Origin: Akkermansia muciniphila
GTDB lineage: Bacteria; Verrucomicrobiota; Verrucomicrobiia; Verrucomicrobiales; Akkermansiaceae
Direction: 5' to 3'
NCBI GenBank assembly: GCA_945901795.1
Contig: CAMDLP010000001.1
Coordinates: 1 to 64,000, forward strand
Length of the DNA: 64,000 nucleotides
In this document: in pieces, positions 1-64,000 of the stretch
How the letters are laid out: each line of letters begins with the position of its first letter
How positions within the stretch are numbered: position 1 is the first letter of the stretch
Notes under the pieces: model-generated
Seen by the model: only the letters and a program-made list of their open reading frames with translations
Databases searched by the model: none
Told to the model about the DNA's origin: nothing
Program-made: the position numbers and the translations under genes

Positions 1-1
1 C

Positions 2-148
2 GAGGAATTCCCCGATGACGTCTGCCTCGTCGGCATGGAAATCGTGCGGTTAGACATCCACACCGGAAAACCCTCCGGCGCGGGCGAAAACGGATTCCAA
101 ACCGCCGCGAACGGGTCGTCCCGCATGGCCCTCGCCGGCAACCGCTGA
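2..148 (+). CDS. C-terminal fragment of an unrecognised protein (5' end outside window)
   Basis: The frame starting at base 2 stays open for 48 codons with GC-rich codon use and ends in TGA at 146-148. It reads EEFPDDVCLVGMEIVRLD followed by a Gly/Asn-rich tail. The piece PDDVCLVGMEI faintly recalls the C-terminal parts of hydrogenase-maturation peptidases or LacI-type regulators, but too little is present to choose. No functional claim is made. The bases after the stop (149-310) hold nothing I can support. Confidence 0.35.
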   Translation, partial: EEFPDDVCLVGMEIVRLDIHTGKPSGAGENGFQTAANGSSRMALAGNR

Positions 149-314
149 GCTTCTTTGCGCTGGCGCGGTGAAGAGATAGAGCTCCGATAGAGATGCTCTG
201 CTCGCGCCCACGGCAGCTCCGGCTCTGCCGGATGCGGTGCGGAGCCTCTTCTTACCCCGACTTTCGCCGTTAGGTGGTTTTAGGGGCCAGGTCGTTGAAT
301 TCACGTTCATTTTT

Positions 315-464
315 TCAAAAGGTCTCCACCACAGGCTTGGGATTTTGGATTTCGGGCGGGGGTTGTTCGGGCAGGGTGAAGCCGAGTTGGTTGAGTAGTA
401 GATGGTGAACCTTCTCGGACTTGGTGTAGCGCTTCATCCGCGAGTCACGAAATCCGAAGGTCAT
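315..464 (-). pseudogene. Possible C-terminal remnant of a larger gene (49 codons)
   Basis: On the minus strand a frame opens behind an in-frame stop at about 486-488 and runs to TGA at 315-317. It reads ...FGFRDSRMKRYTKSEKVHHL... and ends in a Pro-rich tail. The basic Arg/Lys/Tyr composition and the abrupt upstream stop suggest the tail of a decayed gene, perhaps a transposase, but I do not recognise the family. The flanks are low in GC for this window, and 558-590 contains a GGGGACAGGCTCT word of the sort often seen near mobile-element remnants. The assignment is tentative. Confidence 0.3.
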
Positions 465-659
465 TGACTCGAAATGGGTCGGAGCTCACACCGCAACTCC
501 GATAATGCATCAGTCCTCATTTTTAAAAGTAGTCATTTGAACATGGGTGGCTGGCAGTTCTCAAAAAAAACGGACTTTGGGGACAGGCTCTAACTTAAGT
601 AGAGCACGCTCGAATCCAAATCATTGCTCAACGCGCCGAGACCGGGCATGCTGCATCGC

Positions 660-809
660 ATGACGAGCGCGAGCGAAATTCCACCCGAGTCCTCCGCCCC
701 GCCGCCGGAGTGCGAGGGCTGCGGGCGGGAGGCGGCGGAGGTGATCGATGGCAAGGGCTGGTGCGTGGATTGTTTCCACGAATGCGGGTCCTGCTGCTCG
801 GGCGAGTGA
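660..809 (+). CDS. Small Cys-rich (zinc-ribbon-like) protein, 49 aa
   Basis: A 49-residue protein with a disordered Ser/Pro-rich start and three Cys pairs: CEGCG, CVDCF and CGSCC. The spacing C-x2-C ... C-x2-C ... C-x2-CC is typical of very small metal-binding proteins. The central stretch EVIDGKGWCVDCFHE resembles short unnamed proteins I associate with Verrucomicrobia, though I cannot verify homologues. I chose ATG 660. In-frame starts at 648 (ATG) and 624 (TTG) would add a few Arg-rich residues. It is a lone gene, convergent with the ThuA gene. Function is unknown. Confidence 0.55.
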   Translation: MTSASEIPPESSAPPPECEGCGREAAEVIDGKGWCVDCFHECGSCCSGE

Positions 810-840
810 CACGGAGCCCGGCCTTTTCTAATCGGCCGGC

Positions 841-1791
841 TCAGCGCTTCGGGTCGAGATTCGCCGCCATTTCCTCGTCGGTCGGAGTCTTGGAGGGCAC
901 GCCGGTTTCAGGAATTTGGAAATTGGCGATCCAAGCGATGGCGTTGAGGACGACGCGGCGGTGGTCGTCCTGCTGCCAGTTCTTGTGGAAATGCCCACCG
1001 GTGAATCCGAAAGCCCTCCCCGCACCCGGCCCGGCCTTACGCTCGTAGGCCCACATCATGTGTTGGGGCTCCTTGCGCTCCAAAACCGCGGCGCGGACCG
1101 TTGGATTTCCCTCGTGAGGACCGTCCTTGCGGGACAGGGTTTCCGCCGGCGGCAAATCGCTCAGGATCGGGGTCACGCCTTCCATATTCTCGCGGAAACG
1201 CATGTGGTAATACCACTCGTCGCGCATCTGGAAATTCTGGATGCCGCGGGTGATGGCGTGCTTGGGTAGCTTGAACGAGGCGTTCCAATGCGGGTTGACC
1301 GACCAGTCGGTTTCGAAATAGCCACCGATCAGATCGAGCAGCGCGTTGCCGGGTTCGCCCTTGGGGATTTCCACCGCGTAATGGATGCAGCCGATGCCGA
1401 CGCCGGATTCCGCCATTTTTTTCAAATCCGCGAGCTGGTTGATGGCCGGGTGTCCGCCGCCGCCATCCGAGTAAATGACCACCGCCGAGGCACCGTCGAA
1501 GACCGACTTGTCCTGCGGCCAGCCGTTGGTGGTGACCACCGCCTCGATCGGCAGGCCGCTTCGGTTCAACTGGTCGGCGAGCAGCATGCAGCCGGCGCGG
1601 TGCTCGTGCTGGCCGGGTCCGTGGCTTGGCTTGCCGGCGACAAAGACGATCTTCTTTTTCGGAATGGCGGCGGCTTTCGGCTCACCGCGGGAGGCGGTCA
1701 TCATCACGGCGACGATGCCCAGAACGCAGACGATGGGAAACAGGACGGGACGTGGGATTTTTGAAATGGCGCGCATGGCTTGATGGATCAT
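841..1791 (-). CDS. ThuA-domain protein with N-terminal membrane anchor
   Basis: A 316-aa protein of the ThuA/trehalose-utilisation family, which has a class I glutamine-amidotransferase-like fold and is expanded in Verrucomicrobia and Planctomycetes. A hydrophobic segment at about residues 14-33 anchors or exports it. The core begins with KKIVFVAGKPSHGPGQHEH, followed by VVIYSDGGGGHP and GIGCIHYAVE, and ends with GFTGGHFHKNW, the usual closing block. ATG 1776 (Met6) is an alternative start. In other members this domain is tied to sugar-oxidation genes. Here the next gene upstream is a TetR regulator 100 bp away. The exact substrate is unknown; the family call is firm. Confidence 0.85.
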   Translation of the reverse strand: MIHQAMRAISKIPRPVLFPIVCVLGIVAVMMTASRGEPKAAAIPKKKIVFVAGKPSHGPGQHEHRAGCMLLADQLNRSGLPIEAVVTTNGWPQDKSVFDGASAVVIYSDGGGGHPAINQLADLKKMAESGVGIGCIHYAVEIPKGEPGNALLDLIGGYFETDWSVNPHWNASFKLPKHAITRGIQNFQMRDEWYYHMRFRENMEGVTPILSDLPPAETLSRKDGPHEGNPTVRAAVLERKEPQHMMWAYERKAGPGAGRAFGFTGGHFHKNWQQDDHRRVVLNAIAWIANFQIPETGVPSKTPTDEEMAANLDPKR

Positions 1792-1891
1792 TGAAAAAGA
1801 GACTACGCCGCGAGCCGGAAGATATTACAAGCGGAACACCGCATCTCGTTAAAAATCGGGCCTCGCGGATCGACCGCCTTGGGAAGTCCGC

Positions 1892-2497
1892 TCACCCTTG
1901 CTGGGCGCGCAGCGTTTCCAGATAGCCTTCGAGCGCGGTGAGGAAAAGCTGCCGCGCTTGCGGGTTCCGCGAGGTTTTCATCGTTACCGTGAACCCGGCA
2001 AACGCGGACACGAACATCTCGGCCTCCGCCTCGGGATAGATCGCCGGGTAGATCCAGCCCGCCGCCTTCCCGCGCTCGAAAAACCCGCTGAGAGCGGCGC
2101 GCCACGCGCCGAAAACCCCTTCCAGCGCCGCACCCAGAACCTCGTCCCGCCCGGCGGTCTCGGCAGCGACCGCGACAAGCGCCGAGGTTGCATCGTCGGC
2201 CCGAAGCTCCTTGCAGCGAAGCCGACAAATCTCCCGCAGCGCGTCGAGCGAGGCGGCGCTTTCCAGCGGGGCGATCCAAAGCCGGTCCATCCCCGTGCCC
2301 AGCCGCTCGCTGATCCAGGCGATGGCGAGCGCCCGCTTGTCTGGAAAATGGTGGAACAGCGCGCCTTTGGTCAACTCCGCCCGGGCGACGATGCCGCCGA
2401 TGCCGGTGGCGCAATAGCCGTGGCGCGAAAACTCCGTGTCCGCCGCGTCGAGAATCGCTTGCCGGGTTTGCGCGGGCTGCTTTTTACGTTGCTTCAT
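1892..2497 (-). CDS. TetR/AcrR-family transcriptional regulator
   Basis: A 201-aa regulator with the standard TetR N-terminal helix-turn-helix: TRQAILDAADTEFSRHGY, then IVARAELTKGALFHHFPDK, the recognition helix with the typical G-x-L/Y-x-HF ending. The C-terminal half is the variable ligand-binding and dimerisation domain. I place the start at Met 2497 (MKQRKKQ) and not at the upstream ATG 2536, because the extra 13 residues would be coded by the palindromic operator at 2506-2525. It probably represses its own transcription from that site. The ThuA gene 100 bp downstream could be a target. The ligand is unknown. Confidence 0.85.
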   Translation of the reverse strand: MKQRKKQPAQTRQAILDAADTEFSRHGYCATGIGGIVARAELTKGALFHHFPDKRALAIAWISERLGTGMDRLWIAPLESAASLDALREICRLRCKELRADDATSALVAVAAETAGRDEVLGAALEGVFGAWRAALSGFFERGKAAGWIYPAIYPEAEAEMFVSAFAGFTVTMKTSRNPQARQLFLTALEGYLETLRAQQG

Positions 2498-2505
2498 GAA
2501 AAAGC

Positions 2506-2525
2506 CATACCAACCAAGTGGTATG
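2506..2525. promoter_or_regulatory. Palindromic operator upstream of the TetR gene
   Basis: A perfect 7-bp inverted repeat, CATACCA and TGGTATG, separated by 6 bp, lies 8 bp upstream of the TetR start codon. TetR-type regulators usually bind such a dyad over their own promoter, so this is the likely autoregulatory operator. The sequence is seen directly; binding is inferred. Confidence 0.6.
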
Positions 2526-2563
2526 CATTCAAGCAAAGATTGCCGGATTTTTCAAGAAGCGGC

Positions 2564-3070
2564 TCAATAGCCGTCCGCGATGCGCGAGACCAGGGCGAGG
2601 CCGGCACGCTGACACGCGTCGGGCAGCGCGTTGTTGCGGGCGGTCTGGAGATTGGACGCCGCGAAAAACTCGCTGGTTCCTGCGGAATCTCCCGAGGCGA
2701 GAACCTTGGTCGGGTCCTTCGCATCGACGAGCGTCCAACGAATCACCACGATGTTTCCGAGATCTTCCGGCCGCAGCACATCGAACCTGCTGCCACGGAG
2801 ATTCCGGTAGGTGATGCTTTTGAGATCGCCCTGGAGAATGGCGTCCGCCTTGTCGGATTGAGCGATCCGATAGGTGCCGTCCTGCACGATAGCCTCGGCC
2901 ACAGCGGAGGTGGCGACCGCCTCGGCGCGGGGAAACAAGGTGGAGTTGGTAAACATCGGCACGGCGATGGTTTTCACCCGCGCCAGGGACTTCGGCTTGA
3001 TCTCGCCAAGATGATAGCCGCCGCAGGAGACCAGCAGCAGGGCGAGGGCGAGCAGGGAGGGGAATTTCAT
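2564..3070 (-). CDS. lptE: LptE-like LPS-assembly lipoprotein
   Basis: A 168-aa lipoprotein. The signal sequence MKFPSLLALALLLVSC ends in the lipobox LVSC (Cys16), followed by GGYHLG, the hallmark start of LptE/RlpB proteins that plug the LptD outer-membrane LPS translocon. The body has the expected blocks: KTIAVPMFTNSTLFPRAEA, then VAEAIVQDGTYRIAQSDKAD and a final ATSnLQTARNNAL-like segment. I chose Met 3070; an ATG at 3100 would put ten residues before the signal peptide. It follows the BamD-like gene by 22 bp, so the two outer-membrane assembly lipoproteins are probably co-transcribed. Divergence within LptE is high, so the symbol is by family. Confidence 0.75.
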   Translation of the reverse strand: MKFPSLLALALLLVSCGGYHLGEIKPKSLARVKTIAVPMFTNSTLFPRAEAVATSAVAEAIVQDGTYRIAQSDKADAILQGDLKSITYRNLRGSRFDVLRPEDLGNIVVIRWTLVDAKDPTKVLASGDSAGTSEFFAASNLQTARNNALPDACQRAGLALVSRIADGY

Positions 3071-3092
3071 GGTTCCGGGGATGGTGTGGACC

Positions 3093-4028
3093 TTATTCAC
3101 CGAGCTCCTTGAGCCGGGCGCGGGCCTTGTCGTAATAGGGGCCGGACTTCGCGCGGCTCATGATGTCGCGGTAATAGACCTTGGCGGATTCGGTCTTGCC
3201 GGTTTTTTGATAGAACTCGGCGACGTCGTAGGAGCGCTGGAGGTCCCGGCCGCCGAGACTGTCGATCAGCCTGCGAGCCTCGGCGTTGCGGGAGTGGCCG
3301 GGATATTGGATGAGGTAGTCGTTGAAGGACTCGCGGGCGAGATCGAGGTTGGCCTGGTTCTGGTTCCCGCGGTCCGCCTCTGCGGTTAGAATCACGCCGA
3401 CCCGAAACAACGCCTCGGGAGCTTGGGCGCTTCCGGGCTGGTCACGGACGAGCCTGCGGTAGGCGGCGATCGCTTCCTTGGACTTTTTCTTGGTCTCGTA
3501 GAGTTGGCCGATGGTGAACTGCGCCTTGGCGGCGGTGGCGGACTTCGGCGCGTTGTCGCGGACCTTCCCGAGCATTTCGACGGTCTTATCCAGCGACAGC
3601 TTGGTTTTAATCCCCATCATGCTGGATTTCACATCGCCGTCCGCGGCGGACTGCGCCATCGCGGCCTGGCGGTTGAGGGCGGTGGTGTAGAGGCCGCTGC
3701 CTTGGAAGCGTTCGAGAAATTGATCGTAAGCCTTGAAGGATTTCACGATCTCACCCTTTTGCTCCAGCAGCTCGGCCTGACGGAAACGGGCCTGCGGGGC
3801 GGACGGCGCGAACGGGAAACGCGTCGCGGTCTGATCGTAGAGCTTGATCGCCTTGCCGCTGTCGCCCGCGTCATCGGCCCGTTTCGCCTTTTGATAGAGC
3901 GACTCACCCTCGCTGGCGGCGGCCTGGGTGTTTCCCGCCATGATCGGCATGTCCGAGTCGGAGCCGCAAGAAGAGAGGAGGAAAGCGGAGGCCGAAAGCA
4001 GCGCGCAGGCAATGAGCCGGTGAGTCAT
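3093..4028 (-). CDS. bamD: BamD/YfiO-like TPR lipoprotein of outer-membrane protein assembly
   Basis: A 311-aa lipoprotein with signal peptide and lipobox LSSC (Cys21). The rest is helical TPR repeats: GESLYQKAKRADDAGDSGKA, TRFPFAPSAPQARFRQAELL, TIGQLYETKKKSKEAIAAY and a final AEFYQKTGKTESAKVYYRDI. This pattern, with the motif of small xxYPxS-type turns, matches BamD, the essential outer-membrane lipoprotein of the BAM complex. It is somewhat longer than Proteobacterial BamD (about 245 aa), as is common in Verrucomicrobia. Met 4028 was chosen because it begins the signal peptide. It lies 47 bp after proC and 22 bp before the LptE-like gene. Confidence 0.8.
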   Translation of the reverse strand: MTHRLIACALLSASAFLLSSCGSDSDMPIMAGNTQAAASEGESLYQKAKRADDAGDSGKAIKLYDQTATRFPFAPSAPQARFRQAELLEQKGEIVKSFKAYDQFLERFQGSGLYTTALNRQAAMAQSAADGDVKSSMMGIKTKLSLDKTVEMLGKVRDNAPKSATAAKAQFTIGQLYETKKKSKEAIAAYRRLVRDQPGSAQAPEALFRVGVILTAEADRGNQNQANLDLARESFNDYLIQYPGHSRNAEARRLIDSLGGRDLQRSYDVAEFYQKTGKTESAKVYYRDIMSRAKSGPYYDKARARLKELGE

Positions 4029-4075
4029 GGCGCGGAGCATAGGAGGCCGATGGGGCTGGGAAAGCGCAAAATGGC

Positions 4076-4876
4076 TTACCTCCCAAGTTCCGCCGCCCGC
4101 TCCGCCGCCGCGCCGACCGCCTCGATCAGCGCCGAGCGCAAACCGTGACTTTCGAGCACCGCCAGCCCGGCGATCGTGGTGCCTCCGGGCGAGGTCACCA
4201 TGTCCTTGAGCACGGCGGGATGTTCGCCGGTTTCCAGCACCATCGCCGCGGATCCGAGAACCGTCTGGGCGGCGAGACGCAGCGCGTCCGCACGGGGAAT
4301 CCCGGCACGCACGCCGCCATCGGCCATGGCTTCGATGACCAGGTAAATATAAGCCGGCCCGCTGCCGGAAAGCCCGGTGACCGCGTCCATCAGCCGCTCC
4401 GGCACCACGATCGCCAGCCCGACCGCACCGAGCAGCGCCTGCGCGGTCGCGGCATCGGCGGGAGTCGCACGACTGCCGAGGCAATATCCGGCGGCACCGT
4501 GGCCGACGAGCGCCGGGGTGTTAGGCATGGCGCGGATGATCCGGAAATTTTCCGAAACCGCCGACTCCAACGCGCCAAGCGTCACGCCCGCGGCGATGGA
4601 AATCACCAACCGCGGCGCGCCGGCGGCCATCGCCGCGGCATCCGTTAGGGCGGCGACGACCTCCAGCGGCTTGGTGCAAAGCAGGATCACCTCGCAGCCC
4701 GCCAGTTCGTTGATGCTGGCGGTGACCGTGGCACCGGTGGCTTCCGCGAAGGATTCGCGGGATTTTTCGTAAGGATCGCAGCCGACCACATCCGCGGCCG
4801 CGACGACTCCCGCACGGATCGCGCCTTGAATCAGCGCCGTCCCCATTTTTCCGCATCCAATAACTCCAAGCTTCAT
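4076..4876 (-). CDS. proC: Pyrroline-5-carboxylate reductase
   Basis: A 266-aa enzyme of normal ProC length. It reduces 1-pyrroline-5-carboxylate to L-proline with NAD(P)H in the cytoplasm, the last step of proline synthesis. The Rossmann motif GVIGCGKMGTALIQGAI is at the extreme N-terminus, the mid-domain has IIRAMPNTPALVGHGA, and the C-terminal signature SGSGPAYIYLVIEAMADGG followed by TSPGGTT is intact. It is the first gene of a minus-strand run with bamD and lptE. The pairing of a proline enzyme with outer-membrane assembly genes looks like simple co-location. Confidence 0.95.
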   Translation of the reverse strand: MKLGVIGCGKMGTALIQGAIRAGVVAAADVVGCDPYEKSRESFAEATGATVTASINELAGCEVILLCTKPLEVVAALTDAAAMAAGAPRLVISIAAGVTLGALESAVSENFRIIRAMPNTPALVGHGAAGYCLGSRATPADAATAQALLGAVGLAIVVPERLMDAVTGLSGSGPAYIYLVIEAMADGGVRAGIPRADALRLAAQTVLGSAAMVLETGEHPAVLKDMVTSPGGTTIAGLAVLESHGLRSALIEAVGAAAERAAELGR

Positions 4877-4960
4877 GGCCGGAGACTAAGCCGACCGCGA
4901 CGGTGCACGCCAGCGTCATTTTGCTTGGAGGCGCGGGCGGCGCATGGCCATCTTCCGGGC

Positions 4961-6745
4961 ATGACAAAACGGTTGATCGCGGCGCTGTCGTTCATTTACG
5001 CCTTTGCGGCATGCGAGGAGGCGAAGAAGAAAGCCGCCCCCAAGGCGCCGGTGAAAACCGAGATCGCGATGCCTGCCAGCGAGGCTGACAAACCCCAGGC
5101 GGCCATCGCGCCACCGGATGCGGGGCAAATCCCGCCGCCCCCGAAAGACCCGGACGTGGAAGCAGCCATTCCCGATTCCGTCAAAGCCCTCGACGAACCC
5201 GCGATCACGAATTTCCCCGGAGGAATCCAAATGGCGGTGACCGCGGCCACCGAAAAAGCCCAGGCCCACGTCAACCAGGGCCTCAACCACCTGCACGGCG
5301 GATGGGAATTCGAGGCGAGCCGCCACTTCGCCGCCGCGATGCGCGAGGACCCGGACTGCCTGCTCGCCCATTGGGGGATGCTCATGTCGCTGCTCAGCCC
5401 GTCGCCGGAAACCGCCCCCGTGCGCAATGGCGCGACCAAGCGCCTGCTCGATCTGATAGGCCGGGGGAAAGGCAGCGAACTCGAGCGCGGCTATGCGTTT
5501 GGATTGGTCAACTACCTGCAAAACGGCCCGAGCGGAGCGGCAAACACCTTCCGCAAGGTTGCCGAAAAATTTCCTAACGAGCTTCAGGCCGGCATCTTCG
5601 CCGCCCTCTTCAGCCGCGGCGGTTATGACGAGCTCGGCACCGCGACGCCCGACCAGGAAGCCGCCGAAAAAAGCCTGCTCACCCTGATCGCGAAACACCC
5701 GCACAGCCCGCTCCCGCTCAACGCCCTGCTCACCATCCGCGCGGACGGCCCCGACCTCGCGTCCTCCCTCGATCTCGCCCGCAAGCTCTGCCAGATGTCA
5801 CCCAACTACGGCCCGTATTTCCACCTGCTAGGCCACTATGAATGGCGCTGCGGCCAGCATGGCGAAGCCGCCGCCGCGTTCGGCCGCGCCTCTTCCTATT
5901 TCGAGGGCTGGATGAAGGAGAACAAAGCCACCGTCGCCGACTGCCCGGAGTGGGTGAAGGCCGAGTGCTACCGCATCGTCGCGCTCGCCTCGAAAGGCGA
6001 TTTCGACACCGCCTACGCCGCCGCCCGCCAGATCGCCGCCACCCCCATTCCCGAAAAACGCAACGCCTCGCCCGGGGTCCGCTTCCTGCTGTGGGAGGCG
6101 AAAACCCTGCCCGCCCGCATCCTCCTCCACCGCGGCCTGCGCGGCAACGCCGCCGAGGCGCTTTACTCCCTGCCCAAGCCACCGGATCTCAAGACAACCC
6201 GTGAAAAATCCCTCGCCTACTGGTGGATCGACGGCCTCCGCTTCGCCCTCGAAGCCCGGTGCCTGCTAGACGCCGGGAAATTCGGCGAGGCCCAGCAGGT
6301 CGTCGCCGCGTTCACCCTTCACGGCGAGGAGATGAGCAAGACCCAGGCCGAAGCGGCCGCCATCGGCGAACGCTCGGCATGGACCCGCGCCTTCCGCGCG
6401 CTCGAGGTCCTCGCCAGCGACCTGCGCGGCCGCCTCGCCCTCGCAGGCCCCCAAGTGGGAGTCGGCACGGCCTATAACTGGTTCGCCTCGGCCGCCGACC
6501 GCCAACAACCCGCGCCCATGATGTTTCCGCCCATGATCCTCACCCCGATGGCCATCCGCCTCGGCGAATACTACCTCGCCGTCAACCAGCCCAAGGAAGC
6601 CATCGAGGCCTATCAGCGCGCGCTCGCCGCCTTTCCTAACGACATGAACGCGCTCCTCGGCCTGAAAACCTCCTGCGAGAAAGCCGACCTCACCGCGGAA
6701 GCCGCCGAGACCGACCGGAAAATCCAGGATCTCCGCGCGCAGTAA
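4961..6745 (+). CDS. TPR-repeat lipoprotein, function unknown
   Basis: A 594-aa protein with a short signal peptide ending in the lipobox FAAC (Cys18), then a Lys/Pro-rich linker and a long helical TPR-type domain. Clear repeats include ALVNQGLNHLHGGWEFEASR-like and GHYEWRCGQHGEAAAAFGRA segments, and the last repeat is KEAIEAYQRALAAFPNDMNA. The pattern of an N-terminal repeat reading LNHLHGGWEFEASRHFAAAM resembles large secreted TPR proteins whose role is not established. I chose ATG 4961 because it begins the signal peptide, although the frame is open upstream. It is divergent from proC. Confidence 0.75.
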   Translation: MTKRLIAALSFIYAFAACEEAKKKAAPKAPVKTEIAMPASEADKPQAAIAPPDAGQIPPPPKDPDVEAAIPDSVKALDEPAITNFPGGIQMAVTAATEKAQAHVNQGLNHLHGGWEFEASRHFAAAMREDPDCLLAHWGMLMSLLSPSPETAPVRNGATKRLLDLIGRGKGSELERGYAFGLVNYLQNGPSGAANTFRKVAEKFPNELQAGIFAALFSRGGYDELGTATPDQEAAEKSLLTLIAKHPHSPLPLNALLTIRADGPDLASSLDLARKLCQMSPNYGPYFHLLGHYEWRCGQHGEAAAAFGRASSYFEGWMKENKATVADCPEWVKAECYRIVALASKGDFDTAYAAARQIAATPIPEKRNASPGVRFLLWEAKTLPARILLHRGLRGNAAEALYSLPKPPDLKTTREKSLAYWWIDGLRFALEARCLLDAGKFGEAQQVVAAFTLHGEEMSKTQAEAAAIGERSAWTRAFRALEVLASDLRGRLALAGPQVGVGTAYNWFASAADRQQPAPMMFPPMILTPMAIRLGEYYLAVNQPKEAIEAYQRALAAFPNDMNALLGLKTSCEKADLTAEAAETDRKIQDLRAQ

Positions 6746-6800
6746 CAAACATCAATAGCAGGATGCGGATCACGTGAGTATGGAGTTGTTGGAATACCGA

Positions 6801-8177
6801 TCAGCTTTGTTTCCACAGATCCTCGCCGGCTTGCCAGCCCTCGCGCGCCGGCTCCTTGACGAAGGCGTTCAGCTCCGGGTGGTTGGTGATACGGGCGGCT
6901 TGGGCGTCCCACTCGATGCGGGTGTTGAAGCGCTGGGCCAGCACGCCTAGCAGGATGATCTCGGTGAGCCTGGCCGAGTAGGTGAAATTCGATCCCGGCT
7001 CCGGGCCTTCGCCCTTGATCGCGCGCAGCCATTCGCGGAACGGGCCCCCTTCCACGCGCGGAAACGTCTCGGCAGGTGGCTTTTCCTTCCACTCCGCGCG
7101 CAGTTCAACAGGAAGAATCACCGGGGTCCCGGCGTGCGTGCCGCAGCCTAGCAGACCCTTGGTTCCCACCATCCAGCACGCCTGGCCGAGATCGGCGGCG
7201 TGATCCGCGCCAAACTTGTCAATGCGCCCGACCTGCGTCCAATCCTGCGGACCATCGAACCAATCGAGCACCACCGGCCCGCGGTTTCCTTTCGCGGGAA
7301 AATGGAACCGGATGTGGCTGGCGGCCGGAATCACGCCATCCAACGATTTCTCCCGACGGATAGATTCGACCACCGTCGGAGGATCGAGATCGAGCGCCCA
7401 GACCGGAGTGTCGAAAGTGTGGCAGCCCCAGTCGCCCAGCATCCCCAGGCCGAAGTCGTAGAACGACCGCCACTTTTTCGGCAGGTAATCGGCGTAGAAA
7501 TCGCGCTTCGCCGCGGGGCCGAGCCAGAGATCCCAAGCGAGCCCATCGGGTACCGCCACGGTGGGCGGCGGCATGACGGCCGGATTGGCGAAATGGGTGC
7601 CGCCCATTTCCGGTCCGCTGTTGCGACAAAATACCTGGCTCACCTCGCCGATCACTCCGGCGCGGATCGCTTCCACCGACTGGCGGATGCCTTGGCCGGC
7701 GTGGCCCTGATTTCCCATCTGGGTGACCACCTTGTAGCGCTCCTTGGCTTTCAAGAGGGTTCTCGCCTGCCAGATGTTATGGGTCAGCGGCTTCTGGGTG
7801 TAAACGTGGATCCCGCGCTCCATCGCCGCGAGCGTGGCGGCGAAATGCGTGTGATCCGGGGTGGAAATGACCACCGCGTCGATGTCCTTGTGCATCTTGT
7901 CGAACATCACGCGGAAGTCGTCGTAAAACGGCTGCGTGGTGCGCCAGTTCTTCATGTTTTCCGCACAGAGATTGCGGTCCACATCGCAGAAGGCGACGAG
8001 ATTTTCCTCGCGGCATCCCTGCTCGTAAGGCTGCCGCGCGATCCAGCCGCCCGAGCCGACGAAAGCGACGTTGAGCTTGCCGTTAGCGGAGGGACCGGGC
8101 TTGCCGATGGCGAAGCGCGGGAAAACGGCGCTCGCTGCGAAGCCGGTGCCGGTGGTGAGGAAAGTTCGTCGTTGCAC
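6801..8177 (-). CDS. Gfo/Idh/MocA-family oxidoreductase with Tat-type leader
   Basis: A 458-aa NAD(P)-dependent oxidoreductase. The leader starts MQRRTFLTTGTGFAASAVFP, a twin-arginine export signal. The Rossmann part is NVAFVGSGGWIAR followed by LVAFCDVDRN and VISTPDHTHF. The family EKP catalytic lysine motif appears as YTQKPLTHN. The C-terminal sheet domain includes MLGDWGCHTFDTP and the residues that shape the sugar pocket. This secreted subgroup is typical of Verrucomicrobia and Planctomycetes, where it oxidises sugars or sugar derivatives. It stands alone here, so the substrate is unknown. Confidence 0.85.
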   Translation of the reverse strand: MQRRTFLTTGTGFAASAVFPRFAIGKPGPSANGKLNVAFVGSGGWIARQPYEQGCREENLVAFCDVDRNLCAENMKNWRTTQPFYDDFRVMFDKMHKDIDAVVISTPDHTHFAATLAAMERGIHVYTQKPLTHNIWQARTLLKAKERYKVVTQMGNQGHAGQGIRQSVEAIRAGVIGEVSQVFCRNSGPEMGGTHFANPAVMPPPTVAVPDGLAWDLWLGPAAKRDFYADYLPKKWRSFYDFGLGMLGDWGCHTFDTPVWALDLDPPTVVESIRREKSLDGVIPAASHIRFHFPAKGNRGPVVLDWFDGPQDWTQVGRIDKFGADHAADLGQACWMVGTKGLLGCGTHAGTPVILPVELRAEWKEKPPAETFPRVEGGPFREWLRAIKGEGPEPGSNFTYSARLTEIILLGVLAQRFNTRIEWDAQAARITNHPELNAFVKEPAREGWQAGEDLWKQS

Positions 8178-8528
8178 GGTGCGGGATACGCGGAACGCCC
8201 AGATTTACTATCACCGCTCTTCAGCGCCCGAAGACTCCCGCCGTCTTCACACTCGTTCCGGCGCAGCACAGCGAAGCCCGCTCCCCACGCGGCCGTAGCT
8301 GGTGCATCCCTGCTCCAGACCGTGCCGGGAGCGTCTCGATCCCATCTTCCTTCCGCTTCGATGTTCAATACTTGCTTGTCCGTTCGCCTGACAAACGGCG
8401 GAGGAATGAGGCAGAGTCATGGATAAAGGCCCAGGGTCACCAATCCGCCGAACGAGCCCAAGCCTATTTCAATGCCCTCGGCCGTTCCGTTCTTCCGGCT
8501 AAAACGAAAAATCCACTCAGGACTGTCT
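8178..8528. other. Gene-free stretch upstream of the Gfo/Idh gene
   Basis: About 350 bp with no frame that looks coding on either strand and no repeat I can identify. It includes the promoter region for the minus-strand oxidoreductase gene that starts at 8177. Confidence 0.4.
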
Positions 8529-8624
8529 TCACCCCATCCGCATTCGCTCAAGCGCGGCATCCAACTCGGATTTCCGGAACTGCACGGCGCGGCCGATTTT
8601 GAAGTAGGGGATCACTCCTTGATC
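8529..8624 (-). pseudogene. Fragment of an excisionase-type helix-turn-helix gene
   Basis: The minus-strand frame reads QGVIPYFKIGRAVQFRKSEL then DAALERMRMG and a TGA at 8529-8531. This is the C-terminal half of the MerR-like HTH domain found in phage excisionases and small DNA-binding proteins (HTH_17 type), where G.IP...IGR..RF...DL is the signature. The frame is stopped directly upstream at about 8625, and the first half of the domain is missing, so this is a remnant. It suggests that a mobile element once occupied the ilvC / Gfo-Idh gap. Confidence 0.5.
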
Positions 8625-8723
8625 TCAAAGGTGAAGAGTGCGGACCAATCGGCGCTGGCGGCCTTGCCGTGATTCAATCCACCACCGTGTGGATCGCTCC
8701 GACATGTCATCGCAGTCCGAAAA

Positions 8724-8755
8724 AACGCCCGCCTCCCTCGCGGGAGACGGGCGTT
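8724..8755 (-). terminator. Rho-independent terminator of ilvC
   Basis: An AACGCCCG...CGGGCGTT stem (8 bp) continues through one mismatch into CTCCC/GGGAG around a 4-nt loop. Read on the minus strand it is followed by a run of T. It lies 20 bp after the ilvC stop. Confidence 0.8.
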
Positions 8756-8775
8756 GAGAATCCGGAGTCAGCGGA

Positions 8776-9822
8776 TTACTTCGAGGACGAAGTGAAGCTC
8801 GCCTGGCTCGCGCCTTTCTTGATCTTGCTCGACTTGATCCAGCTCATCGTGGAGCGGAGCTTCTCGCCGACCTTCTCGATCGGGTGCTGCGCTTCGGCCT
8901 TGCGGATCGCGTTGAAGTTCTTGTTGCCAGCCGCGTATTCGGCGGTCCATTCCTTGGCGAACTTGCCGTTCTCGATGGCCTTGAGCTGGGCGACCATCCG
9001 CTTCTTGACGGAGCCGTCGATGATCTTCGGGCCGACGGTGACGTCGCCGTATTCCGCGGTCTCGGAGATCGAGAAACGCATTCCGGCGATGCCTTGCTCG
9101 TTCATCAGGTCCACGATGAGCTTGAGCTCGTGAAGGCACTCGAAGTAGGCCATCTCTGGCTGATAGCCAGCCTCGACGAGCACTTCGAAACCGGCTTTCA
9201 CCAGCGCCGTGGTGCCGCCGCAAAGGACGACTTGCTCGCCGAAGAGGTCGGTGACGGTTTCCTCGCGGAAGTTGGTTTCGAACACGCCGGCACGGGCGCA
9301 ACCGATGCCACCGGCCCATGCGAGCGCGGTCTGTTTGGCCTTGCCGGAGACGTCCTGATCGATGGCGATGAGGCCGGGAACGCCTTTACCGGCGACGAAT
9401 TGCGAGCGCACGGTGTGGCCCGGGCCTTTCGGTGCGACCAGGATGACGTCCACGTCTTTCGGGCAGGTGATGGTTTTGAAGTGAACGGCGAAGCCGTGGG
9501 AGAAGAGCAGGGTCTTGCCCTTCTTGAGGTTCGGCGCGATGTCCTTGTTATAAACGGAAGGAATCACGGTGTCCGGAGTGGCGACGAAGATCACGTCGGC
9601 CGCCTTGACGGCCTCGGCGGTGTCCATGACCTCGAAGCCGAGCTTCTTGGCGACTTCGCGCGACTTCGACTTCGGATAGAGGCCGACGATGACCTTGAGT
9701 CCACTGTCCTTGAGGTTGAGCGCGTGGGCATGGCCTTGTGAGCCGAAGCCGATCACGGCGAGTGTTTTCTTCTTGAGAGGAGCAATCGGGGCGTCCTTGG
9801 TGGTGTAGATCTTCGCGGCCAT
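8776..9822 (-). CDS. ilvC: Ketol-acid reductoisomerase (NADP+)
   Basis: A 348-aa class I (short) KARI. It isomerises and reduces acetolactate or acetohydroxybutyrate in valine and isoleucine synthesis. The nucleotide site is [15 protein letters not shown] at about 23-37, preceded by KKKT. The Mg-binding and substrate region is intact: [20 protein letters not shown]-like, then [20 protein letters not shown] and [12 protein letters not shown] strong terminator follows. It is a single-gene unit with about 300 bp of leader before lpdA. The Ser/Lys-rich C-terminal tail is slightly longer than usual. Confidence 0.97.
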
Positions 9823-10120
9823 GGCTGATCGTTAGGTTGGTTCTATTAGGGCACGCCACTGCCATCGGGGCTGCGGCGGGGCGGCACACTGGCGGGGTGA
9901 AAAGTCCGGGTCAAGCCACAACAAGGAAAAATGACAGCTTCCTCAGGGCGTTTGGCTTGAGAGGTCATGGGAACGGACGGGCTTTTAAGATGAGGCCGGT
10001 GAAGTGTTTCTGGATTCCAACGTGCTGTTGTATTCCTGTTCGGCGGCTGCAAGAGGGTTTATTCGGAGGACATGAAGGGAAAGTGGGCGCGCCCGGCAGT
10101 CACGCCCTACCGGGGGAATG
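9823..10120. other. ilvC leader / intergenic region
   Basis: About 300 bp between ilvC and the end of lpdA, both on the minus strand. I see no convincing riboswitch, attenuator peptide with repeated Val/Leu/Ile codons, or coding frame. The weak dyad CCCGG...CCGGG near 10090-10111 could help end the lpdA transcript. Confidence 0.35.
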
Positions 10121-11500
10121 TTAGAAGTGAATCGCGTGGCCTTCCGCCGCGAGGGTGGCCTCGTGGATGACTTCCGACATCGTCGGATGCGCGTGGATGG
10201 TCGCGTGGATTTCCGCACCGGTGAGCTCTTGGTCGAGGGCGAGGCCCATTTCGGCGATGAGCTCGGTGGCGTTCTCGCCGATAATGTGCGCGCCTAGCAG
10301 TTCGCCGTGCTTCTTGCCATAGAGCAGTTTGGCGAATCCATCCGGCTCGCCGGATGCGATCGCCTTGCCGATGGCGACGAACGGGATTTTTCCGACGGTG
10401 TATTCGATGCCATCCGCTTTGAGCGCGCGCTCGGTTTTTCCCACCGAAGCGACCTGCGGGTGGCAGTAGGTGCAGCCGGGGAAATTGGTGACTTTGCGGA
10501 CCTTGTGGCCGGGGACGTAGAGGCCTTCGACACATTGCACGGCCTCGAACGAGGCGACGTGGGCGAGCCATGGCGGGCCGTTGATGTCGCCGGCGGCGTA
10601 AACTCCGGGGATGGAGGTTTCGTAGCGGTCGCCGCACTTGATGTAGCCGCGGTCGAGCTCGGGCTCGAGGCCGCCGGGAAGCACGGGCTGGATGCCGATG
10701 GCGACGAGGCAGACTTCGGCGCTGAGCACGCCGTTTTCCTTCGGACCTTCGACAGTGAGTTCGACGTGGGTGCCCTTGTCCACTGCGGCGGTGATCTTGG
10801 TGTTAGTAAGGCAGCGGATGCCTTGTTTGATGAGGGATTTTTCCAAGGCGTCGCCCACTTCGTCGTCCTCGACGGGCAGGATGCGCGGGGCCATCTCGAT
10901 GAGGGTCACCTTGGTGCCGAAAGCGTTGTAAATGTAGGCGAACTCCACGCCGATCGCGCCGGCACCGATGATGAGCATTTCCTTCGGCTGCTGGGCGAGG
11001 TTCATCGCTTCCTTGGAGCCGATGACGGATTCGCCGTTGAATGGCAGGCCGGGCAGGCCGCGGGATTTGCAGCCGGTGGCGATGAGGATGTCCTTGGTTT
11101 CAAGGAGATTGCGCGAACCATCGTTGCCGACGACGCCGACTTTGCCGGTGCCTTCGACCGAGCCAAAACCGCGAACGTAGTCGATGCCGTTCTTTTTCAG
11201 AAGATACTCGATGCCGCCGGCGAGGCGGTCGGAAACCTTGCGCGAGCGGCCGACGACTGCGGACCAGTCGTAGGAAAGTCCTTCGATTTTCAAGCCGAAC
11301 TCAGCCGCCTTGTGGGTGAGCATGTGATAGACCTCGGCGTTTTTGAGCAGGGCCTTGGTCGGGATGCAGCCCCAGTTGAGGCAGGTGCCGCCGGCGCGGT
11401 CCGCTTCGACACAGGCGACTTTTTTTCCAAGTTGGGCAGCGCGGATGGCGGCGACGTAGCCGGCAGGGCCGCCACCGATGACAATGAGATCGTAGGCCAT
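10121..11500 (-). CDS. lpdA: Dihydrolipoyl dehydrogenase (E3)
   Basis: A 459-aa flavoprotein of standard length. It re-oxidises dihydrolipoamide in 2-oxoacid dehydrogenase and glycine-cleavage complexes, passing electrons to NAD+. The FAD motif DLIVIGGGPAGYVAAIRAA is at the start, followed by the redox disulfide in GGTCLNWGCIPTKALL. The NAD motif is LIIGAGAIGVEFAYIYNAFG. The second FAD contact is VYAAGDINGPPWLAHVA, and the catalytic His-Glu is in HAHPTMSEVIHEATL. I chose Met 11500; the frame is open upstream to 11614 without a plausible start region. No E1/E2 genes are adjacent. Confidence 0.95.
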   Translation of the reverse strand: MAYDLIVIGGGPAGYVAAIRAAQLGKKVACVEADRAGGTCLNWGCIPTKALLKNAEVYHMLTHKAAEFGLKIEGLSYDWSAVVGRSRKVSDRLAGGIEYLLKKNGIDYVRGFGSVEGTGKVGVVGNDGSRNLLETKDILIATGCKSRGLPGLPFNGESVIGSKEAMNLAQQPKEMLIIGAGAIGVEFAYIYNAFGTKVTLIEMAPRILPVEDDEVGDALEKSLIKQGIRCLTNTKITAAVDKGTHVELTVEGPKENGVLSAEVCLVAIGIQPVLPGGLEPELDRGYIKCGDRYETSIPGVYAAGDINGPPWLAHVASFEAVQCVEGLYVPGHKVRKVTNFPGCTYCHPQVASVGKTERALKADGIEYTVGKIPFVAIGKAIASGEPDGFAKLLYGKKHGELLGAHIIGENATELIAEMGLALDQELTGAEIHATIHAHPTMSEVIHEATLAAEGHAIHF

Positions 11501-11639
11501 AATGATTTGATTTGTGGAGGATTCCGCGGGGAAACTGTCGCGACAACAAGGGATTGTCAAAGATGGAAAGGCGGAAACGGCATCTCCCGAAAGTTCGTGG
11601 TTTGCCATTTCCACAGATCCGGGCAGGCTGCGGGCGACG

Positions 11640-14600
11640 ATGAAAATCCTTCACAAGAACCTGCTCATTCTTGCTTCCGCCGGCTCGGGAAAGACCTTCC
11701 AGCTGGCTAACCGGGTCATCGGGCTGGTGGCGATGGGCGTGGCTCCGGAAAAAATCGTCGCGCTGACCTTCACCCGCAAGGCGGCCGGAGAGTTCGCGGA
11801 CTCGGTGCTGACCAAGCTCGCGACGGCCGCAAGCGACGAGCCGAAGGCCGCCGCGCTACGCGAGGATTTGGCACTGCCGGACGCGGATTTCTCCGAGTCG
11901 CTGGAGCGGGTGGTCCGCGCGCTGCCGCGGCTCACGCTGGGGACGATGGATAGTTTTTTCGCCAAGGTCGTGCGCGGGTTCCAATACGAGCTCGGGATGA
12001 CCGGCGGGAAATTCGACCTGTTGGAAGGACCGAGGGCGGCGGCGGCGGCGGACGAGATTCTCGCCACGATCCTCGGCGAAACGCTGGAAGACGGCAGCGG
12101 CGACGATTTCCTGCACGCATTCCGCCGGGCGAGCATCGGCAAGGAAGACCAAAAAGTATTAGAAGGTTTGCGCGGCTTCGTGCAGAGCTGGCAGAGCCGC
12201 TACCGCGCGGCGCACGGCCTGGAATGGGGGCCCGCAACTCTCGCCGGTGTCGAGCTTGAGGACTGGGAAAAGCACAAACACGACCTCGCCGCCAAAATTT
12301 CCCGGGGGCTCGACGGCATCGATTACACCGATAAGCGCCAGCGCGCAGCCGTGGAGAAGGCGATAGAGACCCTGTTGAATCACACCATCGGCAGTGGAAG
12401 CCTCGGCGGCGCCGTTAGTCTGCTAGCCAGCGTGCTGGCTGCGGCTGTCCGCGAAGACGGTCCGCTTGCCGTGAAGTTTCAAAAGGATTTCATCATCGGC
12501 GGCCCGGCGGGCGAGGCCCTCCGCGAGATGGTCCATCTCGCCGCCCGCAGCGAAATGGCGGCGGCGCTGCTCCGCACCCGCGCCCTCCGCGAGGTGGTCT
12601 CGGTCTATGACGCGCGCTGCGAAAAACAACTCCGCCGCCGCGGCCTGCTCGGCTTCGACGACGTGAAAATCCTGATGGGCGAGTGGGTCAAGGGCGAGGA
12701 CGCGCGACTGCGGCGTGAGGCGGTGGATTTCCGGCTCGACGCCCGCTACGAGCACTGGCTGCTGGATGAGTTCCAGGATACCAGTCGGTCGGATTGGACT
12801 GGCTTGCTGCCGCTCATCGACGAAGCGGCGGGCGAGGGCGAGGGCACGATGTTCATCGTGGGCGACCGCAAACAGGCGATTTACGCGTGGCGCGGCGGCG
12901 AGGTCGGGTTATTTGACGAGGTCATCGCGCGTTATCGTGGCGGCTTGGAAATCGAGCCGATGGCGGAGTCCTGGCGCTCGTGCCCCGAGGTTCTGGCGTT
13001 GGTGAACCAGGTTTGCGGCGACGCGGCGACGATGCGCGAGCTTTTCGGCGACGCCGCAGCCAGGTGGCAATGGCAGGAGCATTTTTCCGCGGACCCGCTG
13101 ACCGGCCCCGCCAAACGCGGCGAGGCGCGGGTGGAAGTGGTGGAGGGAAAATGGGAGGAACGGCTGGAGCGGCTGGGTGAATTGCTAGACGAGCTCGGCG
13201 TCGGCAAGCGGCCGATGACGTGCGGCGTGCTGGTGCGCAGCAACTCGATGGTGCGGGAGGTGGCGGACCACCTGCGGGCGAGGGGGCTGGATGTCATCGA
13301 GGAAGGCCGGCGCGAGCCGTCGAAGGACAATCCGGTGGGCATCGCGCTCGGGCACTTGCTCAAGTGGCTGGCGAATCCGGCGGACGCCTTCGCCCGGGAA
13401 GTCGTGGAAATGTCGCCGCTGGCAGCCACCTTCCGGGCGAGGTTCGGCGAGCACTGGCAGCAGGTCTGGGAGGGTCTGCTAGGACTCGCCTCGGAATCCG
13501 GTTTCGCCGGGATGATCGAGACCGTGCTGGAAGACAGCTGGGCGGATTGGTCGGATTTCGGCCGCCGCCGCGCGGGGGATATCATGTCGGCGCTCGCGGC
13601 TCTGGACGCGCAAGGCGGAGCGACTCCGCAACAAGCCGCGGAATGGATCGGGCGGTTGGAGGTCTCGCAAAGTCCGGGGATCGCCGCGGTGCAGGTGATG
13701 ACCATTCACAAGGCGAAGGGCCTCGGCTTCGACATGGTGGTGCTGCCGGAAGTTCCTAACGACGGGGTGCCGGCATCGCAGTATTTCGAGGTGGCGGAGG
13801 CCGACGGCTGGATCACTCAAACCCCGCCGAAGTGGGCGCGGGAGCTGATTCCGGAAATGCGCGCGGCGGAAGCGGCGTGGGCCTCGAGCCAGCGTTACGA
13901 GGCGTTTTGCATGCTCTACGTGGCTCTCACCCGCTCGAAGCGCGGGCTTTATGTCCTGTTGGAGCCGCCCGCCAAATCCCAGGAGCCGGACAAACCGTCG
14001 CTGGCGAACTGGCTGGCGAGATCCGTCTCCTCGACGGGCGAGCCCGGCGTGGTCTATCAGTCGGGCTCGCCGGACTGGGTGGATAACATTTCCCTAGCAG
14101 ACAGCCCGGAGGTTTCCGCCGCGCGGCCCCCGCTTGCGGCCGGAGTGGCCCGCCGCGAACGGACGACTCCGAGCGGCGCGAAGAAAAAATCGGCCGCCGC
14201 AGTGACCCATTCCGCGAGCGGCATGAAGTTCGGCAGCGAGGTCCACATCGCCTTCGAACAAGTCGGCTGGGTGGATGAGGCGACCCCGGATCTACCCGCG
14301 AGCGACGCCGGCCGGCTGGTGGCTGATCTGTTGGAAATCCCGGACCTGCGGAAGCTCTTCGAGCGCGGCGGAAAATCGGTCGAACTCCACCGCGAACAGC
14401 CGGTGGACGCGGTGCTCGACGGCAAATGGCTGAGCGGCGTGATGGACCGGCTCCACCTCCACCGCGACGCGTCAGGCGCGGTGACCCACGTCCAGGTGAT
14501 CGATTTCAAAACCGACGGGCTCGATGAGATTTCGGAGCTGGTCGAAAGGTATTCCGGCCAGATGGAAGCCTACCGCGAGGTGATGGAACGGGCGTATCCC

Positions 14601-14660
14601 GGCGCGCGGGTCGAGTGCGTGCTCCTTTCCACGCGTTGCCGCGGATGGGTGTCTATCTGA
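11640..14660 (+). CDS. UvrD-family helicase-nuclease (AddA/RecB-like)
   Basis: A 1006-aa superfamily 1 helicase fused to a C-terminal nuclease, acting on double-strand DNA ends in recombinational repair. Motifs in order: Walker A ASAGSGKTF (12-20), Ia ALTFTRKAAGEF, II WLLDEFQDTS, III FIVGDRKQAIYAWRGG, V MTIHKAKGLGFDMVVLP and VI MLYVALTRSKRGLYVL. The C-terminus carries a PD-(D/E)XK nuclease: SGMKFGSEVHIAFEQ, VIDFKTDG and SGQMEAYREVM. ATG 11640 places the Q/Walker A region right at the start, as in RecB and AddA. No AddB or RecC/RecD partner lies in the window, so the partner must be elsewhere or absent. It is divergent from lpdA. Confidence 0.85.
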   Translation: MKILHKNLLILASAGSGKTFQLANRVIGLVAMGVAPEKIVALTFTRKAAGEFADSVLTKLATAASDEPKAAALREDLALPDADFSESLERVVRALPRLTLGTMDSFFAKVVRGFQYELGMTGGKFDLLEGPRAAAAADEILATILGETLEDGSGDDFLHAFRRASIGKEDQKVLEGLRGFVQSWQSRYRAAHGLEWGPATLAGVELEDWEKHKHDLAAKISRGLDGIDYTDKRQRAAVEKAIETLLNHTIGSGSLGGAVSLLASVLAAAVREDGPLAVKFQKDFIIGGPAGEALREMVHLAARSEMAAALLRTRALREVVSVYDARCEKQLRRRGLLGFDDVKILMGEWVKGEDARLRREAVDFRLDARYEHWLLDEFQDTSRSDWTGLLPLIDEAAGEGEGTMFIVGDRKQAIYAWRGGEVGLFDEVIARYRGGLEIEPMAESWRSCPEVLALVNQVCGDAATMRELFGDAAARWQWQEHFSADPLTGPAKRGEARVEVVEGKWEERLERLGELLDELGVGKRPMTCGVLVRSNSMVREVADHLRARGLDVIEEGRREPSKDNPVGIALGHLLKWLANPADAFAREVVEMSPLAATFRARFGEHWQQVWEGLLGLASESGFAGMIETVLEDSWADWSDFGRRRAGDIMSALAALDAQGGATPQQAAEWIGRLEVSQSPGIAAVQVMTIHKAKGLGFDMVVLPEVPNDGVPASQYFEVAEADGWITQTPPKWARELIPEMRAAEAAWASSQRYEAFCMLYVALTRSKRGLYVLLEPPAKSQEPDKPSLANWLARSVSSTGEPGVVYQSGSPDWVDNISLADSPEVSAARPPLAAGVARRERTTPSGAKKKSAAAVTHSASGMKFGSEVHIAFEQVGWVDEATPDLPASDAGRLVADLLEIPDLRKLFERGGKSVELHREQPVDAVLDGKWLSGVMDRLHLHRDASGAVTHVQVIDFKTDGLDEISELVERYSGQMEAYREVMERAYPGARVECVLLSTRCRGWVSI

Positions 14661-14762
14661 TCGGAGGAAACCGGCACAAATCTCCGAGTTTCTTTGGAAA
14701 TTCCGCCCCGATCTCAAGATCGAATTGCCAAGAGTTGGAGAGTCCGCTCTAGTGTGTTTGCT

Positions 14763-16604
14763 ATGAGTAAAACAGTTAAGACCACTCACCCCGCTTTGTT
14801 AAAATGGGTCGAAGAAATGACCGCCCTCTGCACGCCCGACGCCGTCGAGTGGTGCGACGGGTCACAAGCCGAATGGGATCGCCTCACCACGCTGCTGGTG
14901 GAAAAAGGAACCTTCACCCGCCTCAACCCGGCCAAACGCCCTAACTCGTTCCTCGCCCGCTCGACGCCATCGGACGTCGCCCGTGTGGAGGAACGCACCT
15001 TCATTTGTTCAAAGCGCCCGGACCAAGCCGGCCCCACTAACCACTGGGCGGATCCCGCCGAAATGCGCGTGAAGCTGAACGCGAAATTCAAGGGCTCCAT
15101 GAAAGGCCGCACCTTGTATGTCATCCCGTTCTGCATGGGTCCGCTCGATTCACCGCTGGCCAAGATCGGCGTGGAAATTTCCGACAGCCCATACGTCGTG
15201 CTCAGCATGCGCATCATGTGCCACATGGGAGCACACGTCCTGAAGCGCTTGGAAGATGAAGCTTCCGGCGCGACTCCGAAAAAGCGCGATGGCCACGGCC
15301 ATTTCATCCCCTGCCTCCACTCCGTGGGAGCTCCGCTAGAGTCCGGCCAGGCCGACGCCGTCTGGCCCTGCAACGATGACAAATACATCGTCCATTTTCC
15401 CGAGACCCGCGAGATCATGTCCTATGGCTCCGGCTATGGGGGTAATGCCTTGTTGGGAAAAAAATGCCTCGCCCTGCGTATCGCCTCCAACATCGCCCAC
15501 GAGCATCAATGGATGGCCGAGCACATGCTCATCGTCGGCATCCATGCGCCGGACGGCACCAAGACCTATCTCACCGCCGCCTTCCCGTCCGCCTGCGGCA
15601 AGACCAACCTCGCGATGCTCATCCCGCCGAAGGCCTATCTCGACGCGGGTTGGAAAACCTCCATCGTCGGCGATGACATCGCCTGGCTGTGGCCGCATGC
15701 GGATGGCAAGCTGCACGCGATCAATCCGGAAACCGGCTTCTTCGGCGTCGCTCCCGGCACCGCCTACGAGACCAATCCCATCGCGATGGACTCGATGAAG
15801 GAAAACACCATCTTCACCAACGTCGCCCTAACCGACGACGGCGACGTCTGGTGGGAAGGCATGACTCCCACCAAGCCCGCGCATCTCATCGACTGGACGG
15901 GTCAAGACTGGACGCCGGATTGCAGTCGCTCCGCCGCCCATGCCAACGCCCGCTTCGCAGCACCCGCCGTGCAATGCCCGACCATCGACCCCGAGTGGCA
16001 GAACCCCGAAGGCGTGCCCATCGACGGCATCGTCTTCGGCGGCCGCCGCCCGACGACCATGCCGCTGGTCTATCAGGCATTCAACTGGAGCCACGGCGTT
16101 TACGTCGGAGCCACCATGGGTTCGGAAATGACCGCCGCCGCCGCCGGCACCATCGGCAAGGTCCGCCGCGACCCGATGGCCATGCTGCCGTTCTGCGGTT
16201 ATAACATGGGCGCGTATTTCGGCCACTGGCTGGAAATGCGCCGCTATCTCACCAGCCTTCCGCGCTTCTTCCACGTCAACTGGTTCCGTAAGGACGACGA
16301 CGGGAAATTCCTGTGGCCCGGCTACGGTGAGAACATGCGTGTCCTTGAATGGATCGTGAAACGTTGCCACGGCGCCGCCGCCGGCTACGAGACGCAGATC
16401 GGCTGGACCCCCGCCTTCGAGGATTTCAACATCGACGGCCTCGACGGCTTCACCAAGGAAACCTACGACAAGTGCATGGCCTTCAACCGCACCGAGTGGA
16501 AAGCCGAACTCGTTAGTCAGGGAGAACTCTTCATCGACCTCTACGACCACTTGCCAAAGGAGCTCATCTTCCAGCGCGAGCTGCTAGCGGCGCGCTTGTC
16601 ATAG
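14763..16604 (+). CDS. pckG: Phosphoenolpyruvate carboxykinase (GTP)
   Basis: A 613-aa GTP-dependent PEPCK, which interconverts oxaloacetate and PEP in gluconeogenesis. The length and motifs match the GTP class and not the ATP class. The kinase P-loop [13 protein letters not shown] is intact, as is the metal site GDDIAWLW. The substrate loop contains [19 protein letters not shown], and [15 protein letters not shown] near the end is the guanine-binding region. ATG 14763 gives the usual N-terminus ([16 protein letters not shown]). It is a single gene with a hairpin repeat directly after its stop that may end the transcript. Confidence 0.96.
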
Positions 16605-16605
16605 A

Positions 16606-16633
16606 AATGTGTCCCGGCTGTCTCAGCCGGGAG
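16606..16633 (+). repeat. 28-nt hairpin repeat, copy A
   Basis: AATGTGT followed by a perfect 9-bp stem, TCCCGGCTG / CAGCCGGGA, around the loop TCT. The reverse complement of the copies at 28441 and 57373 has the same layout with paired stem changes. The position between two convergent genes would also suit a terminator. Confidence 0.7.
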
Positions 16634-16693
16634 CTGAAGCGTCACCTGATTTCCGATTCCACTGAAAGAACCCGTAGAGATTTCATTCACTTT

Positions 16694-18577
16694 CTACTCG
16701 CCGGCGCCGTCCGGTGGCAGGATCTCGTTGGTGAGGCGCTTGGCGCCAGCGTCCGCAAGGTTGCTTTGCGGATAGATGCTGCGGGCCTTGAGATACCACG
16801 AGAGCGCGGAGCCGATCTGTTTGGGCGTGCGGCTCTCGAACTGCCGCGCCTTGTCGAGGGCGCGGGTGAAGTCGGCCACCTTGGGAGCTAGCAGCTCCAG
16901 CTCGCGGCCGAGTTTCGGGTCGTCTGGGAAATCCTCACGCAGTTTGGCGAGTTGTTCCCACGCCGCGTAGTCCTGGCCCATCTTGCTGAATTCCGAAGCC
17001 TTGCCGAGCGCGGTTTCGATCTTCGTGAGATTGGTCATGATCTGTTTGAAAGCATCCTCGCGCGCCGGATCGCCCTGGATCGCCGGGGCGATTTCATATT
17101 GGCGGCGGGCGACTTCGCGGAAGTTTCCCTCGCTCAGCAGGCGGTCGAAATCGTTGCGGATCAGGATCAATCCGCCGGAGTTACTCACGAGATTGCGGAA
17201 TTCCTTGAGCTTCGGATTCGTTGGCCAAATTTCTGCGGCGACCTTGATTTTCTGGGCGGCCTTGTCGCTTTCCTTGGCGAGCAGGTGGCCCTTGGCCTCC
17301 TCGATCGCGAGGTCCGAGGCAAGGGTGTAAGCGGCGATGGCGCTGTCCACCTTGGACGACGGAAAATCCTTGGCGGCGCTTTTCAAGCGTTCTGCCAGTT
17401 CCATGGTCTTGGTATAATCGTGCGCTTGAAGGGTGCCGTAAAGTTCGTGTAAATCGCGGACGTATTCGGCGACGCGGCGTTTTTTCTCGATGGATAGAGT
17501 CGCGACCGGCGCGAGATATTCGCCGAGCGCGTAGGCTTCCATCAGGCGCTGGGAGGCGTTGTGCAGTTCGCCGCGCGAGAGCATGAGGTCGAAGGCCTCG
17601 ATGTATTTTCCCGCCTCGCGGATGGCTTCGTTAGAAAGCGAGTCGAGCGAGGCGACCGTCGGGCTGACGCCGACGGATTCGGAAAACAGCTTGGAGACAT
17701 CCGAGTCCTTGTCCACGCGGAGGGTGGCGTCGCCGTCTTTCCAAATCTGGTTATAGAAGCGGGCGGCCATCAGCACGTGCTCGTAGCGGCGTTGCACGAA
17801 CCACTGGATCATGCTGACCTGGTATTGCGCTTTGGTGCGGATCGTTCCCGCTTCGGTGCGGATGATATTCGCTTTCTTGAGCGCTTCGATTTCCGCGATG
17901 CGGCGGAGCGTGTCGGCGTATTTGAGCGAGTTGATGCCGGCGCCGGGATTCGTCGCGGGCTGGGACTTGCCATTCTTGTCTGTGACCGCTGCGGAATCTC
18001 CCAGCTGTTTGTCACGCTCGTGACGGGCTTTCCAATCGCCCTCCAGAATGATCGCCTTTTTCTCCTTCTCGATGGATAGATTGAGTTTATTGAGGCCGTT
18101 TACGTCCTGTTTGGCGAGCATGGCCATGTAAATGGACTCTGCCAGCGAGCCGCAGAGGTTGGCATCGCCCGGATAGGCGGATGCGCCGGGAAGCTGGGTG
18201 AAAGCGGCATAGAGATCGGGGCCGCCGCTGCGAAAGGGGGAAATGGTCGCGAGGATTTGGGCGATCGTTTCGCGGTATTTCTCGGCGGCTTCGCCGTTCT
18301 CGGGTGGCTGGCTGAGGTATTTTTCGAAGCGCGCTTTGAGCAGACGGTTGTCGCCGAGAGGGATGGCCACGCCGCCCACGGTGATGGTCTCGGCGGACGG
18401 GTCGAGCATCGGGATTTCCTGGCCGAGCGGGCCGGCGGCGGGTTGTTGATTCTGAGCGGCGGGCGCGGTGTCGGTAGGCGTCGCGGCCGGGGCGGGCTTC
18501 GCGGTGGGTGGCGGCGTGTAAACCTGGGCGTGGGCCAAACCGGCGAGGCAGAACGGAAGCAAAATGCGGGATTTCAT
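16694..18577 (-). CDS. Large periplasmic helical/TPR protein, function unknown
   Basis: A 627-aa protein with a signal peptide ending in LAHA, then a Pro/Ala/Thr-rich linker to about residue 55. The rest is almost entirely alpha-helical, with TPR-like repeats, for example DYAAWEQLAKLREDFPDDPK and IGSALSWYLKARSIYPQSNL at the end. No enzyme motif is visible. It is the last gene of a minus-strand run, 18 bp after a small single-pass membrane protein and downstream of an ABCG-type transporter. It may be a periplasmic partner of that transporter, but this rests only on the neighbours. Confidence 0.7.
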   Translation of the reverse strand: MKSRILLPFCLAGLAHAQVYTPPPTAKPAPAATPTDTAPAAQNQQPAAGPLGQEIPMLDPSAETITVGGVAIPLGDNRLLKARFEKYLSQPPENGEAAEKYRETIAQILATISPFRSGGPDLYAAFTQLPGASAYPGDANLCGSLAESIYMAMLAKQDVNGLNKLNLSIEKEKKAIILEGDWKARHERDKQLGDSAAVTDKNGKSQPATNPGAGINSLKYADTLRRIAEIEALKKANIIRTEAGTIRTKAQYQVSMIQWFVQRRYEHVLMAARFYNQIWKDGDATLRVDKDSDVSKLFSESVGVSPTVASLDSLSNEAIREAGKYIEAFDLMLSRGELHNASQRLMEAYALGEYLAPVATLSIEKKRRVAEYVRDLHELYGTLQAHDYTKTMELAERLKSAAKDFPSSKVDSAIAAYTLASDLAIEEAKGHLLAKESDKAAQKIKVAAEIWPTNPKLKEFRNLVSNSGGLILIRNDFDRLLSEGNFREVARRQYEIAPAIQGDPAREDAFKQIMTNLTKIETALGKASEFSKMGQDYAAWEQLAKLREDFPDDPKLGRELELLAPKVADFTRALDKARQFESRTPKQIGSALSWYLKARSIYPQSNLADAGAKRLTNEILPPDGAGE

Positions 18578-18595
18578 GAGGCGTAAAATTTCAAG

Positions 18596-19000
18596 TTAGA
18601 GACGGTTCACGCCGGTGGCGACGGGTATGCCGCCTTGCCGAAATTTCACGCGGAACGCGTATTTCTGCTTGGTGTCGATGTTGAGCTTGTTGAAGTCCTG
18701 GGGAATCTCGATGCCGACGAACTCATCGCCGCCGGGCGCTTCGATCTTCACGCTGACGAACTGCCCGCGGCCGGTCGTCCACTGGAGTTTTTCGTCGATC
18801 TGGCCCTCGATGACATACTCGTTGCCGCGCAGGCTGTTGCCGTTTTCGAGCAACTCGTCCACGCTGAGCTTGGCGACGTCGCCAAAGGTCGCGGTTTTTT
18901 TACCGATGAGGGATTTGCCGGCGACCACCGCGATGACGATGGCGGCGATGGCGCCAATGATGATTCCGGGATGTAGAGATGAGCTAGCGCGACGTGCCAT
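18596..19000 (-). CDS. Small membrane-anchored protein, function unknown
   Basis: A 134-aa protein. After a short basic start (MARRASSSLHPG) comes one membrane segment at about residues 10-30 (IIIGAIAAIVIAVVAGKSLI). The remainder is a beta-rich periplasmic domain with ENGNSLRGNEYVIEGQIDEK, which looks like a small OB-fold-type domain. I chose Met 19000 because the frame upstream has no membrane-protein character. The gene sits between the ABCG-type transporter (68 bp upstream) and the 627-aa periplasmic protein (18 bp downstream), which argues for a shared role. The family is not recognised. Confidence 0.7.
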   Translation of the reverse strand: MARRASSSLHPGIIIGAIAAIVIAVVAGKSLIGKKTATFGDVAKLSVDELLENGNSLRGNEYVIEGQIDEKLQWTTGRGQFVSVKIEAPGGDEFVGIEIPQDFNKLNIDTKQKYAFRVKFRQGGIPVATGVNRL

Positions 19001-19067
19001 GATTTGTAGGTGGGTTCCGGTGCTGAAGCTAATCGGGAAATCCTCGAAATCGAGGGGTAAAATCCGC

Positions 19068-20792
19068 TCAGTCCCATTGCGGCCTGCGGGCACCGGCCCA
19101 GGTGGCGATGAGCGCCACCGCGATGTGCGCGCCGAGGGCGTAAAAGCAGATTTCGCGGGCGGACAGGCTGGTGTCGATGACCGATTTGACGGCGTTGTAA
19201 ACCTGCGGTTGCAGGGCTTCCACCGAGCCGGACCAAGCCCAGTAAGCGGAGATGAACGGGCGGGTGAAGGCCTCGATGTTTTCCGGCAGCGCGAGCACCG
19301 CGCCGGACAGCGGGAGCTGGAAACCGACGAGGTAAATCGAAAGCAGGGACGCCTGCTCGGCGGTCCGCATGAGCGAGGAAATGGCCAGGCAGACGGCCGT
19401 CATCGCGGCGTTGACCAGTAACAGGAATCCCGCGTGCTGGATGAAATCCCCGCGGAAAGTGCCGAAGAAGTTCACGAAAAACGCCATCCATAGCGATTGC
19501 CCGATGACCAGACAGGCGAGGAATGCCACCTTCGACGCGAGGTAAGCGGACGGCCGCAGCCCGCCGAATTTCTCCTTCTCGTAAATCGGCCGCTCGCCGG
19601 CGATCTCGCGCGCCGAGTTATTAGAGCCCATCAGCGACAGCAGCACCACCTGGAACATGATGATCCCGGAGATGGCCGAGCCGACCTTCGCTTGGTCCGA
19701 GGACACCAGGATTTTCTCCTCGATCTCCGCCCGCTCGCTTTGCCGCGTGTCGGAAAAGCGGCGAATGTTGCCGGAGGCCTTGTCGCTGAAAATCGTGACG
19801 AGGATGGGAAAGCAAACGATGATGGCGAGCTGGAGAAACACCTGCCCGCGGTCGCGGAAAAAGATCCGCCAGCGGCGCGACAACAAGGTGGCGAACTGGC
19901 TGAAAAATCCGGGCAGCCGCAGGGTTTCGCTTTCCTCGATCGCCTCGGCCGGCGGGGTGGGAAAATCGCCGCTGGCGACGAGCAGCGCGCGGTTTTTCTC
20001 CATCATTTTCTGATAGGATTCGCGATGCTTCTGCCACGAGTTGTGCCAGCGCTCGGAAGGCTGGGTGGCCAGCCGCGGATAGACCTCCTCGGTGTCGCTA
20101 ACGGAAAAATAATGGGTGAGCTGCTCCGGCGGGCCGTGGAACGCGAGCCGTCCTTCGTGCAGCACGAGGATGGAATCATACAGTTCGAGATGCGCCAGCG
20201 AGTGGGTCACCGAGAGCACGATCCGGCCGTCCTTGCGCGAGAGATCATGGAGCAGACGGACGATTTCGCGCTCCGAGCGCGGGTCGAGGCCGGAGGTGAC
20301 TTCGTCGCAAAGCAGCAGCTTCGGGTCGGAAACGAGCTCCATCGCCAGCCCGAGGCGGCGCTTCTGGCCGCCGGAAAGCACCTTCACCTGGCGGTCGCTG
20401 ATCGGGCCGAGCCCGGTCTCCTCGAGCACCTGGTCGATCCGCTGATCCAGCTCCGCAGTGTCGCGGCAGCGGACGCGCAGGCGGGTCGCGGCCTCGACGG
20501 ACTCGTCAACGGTCAGCGGGTCGTAAGCGATGGAAAACTGCGGCACGTAGCCGATTTCCGAAGGCGAGAAATCGCCGTCTTCCGATAGATTTCGGGAGTC
20601 CCAGAACAACGCGCCGGCCGACTCCGGATTGAGGCCGGCGATGGTTTTGAGCAGGGTTGTTTTGCCGCATCCGGACGGGCCGACGATGGCCATGAAGTGG
20701 CCCTTCGGCACGCGGATCGAGACGCGGTCCACGAGCGGGACGTCATCGCCGTCTTTGCGGATGGTGAAACTGACTTCTTGGAGTTCGAGCAC
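19068..20792 (-). CDS. ABCG-type ABC transporter half-unit (ATPase fused to permease)
   Basis: A 574-aa single-chain ABC half-transporter. The N-terminal ATPase has Walker A GPSGCGKTTLLK, signature VLSGGQKRRLGLA, Walker B KLLLCDEVTSGLDPRSE and switch His in VTHSLAHLELY. A linker leads to an ABC2-type permease from about residue 320 with six predicted membrane segments (LAIIVCFPILVTIF first). ATPase before permease is the ABCG (White/PDR-like) order. In bacteria this group is known for lipid or unknown exports. It precedes a small membrane protein and a TPR protein, and follows an IscU-like gene by 81 bp. The substrate is unknown. Confidence 0.85.
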   Translation of the reverse strand: MLELQEVSFTIRKDGDDVPLVDRVSIRVPKGHFMAIVGPSGCGKTTLLKTIAGLNPESAGALFWDSRNLSEDGDFSPSEIGYVPQFSIAYDPLTVDESVEAATRLRVRCRDTAELDQRIDQVLEETGLGPISDRQVKVLSGGQKRRLGLAMELVSDPKLLLCDEVTSGLDPRSEREIVRLLHDLSRKDGRIVLSVTHSLAHLELYDSILVLHEGRLAFHGPPEQLTHYFSVSDTEEVYPRLATQPSERWHNSWQKHRESYQKMMEKNRALLVASGDFPTPPAEAIEESETLRLPGFFSQFATLLSRRWRIFFRDRGQVFLQLAIIVCFPILVTIFSDKASGNIRRFSDTRQSERAEIEEKILVSSDQAKVGSAISGIIMFQVVLLSLMGSNNSAREIAGERPIYEKEKFGGLRPSAYLASKVAFLACLVIGQSLWMAFFVNFFGTFRGDFIQHAGFLLLVNAAMTAVCLAISSLMRTAEQASLLSIYLVGFQLPLSGAVLALPENIEAFTRPFISAYWAWSGSVEALQPQVYNAVKSVIDTSLSAREICFYALGAHIAVALIATWAGARRPQWD

Positions 20793-20873
20793 GGAATAAA
20801 GGGGTCTGGAAAAGTAGCAAACGGCCCGGATTCGGGATCTCTATCGTCGGCGGGAAAATAAAATCCAGACCGG

Positions 20874-21347
20874 TCAGTCGATCGGCACGATCCGGAGGGT
20901 GCCGCCCGCTTTCCGATGGAGCGACGAGGCGAGGGTCGGTGCCATGTTTCCGGCTTCCGCAGGGGCCGCGGCGGGTGAGTCGTTGTCGAGGGCGTTTCGC
21001 AACGCGCCTTCCACCAGCTGGCCGCAATGGATTTTCATCGGCGGCAAGGGGCCGAGGTCGCCGGTGAGCTCGCTGGCGGTGAGGTGTTTGGCCTCCTCCG
21101 CCGTTTTCCCGCGGAGAAGTTCGGTGGCCATCGACGCCACGGCGATCGCCGTCTGGCAGCCGAAGGCTTGGAACGACGCGCGATCGATGACGCGCTTGCC
21201 GTCCTTTTCGGTGAATTTCAGCCACATCCGCAGCATGTCGCCGCACTCGGGCGAGCCGACGGTGCCGATGGCGTCGGCGTCGGGGATTTCGCCTTGGTTT
21301 TGCGGATTGGCGAGGGCTTCGCGGACTTTGCTTTCAAATGAACTCAT
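20874..21347 (-). CDS. IscU/NifU-N-like iron-sulfur scaffold protein
   Basis: A 157-aa protein with the three scaffold cysteines in proper context: GSPECGDMLR (Cys35, with Asp37), AFGCQTAIAVASM (Cys64) and KIHCGQLVEGAL (Cys108). These ligands hold the nascent cluster in IscU. The C-terminal 40 residues form an Ala/Pro-rich tail that is not part of the IscU fold. No cysteine desulfurase or HscAB genes are in the window. It lies upstream of, and on the same strand as, an ABCG-type transporter. Whether the two are functionally linked is unclear. Confidence 0.85.
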   Translation of the reverse strand: MSSFESKVREALANPQNQGEIPDADAIGTVGSPECGDMLRMWLKFTEKDGKRVIDRASFQAFGCQTAIAVASMATELLRGKTAEEAKHLTASELTGDLGPLPPMKIHCGQLVEGALRNALDNDSPAAAPAEAGNMAPTLASSLHRKAGGTLRIVPID

Positions 21348-21427
21348 GGAGGCGCGAGGCTAGGTCGGGATGCCGGGCAGTTCAAGCGCGGGTCTCGTTC
21401 GTGTAAGGCCCCGGCTCTCATCGACGT

Positions 21428-23191
21428 ATGTGGAACATGTGGAAATCAGGGGGAATCTGGCTGGCGACTCTCGCGCTGGGGGCTGGCGGTTTGGCGGAAA
21501 AACCTCATCCCAGATTGTGGCTGCCGAAATCCTCGGAAGGCGCACTGCGCGAAAAATTCGCGAAAGATCCGCTGACCACGAGGCTGCAAGCCGCCGTGAT
21601 GGCCGAGGCCGGGCGGGTTCTTAAAGCCCGGACCTGCCGTTATGACATCCCGGACGGCAAGCGCCTGCTCGCCCAATCCCGCCTCGCGCTGCACAACATC
21701 ATGCACTCGGCCTGGGCGTGGCGCATCGGCGGCGAGGAGAAATTCCGGCTGCGGGCGATCACCGAACTGGAGGCCGCCTGCGCCTTGAAGGACTGGAATC
21801 CCAGCCATTTCCTCGACACCGCAGAAATGGCCACCGCCGTGGCGACCGGCTACGACTGGCTTCACGACACCCTCACTCCGGAGCAACGCGCGATGTGCGA
21901 GCGCGCCATCATTGAGAAGGCGCTCAAACCCGCCAAAGCCTTTTATGACAAGGGCGGATGGTGGTCGAATCCCCGCAACAACTGGTCGCAAGTCTGCGGC
22001 TCGGGGATCGCCCTGGCCGCCGCCGCGGTGGCCGGAAAGGATGAAGGCCTCGCGGAAAACCTGTTCGGACGCGGGCTAACGCTCGTCGAAAGCTGCGTGA
22101 AACTATACCAACCGGACGGTATGTATCCCGAAGGGCCGGGCTACTGGCATTACGGCACCAACTATCACGTCATGCTGCTGGCCGCCTGCCGGCCGTTGGA
22201 CCGTCCCATCACCGACAACGCCATTTTGGAAAAATCCGGCGGGGCCATGATGCAACTCACCAGCCCCACGCGTCTGGCGTTCAATTTCGCCGATGGCCAT
22301 GCGCGCCGCGAGACGCCCTCGCCCGCCCAATGCTGGCTGGCGACTCATTTCAAAGACGCCTCCCAAGCCCGCTACGTCCGGGGCCTCCTCACCCGCGCGC
22401 TCGACGAAGCCGACGGCAAATTGAATGGCGGCGGTTATTTCCCGCTCGCTGTGCTCTGGCTGCCCGGGCCTCCCGCGGCCGAAAAACCGCTGCCAACCGC
22501 CGCGGTTTACGGCGGCGAGCAGTCCGTCGCCATTTTCCGCACCGGCTGGGACGCCAACGCCGCATGGTTCGCGATCAAGGGTGGCACGCCTGCCGCCAGC
22601 CACGGCCACATGGACGTGGGATCATTCGTCTATGATGCCCACGGCGTCCGCTGGATTCACGATCTCGGCAGCGAAAACTACAACCTTCCGGGCTACTTCG
22701 GCAGCAACCGCTGGAGCTATTTCCGACTCCAGAACCGCTCACACAACACGCTCGAAATCAACGGCAAATTGCAAAACGCCGAGGCGGAACCTTGCCCCAT
22801 TGTCAGTTCCACGCTCTGCGGCGGCCCGCTCGCGGCGATATTCGACCTCTCCGACGCCTATGCCGGAGCGGCGGAAAAAGTCGTGCGCGGAGCGCGTTTC
22901 GACGCCCGGACCGGAATCGTACGGATCGAGGACCAAATCACGAAACCATCCGGCCAAGTCGTCTGGCGGGCGTTCACCGCCGCCGCGGCCGAGATCCAGG
23001 GCGACCAGGTGATTTTGAAAAAAGACGGCCATCAGATCACCCTCCGCCGGACAAGCGGAACCGGAACCTGGAGCATCACCGATGCGAAACCTCCGACCCC
23101 GGCGGAAAACCAGAACTCCGAATTCCGCGCCGTGGTCCTGACGATCCCCCAAGCCGACCAAGTTTCAGCAATCGTGGAAATCCGGCCCTGA
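21428..23191 (+). CDS. Secreted heparinase II/III-family polysaccharide lyase-like protein
   Basis: A 587-aa protein. A signal peptide (IWLATLALGAGGLA) leads to an alpha/alpha-toroid domain with WWSNPRNNWSQVCGSGIALA and PDGMYPEGPGYWHYGTNYHV, the region holding the catalytic Asn/Tyr/His in this family. The C-terminal beta-sandwich starts at about residue 350 and includes GTPAASHGHMDVGSFVYDAH, the characteristic His-containing block of heparinase II/III lyases. The substrate is likely an acidic polysaccharide but cannot be named. Start is at 21428 or 21437 (MWKSG). It is divergent from the IscU-like gene and convergent with the next gene, 4 bp apart. Confidence 0.8.
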   Translation: MWNMWKSGGIWLATLALGAGGLAEKPHPRLWLPKSSEGALREKFAKDPLTTRLQAAVMAEAGRVLKARTCRYDIPDGKRLLAQSRLALHNIMHSAWAWRIGGEEKFRLRAITELEAACALKDWNPSHFLDTAEMATAVATGYDWLHDTLTPEQRAMCERAIIEKALKPAKAFYDKGGWWSNPRNNWSQVCGSGIALAAAAVAGKDEGLAENLFGRGLTLVESCVKLYQPDGMYPEGPGYWHYGTNYHVMLLAACRPLDRPITDNAILEKSGGAMMQLTSPTRLAFNFADGHARRETPSPAQCWLATHFKDASQARYVRGLLTRALDEADGKLNGGGYFPLAVLWLPGPPAAEKPLPTAAVYGGEQSVAIFRTGWDANAAWFAIKGGTPAASHGHMDVGSFVYDAHGVRWIHDLGSENYNLPGYFGSNRWSYFRLQNRSHNTLEINGKLQNAEAEPCPIVSSTLCGGPLAAIFDLSDAYAGAAEKVVRGARFDARTGIVRIEDQITKPSGQVVWRAFTAAAAEIQGDQVILKKDGHQITLRRTSGTGTWSITDAKPPTPAENQNSEFRAVVLTIPQADQVSAIVEIRP

Positions 23192-23195
23192 ACTT

Positions 23196-23726
23196 TTACT
23201 TCGCGCTGAACTGCCGGCCGCGCCCGCTTTCCCAGGCGCTGCGGACGCTGGCGTGTAGCGCGGTTAGATCCGCCGCCGAGAGAATGCGGTATTCGATCGT
23301 CCGGGCATGGCTGGTCTCCGGGTATTTCTTGATGACCATGTTCTGAACATCGGTGCCGGCGCGCTGGGTCGCCTTGTCCAGCAATTCACGGCCGCGTTCG
23401 GCAAGCTGGGTGGCGGCGTTTCCCGCCATCGCGTCCGTCACCGGAGAGATGAAGTAAAACCGGGCGAGCGCCTGGCCGAGCGCGTCCACCGTGACTTCAT
23501 CCACGATGACCGCCCCGTCGAGCAGATACTTGTGCCGGCTCACCGAGGAAATCCGGTCGAGCGCCACCATGTAGTGCCCGCCGTTGAGCGTCGCCTGCCA
23601 GAAACGGTTAGGCCCGGGCGAGTCGCCCATCTTCTCGGCAGGAGGAGTGACGTCGTCTTGGGCGCTCAATTGCACCGAGCACATGAGAAATCCGGTGAGC
23701 GACAGCAGCAGAGTTTTTCGGAACAT
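23196..23726 (-). CDS. Secreted protein of unknown function, 176 aa
   Basis: A signal peptide (MFRKTLLLSLTGFLMCSVQLSA) precedes about 150 residues with a mixed alpha/beta pattern. The blocks are RFWQATLNGGHYMVALDRIS, VIVDEVTVDALGQALARFYF and IKKYPETSHARTIEYRILSA. I do not recognise a family. The Cys in the signal is not in a lipobox. It is a single gene, convergent with the heparinase-like gene. The upstream 200 bp hold no other gene. Confidence 0.6.
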   Translation of the reverse strand: MFRKTLLLSLTGFLMCSVQLSAQDDVTPPAEKMGDSPGPNRFWQATLNGGHYMVALDRISSVSRHKYLLDGAVIVDEVTVDALGQALARFYFISPVTDAMAGNAATQLAERGRELLDKATQRAGTDVQNMVIKKYPETSHARTIEYRILSAADLTALHASVRSAWESGRGRQFSAK

Positions 23727-23913
23727 GCGAACAGCGTGGCAGGCTCATTTCCATTTGGCCAGCACCAGACCGCGTCGGGCGCTGAAAATTAGCTGTGGCG
23801 GTCGCGTCTTGCCGCAGACCGGTGTGAAGACATTTTACCTCCATTTGGATTCATCCCAGATTCCCACCCCGCAAGCCACACTGCCCGCGTGATTTCACGA
23901 TGAACCTCGCTGA

Positions 23914-23934
23914 TTTCATGCTTCCTTAATGAAA
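23914..23934. promoter_or_regulatory. Possible operator of the RHH/PIN toxin-antitoxin operon
   Basis: TTTCAT and ATGAAA form a 6-bp inverted repeat with a 9-bp spacer, 25 bp upstream of the antitoxin start. Ribbon-helix-helix antitoxins usually bind such short dyads. The evidence is weak. Confidence 0.3.
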
Positions 23935-23958
23935 GTGCTTAGCTACCATTCCGTCACC

Positions 23959-24234
23959 ATGTCGGCACTCGTTATCAAATCGTTCCCGGATGCGCTCCAC
24001 GCCCGCTTGCGGCAAACTGCGGCAGCGCACCGGCGTTCCGTCACCCAGGAAACCATCCACTTGCTCGAAAAGGCTCTGGCGAGCGAGGATCTCGGCACTT
24101 CGGGACCGGCCCAAGGCTCCTATTGGGCGAGCCGCAAGCTGCTTTCCGAGTATGAAGCCGCCCTCAAGGCAGAGGCCTTTTCCGGTGGTGGCGATTCCAC
24201 CTTGATGGTTTCTGAAGAGCGGGACGCCCGATGA
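23959..24234 (+). CDS. FitA/Arc-type ribbon-helix-helix antitoxin
   Basis: A 91-aa protein with an N-terminal RHH fold, ALVIKSFPDALHARLRQTAA then RRSVTQETIHLLEKAL, the pattern of FitA/VapB-like antitoxins that bind DNA as dimers and neutralise PIN toxins. The C-terminal half is flexible and would contact the toxin. I chose ATG 23959 (MSALVIKSF), which begins at the beta strand; an ATG at 23929 adds ten residues. The stop overlaps the toxin start by 4 bases (ATGA), so the two are translationally coupled. Confidence 0.8.
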   Translation: MSALVIKSFPDALHARLRQTAAAHRRSVTQETIHLLEKALASEDLGTSGPAQGSYWASRKLLSEYEAALKAEAFSGGGDSTLMVSEERDAR

Positions 24235-24704
24235 CCACTGCTTATTACGACACAAGCTACCTCCTCAAACTCCAACTCATGGAAGTTGGCTCGGCTGAGG
24301 TTCTTTCCCACGCATGCACGGTGGATGTCATTTTCTGCTCCCTCCACGGTCGGGCCGAATTCGTTTCCGCCTGTCATCGCAAGGTCCGTGAGAGACAAGC
24401 CACGCTGATACAATTGCAAGCCATGCTGGCTCAAACCCACGCCGACACCGCCGCTGGCGCGCTCAAATGGCTGCCGGTCACGGAATCGCTGATCGAGCAC
24501 GTCGAACACATTTTCAGCACGGCCCCGTCAGACACCTTTCTCCGCGCGGCGGATGCCATGCACCTCGCCTGCGCTGCCGGACACGGCTTCACCGAAATCT
24601 ACTCGAATGACCGCCACTTGCTTGCCGCAGCTCCGTTGTTCGGATTGGTTGGAGTGAATCGCTTCCCGATGATCGAAAAGGCCCAGGACCAACACCTCGG
24701 TTGA
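24231..24704 (+). CDS. PIN-domain toxin (VapC-like ribonuclease)
   Basis: A 157-aa PIN-domain protein, expected to cleave RNA with bound Mg. The four acidic active-site residues are visible: Asp7 (YYDTSYLL), Glu43 (GRAEFVSA), Asp108 (RAADAMHLA) and Asp127 (SNDRHLL). It overlaps the upstream RHH antitoxin by 4 bases, the standard antitoxin-first layout. The toxin RNA target is not predictable. The C-terminal 15 residues are a short extension. Confidence 0.85.
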   Translation: MTTAYYDTSYLLKLQLMEVGSAEVLSHACTVDVIFCSLHGRAEFVSACHRKVRERQATLIQLQAMLAQTHADTAAGALKWLPVTESLIEHVEHIFSTAPSDTFLRAADAMHLACAAGHGFTEIYSNDRHLLAAAPLFGLVGVNRFPMIEKAQDQHLG

Positions 24705-25061
24705 CGTGCCCGGTCTGGCCAAGCGGGCCAGGACGCGCTCCTTCGGGCGGGCGAGCAGTTCGCGCTTTATGATAGAGCCATCGCTTGGAGAGAGCGTGAC
24801 GCGCAGGGGTTGTTCGATGACTTCGCGGTCCTGCTCCGGATAGGGAATTCCATCTTCCATCCGCCAACTCCACCACTTGGTGTGGATGATTTCATGCTGC
24901 CGTCAGTCCAAGGTGATGTTTACAGGCATACGGAATTTAACCCCCAGCCCCCTCGCTACCATCCGCAAATGGGAACGCGACACCGGCGAACCCGGCAACG
25001 ATTTTTCACGGGATGAAGCATCTTTACACCAGCCGGCCACCGGTGCTACTGATGGAACGCC
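24705..25061. other. Gap with a possible decayed minus-strand frame
   Basis: On the minus strand, about 24705-24902 reads KWWSWRMEDGIPYPEQDREV then IEQPLRVTLSPSDGSIIKRE. This is protein-like in composition but stopped upstream and merging into the antisense of the PIN gene. I do not recognise it, and it could be the remnant of an older neighbour. The plus strand 24930-25060 shows no convincing gene. Confidence 0.3.
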
Positions 25062-25511
25062 ATGAAAACCATCGTTGCCGCAGTCGATTTCTCAAACGCC
25101 ACGCCCGGAGTGGTCAAGATCGCCACCGAGCTGGCCAAATCCTTTGGCGCGGACCTGGAGTTGCTCCACGTCATCGAGCCGGAGCCGAGTTACACCGCTT
25201 ACGGGTTCACTCCGGATGAGTTTCCAGCGATGGACGCCTTCCAGGAGGAGGCGAAACGCCGGGCGGCCCTCAAGCTGGAAGAGCTCCTCGCCACTGTCCG
25301 CGCGGACCTGCCAAACGCCACTTCCCGGATGGGCGAGGGCAGCCCGCTTCATGTCCTGCTAGAACACGTCAGGCAGGGCGGCGCGGACTTCGTCGTCGGC
25401 GGCTCGCACAGCCACGGAGCGATCGCCGCGTTGCTTCTCGGCAGCGTCGCGGAGGGTCTTGCCCGCAAGGCGACCGTGCCGACGCTCATCGTGCCGGCGG
25501 CTGCGGAGTAG
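25062..25511 (+). CDS. Universal stress protein (UspA family)
   Basis: A 149-aa single-domain Usp. It begins KTIVAAVDFSNATPGVVKIA, the usual first strand and helix. The C-terminal nucleotide motif G-x2-G-x9-G-S/T appears within GSHSHGAIAALLLGSVAEGL and is followed by RKATVPTLIVP. An intact motif suggests the ATP-binding subclass. Usp proteins act in the cytoplasm in stress tolerance; the specific role is unknown. It is a single gene, followed by a long perfect inverted repeat that separates it from the convergent argJ. Confidence 0.9.
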   Translation: MKTIVAAVDFSNATPGVVKIATELAKSFGADLELLHVIEPEPSYTAYGFTPDEFPAMDAFQEEAKRRAALKLEELLATVRADLPNATSRMGEGSPLHVLLEHVRQGGADFVVGGSHSHGAIAALLLGSVAEGLARKATVPTLIVPAAAE

Positions 25512-25525
25512 GTTCACGGCGGTCC

Positions 25526-25596
25526 GTGAGACAGGCATTCCTGCCTGTTCTTCCTCTGGCCCGGTGCTGAAGAACAGGCAGGAATGCCTGTCTCAC
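25526..25596. repeat. 27-bp perfect inverted repeat between uspA and argJ
   Basis: Arms at 25526-25552 and 25570-25596 are exact reverse complements across 27 bases, with a 17-nt loop. Each arm is itself a hairpin, ACAGGCA-TTCC-TGCCTGT. It lies between convergent genes and could act as a two-way terminator, but its nested palindromes look more like a REP-type dispersed repeat. Confidence 0.75.
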
Positions 25597-25597
25597 G

Positions 25598-26851
25598 TTA
25601 GACCAGCCCGTCCTTGCGGGCTTGTTTCCAGTAGGCATATTCCGAGCGGTTGAAATCGATGTACTCGGGTGATAGATCGCTGGAATACATGACATAGTCC
25701 GCGTCGCCCTGATTGAGGTTGATGACGATTTCAAACTCGGGATGGGAAACCGCTTCGCGCAGCTCGTCCATCGGCGTGTCCGCCTGCAGGCCGCCGATGC
25801 AGGCCGCCTTGCCGCCGATGTGGATGTCCACCAGCTCCTCGCGGATGCGGGCGCGCGAGTAGCCGACGGCGTGAATGATGCGGCCCCAGTTAGGATCGCC
25901 GCCGTTCCACGAGGATTTGACGAGCGCGGACTTGCAGACGGCTTCGGCGACTTTTTTCGCATCCAGATAGGTGCGTGCGCCTTCGACTTTGACGGTGACG
26001 AACTTGGTGACGCGCTCGCCATCGCGGACGACGGCTTTGGCGAGCTCGAGCATCAGCCAGCACAGCGCTTTGCGGAACAATTTGCAGTTGCTGCTGTTGC
26101 GGCGGATCGCCGGCATCCGGGAAGCACCGTTAGCAAGGACGAGGACCGTGTCGTTAGTGGACATGTCGCCGTCGATGGTGATACGGTTGAAGCTTTCTTC
26201 AACACACTCGAGCACGCCTTTGCGGAGGCACTCGGAGGAAATACTGGCATCCGTGGTGATGAAACAAAGCATGGTGGCCATGCTCGGGGAGATCATGCCG
26301 GCGCCTTTCACGCAACCGCCGAGGCGCACGCGGTGCTCGCCGAGGTCGAAGGAAATGGCGATTTCCTTGGCATGGGTGTCGCTGGTGATGATGGCGGCGG
26401 CGACGTCCGAGCCGTTCTTCGCGCCGAGGCGTTCTAGCAGCTCATCGTATTTCGGCTCGAAGCGCATCATCGGCATCGGCAGGCCGATCACGCCGGTGGA
26501 GGCGACGCCGATTTCCGAGCGTTTCAATTTGAGCGGCATGGCCACCGCGTCGCACATCGAGTTGGCGTCGCGGATGCCTTGCACGCCGGTGCAGGCGTTG
26601 GCGTTGCCGGAGTTGGCGATGATGGCACGCAGCTCGCCCTTGCGGAGGTGCGTCTGCGAGACGCGGACGGGCGCGGCTTTCACCCGGTTAGTCGTGAAGG
26701 TGCCGGCAGAGGTGCAGGGTTTCTCGGAGTAGATGAGCGCGAGGTCCAGCCGCTTGCTATCAGGATTCTTGATGCCGCAGCTCACGGCGCTGGTGAGAAA
26801 TCCTTGGGGCGCGCCGACGCCGCCTTTGATGCGGGAAAATGGGAAGTCCAT
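25598..26851 (-). CDS. argJ: Glutamate N-acetyltransferase / amino-acid acetyltransferase
   Basis: A 417-aa ArgJ. It transfers the acetyl group from N-acetylornithine to glutamate (and in some species uses acetyl-CoA), recycling acetyl in arginine synthesis. The Thr nucleophile and self-cleavage site are in KGAGMISPSMATML, between Ala and Thr. Other hallmark blocks are IIANSGNANACTG, SVASTGVIG-like and WNGGDPNWGRIIHAVGYS. It lies 38 bp downstream of argC on the same strand, so argC-argJ is likely one unit. Confidence 0.96.
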   Translation of the reverse strand: MDFPFSRIKGGVGAPQGFLTSAVSCGIKNPDSKRLDLALIYSEKPCTSAGTFTTNRVKAAPVRVSQTHLRKGELRAIIANSGNANACTGVQGIRDANSMCDAVAMPLKLKRSEIGVASTGVIGLPMPMMRFEPKYDELLERLGAKNGSDVAAAIITSDTHAKEIAISFDLGEHRVRLGGCVKGAGMISPSMATMLCFITTDASISSECLRKGVLECVEESFNRITIDGDMSTNDTVLVLANGASRMPAIRRNSSNCKLFRKALCWLMLELAKAVVRDGERVTKFVTVKVEGARTYLDAKKVAEAVCKSALVKSSWNGGDPNWGRIIHAVGYSRARIREELVDIHIGGKAACIGGLQADTPMDELREAVSHPEFEIVINLNQGDADYVMYSSDLSPEYIDFNRSEYAYWKQARKDGLV

Positions 26852-26889
26852 GAGGGAAAAGGGGAACAGCGGCGGAGACTGGGCAGTGC

Positions 26890-27933
26890 TTAGAAATTTT
26901 GCAATCCATCAATCGGGCTCAGGCCGAACATCAGGTTGAAACACTGCACGGCTTGCCCGCCCGCGCCTTTTCCCAGGTTGTCCTCGGCGCTCATCAGGAT
27001 CACGCGACCGGTGCGCGGGTCGTGTTGCCAGCCGATGTCGATGAAGTTGGTGCGGGTGACGTTTTTCGTGTCCGCGCAGCCGCCGCGGCCGAGGAGACGG
27101 ACGAAATCGGAGTCGGCATACGCGCTCTCAAGCGCCGCGCCGATGGCGTCCGGCGAGACGCCGTCGCGGAGCTTGGCGGTGGTGGTGGTGACGATGCCGG
27201 AGTTCACCGGGATCAAGTGCGGGATGAAGGTGATGGTGACTTTTTCCCCGGCGGCGAGGCTGAGTTCCTGCTCGATTTCCGAAAGATGACGATGCTTCGG
27301 CACCCCGTAAGCGCGGGCGCTTTCGTTGCACTCGCAGAACAACAGGCTGAGGTCGGCCTTGCGTCCGGCACCGCTGACGCCGCTCATCGAGTTGGCGACG
27401 ACGGTGTCCGGATGGATCAAATTTTCACGCAACAGCGGCAGCAAGGGCAGCAGGATGCTCGTCGGATAACACCCCGGCGCGGCGATCAAACGCGCCGCCT
27501 CGATTTCCGCCGTGCGGATCTCCGGCAAGCCGTAAACCGCCTCCGCCAGCAAGTCCGGCGCGGGGTGCGGGTGCTCGTAAAATTCCTGGTAAACCGCCGC
27601 ATCGCGCAGGCGGAAATCTGCGCTCAGATCGATCACCTTCAGCCCGCGCTCCAGCAAGGCGCGGGCGATTTCCGCCGCCACTCCATGCGGCAGCGCGAGG
27701 AACGCCACCTGCGCACCCGTGGCCGCGATGGCGTCCGGGTCAGGCTCGATGAATGCCAGTCCCGCACCCGCCGCCTTGCGGAAACGGGGAAACACCGCTG
27801 ACAGCGATTTTCCCGCCTCTTGACGGGAAGTGGCGGCCACAAGTTCCACGCCCGGATGGACGAACAGCAAGCGGAGCAACTCCATCCCGGTGTAGCCGCT
27901 GGCTCCGACGATGGCGGTTTTGATGCGATTCAT
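26890..27933 (-). CDS. argC: N-acetyl-gamma-glutamyl-phosphate reductase
   Basis: A 347-aa NADPH-dependent reductase, the third step of arginine synthesis. The nucleotide motif IVGASGYTGMELLRLL opens the protein. The catalytic Cys is in AAPGCYPTSILLPL, and the active-site His is in PKHRHLSEIEQEL. I set the start at 27933 (MNRIKTAIVG). The frame runs open further upstream only because it passes through the tRNA-Pro gene on the opposite strand. argJ follows after 38 bp. Confidence 0.96.
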   Translation of the reverse strand: MNRIKTAIVGASGYTGMELLRLLFVHPGVELVAATSRQEAGKSLSAVFPRFRKAAGAGLAFIEPDPDAIAATGAQVAFLALPHGVAAEIARALLERGLKVIDLSADFRLRDAAVYQEFYEHPHPAPDLLAEAVYGLPEIRTAEIEAARLIAAPGCYPTSILLPLLPLLRENLIHPDTVVANSMSGVSGAGRKADLSLLFCECNESARAYGVPKHRHLSEIEQELSLAAGEKVTITFIPHLIPVNSGIVTTTTAKLRDGVSPDAIGAALESAYADSDFVRLLGRGGCADTKNVTRTNFIDIGWQHDPRTGRVILMSAEDNLGKGAGGQAVQCFNLMFGLSPIDGLQNF

Positions 27934-28009
27934 GCAGGGGGAAATGTCAGGATTTTCCGTGCTTGCCAATCCGCATTTCGCCTGTTTCCTTCGCCACCCG
28001 TTTGCGAAA

Positions 28010-28086
28010 CGGGCTGTAGCGCAGTCTGGTAGCGCACCTGCCTGGGGGGCAGGGGGTCGTGGGTTCAAATCCCGCCAGCCCGACCA
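28010..28086 (+). tRNA. tRNA-Pro (anticodon GGG)
   Basis: A complete cloverleaf. The acceptor stem CGGGCTG pairs with CAGCCCG, the discriminator is A28083 and CCA is encoded at 28084-28086. The D arm has GTAGCGCAGTCTGGTAGCGC. The anticodon stem CCTGC/GCAGG encloses the loop CTGGGGG, giving anticodon GGG. The T arm is GTGGGTTCAAATCCCGC. It is divergent from argC. Confidence 0.95.
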
Positions 28087-28440
28087 ATTCATTATCAATG
28101 AGTTGCGATCTAGGAAGGACTCGTTTATACCGTGGCTTATACCAGTCGCGGACGCCTCACTGTTCTGCGCTGGAGCTTACGGACCCTTCCTTGCATTGAC
28201 TGGTGGAAGAAAGTGGTTGGCTATTCAAGCCCCGTATTTTGGCGTTGATTTCATGCCACGAAGCATTTTCGGGTAACCCCTTGATCGTTTCCATTGCTAG
28301 TTCCTTCGTGGACATACGCAAAGATTAGGAGATGTTGAATGCAGTTTAAAGGTGGATATCGGTGGCAACGACGGCCCCCAGCAACGCCGGGTGAGGGTGG
28401 AGAGTAGCAACCCCGGCACGCTATTCCTGCTGAGGCTCCG
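28087..28440. other. Gene-free stretch after tRNA-Pro
   Basis: About 350 bp of lower-GC DNA. The plus frame just after the tRNA reads PVADASLFCAGAYGPFLALT and on to a stop at about 28276, but no start codon or family can be supported. No repeat of the tRNA 3' end that would mark an integration site is seen. Confidence 0.35.
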
Positions 28441-28468
28441 CTTCCGACTGAGACAGTCGGAACACATT
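28441..28468 (-). repeat. 28-nt hairpin repeat, copy B
   Basis: CTTCCGACTGAGACAGTCGG then AACACATT. It is identical to the copy at 57373 and is the reverse-orientation relative of copy A at 16606. The stem TTCCGACTG/CAGTCGGAA differs from copy A by paired changes. It lies just 8 bp after the end of the operon at 28477. Confidence 0.7.
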
Positions 28469-28476
28469 CAAACGCA

Positions 28477-29811
28477 TCACCCCAGGCCGGGGATCTTCCA
28501 GCCTTCGCGGTAATCCCTGCGGACGAATTGATTCGCCTCGGCGAGATCGAACTTCAGTCCCGGACTGTCCCACTTGAGCGTGGCGCCCGGGAAACGCGAA
28601 GCGATGCCGCCCAACAGGATGGCCTCGGTGAGCGGGCCGGCGTAGGAGAAATCCGCCGAGGTCTTGCCGTTGCCGCGGCAGGCTTCGATGAATTGCTCCC
28701 AGTGATCCGCTCCGGTGACGCGCGGCAGCTTGTAGTCCTTGAATTTCTCCTTGGAAAACAGTTCGAGGCGGCTGACGTGCGGGAGCAGCAGCACGCCCTC
28801 GGTGCCGATGAAGATGGAACCCTGATCCGGCAGCGGCTTGCCTTCTAACAAAGCGACGATTTCCGCCGGTGGCCTGGACGCGCCATCATACCAGGTGACG
28901 TTGATGCTTTCACCCTCCGTCATGGGCGTAGGGGCGAAGGAATAGATGACTTTCCCGTCGACCGCCCAGTTCCATGCGTTCGGCACCGGGCCTTCGGAGC
29001 GGACGGAGACGGGCGCGTTGAGTTTGAGGCTCTCGAAAATCGGATCGAGGATGTGGCAGCCCATGTCGCCAAGCGTGCCGGTGCCGAAGTCGAGCCGCTT
29101 GCGCCAGTTTCCCGGATGATAGTATCCGCCGCCGATGAACGGACGATCGGGGCGGACGCCGAGCCACAGGTTCCAGTCGAAACCCTCCGGCACGGGATCG
29201 GTCTTGTCCGGCTTGGCCGTCGGGTCGCCCCATGTCTTGGACGACCATGTGTGGACGTCCTTGATCTTACCGATCGCGCCGTCCTTGATGACCTGCGCGG
29301 CCATCCGGTAATAGACCGAGGAATGGATCTGGATGCCCATTTGCGTGACGACCTTCTTTTCCTTGGCCAGCTCGGTCATGCGGCGGACTTCATGCAGGCT
29401 GTGAGCGAGCGGCTTCTGGCCATAAACGTGCTTGCCCAGTTGCATCGCGCTGACGCCCATGGGTGCGTGCATGTGATCGGGAGTGGATACGTTGACGCTG
29501 TCGATGTTGCCGGCCTCCTTGTCGAGCATCTCCCGCCAGTCCTGATAGAATCGTGCCTTGGGGAATTTCGCGCGTGCCGGGGCCGCCTGGGCGAGGTCCA
29601 CATCGCAGAACGCCACGATCTCGACGTTCTTGCAGTTCGAGATATGCGCGAGGTCGGACTCCGCCATGCCACCCAGACCGAAACAGGCGTGGCGGACCGT
29701 ATTGGAGGCTGGCTGCGCCATCAAACGGGTGGAGATGAAGGGAGCGGTGGCTGCCGTGGTGCCGAGCAGCTTGAGTAGCGAACGGCGAGAGTAGAGAGAC
29801 TGGTTTTTCAT
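28477..29811 (-). CDS. Gfo/Idh/MocA-family oxidoreductase with Tat-type leader (operon gene 5)
   Basis: A 444-aa exported oxidoreductase. The leader has YSRRSLLKLLGTTAATAPFI, a twin-arginine signal. The Rossmann part contains ACFGLGGMAESDLAH, then IVAFCDVDLAQ and VSTPDHMHAP. The catalytic lysine motif is YGQKPLAHS. The C-terminal domain has TGTLGDMGCHILDPIFESL. It is the last gene of a five-gene operon 16 bp after a double DUF1080 gene. It probably oxidises a sugar hydroxyl outside the cytoplasm as part of that pathway. It is not close enough to the other two Gfo/Idh proteins here to be a simple duplicate. Confidence 0.85.
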   Translation of the reverse strand: MKNQSLYSRRSLLKLLGTTAATAPFISTRLMAQPASNTVRHACFGLGGMAESDLAHISNCKNVEIVAFCDVDLAQAAPARAKFPKARFYQDWREMLDKEAGNIDSVNVSTPDHMHAPMGVSAMQLGKHVYGQKPLAHSLHEVRRMTELAKEKKVVTQMGIQIHSSVYYRMAAQVIKDGAIGKIKDVHTWSSKTWGDPTAKPDKTDPVPEGFDWNLWLGVRPDRPFIGGGYYHPGNWRKRLDFGTGTLGDMGCHILDPIFESLKLNAPVSVRSEGPVPNAWNWAVDGKVIYSFAPTPMTEGESINVTWYDGASRPPAEIVALLEGKPLPDQGSIFIGTEGVLLLPHVSRLELFSKEKFKDYKLPRVTGADHWEQFIEACRGNGKTSADFSYAGPLTEAILLGGIASRFPGATLKWDSPGLKFDLAEANQFVRRDYREGWKIPGLG

Positions 29812-29827
29812 GGTGTGTGGTCTTAGT

Positions 29828-31150
29828 TCAGTTGAGTGGTTTGATTGAAATGTTACGGAACATCAAGGGATCACCGTGACCGGCAAAGCCGAAATAACCG
29901 CTTTTCCGGTCCTTTCCCGGATGAGGTTTTTGGTCCAAAAATTCTGTGACCTTGCTCACATCAGCATCGAGAGTTTTGGAGCCGTTGAGTTCCACCTGAA
30001 TGGTGGAGCCTTTGACGGTGACTTCCTGATAGTTCCACTCCCCGGCGGGATATTGATATCCGGTGATGGCTCCAACCATGCCGTAAACCGATCCATGAAC
30101 CTGACGGGGATCCAGTTTGATGCCTGTGACTTTTTCCCATTGTTCGTCGAGCACCTGTAATTCAGTCATGCCATCGTAAGCCGGGTTGCCTTGGCCGGGG
30201 AAGCGAATGGCGAGGCCGTTGTTGCCGCCGGGGTGCAGTTTGAATTCAAAACGCACGATGAAGTCCGCGAACTCGTCCTGGGTGTGGAGTGTGCCGTCTT
30301 TTCCCGGCAGCCACTCGATGGCTGAGTCGGTCACGCGGCATGCATCGGTCGCGCCGGCCCAACCGGAGAAGTCCTTGCCGTTGAAGGCTGGCTTAAATCC
30401 CTCGGGACCAGTTTCGCGCAGCAGCTTGTTAGCCTCGTCGCTGCCGATTTCCCGAATGAAGACATTCTTCCAGGAAATCTCGCCGCCGTGCGTTTGAAGT
30501 TGGATCGGGCCGCGTGCCGGGACCGGTTGCTTGCGGTCGTAGTAATTTTCCATCACCGCGCCATTGACGGTCTGCTGGTCGTTCAACCACACCCAGACCC
30601 GTGAGCCGACCATGATGATGCGGAGCTTGTTCCATTCGCCGAAGGGCTTGTCCACCTTGACGAGCGGATCTTTTCCGGGCGCGCCTGCCGAGTTGTTCCA
30701 CAATCCGCCGGAGCCCTTGTCCGCGCCGATATTAAACTTGGCCGTTTCGGTGGAATCCCAGATCTGCACCTGCGGGCAGCCGCGCAGATAGATGCCGCTG
30801 TCGGCGAGTGGCACCGTCTTGTAGTCCACGAGCAACTCGAAGTTCCCGTAGGATTGATCGGTTGTGAGGAACAGGCCCTTGCCGTCATTGACGAGCACGC
30901 CGTTTTCCACGCGCCAGTGATTCTGGATATCGGCCAGGGAAGCGTCGTGCTTCGCTTTGAACTCGTCAGCTGGCAGCGCGAGATATTTGCGTGGATCCTC
31001 GGTTTCCGCGCCCCACCAGCCGCTCAAGTCGGTGCCGTTGAAGAGCGCGGTGAAACCCTGGGGAGTGGTGTTCTCTGCGGATTGAGCCGGGGTTGCGGAC
31101 ACGAGTGAGGCGGCGCATATCAACGCCAAGGCAAACGGGTGGTTTTTCAT
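29828..31150 (-). CDS. Secreted protein with two DUF1080 (3-keto-disaccharide hydrolase-type) domains (operon gene 4)
   Basis: A 440-aa protein. A signal peptide ends near PAQSAEN. The first DUF1080 (LamG-like jelly roll) domain begins GFTALFNGTDLSGWWG, and a second copy starts near residue 245, GFKPAFNGKDFSGWAGA. Both close with the expected WN...V...G blocks: GEWNKLRIIMVGSRVWVWLN and AGEWNYQEVTVKGSTIQVEL. Related domains (Pfam name 3-keto-disaccharide hydrolase) cleave 3-keto-glycosides made by Gfo/Idh/MocA enzymes. The gene sits between an MFS symporter (22 bp) and a Gfo/Idh/MocA gene (16 bp). Met 31150 starts the signal peptide. Confidence 0.85.
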   Translation of the reverse strand: MKNHPFALALICAASLVSATPAQSAENTTPQGFTALFNGTDLSGWWGAETEDPRKYLALPADEFKAKHDASLADIQNHWRVENGVLVNDGKGLFLTTDQSYGNFELLVDYKTVPLADSGIYLRGCPQVQIWDSTETAKFNIGADKGSGGLWNNSAGAPGKDPLVKVDKPFGEWNKLRIIMVGSRVWVWLNDQQTVNGAVMENYYDRKQPVPARGPIQLQTHGGEISWKNVFIREIGSDEANKLLRETGPEGFKPAFNGKDFSGWAGATDACRVTDSAIEWLPGKDGTLHTQDEFADFIVRFEFKLHPGGNNGLAIRFPGQGNPAYDGMTELQVLDEQWEKVTGIKLDPRQVHGSVYGMVGAITGYQYPAGEWNYQEVTVKGSTIQVELNGSKTLDADVSKVTEFLDQKPHPGKDRKSGYFGFAGHGDPLMFRNISIKPLN

Positions 31151-31172
31151 GATTAGGAATGGATTAGCGGGC

Positions 31173-32573
31173 TCAATGCGGCGTCTTTGTTTCACCCTCG
31201 GCAGGGTCGACATTGTCGCGGAAAAACAGCAGGAAAATCACCGCGATGACGGCTGCCATGCCTGCGGGGAAAAGCCAGTAGTGTTTCCAGTCAGTCATCG
31301 CCTTGGTGACGAGTTCCGGGTTGACGCCCTCGGGGTATCCCTTGCCGAACATGCCGGCCATGGATTCGAGGAACGTGGGCGCGGGCTGGCTGCCTGCGGT
31401 GGCCTTGATGTTTTCCATCAGCGCGGCGTGGTTCACGGGGGCGGCCCCGTAAGCGCCGAGGGTGTTAGGAAGCGGGATGGTGGTGAATGGCAGGTTGCCG
31501 CCGAACGCCATGCGGAAGCCGAAGAACATCCCCAGGCCCTGGGTGAGGAACACCAGCAGGCTCTGCGCCTGGCCGCGGACTTCGGCGGGCGCCTTCTTGT
31601 CGGTGTAGATGAAGCCGGTGACGAAGAAGAAATCGTAACAGATGCCGTGAAGCGCCACGCCCATCAGAAGCATCCACGTCACTTGTTCGGGAGCGCCGAA
31701 GGAGAACAGGACGTAGCGCAGCACCCAGCAGCCCATGCCGACGAGCAACATCAGTTTCACGCCGAGTCTGCGGAAGAAGAACGGGATGAGCAGCATGAAG
31801 ATGATCTCGGACATCTGGCCGAGGGTCATCGTCGATGCGGCTTGTTTGAAACCGGCGGCACCGAGATAGGCGGAGGTTTGCCCGTAGTAGTAGCCGAGCG
31901 GGATGCAGATCAGCGTCGAGCAGATGGCGAACACCAGAAACGACGGGTTTTTCAGCAGTTTGAGCGCGTCCAACATGAACAGCGAACCGATATCGATGGG
32001 CTTGCCTTTGGCGGGCGGCGGCGTGTGGGGAAGCGTGAAGCTATACACGCCCAGCGCGATGCTGGAGGCGGCGGCGATCCAAAAAATGTTCAACGACGCG
32101 GACCATCCGGCGATGCCGAGCGCGAGGCCGGCGACGATCCAGCCGATCGTGCCCCAGACGCGGGCTTTCGGGAACAATTCCTGCGGCAGGTGCGTGAAGG
32201 TGATCGTGTTGCCGAGGCCGAGGGTAGGCATGTAGCAGAGCATGTAGGCGATCATCAACCAGACGATCTGCCCGCCTTTTTCCGCGCCTTGCGGTGCGAT
32301 GATGGCGATGGCGCACATGATCCCGCCGCCTATCAGCATCAGCACACCCATCACGCGCTCGGAGGAGAACAGGCGGTCGGCGATGAGGCCGAGGAAGAGC
32401 GGGGCGAAGATGGCGGCGATCGGCGCGCTTTCGTAAGCACCGCCGATAGATCCGGACAAGCCGTTGTTACCCATCGCGAGGGCGAGCGTGGCGAACCACG
32501 ACCCCCATGCGAAGAACTGGAGGAACATCATCACGGAAAGCCGGATGAGAATGGAGCGCGGGGATGGAGTCAT
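31173..32573 (-). CDS. MFS sugar/nucleoside:H+ symporter-like permease (operon gene 3)
   Basis: A 466-aa protein with about 12 membrane segments. The N-terminus RLSVMMFLQFFAWGSWFATL and the following LGLIADRLFSSERVMGV (cytoplasmic loop motif) match the NupG/XapB nucleoside-symporter branch of the MFS. In Verrucomicrobia and Planctomycetes this branch is often found in sugar-catabolic operons and need not carry nucleosides. It is 13 bp after a Gfo/Idh/MocA gene and 22 bp before the DUF1080 gene, so it probably imports the product or substrate of the pathway. Confidence 0.85.
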   Translation of the reverse strand: MTPSPRSILIRLSVMMFLQFFAWGSWFATLALAMGNNGLSGSIGGAYESAPIAAIFAPLFLGLIADRLFSSERVMGVLMLIGGGIMCAIAIIAPQGAEKGGQIVWLMIAYMLCYMPTLGLGNTITFTHLPQELFPKARVWGTIGWIVAGLALGIAGWSASLNIFWIAAASSIALGVYSFTLPHTPPPAKGKPIDIGSLFMLDALKLLKNPSFLVFAICSTLICIPLGYYYGQTSAYLGAAGFKQAASTMTLGQMSEIIFMLLIPFFFRRLGVKLMLLVGMGCWVLRYVLFSFGAPEQVTWMLLMGVALHGICYDFFFVTGFIYTDKKAPAEVRGQAQSLLVFLTQGLGMFFGFRMAFGGNLPFTTIPLPNTLGAYGAAPVNHAALMENIKATAGSQPAPTFLESMAGMFGKGYPEGVNPELVTKAMTDWKHYWLFPAGMAAVIAVIFLLFFRDNVDPAEGETKTPH

Positions 32574-32586
32574 GGTTGTTTTTGGT

Positions 32587-33624
32587 TCAGAGTTTCACAG
32601 ATGCGCCGCGGCGGATGGATTGTTCCTCGGCTTCGCAAATTTCAAGAGCCGTCACGCCGTCGAGGGCGGTGACAACGGCCGGAGCCTGGCGTTTCGCCAC
32701 GCAGTCGATGATGTAATCGATTTCCTTCGAGTAGCCATCGCCGTCGCCGGTTTCCACCACGCGGGGTTCCTTGCCGGTTTCCGAGACGATCAGGGCGTTA
32801 GCACCGCGGGCCAGATCGAAGTCGATCGTCGCGTTTTCGCAGAGCAGCGTGTAGGACATGTTGAACCCTTGGTTCAGCAACCAGCTTCCTTCGGCGTAAA
32901 CGTTAGGACCTCCCGGATAGTTGTATTGCGTGACGACATGGTTGATGGCTCCGCTTGCGGCGAGCACGCCGGTGGAAAAAACACCCGCGGGGCGGCCGAA
33001 GAGGTGGTTCACGAAATCGGTGTCGTGGATGTGGAGGTCGAACAACGCGCCGCCCAGATCCTGGCCGCCGGAGTAGGTGCCTTGCTGACTCCATCCGGGC
33101 ATCGCGGAATCGCGGCGGAATCTAGCGGTAAGCACTTTGCCGCAGGTTTCTTCCGCCACCGCTTGCTTGAGCCAGCTCCAGCCGGGCCAGAAGCGCATGC
33201 ACATGGCGGGCATCAGGATGCCGGGCGATTTCGCCGCGATTGCTAGAATTTCACGCGCCTCCGCCGAGGTGCGGGCGAGCGGTTTCTCGCAGATGACATG
33301 TTTGCCCGCGTTCAGCGCGGCGATGACCTGCGCGGCGTGCAGCGGCGTCGGCGTGCAAATATCCACCAGCTCCACGTCCGCGTCGGCGAGGAGTTCCTCG
33401 GTCGTGCGGTAAACCTTCACGTCCGGGCCGAGGTCGATGTCGTCAGATTTCGTGATGTTGCCGGAGACTCCGGCGAGCACGCCGTTGACCGGCGCGCGCA
33501 TGGCGTCGCAGACGGCGACCACGCGGGCTTGTGGGTTGGCGAGATAGGCGCGGAGGTGGGTCACGCCCATGAAGCCGAGGCCGACGACGGCCACGTTCAC
33601 GGGTTTTTCGGTGGCGGCGGACAT
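32587..33624 (-). CDS. Cytoplasmic Gfo/Idh/MocA-family oxidoreductase (operon gene 2)
   Basis: A 345-aa inositol-dehydrogenase-like enzyme without an export signal. Rossmann motif VAVVGLGFMGVTHLRAYLAN, then VVAVCDAMRAPV, the catalytic lysine motif CEKPLARTS, and the metal/substrate His region ALFDLHIHDTDFVNHLFG. I chose Met 33624 (MSAATEKPVNVAV). It follows the TIM-barrel gene by 4 bp. Being cytoplasmic, it may reduce or oxidise the imported keto-sugar, unlike the exported relative at the end of the operon. Confidence 0.85.
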   Translation of the reverse strand: MSAATEKPVNVAVVGLGFMGVTHLRAYLANPQARVVAVCDAMRAPVNGVLAGVSGNITKSDDIDLGPDVKVYRTTEELLADADVELVDICTPTPLHAAQVIAALNAGKHVICEKPLARTSAEAREILAIAAKSPGILMPAMCMRFWPGWSWLKQAVAEETCGKVLTARFRRDSAMPGWSQQGTYSGGQDLGGALFDLHIHDTDFVNHLFGRPAGVFSTGVLAASGAINHVVTQYNYPGGPNVYAEGSWLLNQGFNMSYTLLCENATIDFDLARGANALIVSETGKEPRVVETGDGDGYSKEIDYIIDCVAKRQAPAVVTALDGVTALEICEAEEQSIRRGASVKL

Positions 33625-33628
33625 GTTG

Positions 33629-34465
33629 TTAGCGGATGGATTGGAGGACGACTTCCCGCGCGGTGCGGATGTCGGCGACGCGCTGGTCACCGGCTTCGCG
33701 CTCGATCACGATGTCGCCGGTGAAATGGATTTCCGCGAGTGTTGCGAAAAACGCGTGCCAGTCAACCTGCCCGTCGCCGACGGCGACCTCCTCGCCCCAG
33801 GTGCCGGGAACGGCGCTTGCGTTGGCGTCCTTGACGTGCACCTGCCGGATCCACGGCGCGAGCACGCGCACGGCCTCGATGGGGTCGCCCTTGCCGTAGA
33901 GCAGCATGTTGGCGGGGTCGAAATTGACGACCACGTTCGACTGCCGGAGCTCGCCTAACAAAGTCGCCAGTCCGGCCGCGGTTTCCTGGCCGGTTTCCAA
34001 ACCGACGCTGATGTCTGCGGCGGCGAAAATTTCGGCCACGGTCTTGAGGCGGCCGACCATTTTCGCGAAATCCGGGTCCGCCGGATCGTGCGGCACGAAG
34101 CCGGCGTGGAAGGTGACGAGCTTCAAGCCGAGCGCGGTGGCGATTTCCACGGTGGCGCGGATGTTTTCGAGATTCCGGTCCCAAGTCTCATCGGGCGCGA
34201 TCCCGCCGGTCTCGCGGATCGTGTCCAGCGTCGAGTAGTCCTCGCCGACGCAGCCGAACATGCCGGAGATGATTTGGATGCCGGCCTGTTTGAGAATCGC
34301 TTCCGTCCCGCCCCAGACGGCGGGTTCGTCGCGCAGCGGGTCGAGCGCGAGCTGGACGCGGTAAACGCCTGTTTCCTGGAGTTTTCCGGCGAGTTCCTGC
34401 GGGGTGGCCGCTTGCAGCGACCATGAGCAGACGGCGATTCGTTGGGGCAGGGTGAGGGAATTCAT
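33629..34465 (-). CDS. Sugar phosphate isomerase/epimerase-like TIM barrel (operon gene 1)
   Basis: A 278-aa protein of the xylose-isomerase-like AP endonuclease 2 family. It has IAVCSWSLQAATPQELAGKL at the start, KLVTFHAGFVPHDPADPDFA, and the metal-binding acidic/His residues in ISVGLETGQETA, VVNFDPANMLLYGKGDP, IRQVHVKDAN and GDIVIEREAGD. Such enzymes isomerise or epimerise keto-sugars with a divalent metal. It is first in the operon; the 140 bp upstream hold no gene and presumably the promoter. A keto-sugar epimerase fits the predicted 3-keto pathway. Confidence 0.85.
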   Translation of the reverse strand: MNSLTLPQRIAVCSWSLQAATPQELAGKLQETGVYRVQLALDPLRDEPAVWGGTEAILKQAGIQIISGMFGCVGEDYSTLDTIRETGGIAPDETWDRNLENIRATVEIATALGLKLVTFHAGFVPHDPADPDFAKMVGRLKTVAEIFAAADISVGLETGQETAAGLATLLGELRQSNVVVNFDPANMLLYGKGDPIEAVRVLAPWIRQVHVKDANASAVPGTWGEEVAVGDGQVDWHAFFATLAEIHFTGDIVIEREAGDQRVADIRTAREVVLQSIR

Positions 34466-34607
34466 GGAAATTCAACGTGGCTGACGATACGTGCCGGCCG
34501 GACGGACCTTTCACTTCCGGCGGGCACGCGGCGGCTAGGCCTCGTAGCCTGAGCAAGGGGGGCGCGGTCCGCAACTCGTTAGATCCCGCGAGCTCGGTTG
34601 TTTCATA

Positions 34608-35564
34608 TCAGGCAGGGGAAGGGATGCCGTTGCGGAAAGGGTCGGAAGGATTGAAGAGGTAGGAGCTTTCCCCGTTCACCCAGGCGCGGCCGGTGACAAC
34701 GGGGACGACCGGGCCGTCGGTTAGGGCCTCCACGCGGCCGCTGAAGACGGTGTCGAGGATGCCGGCCTGTTTCCAGATCTCGCCGGGGCTGAGTTTTCCG
34801 TCGGCGTGAAGGCAGGCGAGTTTGGCGCTGACGCCGGTGCCGCAGGGCGAGCGGTCGTAGGCTTTGCCGGGGCAGAGCACGAAGTTGCGGCTGTCGGCAA
34901 GCGCGGGGTCCCCAGGCGGGCCGAAGACCTCGACATGGTCGATCTCCGCGCCGTCGTCGCCGGTGACACCTTGTTTTTCGAGCTCTTGGCGGACGAGCCG
35001 GGTGAAATCCATCAGCGCTTCAAGATTTCTGAATTCCACGCGCGGGCCCTGGTTGTCGATGAGGAAAAACCAGTTTCCGCCCCAGGCGATGTCGCCGCGC
35101 ACGATGCCATGGCCGGGGACCTCGACCGCCACACCGGCTTGCTTGCGGTAGCTCGGGACATTCGCCACCTCGACGGAGCCATCCTCGTGCAAAGTGGCCA
35201 CCACCACACCGACGGGGGTGTCGATCCGGTGGGTGCCGGTGCTAATTTTCCCGATGTGGGCGAGCGTCACGACGAGTCCGATGGTGCCGTGGATGCACAT
35301 GTTGAGGGTCGAGTGGTTGTTGAAAAAAATCACGCCGCAGACGCAGTCGGGTTCGGCGGGCTCGCAGATCACGGCACCGACCATCGCGTCGTGGCCGCGG
35401 GGTTCGTTGCAGACGGCGCTGCGCAGCCAGTCGTGATTCTCACGCAGCCGTTTGGATTTTTCCGCCATGGTCCCGCAGCCCAGATCGGGCGCGCCGGAGA
35501 TGACGACCCGGGTAGGTTCACCTTCGGTGTGGGAATCGATAATTTGGAGTGGGGCCTGGTTCAT
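34608..35564 (-). CDS. Proline racemase-family enzyme, probably 4-hydroxyproline epimerase
   Basis: A 318-aa cofactor-independent epimerase. Both catalytic cysteines are present, in NMCIHGTIGL and DRSPCGTGVSAK, which rules out the trans-3-hydroxyproline dehydratase branch, where the second Cys is Thr. The opening IIDSHTEGEPTRVVISG is typical of the family. The first-Cys motif is MCIHG where MCGHG is more usual. With the D-amino-acid dehydrogenase next to it (88 bp upstream), the likely role is conversion of trans-4-hydroxy-L-proline to cis-4-hydroxy-D-proline. Proline or another substrate remains possible. Confidence 0.8.
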   Translation of the reverse strand: MNQAPLQIIDSHTEGEPTRVVISGAPDLGCGTMAEKSKRLRENHDWLRSAVCNEPRGHDAMVGAVICEPAEPDCVCGVIFFNNHSTLNMCIHGTIGLVVTLAHIGKISTGTHRIDTPVGVVVATLHEDGSVEVANVPSYRKQAGVAVEVPGHGIVRGDIAWGGNWFFLIDNQGPRVEFRNLEALMDFTRLVRQELEKQGVTGDDGAEIDHVEVFGPPGDPALADSRNFVLCPGKAYDRSPCGTGVSAKLACLHADGKLSPGEIWKQAGILDTVFSGRVEALTDGPVVPVVTGRAWVNGESSYLFNPSDPFRNGIPSPA

Positions 35565-35602
35565 GATTGCGTTGTTTATATATAGTCACGGTCTTGGCGA
35601 AT

Positions 35603-35632
35603 GTTATAGCGGGAGCTTCCAAACCCGTGCAA
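35603..35632 (-). promoter_or_regulatory. Possible sigma-70-type promoter for the epimerase gene
   Basis: Read on the minus strand, TTGCAC and TATAAC are separated by 18 bp and end 38 bp before the epimerase start. It lies in the 88-bp gap after the dehydrogenase gene. It may allow separate expression; co-transcription is not excluded. Confidence 0.3.
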
Positions 35633-35652
35633 GACCCGCGAGCTGACGTTTC

Positions 35653-36912
35653 TTAATGAAACCGACCTGGCGACATCGCGTCGATCGGGCGGAACGGCGG
35701 GTCTCCGGCAAGCAGATCGGCGATCAGCCGACCACTAACCGGGCCGAGGCTCAGGCCCATCATGGCGTGGCCGCCGGCGGCGAGCAGGTTCGGCAGGCCG
35801 GCGACCTGGCCGAGATACGGGACGCCGTCCGGCGAGACGGGACGCAGCCCGGCCCATGGCTCGACGGCGTCGAAATCGCGCTCCGAGAACTTCGGAAAAT
35901 AGCTGCTCACGGATTTCACGATGCCGCGGACCCGCGCCGGATTGACCGAGAGGTCAAGCCCGCCGACCTCCATGGTGCCTCCGAAGCGCAGGCTGCCGTC
36001 CATCGGCGTGATCGCGACCTTGGCCTCGGCGAAGATCGAGCAGAGCTCCGGCATTTCCGGCGGCGAGGGCAGCGTTAGAGAATACCCTTTCCCCGCCTGC
36101 AGCGGCAGTTTGATGTCCACGGATTTTAACAGGTCCGCGCTCCACGAGCCGCCGGCGATGACGAATTTCCCGCCCTCGAAGCGTTGTCCGCCGCCAGTCA
36201 TGGCGGTCACCGCGCCGCCGCGGGTTTCGATCGAGTCGATCGTCACGCCGCTTTCGATCAGGCCGCCCGCGACGATTACCCGACGCCGGATAGAAGCCAT
36301 GAACCGGCCGGGTTCCAGGTGGCAGTCCTGCGGGAAATAGACCGCTCCGGCGACGTTCATAGTGATCGCCGGGTCGAGCCGCGCGGTGGCGGCGGCGTCC
36401 AGAACCTCGGCCTGCAAGCCGATCTCATGCGCGTCCCTTGCGACACGGGCTTCCTCGTCCAGACCCTTTTGAGTGTTGCAGAGCATCAGCAGGCCGCGCC
36501 TCACCAGGCCGAAGTCCTCCTCCTCCGCCAGCTCGGCGAACAAGCGCCGGCTCTCCAGATTGAGGTCGCGCAGCAGCTCGCGTGACGCGGCGACGTGGCG
36601 CTCCGTGGAGTGCTGATAGAACAGCCAGCCCCAGTGCATCAGATCGAGGTTCAACCGGGGGCGGATATAGAAAGGGCTTTCCGGATCAAACATCCAGCGC
36701 AGGCCTTTGGAAATCATCCCCGGCGCGGCGAGCGGCGTGAAATGGCTGGGAACGATCATGCCCGCGTTTCCCATCGAACAATTGTCCGCCCCCGCCGCTT
36801 CGCGCTCGATCACGGTGACCGCGAACCCGCGCTTCAACGCATAATACGCCGAGCACAGCCCGATGACTCCGCCGCCCACGATGACCACCTGGTTCCTTGT
36901 CATGTGACCCAT
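35653..36912 (-). CDS. FAD-dependent D-amino-acid dehydrogenase (DadA-like)
   Basis: A 419-aa flavoprotein of the DAO/DadA family. It opens with VVIVGGGVIGLCSAYYALKR (FAD-binding) and then DNCSMGNAGMIVPSHFTPLA, the active-site entry loop of DadA-like enzymes. The C-terminal FAD contacts are PWAGLRPVSPDGVPYLGQ and GHAMMGLSLGPVSGRLIADL. Paired with an epimerase, it would oxidise cis-4-hydroxy-D-proline to the pyrroline carboxylate in hydroxyproline catabolism. Start at 36912 (MGHM) or 36903 (MTRNQ). The in-frame DNA further upstream is a remnant of another gene and not part of this one. Confidence 0.85.
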   Translation of the reverse strand: MGHMTRNQVVIVGGGVIGLCSAYYALKRGFAVTVIEREAAGADNCSMGNAGMIVPSHFTPLAAPGMISKGLRWMFDPESPFYIRPRLNLDLMHWGWLFYQHSTERHVAASRELLRDLNLESRRLFAELAEEEDFGLVRRGLLMLCNTQKGLDEEARVARDAHEIGLQAEVLDAAATARLDPAITMNVAGAVYFPQDCHLEPGRFMASIRRRVIVAGGLIESGVTIDSIETRGGAVTAMTGGGQRFEGGKFVIAGGSWSADLLKSVDIKLPLQAGKGYSLTLPSPPEMPELCSIFAEAKVAITPMDGSLRFGGTMEVGGLDLSVNPARVRGIVKSVSSYFPKFSERDFDAVEPWAGLRPVSPDGVPYLGQVAGLPNLLAAGGHAMMGLSLGPVSGRLIADLLAGDPPFRPIDAMSPGRFH

Positions 36913-36981
36913 GCTAATCAGCTCGCCTTGTCGATGTCTGGAGAAAAACCTTATCAAATAGCAAAACGGGCGGGCCAATCC

Positions 36982-37062
36982 ATGACAGCACGAGGGAATC
37001 TCCGGTTGCTCGCTGGCCGGCGCGCCGTAAAACTCCGTGGGGATCGTGCCATCCACCTCTAC
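36982..37062 (-). pseudogene. Relic of the C-terminus of a TauE/SafE-like gene
   Basis: The minus strand reads DGTIPTEFYGAPASEQPEIP then SCCH. The tail of the TauE/SafE-like pseudogene at 40645 reads HGTIPTEFYDGETKTQVEEL then PSCCH. The shared GTIPTEFY...PSCCH shows this is a second, short relic of the same kind of gene. The stop after SCCH is lost and the frame runs into the dehydrogenase leader. No upstream part of the gene is seen. Confidence 0.6.
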
Positions 37063-37351
37063 GCCACTTCCCCACCGACCGTCTCCCAGCCCTGAAAATC
37101 ACCTCGCCCAAGGAATTTCTCCATATCCTTCAAACCGCAAAGCCATGATCATCCAAGCTACGAAATACGTTCCGCCCCTGCGACAAAAAGCTGGCCGGGG
37201 CGAAGTCAACTCTCCCGAAATGCCGAGAAGTTGGGCCATAAATGGCGGGAGCAGGCGAACAAGGACCCGATTCACGGAAGATTTTGAAATGCGAAACCTC
37301 ACCCGAAACAAGGAAATGGACTAATTTTCCGACTACTTTACGGTATCCCTC
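37063..37351. other. Gap before the Phd/PIN module
   Basis: About 290 bp. A plus frame reading EKLGHKWREQANKDPIHGRF ends at about 37290 and is protein-like, but it has no start and no recognisable family; it may be another relic. The last 30 bp carry the promoter region of the antitoxin gene. Confidence 0.3.
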
Positions 37352-37657
37352 ATGATCACGCGCACCTCACCGCCCAAGACCCTCTCCGTGAGCGAATTCA
37401 AGACCCATTGCACCGACGCGCTGCGTGAGGTCGAAACCTCAGGAATCCCTCTCCAAATCACCCGCCACGGCAGGCCGGTGGCGGTGGTCTGCAAACCCGG
37501 TGACGATTCACTCACACAACCCAAGGCAAAACCCCTACGCGATTGGATGGGCTCGCTCGCCGGAACTATCGAGTTCGCAGCGGACTACGATCCCGCCGAA
37601 CCCACATTCTCCCCGCAAGACTGGGAGGATCACCCGGCCAACCTCACGGACCCATGA
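37352..37657 (+). CDS. Phd/YefM-type antitoxin
   Basis: A 101-aa antitoxin. The N-terminal fold is TLSVSEFKTHCTDALREVET then PLQITRHGRPVAVVCKP, the Phd/YefM dimer and DNA-binding domain. The rest is a flexible, acidic, Trp-containing tail (DWMGSLAGTIEFAADYDPAE) that would thread onto the toxin. The stop overlaps the PIN toxin start by 4 bases (ATGA). Such antitoxins autorepress their operon. Confidence 0.85.
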   Translation: MITRTSPPKTLSVSEFKTHCTDALREVETSGIPLQITRHGRPVAVVCKPGDDSLTQPKAKPLRDWMGSLAGTIEFAADYDPAEPTFSPQDWEDHPANLTDP

Positions 37658-38043
37658 ATTACCTGCTCGATACCAATGCCTGGCTCCAGCTCGGTCAGGC
37701 ACCCACCCAGATCCCGCTTCGGGTCCGTAAAATCCTCTTGGCAGAGAACACCATCGCCCTCTCTCCCATCAGCATCATCGAGATCGCCCAAAAACAAAGT
37801 AACGGTCGGCTCACCCTCAGCGCGCCCCTCGAAGAATGGGTCTCCAAGGCACTCTTCGATGGCTTGAAACTCCTCCCCCTCACCCCGGAAATCGCCTGCG
37901 ACGCCTACCGCATTCCTGATTTCCACGGAGATCCCGCCGATCGCATCATCGCCGCCACCGCCCGCGCCCATCAACTCACCCTCGTCACCTGTGATCGGAA
38001 GCTCATCGCCTCGCCTCATGTGAAAACCCTCTCCACCCGATGA
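37654..38043 (+). CDS. PIN-domain toxin (VapC-like)
   Basis: A 129-aa PIN ribonuclease. Acidic site residues: Asp6 (LLDTNAWL), Glu43 (SIIEIAQK), Asp96 (GDPADRIIAATA) and Asp114 (LVTCDRKL). The HGDPADRIIA block is typical of Phd-paired VapC toxins. It overlaps its Phd-type antitoxin by 4 bases. The start was set by that overlap. Confidence 0.88.
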   Translation: MNYLLDTNAWLQLGQAPTQIPLRVRKILLAENTIALSPISIIEIAQKQSNGRLTLSAPLEEWVSKALFDGLKLLPLTPEIACDAYRIPDFHGDPADRIIAATARAHQLTLVTCDRKLIASPHVKTLSTR

Positions 38044-38127
38044 ACCAAAATCATGTCAGATCTCAAGAATCAACAGTTGTGTTGAACTGAGAGACCTGCC
38101 CCGATTTATGAGATTTCTTCAATCACA

Positions 38128-38137
38128 GGGGGGGGGG
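38128..38137 (+). repeat. Run of ten G
   Basis: An uninterrupted G10 tract, unusual even for GC-rich DNA. It lies upstream of an unrecognised open frame. Tracts of this kind slip during replication, but no gene across it can be shown to be phase-variable. Confidence 0.6.
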
Positions 38138-38181
38138 TGTCTTGCCGGTCCTGAAAAATTCCGGCAACCTGCTCATACCCC

Positions 38182-38559
38182 CATAAAACGGGAAAATCGC
38201 CGCAGACAACGCCAGCCTGCACCACCATCTTTGGCACCAAGAACAAAACCAAGCCCGCCCCCTATTCCGGCAAGGTCCAAATCATCGGCCGATTCCATGT
38301 CGATCCCACATTGGGAAAGACCGAAGCCACCCGCCTCGTCCACGACGACGGTGCCGAAGTCCTCTCCGCCGCCACCCGCGAACTGCTGATCAATCTCACC
38401 TCACGCTCCCTCCACGGAGAGTTTGTTCTGCCAGGGGTCAGTTTCACGGATGTTAAGCCTAACGTCGAACAGCGCGCAAAGCGCGGCGCGTCTTCCGACC
38501 TCGGAGCCATTCTCGCAAGCGTCACGGATGTCCCACCAGTTCCGGGCGACGAAAAATAG
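38182..38559 (+). pseudogene. Unrecognised open frame, probable gene remnant
   Basis: The frame is open for about 125 codons and has coding-like composition: SGKVQIIGRFHVDPTLGKTE, ATRLVHDDGAEVLSAATREL and a tail DVPPVPGDEK. There is no ATG or GTG near its start; the first possible start is TTG 38311. It ends 62 bp before the HicB gene. I do not recognise a family. It may be a decayed gene or a gene whose start was cut off. Confidence 0.35.
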
Positions 38560-38621
38560 TGCCCGCCGCAGAAAGGAACTTCCGGCTTGGCTCAGCCCAC
38601 TCGCCGCTGTATCTATCCACC

Positions 38622-38813
38622 ATGAAAGCGAAAGTCACCTACTGGCGCGAGTCCGATGGCAAGTATCTCGGCTACCTGAACGATTACCCGGATCACTGGA
38701 CCCAAGGCGAGGATTTGGACGATCTCAAAATTCACCTCCGCGATCTCTTCGGACTCTTTGGCAACGGAGACATCCCCGGTATCCGGAAAGAAGAAGAACT
38801 CGAAATCGCGTGA
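38622..38813 (+). CDS. hicB: HicB-like antitoxin
   Basis: A 63-aa protein with the short HicB fold: MKAKVTYWRESDGKYLGYLN then DYPDHWTQGEDLDDLKIHLR, ending in an acidic helix. In HicB the first part mimics an RNase H-like strand pattern and the GEDLDDLK block is the classic T.G.T.EEA.N. equivalent. It precedes HicA and overlaps it (GTGA at 38810-38813). HicB-first order is one of two known layouts. It lacks a separate DNA-binding domain, so it may rely on the toxin complex for repression. Confidence 0.75.
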   Translation: MKAKVTYWRESDGKYLGYLNDYPDHWTQGEDLDDLKIHLRDLFGLFGNGDIPGIRKEEELEIA

Positions 38814-38995
38814 AAAGGCGGGAACTCGTGACCCAGCTGGAAAACGCCGGCTGCCGCTTGTTGCGCCATGGTTCCTGCCACGACATCTACCACAATCCGG
38901 AAACCGGACGCTCCCAGCCGGTTCCCCGCCACCGGGAAATCAACGAAATCCTCGCAAAGAAGATCCTCAAGGATTTGACGAAGCAGCCGGAATGA
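38810..38995 (+). CDS. hicA: HicA-like mRNA interferase toxin
   Basis: A 61-aa double-stranded-RNA-binding-fold toxin starting at GTG 38810. It reads KRRELVTQLENAGCRLLRHG then SCHDIYHNPETG and VPRHREINEILAKKILKDL. The catalytic His is in the GS-x-H motif (RHGSCHDIY), and the PRH.EI...L...ILK block closes the fold, as in known HicA proteins. It overlaps the HicB-like antitoxin by 4 bases. It is too short to be called without the GTG start. Confidence 0.8.
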   Translation: MKRRELVTQLENAGCRLLRHGSCHDIYHNPETGRSQPVPRHREINEILAKKILKDLTKQPE

Positions 38996-39137
38996 AACGC
39001 TGCGCCCATGGCTAAACCCCATCGACATCGTTTCACTTCATGCCATCCTCAAAACCCCATCACCCGCCGCTTGAAGTATCCGCCGTCCGCGCCAATGCTT
39101 TTTAGCCTGATTCACTGCCCCCGATTCCCGCAATGCG

Positions 39138-39449
39138 ATGACCTATCCCAACCCCGAGCAACGACAGGTCCTCGATCACCTCCACGGCACCTTGCTCGTA
39201 TTGGCACCCGCAGGCACCGGCAAGACCCGGCTCATGGCCGACCGCCTCGCCGCCGTGATCGCCGCCGGCATTGGCAGCGCCACCCTCCGCACCCTCTGGA
39301 CCGATGGCCAACTTTGCGGCCTCAAAATCACCGACCTCTTCTACGTCGCCCTCACCCGCGCCAAACGCCACCTCATCCTCACCTCCCACCTCAACAACGA
39401 TTGGAACCGCGCCAAGCCTGCCAGCAGCTTTGTCGCTTGCCTGAGATGA
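39138..39449 (+). pseudogene. Internally deleted UvrD-type helicase (103 codons)
   Basis: The frame starts like a UvrD/PcrA helicase, PNPEQRQVLDHLHGTLLVLA then PAGTGKTRLMADRLAAVI (Q motif and Walker A). After about 20 unplaceable residues it continues in the same frame with LFYVALTRAKRHLILTSHLN, which is motif VI from the far end of such a helicase. Hundreds of residues with motifs Ia-V are missing. It is best read as a deletion relic; a functional mini-protein is possible but unlikely. Confidence 0.75.
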
Positions 39450-39589
39450 TGTCACACGAAAGATGAAAATTTTCACCAGAATCAGGGTTCTCCCCCACCG
39501 ATTCATCACTCGCTCCCGCCTTATCGTCGAGTATTGAGGTCCCAAAAATCCAGATTGTCCAACTCCACCAAACCGTGTAGCTCCCGCCC
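39450..39589. other. Short gap before the broken RelBE module
   Basis: No gene seen. A TAG stop at 39578-39580 lies in frame with the downstream antitoxin, so the antitoxin cannot begin earlier than 39581. Confidence 0.4.
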
Positions 39590-39808
39590 CTGACCATCAC
39601 CCACCAAACCGTCGTTGACAGCCAGGGGAAACCTGCGGCGGCGTTGATCCCTTGGTCCGAATTCCTCCTGATCCAGGAAATCCTCGAAGGCGGTGACGTC
39701 ACTGCGGAGGAAGCTGCCACTCCCCGTGAAGCCGAAGCTGACCGTCGAACAGGCAACCGGGATGCTTTCGTCGATCTTGCATCATTGAAAGCCGAACTCG
39801 CTCTTTGA
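39590..39808 (+). pseudogene. RelB/Phd-like antitoxin without an ATG, GTG or TTG start
   Basis: The frame reads LTITHQTVVDSQGKPAAALI then PWSEFLLIQEILEGGDVTAE, the classic opening of antitoxins paired with RelE-type toxins (D..G.P.A..IP...Y). It ends in TGA at 39806-39808, one base before the RelE start. An in-frame TAG lies upstream (39578-39580) and the first usable codon is CTG 39590, so the normal start has been lost or a very weak CTG start is used. The partner toxin is also broken. Confidence 0.55.
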
Positions 39809-39809
39809 G

Positions 39810-40079
39810 ATGCGCCGGATCGTCCTGCACCGCCGCGCCGTCAAATACCTGCGCTGCATGCCACGCGACCGCCAAGCACAGATCGTTCTAGCACTTGAGG
39901 AAATCGCAGCCGTCCAGAACCTGGGCGAGCATCCCCACATCAAGGCGCTGTCAGGGGAATTCACCGGATGGTTCCGGCTCCGCACCGGAGTTTAACGATC
40001 CATCGTCCAGCCCCGTCAAGAAGACGCCGACGAAGTTCTCTACGTCGATTATATCGGACCTCGCGGCGACGCTTATTGA
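39810..40079 (+). pseudogene. RelE-type toxin interrupted by an in-frame stop
   Basis: The reading MRRIVLHRRAVKYLRCMPRD through GEFTGWFRLRTGV stops at TAA 39993-39995. In the same frame it goes on with RSIVQPRQEDADEVLYVDYI then GPRGDAY and TGA at 40077-40079. RelE proteins continue R.G.YRV.Y....D....V..I..RG.AY at exactly this point, so one base (a Tyr codon TAT/TAC to TAA) has disabled the toxin. The truncated 61-aa product would lack the C-terminal active-site residues. Confidence 0.85.
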
Positions 40080-40112
40080 GATCAAACTTCTTGAACCCAT
40101 CATCTCACTGCC

Positions 40113-40372
40113 ATGACACTTACCGCCGAACCCAACCAGAAGGCCAAAGCCATCTGCGGCAGCAGCCTGAAAAGCCGGTAGGGCTGGTGGTTTTTCAACA
40201 ACCGGAGATGGAGCATTACCAACGGTTGGTGGAGTCCGCGCGGGCGCGGTTGGCGGATCTGGAGCTGGAATACGGGATCGAGAAATCGAAGGTGGACTCG
40301 GTGCGCTCGCGCTTGTTCGGTGCCCTGCGTCCCTACTACCAGTAACGCGACCGACTGCGACTCTTGATCCAA
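40113..40372 (+). pseudogene. Frameshifted and interrupted small gene, family not recognised
   Basis: ATG 40113 begins MTLTAEPNQKAKAICGSSLK. A shift into another frame before 40180 continues PVGLVVFQQPEMEHYQRLVE and ARARLADLELEYGIEKSKVD to RPYYQ, TAA. Past the TAA the same frame still reads RDRLRLLIQ, TAG. A frameshift plus a nonsense codon in coherent coding sequence marks a decayed gene. The helical, charged middle part suggests a coiled-coil segment. I cannot name the family. Confidence 0.5.
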
Positions 40373-40379
40373 TAGCACA

Positions 40380-40503
40380 AGGGGAGCACACGCGCCCTCG
40401 CGTGTGGATTTCAGCGCCCTCGCTGAAATCATGCGTCGAATCACGAGGACGGCCTGAACTGTCATGCCAGCCGACCATGCCGCGAGGGCGCGTGTGCTCC
40501 CCT
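40380..40503. mobile_element. MITE-like element with 23-bp perfect terminal inverted repeats
   Basis: The ends at 40380-40402 and 40481-40503 are exact reverse complements over 23 bases (AGGGGAGCACACGCGCCCTC...). The 124-bp element is non-coding. Inside, 40407-40430 is a second perfect hairpin, GATTTCAG / CTGAAATC, around CGCCCTCG, the same 8-base core that sits in each terminal repeat. No target-site duplication is visible. It resembles the element at 60427, which also starts AAGGGGAG. Confidence 0.7.
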
Positions 40504-40644
40504 CGTTTCCCTCGACCCGGAGCACAGGCTGATGGAACTGCGGTCGCTCTGCGAGCACCTTCAGGCAAGGATCTTGGAAATGATCGAGACGCCACAGCCA
40601 CGCAGAGCGGGAATTGGCGGGCGGGGTGCCGGTTTGAGATTCAG

Positions 40645-41154
40645 CTAATGACAGCAGGACGGCAGTTCCTCCACCTGTGTTTTGGTCTCCCCATCGTAAA
40701 ACTCCGTGGGAATCGTGCCGTGCAGCCGCAGCGCGAGCACCAGCGCGGTGACGAAGGCCAGCCCGCAGCGCAGGCGGCTCATCGCGAGCGGCGTCAGCTT
40801 CGCCCGGATGCGGTGAAATTGATGTTGCGCGAGCCACAGCAGCGGCACCGTGCCGAGGCCGAACGCGAGCGTGAACTCCGCGCCCTTCGCGGCGGAACCG
40901 GCGAGCAGCGCCGCGCCTAAAACCAGATAGAGCGGGCCGCAGGGCAGAAAGGGTGTTAGCAAGACCCATCGCCGAGGCGCCGCCGTATGCGGAGAGCTTG
41001 CAAGCCTTGAAGCGCGCCCGCGCGGTGAGGCGGTTGAGGATGGCCGGGCGCGGGACTTTTTTTCTAACCCGAAGGCCATCATCAGCAGGACGAGGAATGC
41101 GAGCACCACATAGATCCAGGAATTGCGGGAGACGAATTCAGAGATGGTTTTCAT
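40645..41154 (-). pseudogene. Truncated, chimeric TauE/SafE-like gene of a cbb3-oxidase cluster
   Basis: The C-terminal part reads LLTPFLPCGPLYLVLGAALL then GAEFTLAFGLGTVPLLWLAQ and ends PSCCH. This is the second half of the sulfite-exporter/UreH-like membrane protein commonly found with cbb3 oxidase accessory genes. The first half is missing. It is replaced by MKTISEFVSRNSWIYVVLAF plus a membrane segment, which looks like the start of a different small membrane protein of the cluster, and by an Arg/Ser/Pro-rich joint. A deletion has fused two genes. The CcoG fragment follows on the same strand. Confidence 0.65.
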
Positions 41155-41161
41155 CGGTGGG

Positions 41162-41490
41162 TTAGTCTTTATCTTTGTCGCCATGGTCATCCTCTTCCTC
41201 ATAGACGGATTGAGGATTCGGGCCAAGAAAGCGGGCGGTTTTCTCTAGGACGACATCGCCGGGATCGGCGTGGACCTCGATGTCGATGCCGGTCGGGCAG
41301 ACTTGCACGCAGCGGTGGCAGTCGATGCAGTCGCCCTTCACCCTGCCTTTCGCGCCGCGGGGTTCGCCGCGTTTGTAATCGTAGCCGACGTTGATGGTGT
41401 CGTCGTCCGTTAGCGCGCTCTGGAGGCGGCCGTAAGGGCACATGATGATGCAGAACGGCTCGCGGCCGACGTATGATTCTTTCTGGGAGA
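41162..41490 (-). pseudogene. Internal fragment of CcoG/FixG (cbb3 oxidase maturation ferredoxin)
   Basis: The fragment reads FCIIMCPYGRLQSALTDDDT and NVGYDYKRGEPRGAKGRVKG then DCIDCHRCVQVCPTGIDI, the polyferredoxin core of CcoG, the protein that helps deliver copper to cbb3 cytochrome oxidase. The N-terminal membrane part is missing. After CPTGIDI the normal second cluster (C..C..C) is replaced by an unrelated acidic tail ending DDHGDKDKD. The upstream edge meets the amidohydrolase relic of the opposite strand at about 41490. Confidence 0.8.
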
Positions 41491-41782
41491 AAATGGCGGA
41501 GTTTCCCAATCTCTACGCGGACACCAGCGCGCTGAATACGCCGATCCGATGCGCCGCGCTGAGGCGGATTCTGGATTGCGGCTTGCACGAGCGCTTCGTC
41601 CACGGCAGCGATTTTCCGGTTCCGATCGGGACCTGGTATGCCCGGCTCCGCGGCCTGATCGACGGCGAGGCGCGGGCGCGGGGATTTCAAATCTGATCGA
41701 GCGTGATGTCGTGCTGAAAGAGGCGATGGAATTTGACGAGGCGCACTTCACGCGGCTGTGGCAGGTGCTGCGGCCGGTTTGA
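41491..41782 (+). pseudogene. Frameshifted C-terminal relic of an amidohydrolase
   Basis: The first frame reads EKMAEFPNLYADTSALNTPI then ERFVHGSDFPVPIGTWYARL and stops at 41694-41696 just after RARGFQI. The next frame continues directly with NLIERDVVLKEAMEFDEAHF and TRLWQVLRPV, TGA 41780-41782. YADTSAL...HGSDFPVP is the C-terminal signature of Amidohydro_2-type metal-dependent hydrolases. The N-terminal two thirds are absent, and a single frameshift near 41685-41692 breaks the rest. Confidence 0.8.
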
Positions 41783-41882
41783 GGGAGACGGAACCTTGAC
41801 CTCTGCCGAAATGCGTGACAGAAAAAGTGACGGACCGAGCCTATCCACCGGGCCACCGATGATACAACCAACCACCGATCTC

Positions 41883-42533
41883 ATGAACCTCATCACACGA
41901 CTTGGCATGTTTGCCATCGCAGGAGCCGCTCTCGCCCTTTCCTCCTGCGCCACCGGAGGCAAATCGCCCTCCGGGATTCTCTCGAATTTCTCCCAGCTGG
42001 ACGCCGGCTACGGCACGGAAAACGCGGTGTCCTCCTACGTCCAGCCCGGCGCGGACTTCAAACAATACGACAGCGTGATCATCGACCCGGTGACCACCGT
42101 GGTCGCCTCGCCGGGCGTCAGTCCCGCGGTGACGGACCAACTCGCCACCTACCTGAGCGAGTCGCTGAATAGCCAGATGACCGACTTGAAAATCGTCAGC
42201 ACTCCCGGTCCGAAGACTCTCCGGGTCCGCACGGGTCTGACGGACGTGATCACCGCCCAACAGGCCGGCAAGGGCGTGAAAGCCGTGCATGCCGCGCCGC
42301 GCGCCACGTTGAGCGGCAAGCTGGGTTCCGCCACCGTGGCGACCTTCGTTTCCAATGTTTGCTTTGAGGGTGAAATCCTCGATTCTGTGAGTGGCGAGCG
42401 GCTGGTCGCGCTGGTGGATCACCGGCTCGGTTCGAAGCGCGAGGCCACCGAGGCGACTTCATGGGCAGCGGTCCGCAGCGGCGTGAATCAAGGAGTGGTG
42501 AGACTTCGCGAGCGCTTCAAGGCCGTGCGCTAA
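41883..42533 (+). CDS. DUF3313-like lipoprotein
   Basis: A 216-aa lipoprotein with signal peptide and lipobox LSSC (Cys22). The mature part starts SGILSNFSQLDAGYGTENAV and contains FKQYDSVIIDPVTTVVA, the typical pattern of DUF3313 lipoproteins (SGFLSDYS.L ... Y..V.V.PV). The last block is ATEATSWAAVRSGVNQGVVR. It probably faces the periplasm or outer membrane; the function of the family is unknown. ATG 41883 begins the signal peptide. Confidence 0.75.
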   Translation: MNLITRLGMFAIAGAALALSSCATGGKSPSGILSNFSQLDAGYGTENAVSSYVQPGADFKQYDSVIIDPVTTVVASPGVSPAVTDQLATYLSESLNSQMTDLKIVSTPGPKTLRVRTGLTDVITAQQAGKGVKAVHAAPRATLSGKLGSATVATFVSNVCFEGEILDSVSGERLVALVDHRLGSKREATEATSWAAVRSGVNQGVVRLRERFKAVR

Positions 42534-42560
42534 CCGGCTTGGCATTCGATTTCCGCGCCG

Positions 42561-43451
42561 ATGACCAACTGCGACGAGATCGCTTTTTTCGATTTCCAAG
42601 CCACGGAGAAAAGCGCTTCTCCCCGGACCTTGGCGAACTATCGGGACGCGCTTGCCGTCTATCAAAAATGGCGGGGCGGGGAATTCGGCGGTTGGCGTGA
42701 CGAGACCGCCGATGATTTCCGCGACTATCTGTTCGCGCTGATGAAGCAGGGATTTAAGCGCGCGACCATCCGCCTGCGCTTCGCCGCGCTGCGATCGTTT
42801 TACAAATTTCTCGTGCTCCGCCGCGGGCTGGCGCACAGCCCGGTGGCCGAGGTGCAACTGCCGAAACCCGAACGCGGCCTGCCGGTGGTGCTGACCCTCT
42901 CCCAGATCGACGAGCTGCTAGGCATACCGTTGCAGGGAACTCCCGACAAGAAATCACCGCCTTGGCTGCCGCTGCGCGATGCGGCCATCCTCGAACTTTT
43001 TTACTCCTGCGGGCTGCGGATTTCCGAGCTGCTAGCGCTGGATGTGAAGCACCTCGATTTCATCGGCGAGACTGTGCGGGTCACCGGAAAAGGCTCGAAA
43101 GAGCGCATCGTCCCGATCGGCGGACCGGCGATCAACGCCATCCAACGCTACCGACAGGAAGCGGCGGTCACCTCCGGGCCGCTGTTTCTCAGCATCCGCA
43201 AGCGCCGCATCACCCAACAGGCGGTGGATCAGTTGCTCAAGAAATACCTCAAGCGCAGCAGCATTCCCTTCGCCATCAGCCCGCACAAACTCCGCCACAG
43301 TTTCGCCACCCACCTGCTAGATGCCGGGGCGGATCTCCGCAGCGTGCAGGCGCTGCTCGGCCACGCCTCGCTTTCCACCACGCAAATTTACACCCACGTG
43401 ACCAAGGAGCGCCTCAAGGAAGCCTACGACACCGCCCATCCCAGAGCGTGA
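42561..43451 (+). CDS. XerC/XerD-type tyrosine recombinase
   Basis: A 296-aa recombinase of the length used for chromosome dimer resolution. An N-terminal SAM-like core-binding domain (ASPRTLANYRDALAVYQKW) is followed by the catalytic domain with Arg153 (CGLRISELL), Lys177 (TGKGSK), His242 and Arg245 (PHKLRHSFATHLL), His268 (LLGHASLSTT) and Tyr277 (TQIYTHV). All six residues are present. The next gene starts within its stop (GTGA at 43448-43451). I cannot say from sequence alone whether it is XerC or XerD. Confidence 0.93.
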   Translation: MTNCDEIAFFDFQATEKSASPRTLANYRDALAVYQKWRGGEFGGWRDETADDFRDYLFALMKQGFKRATIRLRFAALRSFYKFLVLRRGLAHSPVAEVQLPKPERGLPVVLTLSQIDELLGIPLQGTPDKKSPPWLPLRDAAILELFYSCGLRISELLALDVKHLDFIGETVRVTGKGSKERIVPIGGPAINAIQRYRQEAAVTSGPLFLSIRKRRITQQAVDQLLKKYLKRSSIPFAISPHKLRHSFATHLLDAGADLRSVQALLGHASLSTTQIYTHVTKERLKEAYDTAHPRA

Positions 43452-44149
43452 AATCTATCCTCGTGAACCTCGCCTGCATCCTGAGTTTTTTCGGCATTTC
43501 CGCATGCGCGACGCGCGTTCCGCTGCCCGCCGGTCCGGGCAGAGCCGAGCTGTCCGGCCGCGTCCGCGCCAAGCCGGAGCTGGCGGTGCTTTTCGTGGGT
43601 AACAGCTATAGCTTCGGGTTGCCCAAGGCGTTTTCAAAACTCGCCGCCGCGCAGGGTCAAAAAGTCCGCATCGGTCACGCGACCTACGGCGGCTGGACGC
43701 TCAAAATGCACGCCGCCAACAACGCGACGCTGCGAAAAATCCGCGACGCCCGCTGGGACATCGTCGTCATCCAGGAGCAAAGCGAGATCCCGGCCCTGCC
43801 GTCAGTCATCCGTGCGGCAGCGATGTTTCCGCCGCTACGGCAACTCGTCCGGGAAACCCGCCAAAGCGGAGCCGTGCCAGTGCTCTATCAGACATGGGGC
43901 CGCCGCGACGGCGATCCAAAACTGCGGCAGGACGACTTTCACGCAATGAACGCCCGGCTCCGCGACGGCTATCACGCAGCGGCGAAAGACGCAGGCGGCC
44001 TGGTCGTCGTGCCCGTCGGCGATGCCTGGGAAAGCGAGATTTCCGCAGGCCGGGGCGACGGACTTTTCATGGACGACGGCAGCCACCCCGCACCGCGCGG
44101 AACCGAATTGATCGCGGAAACCTTCTTCGCTGCGTTCTTCCGCGAGTGA
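43448..44149 (+). CDS. DUF4886-like SGNH-hydrolase lipoprotein
   Basis: A 233-aa protein starting at GTG 43448, overlapping the recombinase stop by 4 bases. The signal peptide ends in the lipobox GISAC (Cys20). The catalytic fold opens with VLFVGNSYSFG (block I-like), goes on with WDIVVIQEQSEIPALPS, and ends with FMDDGSHPAPRGTELIAETF, the Asp-x-x-His block of SGNH hydrolases. The first-block Ser of GNSYS is the likely nucleophile. The substrate may be an acylated sugar or cell-wall ester; this is inference. It is convergent with the LysM gene, 1 bp apart. Confidence 0.75.
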   Translation: MKSILVNLACILSFFGISACATRVPLPAGPGRAELSGRVRAKPELAVLFVGNSYSFGLPKAFSKLAAAQGQKVRIGHATYGGWTLKMHAANNATLRKIRDARWDIVVIQEQSEIPALPSVIRAAAMFPPLRQLVRETRQSGAVPVLYQTWGRRDGDPKLRQDDFHAMNARLRDGYHAAAKDAGGLVVVPVGDAWESEISAGRGDGLFMDDGSHPAPRGTELIAETFFAAFFRE

Positions 44150-44150
44150 T

Positions 44151-44729
44151 TTATTTCCTCGGAATCGTCAGCGACTGGCCCGGCCGGATAAGCGTGCCGG
44201 AAATGCCGTTGGCACTCTTGATCGCGGAAACCGACGAGCCGGTGCGGCTCGCGATGGCGGAGAGCGAGTCGCCGCTCTTGACGACGTAACGCGTGGATTT
44301 CGGTTTCAGCTTGGCCTTGGTTTTTACCACGACCGGCTTAGATTTGATCTCGACGGGCTCGGATTTCGCCACCGTCGGCTTGAATTTCGACTTGGTGGAT
44401 TTCGACTTGGACGTCACCTGGGTTTGCGAAATGACCGGAACCGGCTTGGAAACACCGCCCGGCGGGAGCGGATTGGAATTCTGCGGAGGTTGTTCGTTTT
44501 GAGCGATTTGCGGCAGATCGTCGGACTGCGTTTCGTGCGGCGAAGGCGCGCTGCCGGGCTTGCGCCACTTCGAAGGATTATCGGCCCACTCCTCGACGTA
44601 ACGCCCGTTTTTGTCAAAAGGCCCGGTGCCCGCGAGCTGGGTGCCGGCGCTGCCCCGGCCGGAGTTGGCGCAGCTGGAAAATGCGAGGACGAATGCGCAG
44701 GATGCGGAAATCCAAAGAACTGTTTTCAT
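44151..44729 (-). CDS. LysM-domain lipoprotein
   Basis: A 192-aa lipoprotein. The signal peptide ends FSSC (Cys20), then comes a long Pro/Ser/Lys-rich linker with repeated SKSKSTKSKFKPTVAKSE-like units. The C-terminal LysM domain is YVVKSGDSLSAIASRTGSSV then IKSANGISGTLIRPGQSLTI. LysM binds peptidoglycan, so the protein would tether the envelope to the wall. I chose Met 44729 because it begins the signal peptide. It is a lone minus-strand gene. Confidence 0.85.
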   Translation of the reverse strand: MKTVLWISASCAFVLAFSSCANSGRGSAGTQLAGTGPFDKNGRYVEEWADNPSKWRKPGSAPSPHETQSDDLPQIAQNEQPPQNSNPLPPGGVSKPVPVISQTQVTSKSKSTKSKFKPTVAKSEPVEIKSKPVVVKTKAKLKPKSTRYVVKSGDSLSAIASRTGSSVSAIKSANGISGTLIRPGQSLTIPRK

Positions 44730-44884
44730 GCGGGGAATGATGGGGCATCCCGCGGCTTTGGCAAAAGCATAGTTAATCGGCCCGGATATTTTTTCCCGGA
44801 ACAGCGCGCAAACATCGCTCGGACGGAACTTCAACCTTGCACCGGACCACGCCAGATGGCAGGAAATCCGGCGCAGAGACGTGA

Positions 44885-44957
44885 GGGGCATTAGCTCAGT
44901 TGGTAGAGCGCTTCGTTCGCAATGAAGAGGTCAGGAGTTCGAATCTCCTATGCTCCA
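44885..44957 (+). tRNA. tRNA-Ala (anticodon CGC)
   Basis: A 73-nt cloverleaf. The acceptor GGGGCAT pairs with ATGCTCC and includes the G3:U70 pair that marks alanine tRNAs. The D arm is TTAGCTCAGTTGGTAGAGC. The anticodon loop TTCGCAA gives CGC. The T arm is AGGAGTTCGAATCTCCT. The discriminator is A44957; the 3' CCA is not encoded (CGC follows). A terminator lies 3 bp downstream. Confidence 0.95.
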
Positions 44958-44960
44958 CGC

Positions 44961-45000
44961 CCCTGAAAACCGTCAAAACCGCTGGTTTTCAGGGCTTTTT
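44961..45000 (+). terminator. Terminator of tRNA-Ala
   Basis: The 11-bp perfect stem CCCTGAAAACC / GGTTTTCAGGG has a 12-nt loop and is followed by C and five T. It is a textbook Rho-independent terminator. Confidence 0.9.
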
Positions 45001-45349
45001 CGGCATCCACCCGGAATCACGCTCCTCCGCCGGAATTCGCCCCGGCTCCTCGAAATCCGGATGAATGGTGCGTTTTTGGCAATCCAATTGGCAGCTATTG
45101 ATGCGCAGGCGGTGCTGGAAGCGGAGAGCAAGTCCGGCGTGGAATAGAGGTGGCGCGCGCGTGATGTCACTTCACCGGCCGTGGTGGAACAGGCGCACAC
45201 GTCACGGCGGAGCGTTAGGACCCGCGGAATCCATCGGCGGCCTTGGACTGCGTGCGGCCTGCCGCCGCTTTCCGTGAGACAGCTCGTTGTTCGCCGGGGA
45301 GAGTCCAGGTCCTTTTCGTTTCCGCCGAGTGGCGGGGAGCCCGCTTCCA
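45001..45349. other. Gene-free stretch after tRNA-Ala
   Basis: About 350 bp. I see no gene, tRNA or clear repeat. The short frame at 45061-45147 (MNGAFLAIQLAAIDAQAVLE) has no supporting context. Confidence 0.35.
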
Positions 45350-45679
45350 TCACAGCGCGTCCACGATTTCCTTGAGCACTTGCAGGCCGTTAGGCTGCAT
45401 GATTCCCATGCCGCCGCCGGGAAGAAACCACACGCCCTGCCCGGCATCCCGGCAGTAAATGATCCGCGCCCCCTCGGAGGATGTCGCCTGATAGAAGTTA
45501 TCGGCGGAGTGCTTCGCGAGGAAATCGAAATAGCGCCCGCACCACGGATCGGTGACAATGGGAAACTGCTTCTCACCGATCTCCTTGAGCTCGGCAAGGG
45601 TAACAGGTTGGATGGTTTTCCGAACCGATTCGCGGCGGAAATCCATCGAATTATTCATCGTGTCGTCGTCGTAGTGCAT
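45350..45679 (-). CDS. Conserved-looking small cytoplasmic protein, 109 aa
   Basis: A 109-aa protein without signal or membrane segment. It contains KTIQPVTLAELKEIGEKQFP, YFDFLAKHSADNFYQATSSE and GVWFLPGGGMGIMQPNGLQV. The Gly-rich PGGGMG turn and regular codon use suggest a real gene, but I do not recognise the family. Possible starts are 45679, 45658 (MNNSM) and 45646 (MDFRRE). It follows the SnoaL-like gene by 4 bp, so the two are probably co-transcribed. Confidence 0.6.
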   Translation of the reverse strand: MHYDDDTMNNSMDFRRESVRKTIQPVTLAELKEIGEKQFPIVTDPWCGRYFDFLAKHSADNFYQATSSEGARIIYCRDAGQGVWFLPGGGMGIMQPNGLQVLKEIVDAL

Positions 45680-45683
45680 GGCT

Positions 45684-46595
45684 TTATTCTCCTTTCACGC
45701 GGCGGATTTCAGTGCGTCCGATGGCCGGCCGTGGCTCGCCGTCGAGCGTGCGATTGCCGGATTCCCAGAAATACCGGTCGTCGCTGGCCTTGGTGATGGT
45801 TTGATCGGCGCTGGTGCGGCTGCCGTCTGCGGCGTAGCCGGTTTCCCGTGCCAGCCAACGCTCCCCCTCGCGGGTCCAATCGCCTTGGGAGTAACCACCG
45901 GCGTCGTCGAAAGTCCATGAATGAATGGCTCCTTGGACCGGGTCCCAGCCGATGATCTGCCAGCCTTCAAGCACCGGATCGTCGCCACGTTTCACCGCGA
46001 CGTTGCGGGTGAGGAAATTGCCGCCGCTCGCCCATTGGTAGCGGCTGTGAATGGTCATGCCCGCCTCCTTGTCCGCCTCCTCCCAATGACCTAGCAGCCA
46101 GGCAAGCTCCGCCAGCCTGTCGTTCGCGGTGATTTCCGGCATCGGCGTCTCGATGAGCTGGCTGATTTTCCACTTGTCGTCCTTCTTGACGTGGACCGCG
46201 GTGTAGAGCGACTCGCTCACGTCACCGGTTTTGGAAACCACGCGGGTCGAGCCTTTTTCCACCAGCACCTCGGCGGTGAGCGGCTTGACGGAATCCACGG
46301 TGATCGAGAGTTTCGCGCCCTTGTTAGCGCGGAACGCGTCGCGCAGGCTGGCCTTGAGAGCGGCGTTTCCGCTGAAGGTGCGGCCGTCGTCGGAGGTGTA
46401 TTCGGCGTCCTCGGTGAAAAAGGCGGCGAGCGCCTCGACATCGGCCTTGGCGTAGGCCGCCTCGTAGGCGCGGTCGTTGGCGAGTGCCGCAGCCATCTCG
46501 GGGGGCATGGCGGCGGGGTCTTTCCCGGCATCCTGACCCGGACTGAGACCGGCGGATGAGAGGGCGATCAAGGCGATGGCGAGCGCGGTTTTCAT
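45684..46595 (-). CDS. Secreted SnoaL-like/DUF4440 protein
   Basis: A 303-aa protein. A signal peptide (MKTALAIALIALSSAGLSPG) precedes a SnoaL-like cone domain: YEAAYAKADVEALAAFFTED then AEYTSDDGRTFSGNAALKAS and SLYTAVHVKKDDKWKISQLI. The second half (from LAWLLGHWEEADKEAG) is a beta-barrel-like domain that ends in a charged tail. This two-domain layout occurs often in Planctomycetes and Verrucomicrobia without a known role. I chose Met 46595 for the signal peptide. The noncoding palindrome begins 68 bp upstream. Confidence 0.75.
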   Translation of the reverse strand: MKTALAIALIALSSAGLSPGQDAGKDPAAMPPEMAAALANDRAYEAAYAKADVEALAAFFTEDAEYTSDDGRTFSGNAALKASLRDAFRANKGAKLSITVDSVKPLTAEVLVEKGSTRVVSKTGDVSESLYTAVHVKKDDKWKISQLIETPMPEITANDRLAELAWLLGHWEEADKEAGMTIHSRYQWASGGNFLTRNVAVKRGDDPVLEGWQIIGWDPVQGAIHSWTFDDAGGYSQGDWTREGERWLARETGYAADGSRTSADQTITKASDDRYFWESGNRTLDGEPRPAIGRTEIRRVKGE

Positions 46596-46662
46596 GGCAG
46601 GCAGATTGGGGGTTAAATGAATCGACAGATGCAATCTCGCACACAAGGACAATTGCTTCAAC

Positions 46663-46863
46663 TTCAGACATCCTGATCCGGGCGGAAAATGATTTGGCGC
46701 ACATTCAGCTCGTGAAACACGCAGCCGATGTGATAACGCGCCACAATCAATGTCGCGGCCGCGACATTGATTGTGGATGACTTGTGCGTGTATGTGCCAA
46801 ATCATTTTCTGATTGAATCCTCAAATCTCCGAAAGTCTCGAGAGCCGAATCAGGATGTCTGAA
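46663..46863. repeat. 201-bp nested inverted-repeat element
   Basis: Four levels of symmetry: outer 15-bp arms TTCAGACATCCTGAT at 46663 and its complement at 46849; 13-bp arms AAAATGATTTGGC at 46686 and 46796; 7-bp arms ACACGCA at 46717 and 46785; and a perfect 36-bp palindrome at 46741-46776 (CCACAATCAATGTCGCGG and its mirror). It has no coding capacity. It could be a decayed long hairpin, a MITE, or the remains of two inverted copies. The 245 bp after it (46864-47108) lead to the efflux operon and hold no gene; TTGACA at 46997 may be a -35 box, but the -10 is poor. Confidence 0.75.
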
Positions 46864-47108
46864 CTTCCAAAGAGCACTCGAAGACCACGCCGCGCGAATT
46901 TCACGTGATGGAGCAGGTAGTCGCCGGATGCGGAAAACCCGCAGTCGCTCGGTGCCGGATTTGATGAGGCTAGCGCTCACGGCCGGGGCTTTCAATTTGA
47001 CAGGCGGCTGGCTCGTCGTTAGCCATTGAGCGTGCCGAATCAAACGGGCGATGCCTCGGAAACCGCACCCACTCCGCCATTCCGAAACGAGAGCCAATCC
47101 CCAAACAC

Positions 47109-48281
47109 TTGAAATCTAACGAAATTCTCGCCCCGCGGCTTCAAGCGCTGACCATGGCGGCCGTCGCCGTGCTCTGCGGCTGCAAGAAACCCGAAGTCGC
47201 CGCGCCACCGCCACCGGTCGTCGAAGTCATGGAAATCACCACCTCCGAGGTGCCGCTTTCCTCCACGCTCATCGGCCAGCTCGACTCGCCGCAAAACGTC
47301 GAGATCCGCGCACGCGTCGAGGGCTTCGTGGACAAGATGCCATTCACCGAGGGCGTCGAGGTGAAAGAAGGCGATGTGTTGTTCGAGCTCGATAAAAAGC
47401 CGTTTCTCGAAAAACTGGCCGCCGCCACCGGTGCCTTGGCCGAGGCCAACGCCGCTCTCAGCAAGTATAAGGCAGACGTCGCACGCCTCGAGCCGCTCTA
47501 TCAAAAAAAGGCGATTCCCAAGCAAGATCTGGATAACGCGCTGGCTTCGGTGGATGTTGGTGAGGCCGGTGTGGTCACCGCCAAGGCGCGAGTCGAGTCC
47601 ACCCAAATCGATGTCGGTTATTGCACGGTGAAAGCGCCCACCACCGGGCTCATCGGCGCCGCGCAGGTCGCCATCGGCGAGCTGGTGGGCAAGGGCGAGC
47701 CCACTTTGTTAGCCACCATTTCCACCCTCGATCCTATCTGGTTCTACTGCAACGTCAGCGAGGTGGACTACGTCAAAGCCGAGGAGAAAAGCCGCGCTCT
47801 GGGCCGCGACGTCGCCAGCCTGCCGCTGACCCTGATCCTCGCCGGCGGAGCCGAACATCCCGACCAGGGTCGATTCGTCTTCATCGACCGCGCGGTGAAC
47901 GTGAAAACCGGCACCTTGCGCGTCCGCGCCGAGTTTTCTAACAAAAAGAAGCTGCTGCGTCCCGGCATGTTCGCCCGGGTTCGCATCGACCTGGGCACCC
48001 GCAAAGACAGCCTCGAAGTCCCGGAACGCGCGATCGTCGAGCTCCAAGGCAAGACTTTCCTCTGGATCATCACTCCGGAAAACACCGCCAGCCAGCGACC
48101 GGTCAAGGTCGGCGAGCTGGTCAATTCAAAGGTCAGTATTCTTGAAGGCATCAAGCCCGGAGAGCGCATCGTCGTCGAGGGCTTGCAGAAAGCGCGCGAG
48201 GGCGCTCCGGTCACGCCGATGACCGCAGCCCAGATGGCCGCCATGCAATCCGCCGCCGAGGCGAAACCCGCCAAGCACTAA
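47109..48281 (+). CDS. RND efflux periplasmic adaptor (MFP) lipoprotein
   Basis: A 390-aa AcrA/MexA-like adaptor. From the TTG start the signal ends in LCGC (Cys25), giving a lipoprotein as in AcrA. Lipoyl-like half motifs VEIRARVEGFVDKMPFTEGV and KEGDVLFELDKKPFLEKLAA flank a helical hairpin. The second lipoyl half is TQIDVGYCTVKAPTTGLIG. Beta-barrel and membrane-proximal domains follow. ATG 47154 would leave too short a signal peptide. The pump gene begins 6 bp downstream. It would link the inner-membrane pump to an outer-membrane channel. Confidence 0.92.
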   Translation: MKSNEILAPRLQALTMAAVAVLCGCKKPEVAAPPPPVVEVMEITTSEVPLSSTLIGQLDSPQNVEIRARVEGFVDKMPFTEGVEVKEGDVLFELDKKPFLEKLAAATGALAEANAALSKYKADVARLEPLYQKKAIPKQDLDNALASVDVGEAGVVTAKARVESTQIDVGYCTVKAPTTGLIGAAQVAIGELVGKGEPTLLATISTLDPIWFYCNVSEVDYVKAEEKSRALGRDVASLPLTLILAGGAEHPDQGRFVFIDRAVNVKTGTLRVRAEFSNKKKLLRPGMFARVRIDLGTRKDSLEVPERAIVELQGKTFLWIITPENTASQRPVKVGELVNSKVSILEGIKPGERIVVEGLQKAREGAPVTPMTAAQMAAMQSAAEAKPAKH

Positions 48282-48287
48282 CACTTC

Positions 48288-51200
48288 ATGGCCGAATTCT
48301 TCATCCGCCGACCCATCGTGGCGATGGTCATCTCGATCGTCACCTGCATCGTGGGTCTCATTTCCCTATCAAGGTTGCCGATCTCGGAATACCCGAACGT
48401 CAGCCCCACCTTGATCCAGGTCACCTCGACCTACCGCGGCGCGGCGGCCGAGGCGGTGATGGAATCCGTGGCGACCCCCATCGAGTCCAAGGTCAACGGC
48501 GTGGACAAGCTGCTCTATATGCAGTCCTACAACGCCAATGACGGCAAGATGACGCTCAACGTCACCTTCGACGTCGGCACCGACGTGGACATCATGCAGG
48601 TCAACACGCAGAACCGGGTGGGCCAGGCGGAAGCCCAGCTGCCGGATGCGGTGAAGCGCGAGGGCGTCATCACCAACCGCTCCAGTCCTGATATTCTGCT
48701 AGCTGTCGGCATCTCCTCGCCCAAGGGCACCTACGACGGAGTGTTTCTGGGCAACTATGCCGACATCAACCTCGTCGACCAGATCAAGCGGGTCCGCGGC
48801 GTGGGCGACGTGAAGAACTTCACCGCGCAGGATTACTCGATGCGCATCTGGCTGGACCCCGAAAAACTCGCCTCGCTCGGCATCACGCCGACTGATATTT
48901 CCAACGCGATCAAGGAGCAGAACGCCCAGTCGCCCGCCGGCCGGATCGGTGCCGAGCCCGCGCCGCAGGGCCAGGAAAGCCAATTCAACGTCCGCGCGCA
49001 GGGCCTGCTCAAGGATCCCAAGGAGTTCGAGGAAATTATCATCCGCTCCAGCGGGGATGGTCGGCAGGTGAAAATCAAAGACGTCGGCCGCGTCGAACTC
49101 GGCGCGCAAACCTACGACCTCCGCGCCCGCCTGGACAAGGCCCCGGCCGGCGCGCTCGGCGTCTATCTGGCACCCGGCGCCAACGCCCTGGAAACCGCGG
49201 ACAACGTGAAGAAGATTCTCGACGAAGCGAAACTGCGCTTCCCGCCGGACATGGAATACAGCATCACGCTCGACTCCACCCTGCCGATCAAGGCCTCGAT
49301 GGAAGCCATCGTCCACACCCTGTTCGAGGCCATCGTCCTCGTGCTCATCGTGGTGTTCATTTTCCTGCAAAGTTTCCGCGCGACGATCATCCCGATGCTG
49401 ACGGTGCCGGTCTCGCTGCTAGGCGTGTTCATCGCCTTCCCGCTGCTCGGTTTCAGCGTCAACACGCTCACCATGTTCGGGCTGGTGCTCGCCATCGGTA
49501 TTGTGGTCGATGACGCCATCGTCGTTGTCGAGGCCGTGCAGCATCACATCGAGCGCGGGTTCTCGCCGGTGGATGCGACGCGCAAGGCGATGCAGGAAGT
49601 GTCCGGCCCGGTGGTGGCCATCGCCCTGATTCTTTGCGCGGTGTTCGTGCCCGTCGCCTTCATGGGCGGCGTGACCGGCCGGCTCTATCAACAGTTCGCC
49701 ATCACCATCGCGGTTTCGGTGATTTTCTCCGCGATCAACGCGCTCACGCTCAGCCCGGCGCTCTCCGCGCTGCTGCTGCGCAAGCCGACTCCCGGCCGCG
49801 GTCCGGTCGCCTGGTTCTTCAAGAAATTCAACGCGTTCTTCGACTGGGTCATCGACCGCTACGGCAAGATCGTCGGCGGCCTCACCCGCAAGGCGACGTT
49901 CTCGATGCTTTTGTTAGTCGTCGTCTGCGGCGGCATTTGGGGACTCGGCAAGGTCGTGCCCGGCGGCTTCATTCCGGACGAGGACAAGGGCTATCTGTTT
50001 GTCGCCATCGAACTGCCGGAAGGGGCCTCGTTGCAGCGCTCCGACGAGATGCTCAAGCAGGTGGAGGAAATCGTCAACAACACCCACGGCGTGCGTTCCG
50101 CGCTCGCGCTGAGCGGCATGAACATCCTCAACAACCTCAACGTCCCTAACGCGGCGTTGATGTTCATCGGCCTTGAGGACTGGGAGGAGCGCGCGACTCC
50201 CGAGCTCCATGCCAAGGCGATCGCGACGGCATGGAACAAGAAGTTCGCCGCCATTCCCGGTGCCCGCATCTTCGCTTTCGGGCCGCCGGCGCTGCCCGGT
50301 TATGGCAACGTTTCCGGTTTTACCATGCAGCTTCAGGACCGCGCCGGCGGAAACGTCGAGCAACTCGCCGCCATGGTTAGCCAGGTCCAGGCCGCCGCCG
50401 CCAAGCGCCCGGAGATCGGCCGTGTGAGCACCACCTTCAATCCCGCGACGCCACAGGTGAAAGTCGAGATGGACCGCGAGAAAGCCCGCACCCTCGGCGT
50501 GCCGGTGGACAGCGTGTTCCAGACCCTGCAATCCTATCTGAGCGGACTTTACGTGAACGACTTCGTTAAATTCGGCCGCGTCTATAAAGTCTTCCTGCAA
50601 GCCGAGCCCGAGTTCACCAACACGCCTGACGACATCGGGAAATTCTACGTCCGCAACAACGACGGCGGCATGGTCCCGCTGAGCACTCTGGTGAAAGTCA
50701 CCAAGATGTCCGGGCCGAACTTCGCCACCCGTTTCAATCTCTATCTATCCGCCGAGATGATGGGCGCGCCCGCTGCCGGTTACAGCTCCGCGCAAGCCCT
50801 CAAGGCGATGGAGGAAGTGATGGCCACGATGCCGTCCAACGTCGGTTACGAATGGTCCGGCCTCACGCTTCAGGAGAAGAAATCCGAAGGCCAGGCCGGA
50901 GCCATTTTCGGCATGGCGATCATCTTCGTGTTCCTGCTGCTAGCCGCGCAGTATGAAAGCTGGTCGCTGCCCTTCGCCGTGCTGCTCTCCGTGCCCACCG
51001 TCATTCTGGGAACCTTGATCGGGTTGTTCCTCAATCATTACGAAATGAACGTCTATGCCCAGGTCGGCCTGGTCATGCTTATCGGTCTAGCAGCGAAGAA
51101 CGCCATCCTCATCGTCGAGTTCGCGAAGATGAAACGCGACGAGGGCGTGCCCACGCTCGAAGCCGCGCTCGAAGGCGCTAAACTCCGCCTGCGCCCCATC

Positions 51201-51434
51201 CTGATGACCTCCTTCGCCTTCATCCTCGGCTGCGTGCCGCTGATGTTAGCCAAAGGTTCCGGTGCCGCCTCGCGCAGCACCATGGGCACCGGCGTGGTCT
51301 TCGGCATGACCATTTCCACTATCATCGGCCTGTTCCTAATTCCTGTCTGTTATGTCTTCGTGCAGAAGTTTTCCGACAAAAAGAAAAAGGCCGAACCGGA
51401 GCCCGCTCCCGCCGGACCCGCACCGCACCACTGA
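48288..51434 (+). CDS. RND multidrug efflux pump, HAE1 (AcrB-like) type
   Basis: A 1048-aa proton-driven pump of full AcrB length. It opens with MAEFFIRRPIVAMVISIVTC. The transmembrane core carries the proton-relay block GIVVDDAIVVVEAVQHHIER (Asp-Asp in TM4), with its mirror GLAAKNAILIVEFAKMKRDE (TM10 Lys region). Porter-domain motifs are present, e.g. GNVSGFTMQLQDRAGG. The C-terminus is Lys/Pro-rich. It is operonic with the adaptor upstream. No TolC-like channel gene lies in the window, so the outer-membrane part comes from elsewhere. Substrates are not predictable. Confidence 0.95.
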   Translation: MAEFFIRRPIVAMVISIVTCIVGLISLSRLPISEYPNVSPTLIQVTSTYRGAAAEAVMESVATPIESKVNGVDKLLYMQSYNANDGKMTLNVTFDVGTDVDIMQVNTQNRVGQAEAQLPDAVKREGVITNRSSPDILLAVGISSPKGTYDGVFLGNYADINLVDQIKRVRGVGDVKNFTAQDYSMRIWLDPEKLASLGITPTDISNAIKEQNAQSPAGRIGAEPAPQGQESQFNVRAQGLLKDPKEFEEIIIRSSGDGRQVKIKDVGRVELGAQTYDLRARLDKAPAGALGVYLAPGANALETADNVKKILDEAKLRFPPDMEYSITLDSTLPIKASMEAIVHTLFEAIVLVLIVVFIFLQSFRATIIPMLTVPVSLLGVFIAFPLLGFSVNTLTMFGLVLAIGIVVDDAIVVVEAVQHHIERGFSPVDATRKAMQEVSGPVVAIALILCAVFVPVAFMGGVTGRLYQQFAITIAVSVIFSAINALTLSPALSALLLRKPTPGRGPVAWFFKKFNAFFDWVIDRYGKIVGGLTRKATFSMLLLVVVCGGIWGLGKVVPGGFIPDEDKGYLFVAIELPEGASLQRSDEMLKQVEEIVNNTHGVRSALALSGMNILNNLNVPNAALMFIGLEDWEERATPELHAKAIATAWNKKFAAIPGARIFAFGPPALPGYGNVSGFTMQLQDRAGGNVEQLAAMVSQVQAAAAKRPEIGRVSTTFNPATPQVKVEMDREKARTLGVPVDSVFQTLQSYLSGLYVNDFVKFGRVYKVFLQAEPEFTNTPDDIGKFYVRNNDGGMVPLSTLVKVTKMSGPNFATRFNLYLSAEMMGAPAAGYSSAQALKAMEEVMATMPSNVGYEWSGLTLQEKKSEGQAGAIFGMAIIFVFLLLAAQYESWSLPFAVLLSVPTVILGTLIGLFLNHYEMNVYAQVGLVMLIGLAAKNAILIVEFAKMKRDEGVPTLEAALEGAKLRLRPILMTSFAFILGCVPLMLAKGSGAASRSTMGTGVVFGMTISTIIGLFLIPVCYVFVQKFSDKKKKAEPEPAPAGPAPHH

Positions 51435-51459
51435 ACGGTTTCGGCAAGGGTGGCTTGAA

Positions 51460-52839
51460 TCACGGCAAGGCCGCCAGCGCCGCTTGGGCGAGTTTGCGGG
51501 CCTTGGGTTGGTTGAAGCTTTCGTTAGATGCGGTGGTGAAGTCGGCTTTGGCCTCGTCGGCGCGGCCGAGTGCGAGCAATGCGCGGCCGCGGTTGAAGAC
51601 CGGATAGGAATCATCCGGCGCGAGCGGGACGGCGATGTTGTAGGCCTGCAGGGCGTGCTCCGAACGGCCGAGGATCAGAAGGCAGTCGCCGCGCCGGTTC
51701 TGCGCCTTGGCGGTGAGCGCGGGTTGTTGTGGATGCTCCGGCGGCAGGCAATCGAGCGCGGCTTCGAGCACAAGCTCGCAGATTCGCATGGCGCCCTCGA
51801 CCTTGGGCGCCGGCGTGGAGAGCTCCTTGAGGTCTTCCTTGGCAAGGTCGAGCAGAATGTCCAGCGGCGTGACGGCGAAGTCGCCCGCGCCCCGGCTGGC
51901 CGCGGTAAGCTTGAGGGCCTCGACGCATTCCGCGGCTTTGCCGGCCGCGGCGAGCTTGTTGATCGTGGCGAGCGCGGGCGGGGTGACGGGAAGCGCTTTC
52001 AAGGCCGGGTTGGCTACCGCCGCGGTCTCGGCGGTAGCCGGAGCCGGCCCAGCCAGATAGATGTCCTCGCCGATGAGCCGGGAATATTCCGCGGGGATTT
52101 GCGCGCCATCCGAGCGCTCCATGACGCCGGCGCGGGTGCGTTTGAAAACCTGCTCGATGGTGAGACCGGGAGCGCGCAGGTATTTGAGCAGCTCCGCGGT
52201 GTAGAGGCCGTTAACTCCATCGCCGTCCTGCGCGGTGTGTCCGGCATCGGTGGCGAAGGCGATGAGCGATCCCGCGGGCGGCTTCATCTCGGAGAGGCCG
52301 CCGGGGCTGGCGAGATCCCGGTTGCGCGGATTGCGCGCCACCGGTGTGCTGCGGCAGGCGTCCAGGATGACGAGATTGCAGCCCGCCCCGGCCGCGCTCA
52401 TCTCGGCGACGATTTGTTCCGCGTTGAACAATTTGGTCTCCGCCAGCATCCGGAGCGTGGTTTCATCGGCTCCCTCGGGCTTGTAACCGGATTTGACGGG
52501 AATCAGATAGTTCGAGCCCGCCACGGAGACGCCGTGGCCTGCATAATAAAACAGGCCGACTTCGGAACCCGCGAGTTTGGTTCGGAATTTCCCCACCGTC
52601 ACCAGCAGCTCGTCGCGCGTCAGGTTGTGCTCCTCGATGACGGAGAAGCCGAGGCCGCGCAGGGTTTTGGCGACCGCCTTGGCATCGCTCACCGGGTTGC
52701 GCAGCGGTCCCACGCTCGCCTCGTATTTGGCGTTGCCGACGACCAGCGCGGTGCGCGGGGTGGGTTTCGTCTCGGCGGTGGCAGGCGCGAGCGCGAGACC
52801 ATGGACGACAAGAAGCGCGAGGCGAAGGCGGAAGGTCAT
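51460..52839 (-). CDS. Secreted caspase-like (peptidase C14) protein with TPR tail
   Basis: A 459-aa protein. A signal peptide (MTFRLRLALLVVHGLALAPA) leads to a metacaspase-like p20 domain: RTALVVGNAKYEASVGPLRN, the catalytic His102 in LFYYAGHGVSV and catalytic Cys162 in LVILDACRSTPV. The C-terminal 200 residues are helical with TPR features, ending SYPVFNRGRALLALGRADEA. Metacaspase-type enzymes cleave after Arg/Lys; the target here is unknown. I set the start at 52839 because it begins the signal peptide. It is divergent from an NlpC/P60-like gene across 115 bp. Confidence 0.85.
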   Translation of the reverse strand: MTFRLRLALLVVHGLALAPATAETKPTPRTALVVGNAKYEASVGPLRNPVSDAKAVAKTLRGLGFSVIEEHNLTRDELLVTVGKFRTKLAGSEVGLFYYAGHGVSVAGSNYLIPVKSGYKPEGADETTLRMLAETKLFNAEQIVAEMSAAGAGCNLVILDACRSTPVARNPRNRDLASPGGLSEMKPPAGSLIAFATDAGHTAQDGDGVNGLYTAELLKYLRAPGLTIEQVFKRTRAGVMERSDGAQIPAEYSRLIGEDIYLAGPAPATAETAAVANPALKALPVTPPALATINKLAAAGKAAECVEALKLTAASRGAGDFAVTPLDILLDLAKEDLKELSTPAPKVEGAMRICELVLEAALDCLPPEHPQQPALTAKAQNRRGDCLLILGRSEHALQAYNIAVPLAPDDSYPVFNRGRALLALGRADEAKADFTTASNESFNQPKARKLAQAALAALP

Positions 52840-52954
52840 GACGGTGAAGAGTCTGTAAACCGGCAACCCGCAGGTCAACCGAATGAGTGCGCCAAATCGC
52901 GGGCTGGAAATGCATTCGTTTGACCCGCTCCGGCGGACTTCGCAACATCGGTCC

Positions 52955-53764
52955 ATGAAGTGCATCCAGCTCGCCCTGTTTTTGCTCGTCACGGGCTGTG
53001 TCTCACAGAAACCGCTGCCGCTTGTTCCCGGCGACGCGTCCGCGCCCTCACAGATCACTCCTGCGGAATCGATGGCCATCGCGCATCGAATGGCCACCCA
53101 CCCGTGGCGGCCGTTTGCGACTAACATTCTTCACGGCGAGGACAAGGCCGGCATTCTGGTGAACTCGCCGGACATCAGTCACGAACCGCGGCAGCCGCGC
53201 AGAGGGTGGTGGATTCCGGGCGAGGTCAACACCGGCGTTCCTTACAAATGGGGCGGCTTTGACGACACCGCGTCGTTTGATGTCGCCATCGCCAAAGGAC
53301 TGGCGGGCGGCGATGTTTCCTCGCCCGCGAAACGCCGCGCCGACAACGCCGCCGTGAGCACGCAGGCCGCGGGCGTCGATTGTTCCGGCTTCGTCTCGCG
53401 CTGCCTGAAGCTGCCGACCGTGCACGACACCACGCAATTGCCCGCTGTCTGCAACGAACTGCCGAGCGCGCGGGAGCTGCGTCCCGGCGATTTGCTCAAC
53501 ATCCCTCGCCGCCACGTAATTCTCTGCGCCGGTTGGTCGAACACCGAGAGAACCTGGATCTATTATTATGAAACCGGCGGCAGCCCGGACTATTGGAAGC
53601 CCGGCCTCAAGCAAGCGCCGCTGGACGCGCTGCTCGCTCTTGGCTATCAACCGCTGCGCTATCGCGGCATGGCCCGACCGGGTGAGTCGGCGAAGGAAAT
53701 TTTGACACGCGCCGTGAAAGCCACCGCCGCGGTCGTACCGAACCCGACCGTGGGTGAGCCGTGA
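52955..53764 (+). CDS. NlpC/P60-like (CHAP-type) cysteine-peptidase lipoprotein
   Basis: A 269-aa lipoprotein with lipobox VTGC (Cys15). The catalytic pattern is GVPYKWGGFDDTASFD, then Cys143 in GVDCSGFVSRCL and His187 in IPRRHVILCAGW, the NlpC/P60 order of Cys before His. An insertion of about 40 residues separates the KWGG block from the Cys, longer than usual. Such enzymes cut peptide stems of peptidoglycan. It sits next to an L,D-transpeptidase gene 87 bp downstream, fitting a wall-remodelling role. Confidence 0.8.
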   Translation: MKCIQLALFLLVTGCVSQKPLPLVPGDASAPSQITPAESMAIAHRMATHPWRPFATNILHGEDKAGILVNSPDISHEPRQPRRGWWIPGEVNTGVPYKWGGFDDTASFDVAIAKGLAGGDVSSPAKRRADNAAVSTQAAGVDCSGFVSRCLKLPTVHDTTQLPAVCNELPSARELRPGDLLNIPRRHVILCAGWSNTERTWIYYYETGGSPDYWKPGLKQAPLDALLALGYQPLRYRGMARPGESAKEILTRAVKATAAVVPNPTVGEP

Positions 53765-53851
53765 AGCTCGCGTCTCCCCGTGTTCGCCGCGCATGAGGGT
53801 TGCATTCCCGGGAAATTTGTCCTAATCCCGCGCGTCACACGTCTCCTTATC

Positions 53852-54493
53852 ATGATCCCGCTCCGAATCATCGCCCGGTTTTCCGCTGTCGCCGCCATGC
53901 TTTGGCTGGCGAGTTGCGCGAACCAGAAGCCGGCCGTCACCTACACCAAGGACGGCAAGCCGGTTAATCCCTATCCGGCCGGCACCTATGATCATTTCAA
54001 GGCCGAGCCCACCTATCCGAAAACCTACTCGGTCTGGAAAAACGACGAACTGCTCTCGCGCACCGACGCCGAAAACTCCTCCATCCTCATCAGCCTCGCC
54101 AGGCAGCGCGGCTTTCTCATGAACGGCGACGAGGTGGTCCTCGACTATCCGATTTGCTCCGGCATCCCGAGCCGGCCCACTCCTCCAGGCACCTTCTACA
54201 TCCTCGAAAAAGTCGTGGATAAAAAATCCAACAAGTATGGCAAAATCTACGACGCCGCCGGCGAAATGGTAAACGGCGACGCCGATTCCACGCTCGACCC
54301 GATTCCCGAAGGCGGGAAATTCGAAGGCGCCACGATGCACTACTGGATGCGCCTAACGAACGACGGCGTCGGCCATCACATCGGTCCGGTCAGGCGCCGC
54401 CCCGCCTCCCACGCCTGCATCCGCGGCCCGAGCGCCACGATGCCGATCGTCTATTCCAAAGTGAAACCCGGCACCCGCGTCATCGTCGAGTAA
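53852..54493 (+). CDS. L,D-transpeptidase (YkuD-type) lipoprotein
   Basis: A 213-aa lipoprotein with signal peptide and lipobox LASC (Cys22). The YkuD domain starts near residue 75 and includes YPICSGIPSRPTPPGTFYIL. The catalytic block is HHIGPVRRRPASHACIRGPS with His187 and Cys189. The usual S/T-H-G-C-h-R is read here as S-H-A-C-I-R. It forms 3-3 crosslinks in peptidoglycan or attaches proteins to it. I set the start at ATG 53852. Confidence 0.85.
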   Translation: MIPLRIIARFSAVAAMLWLASCANQKPAVTYTKDGKPVNPYPAGTYDHFKAEPTYPKTYSVWKNDELLSRTDAENSSILISLARQRGFLMNGDEVVLDYPICSGIPSRPTPPGTFYILEKVVDKKSNKYGKIYDAAGEMVNGDADSTLDPIPEGGKFEGATMHYWMRLTNDGVGHHIGPVRRRPASHACIRGPSATMPIVYSKVKPGTRVIVE

Positions 54494-54565
54494 TCCCGGA
54501 TAGATTTCCTTTTCTCCCGCAAAACAGGCACGGACGCGATCGCATCCGGGCCTTCTGCTTTCAGA

Positions 54566-54985
54566 TCATTCCTCTTCTTCCACGAACTTGTCGTGACCCG
54601 CTTTTTTCATGTCCTTGATCGCGGTGACGATCTTCGCGACCTCGTCCATTTTCCCGTTCAGGAAGGCTTCCTCCACCTCGCAGAGAGTCACGAAGAGCTT
54701 GCCGATCATCTTGCGGTATTCCAGCAGAGCCTTCACTTTTTCCGGTCCCTCCGGCATCGCCTTGAGCATTTCCGGAATTTCCAAGGCGCTCTTCAGCGCC
54801 GCCTGCTGGGCTTCGCGAGCTTGGGTGGCGCCCTTCACCGGATCGGTTTCCTTGCGGAAGCCCTTGAACGCGTCGTTCATCGATTCCATTTGCTTGGCTA
54901 ATGGCGAATCCTCTTTGTCCGCGGCACCTGCGGACATCAGCATCAGACTTGCCGCACAGCTCAATAGAAACAGTTGTTTTTTCAT
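54566..54985 (-). CDS. Cytochrome b562-like four-helix protein
   Basis: A 139-aa secreted protein. A signal peptide (MKKQLFLLSCAASLMLMSAG) leads to a four-helix bundle. Met33 (LAKQMESMNDAF) and His131 (MKKAGHDKFVEEE) stand where the axial heme ligands of cytochrome b562 lie. The C-terminus lacks the Arg that covalently modified variants use, so heme binding is not assured. The role is unknown. It is a single gene, divergent from the PBP1C gene with 75 bp between starts. Confidence 0.7.
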   Translation of the reverse strand: MKKQLFLLSCAASLMLMSAGAADKEDSPLAKQMESMNDAFKGFRKETDPVKGATQAREAQQAALKSALEIPEMLKAMPEGPEKVKALLEYRKMIGKLFVTLCEVEEAFLNGKMDEVAKIVTAIKDMKKAGHDKFVEEEE

Positions 54986-55060
54986 GTGCTGCGGATACGA
55001 ACGAAATCGACCGGTCTTTCCAACCTGAAATTTCACGTTTATTTTTCCCGGCTCTCCGGC

Positions 55061-57328
55061 ATGGTGGTGCGCTTGAAATCCAAATCCAAATGGCGGCGGC
55101 GGATCATCCGCGGCGTTTGCGTGGCCGTGCCCGTCCTGCTCGGCTGGTTCGCGCTGCCCTTCGCCGTTCCGCTGCCTGCCGGGTTGCTGGAAAATCCGGC
55201 CGCCTCGCCGGTGCTGTTGGACCGCCATGGCGCGCCGATCCTGCACCTCACGCTGCCGGATTCGTCGCGGACCGCGCCGGTCGCGCTGGACGAAATTCCC
55301 GCCGATCTGATCGCCTGCACGATCGCTGCGGAGGACAAGCGGTTTTACCGACACGGCGGGATCGACGCGCTCGCCACGCTGCGGGCGGGCCGTGATCTGC
55401 TCGCCAAGCGGCGGGTGGTTTCCGGCGCTTCCACCATCACCCAGCAGCTGGTGAAAATCTCCTCGCCGCCCGCGAAACGCGGTCCATTCACCAAGGTCTA
55501 CGAAGCGCTCGCCGCCCGCCGCCTGGAAATGACCTGGTCGAAAAACCAGATTCTCACCGCCTACCTGAACCGCCTCGACTACGGAAACCTCCGCATCGGC
55601 ATCGCCGAGGCCGCGCGGTTCTATTTCCAAAAACCCCTCGCCGACCTCTCGCTCGCGGAATGCGCCCTGCTCGCCGGACTTCCCCAATCCCCGTCGCGCC
55701 TCAATCCCGTTCGCCACCCCCGACGCGCGACCGTCCGTCGCAACACCGTCCTCTCGCGCCTCGCCGTCATTGGAAATCACGACCCCGCCCGCCTCGCCGC
55801 CGCCCGCGCCGAGCCGCTCACTCTCCGCCCGCTCGCCGAATCCCAGCCCGCCCCGTGGCTCGCCCGCCAACCTCAAATTTCAAATGTTAAATCCCAGATC
55901 CGCACCACCCTCGACCTCCCGCTCCAGCGCGACCTCGAAGCCATCGTCCGCGAGGAAACCGCCCGGCTCCGCGACGCGAACCTCCGCCACGCCGCCGTCG
56001 TCGTCATTCACAACCCGACCGGCGAAATCCTCGCCCTCGTTTCCTCCGCCGATTGGGCCGACCCGCGCGGCGGCCAGCTCAACGGCGCGCTCGTCCCGCG
56101 CTCGCCCGGCTCCACGCTCAAGCCCTTCACCTACCTGCTCGCCATCGAGCGCAACCACCGCATTCCCACCTCCATCCTCGCCGACATCCCCAGCCCGTTC
56201 CGCACCCCGCAAGGCCTCGATCTGCCGGAAAACTACGACCGCAACTACCGTGGCCCCGTCACCCTGCGGGCGGCACTCGCCTGCTCGCTCAACGTCCCCG
56301 CCCTCCGCGAACTCAACTTCCTCGGCGGCCCGAAGCCGCTCCATCAGCTTCTCGAAAGCCTCGGCATCACCACTCTAGGCAGCGATTCCTCCGTCCACGG
56401 CCTCGGCCTCACCCTCGGAAACGCCCCCGTCCGCCTGCTCGAGCTCACCAACGCCTACGCCACCCTCGCCCGCCAAGGACGTCATCTCGCGCCAGTTCTG
56501 TTTCCCGCTAATTGTAATGCCGACCGATTGGTATTTAAAGCCAGCAGTTCCTACCTCATCACCGACATCCTCGCCGACGCAACCGCCCGCGCCCCGTCCT
56601 TCCAACCCGGCGGCCCGCTCGACCTGCCTTTCAAGTGCGCTGTAAAAACCGGCACCTCCTCCGATTTCCACGACAACTGGTGCCTCGGCTTCACCCCCGA
56701 ATTCACCGTCGGCGTCTGGGCGGGAAATTTCGAACACCAGCCGATGAAAGGCCTCTCCGGGATCGCCGGAGCCGGGCCCATTTTCCACCGCGCCATGCTC
56801 CGCCTCCACCGCGATAACGAACCCACTTGGTTTGCCCGCCCCGCCGGACTCGTGGAAATATCCATCGACCCGCGCACCGGAAAACTCCTCCCCGCCACCG
56901 CCGAAAACGCCCGCCGCGATCTCGCCCCGGCCGACCAGATTCCGCCCGCCGCCACTCCCGCCGACTACGACGCCAGCGGCCACGCGTTGCTCGATTCCAG
57001 CTACGCCGAGTGGTTCGCCAGCCGCCACAATTTCCGTCACAACGAGCTCGCCCTCAACGCCGCCCGCGCGCCGGAAAAACTCCGCATCATCAGCCCCGCA
57101 GACAACGCCACCTTCCTCCTCGACCCGGAAATCCCCTCCGGCTCCGACAAGCTCCGCCCCGTCACCAATCTCCCCGGCACCGCCCATTGGCAATCCTCCA
57201 CCCTCCGCATCGAGCCCGCCAGCCCCGAGCCGATCATCCACCTCACCCCCGGCACTCACACCCTAACCGCCACCGATCCCGCCACCGGTGTCGTCCACAA
57301 CCTCACGCTGCGAGTGAAGTCGCTCTAA
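55061..57328 (+). CDS. pbpC: Penicillin-binding protein 1C (bifunctional PG synthase)
   Basis: A 755-aa class A PBP. One N-terminal membrane segment (GVCVAVPVLLGWFALPFAVP) precedes the glycosyltransferase domain with AAEDKRFYRHGGIDALATLR and GASTITQQLVK. The transpeptidase has the Ser-x-x-Lys SPGSTLKPF, SLN in ACSLNVPALREL and the KTGTS box. The last 100 residues (from LRIISPADNATFLLDP) are the BiPBP_C domain that marks PBP1C. I set the start at ATG 55061 (MVVRLKSKSKWRRR). No alpha-2-macroglobulin (YfhM-like) partner is adjacent, unlike E. coli. Confidence 0.93.
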   Translation: MVVRLKSKSKWRRRIIRGVCVAVPVLLGWFALPFAVPLPAGLLENPAASPVLLDRHGAPILHLTLPDSSRTAPVALDEIPADLIACTIAAEDKRFYRHGGIDALATLRAGRDLLAKRRVVSGASTITQQLVKISSPPAKRGPFTKVYEALAARRLEMTWSKNQILTAYLNRLDYGNLRIGIAEAARFYFQKPLADLSLAECALLAGLPQSPSRLNPVRHPRRATVRRNTVLSRLAVIGNHDPARLAAARAEPLTLRPLAESQPAPWLARQPQISNVKSQIRTTLDLPLQRDLEAIVREETARLRDANLRHAAVVVIHNPTGEILALVSSADWADPRGGQLNGALVPRSPGSTLKPFTYLLAIERNHRIPTSILADIPSPFRTPQGLDLPENYDRNYRGPVTLRAALACSLNVPALRELNFLGGPKPLHQLLESLGITTLGSDSSVHGLGLTLGNAPVRLLELTNAYATLARQGRHLAPVLFPANCNADRLVFKASSSYLITDILADATARAPSFQPGGPLDLPFKCAVKTGTSSDFHDNWCLGFTPEFTVGVWAGNFEHQPMKGLSGIAGAGPIFHRAMLRLHRDNEPTWFARPAGLVEISIDPRTGKLLPATAENARRDLAPADQIPPAATPADYDASGHALLDSSYAEWFASRHNFRHNELALNAARAPEKLRIISPADNATFLLDPEIPSGSDKLRPVTNLPGTAHWQSSTLRIEPASPEPIIHLTPGTHTLTATDPATGVVHNLTLRVKSL

Positions 57329-57333
57329 AAAAC

Positions 57334-57413
57334 AATGCTTTCCCGGCTGTCTCAGCCGTGAGTGAAAGAGGGCTTCCGACTGAGACAGTCGGAACACATT
57401 GTCGGAACACATT
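57334..57413. repeat. Two inverted copies of the 28-nt hairpin repeat (C and D) plus a partial copy
   Basis: 57334-57362 carries AATGCTTTCCCGGCTGTCTC then AGCCGTGAG (copy C, + orientation, one mismatch in the stem). 57373-57400 is copy D, identical to 28441-28468, in the reverse orientation. GTCGGAACACATT at 57401-57413 repeats its end. Together C and D form a larger imperfect inverted repeat between pbpC and nagZ. Confidence 0.75.
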
Positions 57414-57448
57414 CGACAAATCCCATCCGGAATGTTGTTCTCACGGCG

Positions 57449-58519
57449 ATGATGGATGGCTCACTGCTCGTGCTCGGGATCGCCGGACCGGAACTTTCTC
57501 CGGAGGAGGCGGCGCTTTTCCGCAAGCTGCAACCAGCGGGCTACATCCTTTTCACTCGCAACATCGTCACCGCCGAACAGACGCGCAAGCTCACCGACGA
57601 CCTCCGCGGCTTGTCCTCGGAGACGCCGATCATCGCCATCGACCAGGAAGGCGGGCGGGTGACGCGGACCAAGGAAATCGCCCCGGCGGCACCTTCCGCT
57701 CCGGCGCTCGCGGCCAAGAAGGACATGTTGAAAATCGCCGAAGCGGGCGCTTTCACCGGTGACCTGCTGCGCCTGTTAGGTTTTAATCTGAACTTCGCAC
57801 CCGTCCTCGATCTCGACCATTTTCCGGAAACCCAGAACGCGCTGCGCGGCCGTTGCTGGGGGCGCGATCCGCAGCGCGTGATCGACTACGCCGGCCACTG
57901 GAACCGCTGGCTGCGGAAGCGCTCCATCGCGAGCTGCGCGAAACATTTCCCCGCTTGCGGCCGGGCGCAATCCGACCCCCATCACGATCTGCCGTCGTCG
58001 CCGGCGACTCTCGAAGAGCTGCTGCGCGAGGACGTGATCCCCTACACCGCGCTGATGCCGGAGCTGGACGCGATCATGCTGGCGCACGTCGAATTTCCTA
58101 ACATCGACCCGGATTTCCCGGCCTCGCTCTCGCCGCGGATCATCCGGCGCTTCCTCCGCGACCAGCTTGGGTTCGACAAGCACCTCGTCCTAACCGACGA
58201 CCTCGACATGGGCGCGATCACCACGCGCTACGGCCGCGGCCAAGACGTGAAGCTCGCCATCGAGGCGGGCAATGACCTGGCGCTGATCTGCCACCGCACG
58301 GATACTGCGGAAATCGCGGCGCGGGCGGTCGCCGAGCTGCCGCACTGGATGACCGAGGACGCGCGCGAGCGGGTGGAGAGATTCCGCCGCAAGCTCCGCG
58401 GACCGCTCGCGTGGTCGGACAAGAAGTGGCGGGAGACCTGCGAGTCGCTCGCCAAGCTGGCGGCCGAGGTTCCTGAAACTGGGGAGTCCGCCGTTGAAAG
58501 CCCGGTGGCGGAATACTGA
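57449..58519 (+). CDS. nagZ: Beta-N-acetylhexosaminidase, GH3 (NagZ-like)
   Basis: A 356-aa GH3 glycosidase without a signal peptide. It removes GlcNAc from anhydro-muropeptides in wall recycling. Key blocks: PIIAIDQEGGRVTR, NFAPVLDLDHFPET, the catalytic His166 region SCAKHFPACG and SDPHHDLP, and the Asp nucleophile (Asp251) in VLTDDLDMGAIT. The loop that NagZ uses for its catalytic His-Asp pair is KHFPACGRAQSDPHHD. ATG 57449 and 57452 are both possible. It follows pbpC by 120 bp. Confidence 0.88.
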   Translation: MMDGSLLVLGIAGPELSPEEAALFRKLQPAGYILFTRNIVTAEQTRKLTDDLRGLSSETPIIAIDQEGGRVTRTKEIAPAAPSAPALAAKKDMLKIAEAGAFTGDLLRLLGFNLNFAPVLDLDHFPETQNALRGRCWGRDPQRVIDYAGHWNRWLRKRSIASCAKHFPACGRAQSDPHHDLPSSPATLEELLREDVIPYTALMPELDAIMLAHVEFPNIDPDFPASLSPRIIRRFLRDQLGFDKHLVLTDDLDMGAITTRYGRGQDVKLAIEAGNDLALICHRTDTAEIAARAVAELPHWMTEDARERVERFRRKLRGPLAWSDKKWRETCESLAKLAAEVPETGESAVESPVAEY

Positions 58520-58612
58520 GGTGCCTGTTTTTAAAGATTGGTGGATTGCCAGCCACCAAGCCGGCCGAAGCGGCATCTTGCCAGCCGGGGGATTGGCGTG
58601 TAACCTTCTGCC

Positions 58613-58810
58613 ATGTCCGCGAAACCGAAACCCGGAAGCTCTTTCGAGAACAATCCTTTGGCACAGGCGATTCTCCGTGAAGGATTGATGATCCAAGACC
58701 GTTTCTCAGCCGCGCCCGTCTATGCCAGAACCGGCAAGGGCTATCTGAAAAGCGTGGGAGTCGAAGAAATCGCCCGAATCAAGGAGTCGGCCAGAAAGAA
58801 GAAACCATGA
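58613..58810 (+). CDS. Small basic protein, first gene of a coupled pair
   Basis: A 65-aa protein: KPGSSFENNPLAQAILREGL, then DRFSAAPVYARTGKGYLKSV and a Lys-rich end. No signal or family is recognised. Its stop overlaps the next start by 4 bases (ATGA at 58807-58810). Size, charge and overlap recall toxin-antitoxin pairs, but neither protein matches a known TA family. Confidence 0.6.
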   Translation: MSAKPKPGSSFENNPLAQAILREGLMIQDRFSAAPVYARTGKGYLKSVGVEEIARIKESARKKKP

Positions 58811-59190
58811 ATTCCCGCACATGGCTGGCGGAAGTGCCATGGGAAATGGTCGTTTGGCAGAACGAACAACTCTGCAAATCCAAGAACGCTCACCATGGCC
58901 CCACGTCGGATGGTCATGCCGAGTGCAGGGAACTGTGGGAGGAATTACGAATGAAAATGATGCACCTCGATGAGATGGTGGACCTCTGCCGCAAATGCCA
59001 CCGCCTCGCGCCGTTCACCAACTACAACGGAAACACTTTTTCCGCCATCGCCCGGGCTTTGATCGAAGCTTTGGAAATCTCCAGAGACACTGCAACCCTC
59101 GCCCGCAGCCTGGCGGGCCACATCGTGGCGGGCGTGGCCAGCGAGGAGGAGATCCGGGCCTTCAAGAAATTTTGCGAGAACCTCGGCTGA
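58807..59190 (+). CDS. Unknown 127-aa protein with a CRKCH motif, second gene of a coupled pair
   Basis: A 127-aa cytoplasmic protein. It starts NSRTWLAEVPWEMVVWQNEQ and includes DLCRKCHRLAPFTNYNGNTF, then a helical half ending EEIRAFKKFCENLG. CRKCH matches C-x-x-C-H, but without an export signal c-type heme is unlikely; a metal site is more plausible. It overlaps the upstream gene by 4 bases. The family is not recognised. Confidence 0.6.
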   Translation: MNSRTWLAEVPWEMVVWQNEQLCKSKNAHHGPTSDGHAECRELWEELRMKMMHLDEMVDLCRKCHRLAPFTNYNGNTFSAIARALIEALEISRDTATLARSLAGHIVAGVASEEEIRAFKKFCENLG

Positions 59191-59196
59191 GCCGCG

Positions 59197-60348
59197 TCAT
59201 TTCCCGAGTACCCAAGAAATGTGCGGGGTGTAGAGGTCGGGCTCTAGCAGGAATGAGTCGTGGCCCTTGTCGGAATGCACGATGATGTGCATGACATCGA
59301 CCTTGGCTTCCTCCAGATGCTTCACCAGCTCCGCCTGCTCTTCCGGATAGAAACAGAAGTCGGAGTCGATTGAGAAGACGAGCCAGCGCTGGCCGGCAAG
59401 CTGCGCGCGCGCGAACAAGTCGGCGGGCGTTTCCGCGTCGCCTTCCTGGGTGGCGTCGTAGCGCGACCACAGGTCGATGATCCGCAGATAGGTGTTAGCA
59501 TCGAAGCGGCGGACGAATTTTTTCCCCTGGTGGAGCATGTAGCTCTGGAACTGGTCGCGCACGCGATACCATGCGAGCACGTCGTCCGGCTGCACCACGT
59601 CCTGCCGCGCGCGGCGCTCGATGGCGTCGAGGTGGACGAAGGTTTTGTGGGAAATCATCCGGGCGAGGACGAGGCCGTAGAGCGGGGCCTCACCGTCATA
59701 GTAGTCGCCGCCGTTGAAGTGCGGGTCGTTCTCGATGGCGAGAATTTGCTCGAAAAGGATCAGCCGGTTGAGGACGGTGGTTTTGAATCCCGAGGCGATG
59801 ATGATCACGTTGTGGACGCGCTCGGCGAAGCGAGTGGCGAAGGTCAGCGCGACCAAGCCGCCGACCGACGGGCCGACCACCGCGTGCAGCGCGTCGATGC
59901 GGAAGTGATCTAGCAGCGAGACGAAGACCTCCACCTGGTCCGCCGCGGTCACCGCGGGGAACGAGGAGCCCCAGGGTTTTCCCGTCTCCGGATTGATGGA
60001 AGCGGGGCCGGTGCTGCCGTAACAGCCGCCGAGGTAGTTCGCGCAGATGACGAAATATTTGTCCGTGTCGATGGCCTTGCCGGGCCCGATCATTCCTTCC
60101 CACCAGCCTTCGTGCATTTCCGGCTGCCAGAGTTCGCCGACGCCTTCGATGCCGGGATTGTAGCCCACCGCATGGTGCGAACCGGACAGTGCGTGGAAGA
60201 GGAAAATCACGTTAGAGCGGCCTGCATCCAGCTCGCCCCAAGTTTCGTAGGCGAGCGTGATTCCCGGCAACAGGCCGCCCTCGCGCAGCCTCACCGGGTC
60301 GGCGGAGCTTCCGGTTTGGAAAAATTGGGTGCGGGTCGCGGCGGGCAT
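59197..60348 (-). CDS. metX: Homoserine O-acetyltransferase
   Basis: A 383-aa alpha/beta hydrolase-fold transferase. It opens with FQTGSSADPVRLREGGLLPG and has the hallmark LSGSHHAVG and YLGGCYGSTGPASINPETGK. The nucleophile Ser161 is in VVGPSVGGLVAL (GPSVGG, where GGSMGG is usual), with Asp in VFSIDSDFCFYPEEQ and His in HSDKGHDSFLLE. It acylates homoserine for methionine synthesis. An O-succinyl preference cannot be excluded. It is a single gene; no SAM riboswitch is visible upstream. Confidence 0.92.
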   Translation of the reverse strand: MPAATRTQFFQTGSSADPVRLREGGLLPGITLAYETWGELDAGRSNVIFLFHALSGSHHAVGYNPGIEGVGELWQPEMHEGWWEGMIGPGKAIDTDKYFVICANYLGGCYGSTGPASINPETGKPWGSSFPAVTAADQVEVFVSLLDHFRIDALHAVVGPSVGGLVALTFATRFAERVHNVIIIASGFKTTVLNRLILFEQILAIENDPHFNGGDYYDGEAPLYGLVLARMISHKTFVHLDAIERRARQDVVQPDDVLAWYRVRDQFQSYMLHQGKKFVRRFDANTYLRIIDLWSRYDATQEGDAETPADLFARAQLAGQRWLVFSIDSDFCFYPEEQAELVKHLEEAKVDVMHIIVHSDKGHDSFLLEPDLYTPHISWVLGK

Positions 60349-60426
60349 GCGCGGAGCCTAGACGGCGTCCGCCATCGAACGCAAGGGCGGGAACGCCTCT
60401 GGCTGGCACTGAGAATGATGGGCAAA

Positions 60427-60540
60427 ATAAGGGGAGTGGACATTTTGCCCACTTGTCGATGCGCGGCGAAAGCGGAAGCGCGAAGCTCATCTCTTTCTTT
60501 TCCCATCGTCTAGGCGGACAAAAATGTCCGCCCCCCTTAT
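60427..60540. repeat. 114-bp element with imperfect terminal inverted repeats
   Basis: The ends ATAAGGGGAGTGGACATTTT (60427) and, on the other strand from 60540, ATAAGGGGGGCGGACATTTT match with two differences. Each end also holds its own hairpin: GGGCAAAAT/ATTTTGCCC at 60420-60450 and GGCGGACA/TGTCCGCC at 60513-60532. It is non-coding. The AAGGGGAG start links it to the element at 40380. It lies between the metX and protease starts. Confidence 0.65.
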
Positions 60541-60597
60541 GGCTGCCCCTTGCCAGCCGGGCGGGTGACGGCTATCGATTGGCAAATTCCACGCCCC

Positions 60598-61347
60598 ATG
60601 AAATCCGCGCTCCTTCTGTCAGTTTCCCTCCTGCTCTGTGCCTGCGGTCCCTCAAACGTCCCGAGCGGCGCCGCCGGAGGTTCCGCGCCGGCGCAGGATG
60701 GTCTCGGATTTCTCCCGAAAGAGGCGGAGAAGGGGACATTGTTCACCTACTATCAACCGAAGGCGCCGTCGAAGTGGCGCAACAACTGGACTTCCAAACT
60801 CGATCTCACCGGCGTCTCGTGGAACGACTCGCGGACGGCGACGCTGATTTCTCCCAGCCACGTGGTGATGGCCGCCCATTTCACGAGGCCGGCAAACGTC
60901 TCGGTGATGTTTCATGACAAGCAGGGAAAGCCTTACGAGCGCTTCATTTCATCGGTGAAAATGCTCACGGGCGTGGGCGACATCGCGGTGGCGAAACTGA
61001 ACCTGCCGCTCCCGCCGGAAGTGAACCCTTATCGGCTCGCCAACGCGGGCGACGCCACCATCGGGCGGCCAGTCATCGTTTCGGACCAGACGAGCACCCT
61101 CTCGGTGCACCAGATCGACGCGGTTTCAGGCGGGGTCGTGCGACTGGGATTCGTCCCCGGACTGAATCCGGTCTATCGGCGGAATTTGATCGTCGGCGAC
61201 AGTGGCAACCCGTCGTTTTTGTGGAAAAACGGCGAGCTCGTCCTGCTCGAAACGCACACCACCGGCGGCCCCGGAGCAGGTCCGTTTTACGGCGATCCGC
61301 AGGTGCAGGCGGCCATCCGCGCCGCGATGGCCGAGCTGGAGCGCTGA
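60598..61347 (+). CDS. Trypsin-like serine-protease-fold lipoprotein
   Basis: A 249-aa lipoprotein with lipobox LCAC (Cys16). The chymotrypsin-like triad is His94 (SPSHVVMAAHF), Asp128 (GVGDIAVAKLN) and Ser202 in VGDSGNPSFLW. GDSGNP in place of GDSGGP is seen in bacterial proteases of this kind. The protein looks active and faces the periplasm or outer membrane. Similar proteins are widespread in Verrucomicrobia without a known target. ATG 60598 was chosen by the signal peptide. Confidence 0.8.
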   Translation: MKSALLLSVSLLLCACGPSNVPSGAAGGSAPAQDGLGFLPKEAEKGTLFTYYQPKAPSKWRNNWTSKLDLTGVSWNDSRTATLISPSHVVMAAHFTRPANVSVMFHDKQGKPYERFISSVKMLTGVGDIAVAKLNLPLPPEVNPYRLANAGDATIGRPVIVSDQTSTLSVHQIDAVSGGVVRLGFVPGLNPVYRRNLIVGDSGNPSFLWKNGELVLLETHTTGGPGAGPFYGDPQVQAAIRAAMAELER

Positions 61348-61486
61348 GGAAACGGCCGCGCCGTCCGCGCGATTTCCCGGCATCCGGACTTGGCAGCACC
61401 CTCACACAAGCCATTCTCCCCGCGCTTTCTTCCGCTGAGTCCATTTCAGCTTTTCCATTTTTCAGCTTCTCAGCATTTACCCAAAG

Positions 61487-62668
<1,182 letters not shown>

Positions 62669-62682
62669 TCCCACCAACTGGA

Positions 62683-62702
62683 GCGCGGACGTCAGTCCGC
62701 GC
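62683..62702. repeat. Short hairpin repeat after tyrS
   Basis: GCGCGGAC-GTCA-GTCCGCGC, an 8-bp perfect stem with a 4-nt loop. It lacks a T run, so it is more a REP-type palindrome than a terminator. Confidence 0.55.
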
Positions 62703-62711
62703 GATTCCGTT

Positions 62712-63210
62712 TTGGAAAACCCAGCCCTTTTTCTAACTTACAAGTATTCCAAAAAATGGGTTGATAGTATTATCGATTCATCCGGCTTCAAGCTTCGCGA
62801 AGGACATGAGAATCCGTCGGCGATGGTGGGGAACAACTTCACCGTGATAGCCGACAATGTGAAGCTGGTAGCGTTCAAGCTCCCCGCGGAAATCATCGCT
62901 AAGATGCAAGGCGACCAACCGTTGGCGCTGACAACTGCGGAGGCGGAGAGGATTCCGGCCGAGATGAAAGAGAAGGTGAAGCTCTCGGGCGAGTGTAATT
63001 CCTTTCGTTGGAGACATCGTGGGCATGGGCACCGGGATTGCGTCATTGATCATGGCAACCTTCATCTCAGTGGTGGTGATCTCCGTAGCCTGGTTCGCAG
63101 TCCGCCCATTCATTTCCATTGCAATCATCGCCGCTGCGATTGGATCCGTCATCTTCGGCAAGCGCGTGGGAGCGAAGAAAGCATCGGCTGCGGCACTTGC
63201 TTCGACATGA
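62712..63210 (+). pseudogene. Truncated and frameshifted TMEM43-family gene
   Basis: One frame reads KLREGHENPSAMVGNNFTVI and on to EKVKLSGECNSF, resembling the extramembrane part of TMEM43-like proteins. At about 62990-63005 the sense moves to the next frame, which reads VIPFVGDIVGMGTGIASLIM then FISVVVISVAWFAVRPFISI and ends at 63210. PFVGDIVG.G....L...... is the family's membrane signature. The N-terminal membrane segment and most of the domain are missing. It is a relic with one frameshift. Confidence 0.7.
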
Positions 63211-63291
63211 TGGCTTTGGGGCGGCAATCATTAAGGTCGAGCATCACGGATGCCAGCGCAGCCGTTTGGGAATGACATAGAAATTAGCCTG

Positions 63292-64000
63292 CTAGAGATT
63301 GCGCCATCGGATCGTGAATGACTCAGGCACGCCGCAGGCGGCTCCCAAGAGGCTTCCTGTCACCGCGCCGCGATGACAATTGTCACCACCGACCATAGTA
63401 TTCGCGGTGATGCCCGCCTCGAAGTCATCGTGATATTTCCAGGTCAAATAGAGTGCCGCGGGCATGGCCTCCGCGATATAGCAGGCAGAACTGTAGCGCG
63501 TGCCGACCACGTTTCCGTCGGATTCATCGCGCCAGGATTCCGCCTTTGTCCCAGAAATCCAGTCGCCGCCCTCACGCCGGATGGCATCCCGCAGCGGTCC
63601 GCCCTCGGCCACGGCCCATAACAGCCGCACCAGCACGTCCGCCGCCCTCAATACGTTAGCATGGGCATGAGTCAGGCCAACATGTTCTTTCACGATCCGC
63701 CGCAATTCCTCGCGCGGGGTCCCTTCGAGTGCGGCAACCAACGCCGGCACCGTCGCGAGCCCGCCGATGTGCTCGTCGCTGATCCCACATTTCCGCGGTG
63801 CCTTGCCTTGCGCATAGCGGGTGAAAAACGCGCGGTGGTATTCCTCCACATAGGTGTCCCGGTGCCAGCCTGGCTCCAGCATCCGGGCGATGTAGCGGTC
63901 CAGCCAAGCGTCGGCATCATAGCCACCGGTTTCCTTCACGAGGGTAAAAAGCTCGGTGGCGAGTTTGAAATTCAGCGTGTTCTCTCCGGCCTTGAGGAAC
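63292..64000 (-). CDS. ADP-ribosylglycohydrolase-family protein (5' end outside window)
   Basis: At least 236 residues are present and the frame is open to the window edge (FLKAGENTLNFKLATELFTL at the cut end). The block GGDNCHRGAVTGSLLGAACG near the C-terminus is the metal-binding GGD.D....GA..GA motif of the family, here with Asn-Cys-His following GGD. The acidic-metal residues of the first half lie outside or near the edge. The family removes ADP-ribose from proteins or small molecules, but many Verrucomicrobial members are uncharacterised. Confidence 0.75.
   Translation of the reverse strand, partial: FLKAGENTLNFKLATELFTLVKETGGYDADAWLDRYIARMLEPGWHRDTYVEEYHRAFFTRYAQGKAPRKCGISDEHIGGLATVPALVAALEGTPREELRRIVKEHVGLTHAHANVLRAADVLVRLLWAVAEGGPLRDAIRREGGDWISGTKAESWRDESDGNVVGTRYSSACYIAEAMPAALYLTWKYHDDFEAGITANTMVGGDNCHRGAVTGSLLGAACGVPESFTIRWRNL

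Follow-up and report, generated by a model that had tools for sequence, protein, structure and literature searches.

Architecture of the locus

The window, a stretch of 64,000 nucleotides of Akkermansia muciniphila DNA, harbours five consecutive minus-strand genes, here termed A to E. Their families and the gaps that separate them (4, 13, 22 and 16 bp) were all found as described in the initial annotation (Table 1). The best Pfam matches of all five proteins exceed the curated cut-offs, and these strong family matches in five frames, together with close homologues in related genomes, rule out a chance or mis-annotated cluster. The five-gene unit reads as a real operon. A sigma-70 promoter scan returned one site against 1.7 expected, nothing above chance, so that it is from spacing and conservation that co-transcription is argued. 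Terminator-like sites number 11 on the two strands, with 6.9 expected (standard deviation 2.3).

Table 1. Genes, domains and motifs of the five-gene unit
Feature	Position in the window	Strand	Remarks
A, xylose-isomerase-like TIM barrel, 278 aa	33629-34465	-	PF01261, 106 bits; without leader
B, Gfo/Idh/MocA oxidoreductase, 345 aa	32587-33624	-	PF01408, 90 bits; leaderless
C, MFS proton symporter (Nuc_H_symport), 466 aa	31173-32573	-	PF03825, 331 bits
D, two PF06439 (3keto-disac_hyd, DUF1080) domains, 440 aa	29828-31150	-	Hydrophobic leader
D N-half, PF06439	30452-31057	-	PQVQIWD motif; Gln127 codon 30770-30772
D C-half, PF06439	29840-30400	-	TELQVLD motif; Glu330 codon 30161-30163
E, Tat-type exported Gfo/Idh/MocA, 444 aa	28477-29811	-	PF01408, 69 bits; twin-arginine leader
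E twin-arginine motif SRRSLLK, residues 8-14	29770-29790	-	

The Tat-type oxidoreductase and the tandem DUF1080 protein

A strict Tat pattern is present in 23 of 29 homologue starts of E, and an Arg-Arg pair is discernible by eye in the other six; this set comprises 27 family members minus two (L050 and L098, one diverged and one a fragment) plus four. The genome encodes TatC (214.5 bits), and with both a twin-arginine leader and a Tat translocase present E is predicted to be a Tat-exported Gfo/Idh/MocA enzyme. The protein matches the NCBIfam model BT_2158_fam, 'glycoside 3-dehydrogenase', at 300.1 bits (2.4e-89; profile positions 2-444 of 487), a score below the equivalog cut-off of 750 bits. 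It also matches PDB entries 8tdf and 8tdh at 2e-60, both listed simply as dehydrogenases. From these similarities, E is best read as an exported relative of glycoside 3-dehydrogenases. The split into one Gfo enzyme with an export signal and another without a leader, which had been noted as unusual, is indeed present but, to judge by match positions, probably not new: the BT_2158 profile spans the leader region of E and the BT_2159 profile starts at the Rossmann fold.

D matches PF06439 at 260.6 bits over two stretches (cut-off 26.8), and its halves taken alone score 143.7 and 124 bits. DUF1080 structures top the fold-search list for the predicted C-half: 8tda, titled '3-Keto-2-hydroxy-glucal-hydratase', and 8rr2/9fbe, titled '3-keto-glycoside eliminase/hydratase', align at Z 21.8-22.3 with rmsd 2.6-2.7 over 191 residues. 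In its model the C-half folds like the Bacteroides thetaiotaomicron eliminase/hydratase BT2157; the fold-match list scarcely probes the N-half. The ExQxLD motif of BT2157 is kept in the C-half, with Glu330 in 19 of 19 orthologues, and both BT2157 and Alistipes AL2 read PEYQVLD, the same type. The N-half lacks this motif and has Gln127 at that place in the same 19/19 orthologues, so the two halves are not equivalent. We infer that the Glu of this motif is catalytic.

The tandem arrangement itself, likewise put forward as unusual, proves not to be rare: the Akkermansia genome holds 17 PF06439 matches, and four ORFs, D included, contain two of them. The DUF1080 domain profile takes in 12 of these 17, with L007, L008, L011, L016 and L017 left out. 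Analogously to D, BT3469 (PDB 4jqt) has a Gln-type first half (GYQFEID) and a Glu-type second half (CEFQILD); it is described just as a putative glycosyl hydrolase and shares with D 27% identity over 344 aligned residues, at rmsd 11.2. Among 29 tandem proteins surveyed, four were unreadable and the 25 readable in both halves all pair a Glu-type with a non-Glu half, 19 of them coming from the lineage of D. Six tandems from two distant genomes comprise three Gln/Glu, two Gln/Gln and one Glu/Glu; they derive from 20 regions chosen for long frames, 14 of which gave a single domain. A general rule of one Glu-type and one non-Glu half per tandem fails on these six and is retained for the D lineage only. 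In single-DUF1080 versions of the operon (L120, L074) the retained domain is the C-half. The N-half is also found as a stand-alone gene (G051:C2 and several other genomes) and is therefore not just a decoration of the C-half.

It could be that D binds carbohydrate or hydrolyses polysaccharide outside the cell, leaving E alone to perform NAD-dependent glycoside hydrolysis in the manner of GH109. The DUF1080 jelly roll is lectin-like, with CBM66 a fold neighbour of D at Z 16.2; three close relatives (G012, G057, G104) have no D between C and E; and a Thermogutta DUF1080 protein is reported, in passages of PMC10881899, to be an endo-xanthanase. Such a role for D is nevertheless very unlikely, as the nearest characterised DUF1080 structures bear the title of 3-keto-glycoside eliminase/hydratases and the best models for E are 3-dehydrogenases, the GH109 match being weak (6t2b, 4.3e-5). 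According to sections of PMC9007349, genetics links DUF1080 to the use of 3-keto-lactose and BT2157 is named a 3-ketotrehalose hydrolase; the same sections report ten Pedobacter DUF1080 genes without a phenotype on lactose, and excerpts of PMC11501099 report BT2157 or BT2158 deletions without a phenotype on raffinose-family sugars.

The A-B pair and its linkage in other genomes

Residues E157, D183, H210 and E255 of A occupy what we take to be the usual metal positions of the superfamily. The signature E[TS]GQE is found in 104 of 104 aligned rows. None of them carries, directly behind the metal ligand of beta-5, the His that is catalytic in AtOGE; AtHYD reads ELHPG in this region, with a small insertion. 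The AtOGE variant H134A is inactive, as given in part of PMC10628242. An OGE/CGE-type eliminase, such as AtOGE or PuCGE, or an AtHYD-type hydratase is not favoured for A, given this lack of a His in the beta-5 region. The predicted fold of A matches those listed at Z 24.1-27.0, except 3tva at 34.4, a solved relative whose title names just a domain protein; the fold neighbours include sugar 3-epimerases and the 3-keto-glucoside 4-epimerase YcjR. These Z scores do not tell epimerase, isomerase and hydratase apart for A. For B, the nearest NCBIfam model is inositol 2-dehydrogenase, at 112 bits far below the cut-off of 355, and the score against BT_2159_fam (40.2 bits, cut-off 650) does not reach equivalog level. 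C belongs to the PF03825 proton symporters, at 330.9 bits against a cut-off of 25.9.

Linkage was counted by BLAST on ORFs or by tblastn, as gene calling left some loci near-empty (those with few or no called genes include L051, L064, L081, L101 and L179). Of 99 genomes, 23 have a match to A, and it is these 23 that match B as well; the two genes adjoin in every one, mostly without C, D and E, and the pair occurs in Verrucomicrobiota and Planctomycetota. B lies beside A in 58 of 82 fetched loci. It was not found there in the other 24, including all five Hydrogenedentota loci, which speaks against an obligatory pair; some loci lie at contig ends. Judged by their neighbourhoods, the TIM barrel A and the leaderless B form a pair separate from the remaining genes.

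Where an A gene was called (93 loci), the most frequent families near it after B are C-type symporters, in 12 loci, and E-type Gfo enzymes, in 10; DUF1080 is absent from the families seen near A in at least three of these loci. In six of the 104 A loci the whole set of five families is present no more than 6 kb from A, with gene orders that vary; the DUF1080 gene of L079 is a different one, in opposed orientation. The tree of A holds 104 rows, of which 100 are distinct, and omits L160 as a copy of L118; in it operon-type A forms one supported clade (8 rows, 100/97). Around near-full-length D genes (25 places, some on short contigs), E adjoins in four and A in two. The expectation of a recurrent five-gene set is borne out in part: the Verrucomicrobiota loci L074, L120 and L123 also combine all five families, A to E, with different gene orders, but the set is not fixed, as E lies beside D in only those four of 25 places and G012, G057 and G104 have no D between C and E. 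L118 has PIG-L and glucosamine-6-P-isomerase-like genes after E, and L050 a GH29 gene before A; neighbouring genes such as these give no consistent substrate signal.

These patterns bear on the proposal that A and B, with C, process an imported sugar or inositol-like compound in a cytoplasmic pathway complete in itself, which might be an epimerisation via a 3-keto intermediate like that of YcjR/YcjS, with D and E co-transcribed for a separate step or substrate. Both the neighbourhood of A and B in 23 of 23 genomes, mostly devoid of the other three genes, and the presence of sugar 3-epimerases and YcjR among the fold neighbours of A speak for it, as does the best NCBIfam model of B, the inositol 2-dehydrogenase, for all that the score is far under its cut-off. 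The operon-type A clade points the other way: it shows a linked PF03825-like symporter in seven of seven readable loci and an E of the same kind in five. The A-E linkage is seen again, with other gene orders, in L074 and L123, and the 24 of 82 loci without an adjoining B indicate that the pair is not obligatory. On balance, the proposal is unlikely.

Known systems and a possible oxidative route

The B. thetaiotaomicron cluster BT2156-BT2160 is said to have been described by Nasseri et al. in Nature in 2024 as an alternative broad-specificity glycan pathway. Like the operon in the window, it contains a TIM-barrel gene and a further Gfo enzyme; A is likened to BT2156 only as a TIM barrel. The two share an exported Gfo/Idh/MocA enzyme of the 3-dehydrogenase kind and a DUF1080 eliminase/hydratase fold. 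They differ in that E and B score below the equivalog cut-offs, DUF1080 is doubled and an MFS symporter lies inside the operon. Parts of PMC12385236 and PMC11501099 discuss the Bacteroides cluster. Similarly, in the portions of PMC10628242 and PMC7676230 that describe them, Agrobacterium AtOGE/AtHYD and Bacillus smithii lgdA-B1-B2-C combine Gfo and sugar-isomerase-like proteins in one operon, and AtHYD is among the fold matches of the A model, at Z 25.0. There, however, the sugar-isomerase-like enzymes carry out elimination and hydration, which in the window would fall to DUF1080. The chemistry is known from other bacteria, and the gene set of the window is a new arrangement.

The unit probably splits sugar compounds by prior oxidation instead of simple addition of water. 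This retains the core of the oxidative 3-keto route originally suggested, a DUF1080 protein beside an exported Gfo enzyme of the 3-dehydrogenase kind, and abandons the special tandem, the equal halves and the fixed gene set. The best reading, at about even odds, sees in the operon a Verrucomicrobial form of the established oxidation-elimination-hydration-reduction pathway of glycoside cleavage. In such a scheme E would acquire its fold and its bound NAD(H) in the cytoplasm, exit by the Tat pathway and oxidise the C3 hydroxyl of a glycoside. The Gln-type N-half of D would aid binding or do part of the work. E would then return the hydride to the 3-keto-sugar, making the cycle redox-neutral, or some keto-sugar might escape; re-reduction outside by E is favoured because oxidising outside and reducing inside would leave the bound cofactor unbalanced. 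C would import the sugar or keto-sugar. Once inside, 3-keto-sugar that is left over (or a 3-keto-glycoside taken up as such) would be converted by A and B to a common hexose, B working on C3 and A serving as isomerase or epimerase. A more specific version joins two independent modules, a redox-neutral oxidative glycoside breakdown outside (E, with or without D) and a cytoplasmic A-B pair epimerising 3-keto-sugars, with elimination and hydration shared between the Gln-type and Glu-type halves of D; in all its parts this is quite a long shot.

A further scheme, which follows the traffic originally suggested and is improbable, has E oxidise outside and pass electrons to a periplasmic acceptor, D cleave, C import the 3-keto-sugar and B, with A, reduce it inside. 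One operon does bring together a symporter, a Gfo enzyme that lacks a leader and, in D and E, two proteins with export signals, and the A-B-C linkage recurs in other loci. Nonetheless, the family of E is pyridine-nucleotide-dependent, and bound NADH outside would need re-oxidation there. In addition, the operon lacks an electron-carrier partner of the LacABC kind, and most related genomes with A and B show the pair without C, D and E. A parallel is the Caulobacter lac cluster (lacABC and the DUF1080 gene CCNA_01705), for which passages of PMC9007349 describe periplasmic oxidation followed by a proposed DUF1080 cleavage, with a transporter, epimerases and a reductase near the periplasmic 3-dehydrogenase, a composition in favour of traffic through an acceptor; whereas the Caulobacter LacABC of those passages is membrane-bound, oxidation in the window would use a Tat-exported Gfo/Idh/MocA enzyme.

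Many DUF1080 and Gfo/Idh/MocA genes are present in several of the genomes searched. With DUF1080, Gfo/Idh/MocA and transporter genes in one compact operon, oxidative cleavage of glycosides in Verrucomicrobiota becomes accessible to experiment. Which residue does the chemistry can be approached through the Gln/Glu asymmetry between the halves of D, and assigning the A-B pair would name a family found in many environmental genomes.

The operon and its surroundings

The sequence bears out the five minus-strand genes at 34465-28477, separated by gaps of 4, 13, 22 and 16 bp, that the initial annotation had described; they encode proteins A to E.

Genes of the operon in the window
Protein	Coordinates	Strand	Family	Source
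A	34465-33629	(-)	Xylose-isomerase-like TIM barrel	Pfam
B	33624-32587	(-)	Gfo/Idh/MocA	Pfam
C	32573-31173	(-)	PF03825 symporter	Pfam
D	31150-29828	(-)	Two PF06439 (DUF1080) domains	Pfam
E	29811-28477	(-)	Gfo/Idh/MocA	Pfam

The source of the window is an Akkermansiaceae relative, from a genus represented by 73 genomes in the collection used. Upstream of the operon, beyond a 142-bp gap, 4-hydroxyproline-epimerase-like and D-amino-acid-dehydrogenase-like genes (34608-36912; both under the NCBIfam cut-offs) look like a unit apart from the operon, perhaps a hydroxyproline unit. Downstream are arginine-biosynthesis-like genes, judged by eye from their translations. Two small overlapping gene pairs (37352-38043 and 23929-24704) appear toxin-antitoxin-like by eye. 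A tRNA-Pro(ggg) gene at 28010-28086 (+) is antisense to the 5' region of minus-strand ORF 26890-28098 in its long form, and the true start of this ORF is therefore probably further in.

Linkage of the five families

One set of 99 genomes, which includes that of the window, was searched with each of the five proteins. A and B have matches in the same 23 genomes and adjoin on one strand in all 23. Near-full-length D was found at 25 places in 24 genomes, a few of them on short contigs; E adjoins it at four (the window's genome, G050, G055 and G048) and A at two (the window's genome and G015). The gene order is A-B-C-E in G012, G057 and G104, where C and E are spaced by 26, 21 and 17 bp, respectively, with no D between them. 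In G051 an AraC-like regulator is followed by D (C-half only), E, B, A and C, and an N-half gene resides on a separate contig.

A profile search with A yielded 80 public loci; together with two fetched from the genus, these gave 82 for B linkage, and B is beside A in 58. Of the 93 loci where a gene for A was called, 12 have a C-type symporter and 10 an E-type Gfo enzyme nearby, the commonest families around A after B; DUF1080 does not figure among the families met in at least three of these 93. Individual loci display A-B-C-D-E with D reduced to its C-half (L120, Verrucomicrobia subdivision 3), D-E-A-B-C with the halves of D in reverse order (L123), or A-B, an opposed DUF1080 gene, C and a distant E (L165, L168 and L179, two of which are Planctomycetota).

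The tree built from 104 A rows places A of the operon kind (window, G012, G057, G104, G048, G024, L120 and G015) in one clade with support 100/97. Within it a symporter matching C, 30-97% identical, is linked in all seven readable loci (in G048 the contig breaks off in B); same-kind E is linked in five and same-kind D in three (window, G015 and L120). All five families occur within 6 kb at six of the 104 A loci. These counts show genuine linkage of the families that recurs across genomes, in a unit that is nonetheless modular and in which D varies most. The proposed 3-keto-glycoside interpretation is supported in part.

Other genes were also encountered in these neighbourhoods. Downstream of A-B-C-E in G104 come a PIG-L deacetylase gene and one resembling glucosamine-6-P isomerase (L118:12339-13984); the two domains are fused in L162:3100-5019, whose cluster lies near A in six loci, one of the six having been scanned. 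In G015 a GH29 alpha-L-fucosidase gene (L050:3190-4614) separates A from a distant E-like gene, and another gene, matching GH29 in part, is located 3' of C in L123 (8074-9366).

Proteins A to D

Residues E157, D183, H210 and E255 of A, which we take to be the superfamily's usual metal positions, are invariant in 19 of 19 sequences. The nearest structure is 3tva (Z 34.4), and isomerases, epimerases, AtHYD and glucose isomerase are found at Z 24-27. All 104 rows carry E[TS]GQE, and the corresponding region contains a His in AtOGE, PuCGE and AtHYD (PMC10628242); A is thus unlikely to be an eliminase of their kind. The best curated models for B are inositol 2-dehydrogenase, UDP-GlcNAc 3-dehydrogenase and levoglucosan dehydrogenase, all with scores far under cut-off, and C falls 115 bits short of the nucleoside-permease model cut-off.

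The AlphaFold model of D comprises two confident domains (mean pLDDT 87.4). Its top Foldseek match is the tandem protein BT3469 (4jqt), followed by single DUF1080 structures including BT2157 of B. thetaiotaomicron, which PDB titles call an eliminase/hydratase or 3-keto-2-hydroxy-glucal hydratase. The C-half aligns with the BT2157 entries over 191 residues (VIA-align; Z 21.8-22.3, rmsd 2.6-2.7); the N-half has weak sequence matches to 4jqt (4.1e-7) and AL2 (5.1e-6), and the structure list bore mostly on the C-half. Across 19 of 19 aligned homologues, the N-half carries Gln127 at the place where the C-half has Glu330. BT2157 and AL2 have the motif PEYQVLD. Single-half versions of the operon keep the C-half (L120, L074), and N-half-only genes occur elsewhere among the searched genomes. 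We infer from these comparisons a catalytic role for the C-half, with its Glu as putative catalytic residue, and a role in binding or assistance for the N-half.

The expectation that each tandem DUF1080 protein would have one Glu half did not hold for distant tandems. Beside E in G057, and in opposed orientation, lies a gene for another kind of tandem DUF1080 protein (L079:4976-6271), with a Glu-type first and a Lys-type second half; this type is also present in the window's genome (G000:C11). PF06439 matches at 1e-12 number 16 in the window's genome and none in G115, G131, G134 and G137, of the same family and another genus.

Published precedents and redox balance

Cleavage of 3-keto-sugars by DUF1080 proteins is already published, in PMC9007349, which also describes ten Pedobacter DUF1080 genes without a lactose phenotype, and is named in PDB titles of DUF1080 structures. 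PMC10628242 and PMC7676230 report operons pairing Gfo with sugar-isomerase-like enzymes for oxidation-elimination-hydration-reduction. BT2156-2159 are discussed for glucosinolates in PMC12385236, and deletion of BT2157 or BT2158 left growth on raffinose-family sugars without defect in PMC11501099. No paper on the operon in Verrucomicrobiota was among the matches listed, in a coverage outside which subscription papers mostly fall.

E aligns over residues 44-425 with PDB 8tdf and 8tdh (2e-60), entries listed merely as dehydrogenases, and its stretches QKP and GDMGCH align with their EKP and GDMACH. The NCBIfam model BT_2158_fam matches nearly the full length at 300 bits, below its cut-off of 750. 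The leader bears a Tat pattern, strict in 23 of 29 homologue starts and recognized by eye in the other six, and TatC is present in the window's genome. Tat export would fit folding around NAD(H) before export, for which Zymomonas GFOR is a precedent. With bound NADH confined to the periplasm, oxidation outside coupled to reduction inside would be unbalanced; as the simplest solution to this imbalance, we propose that E itself would run a redox-neutral cycle.
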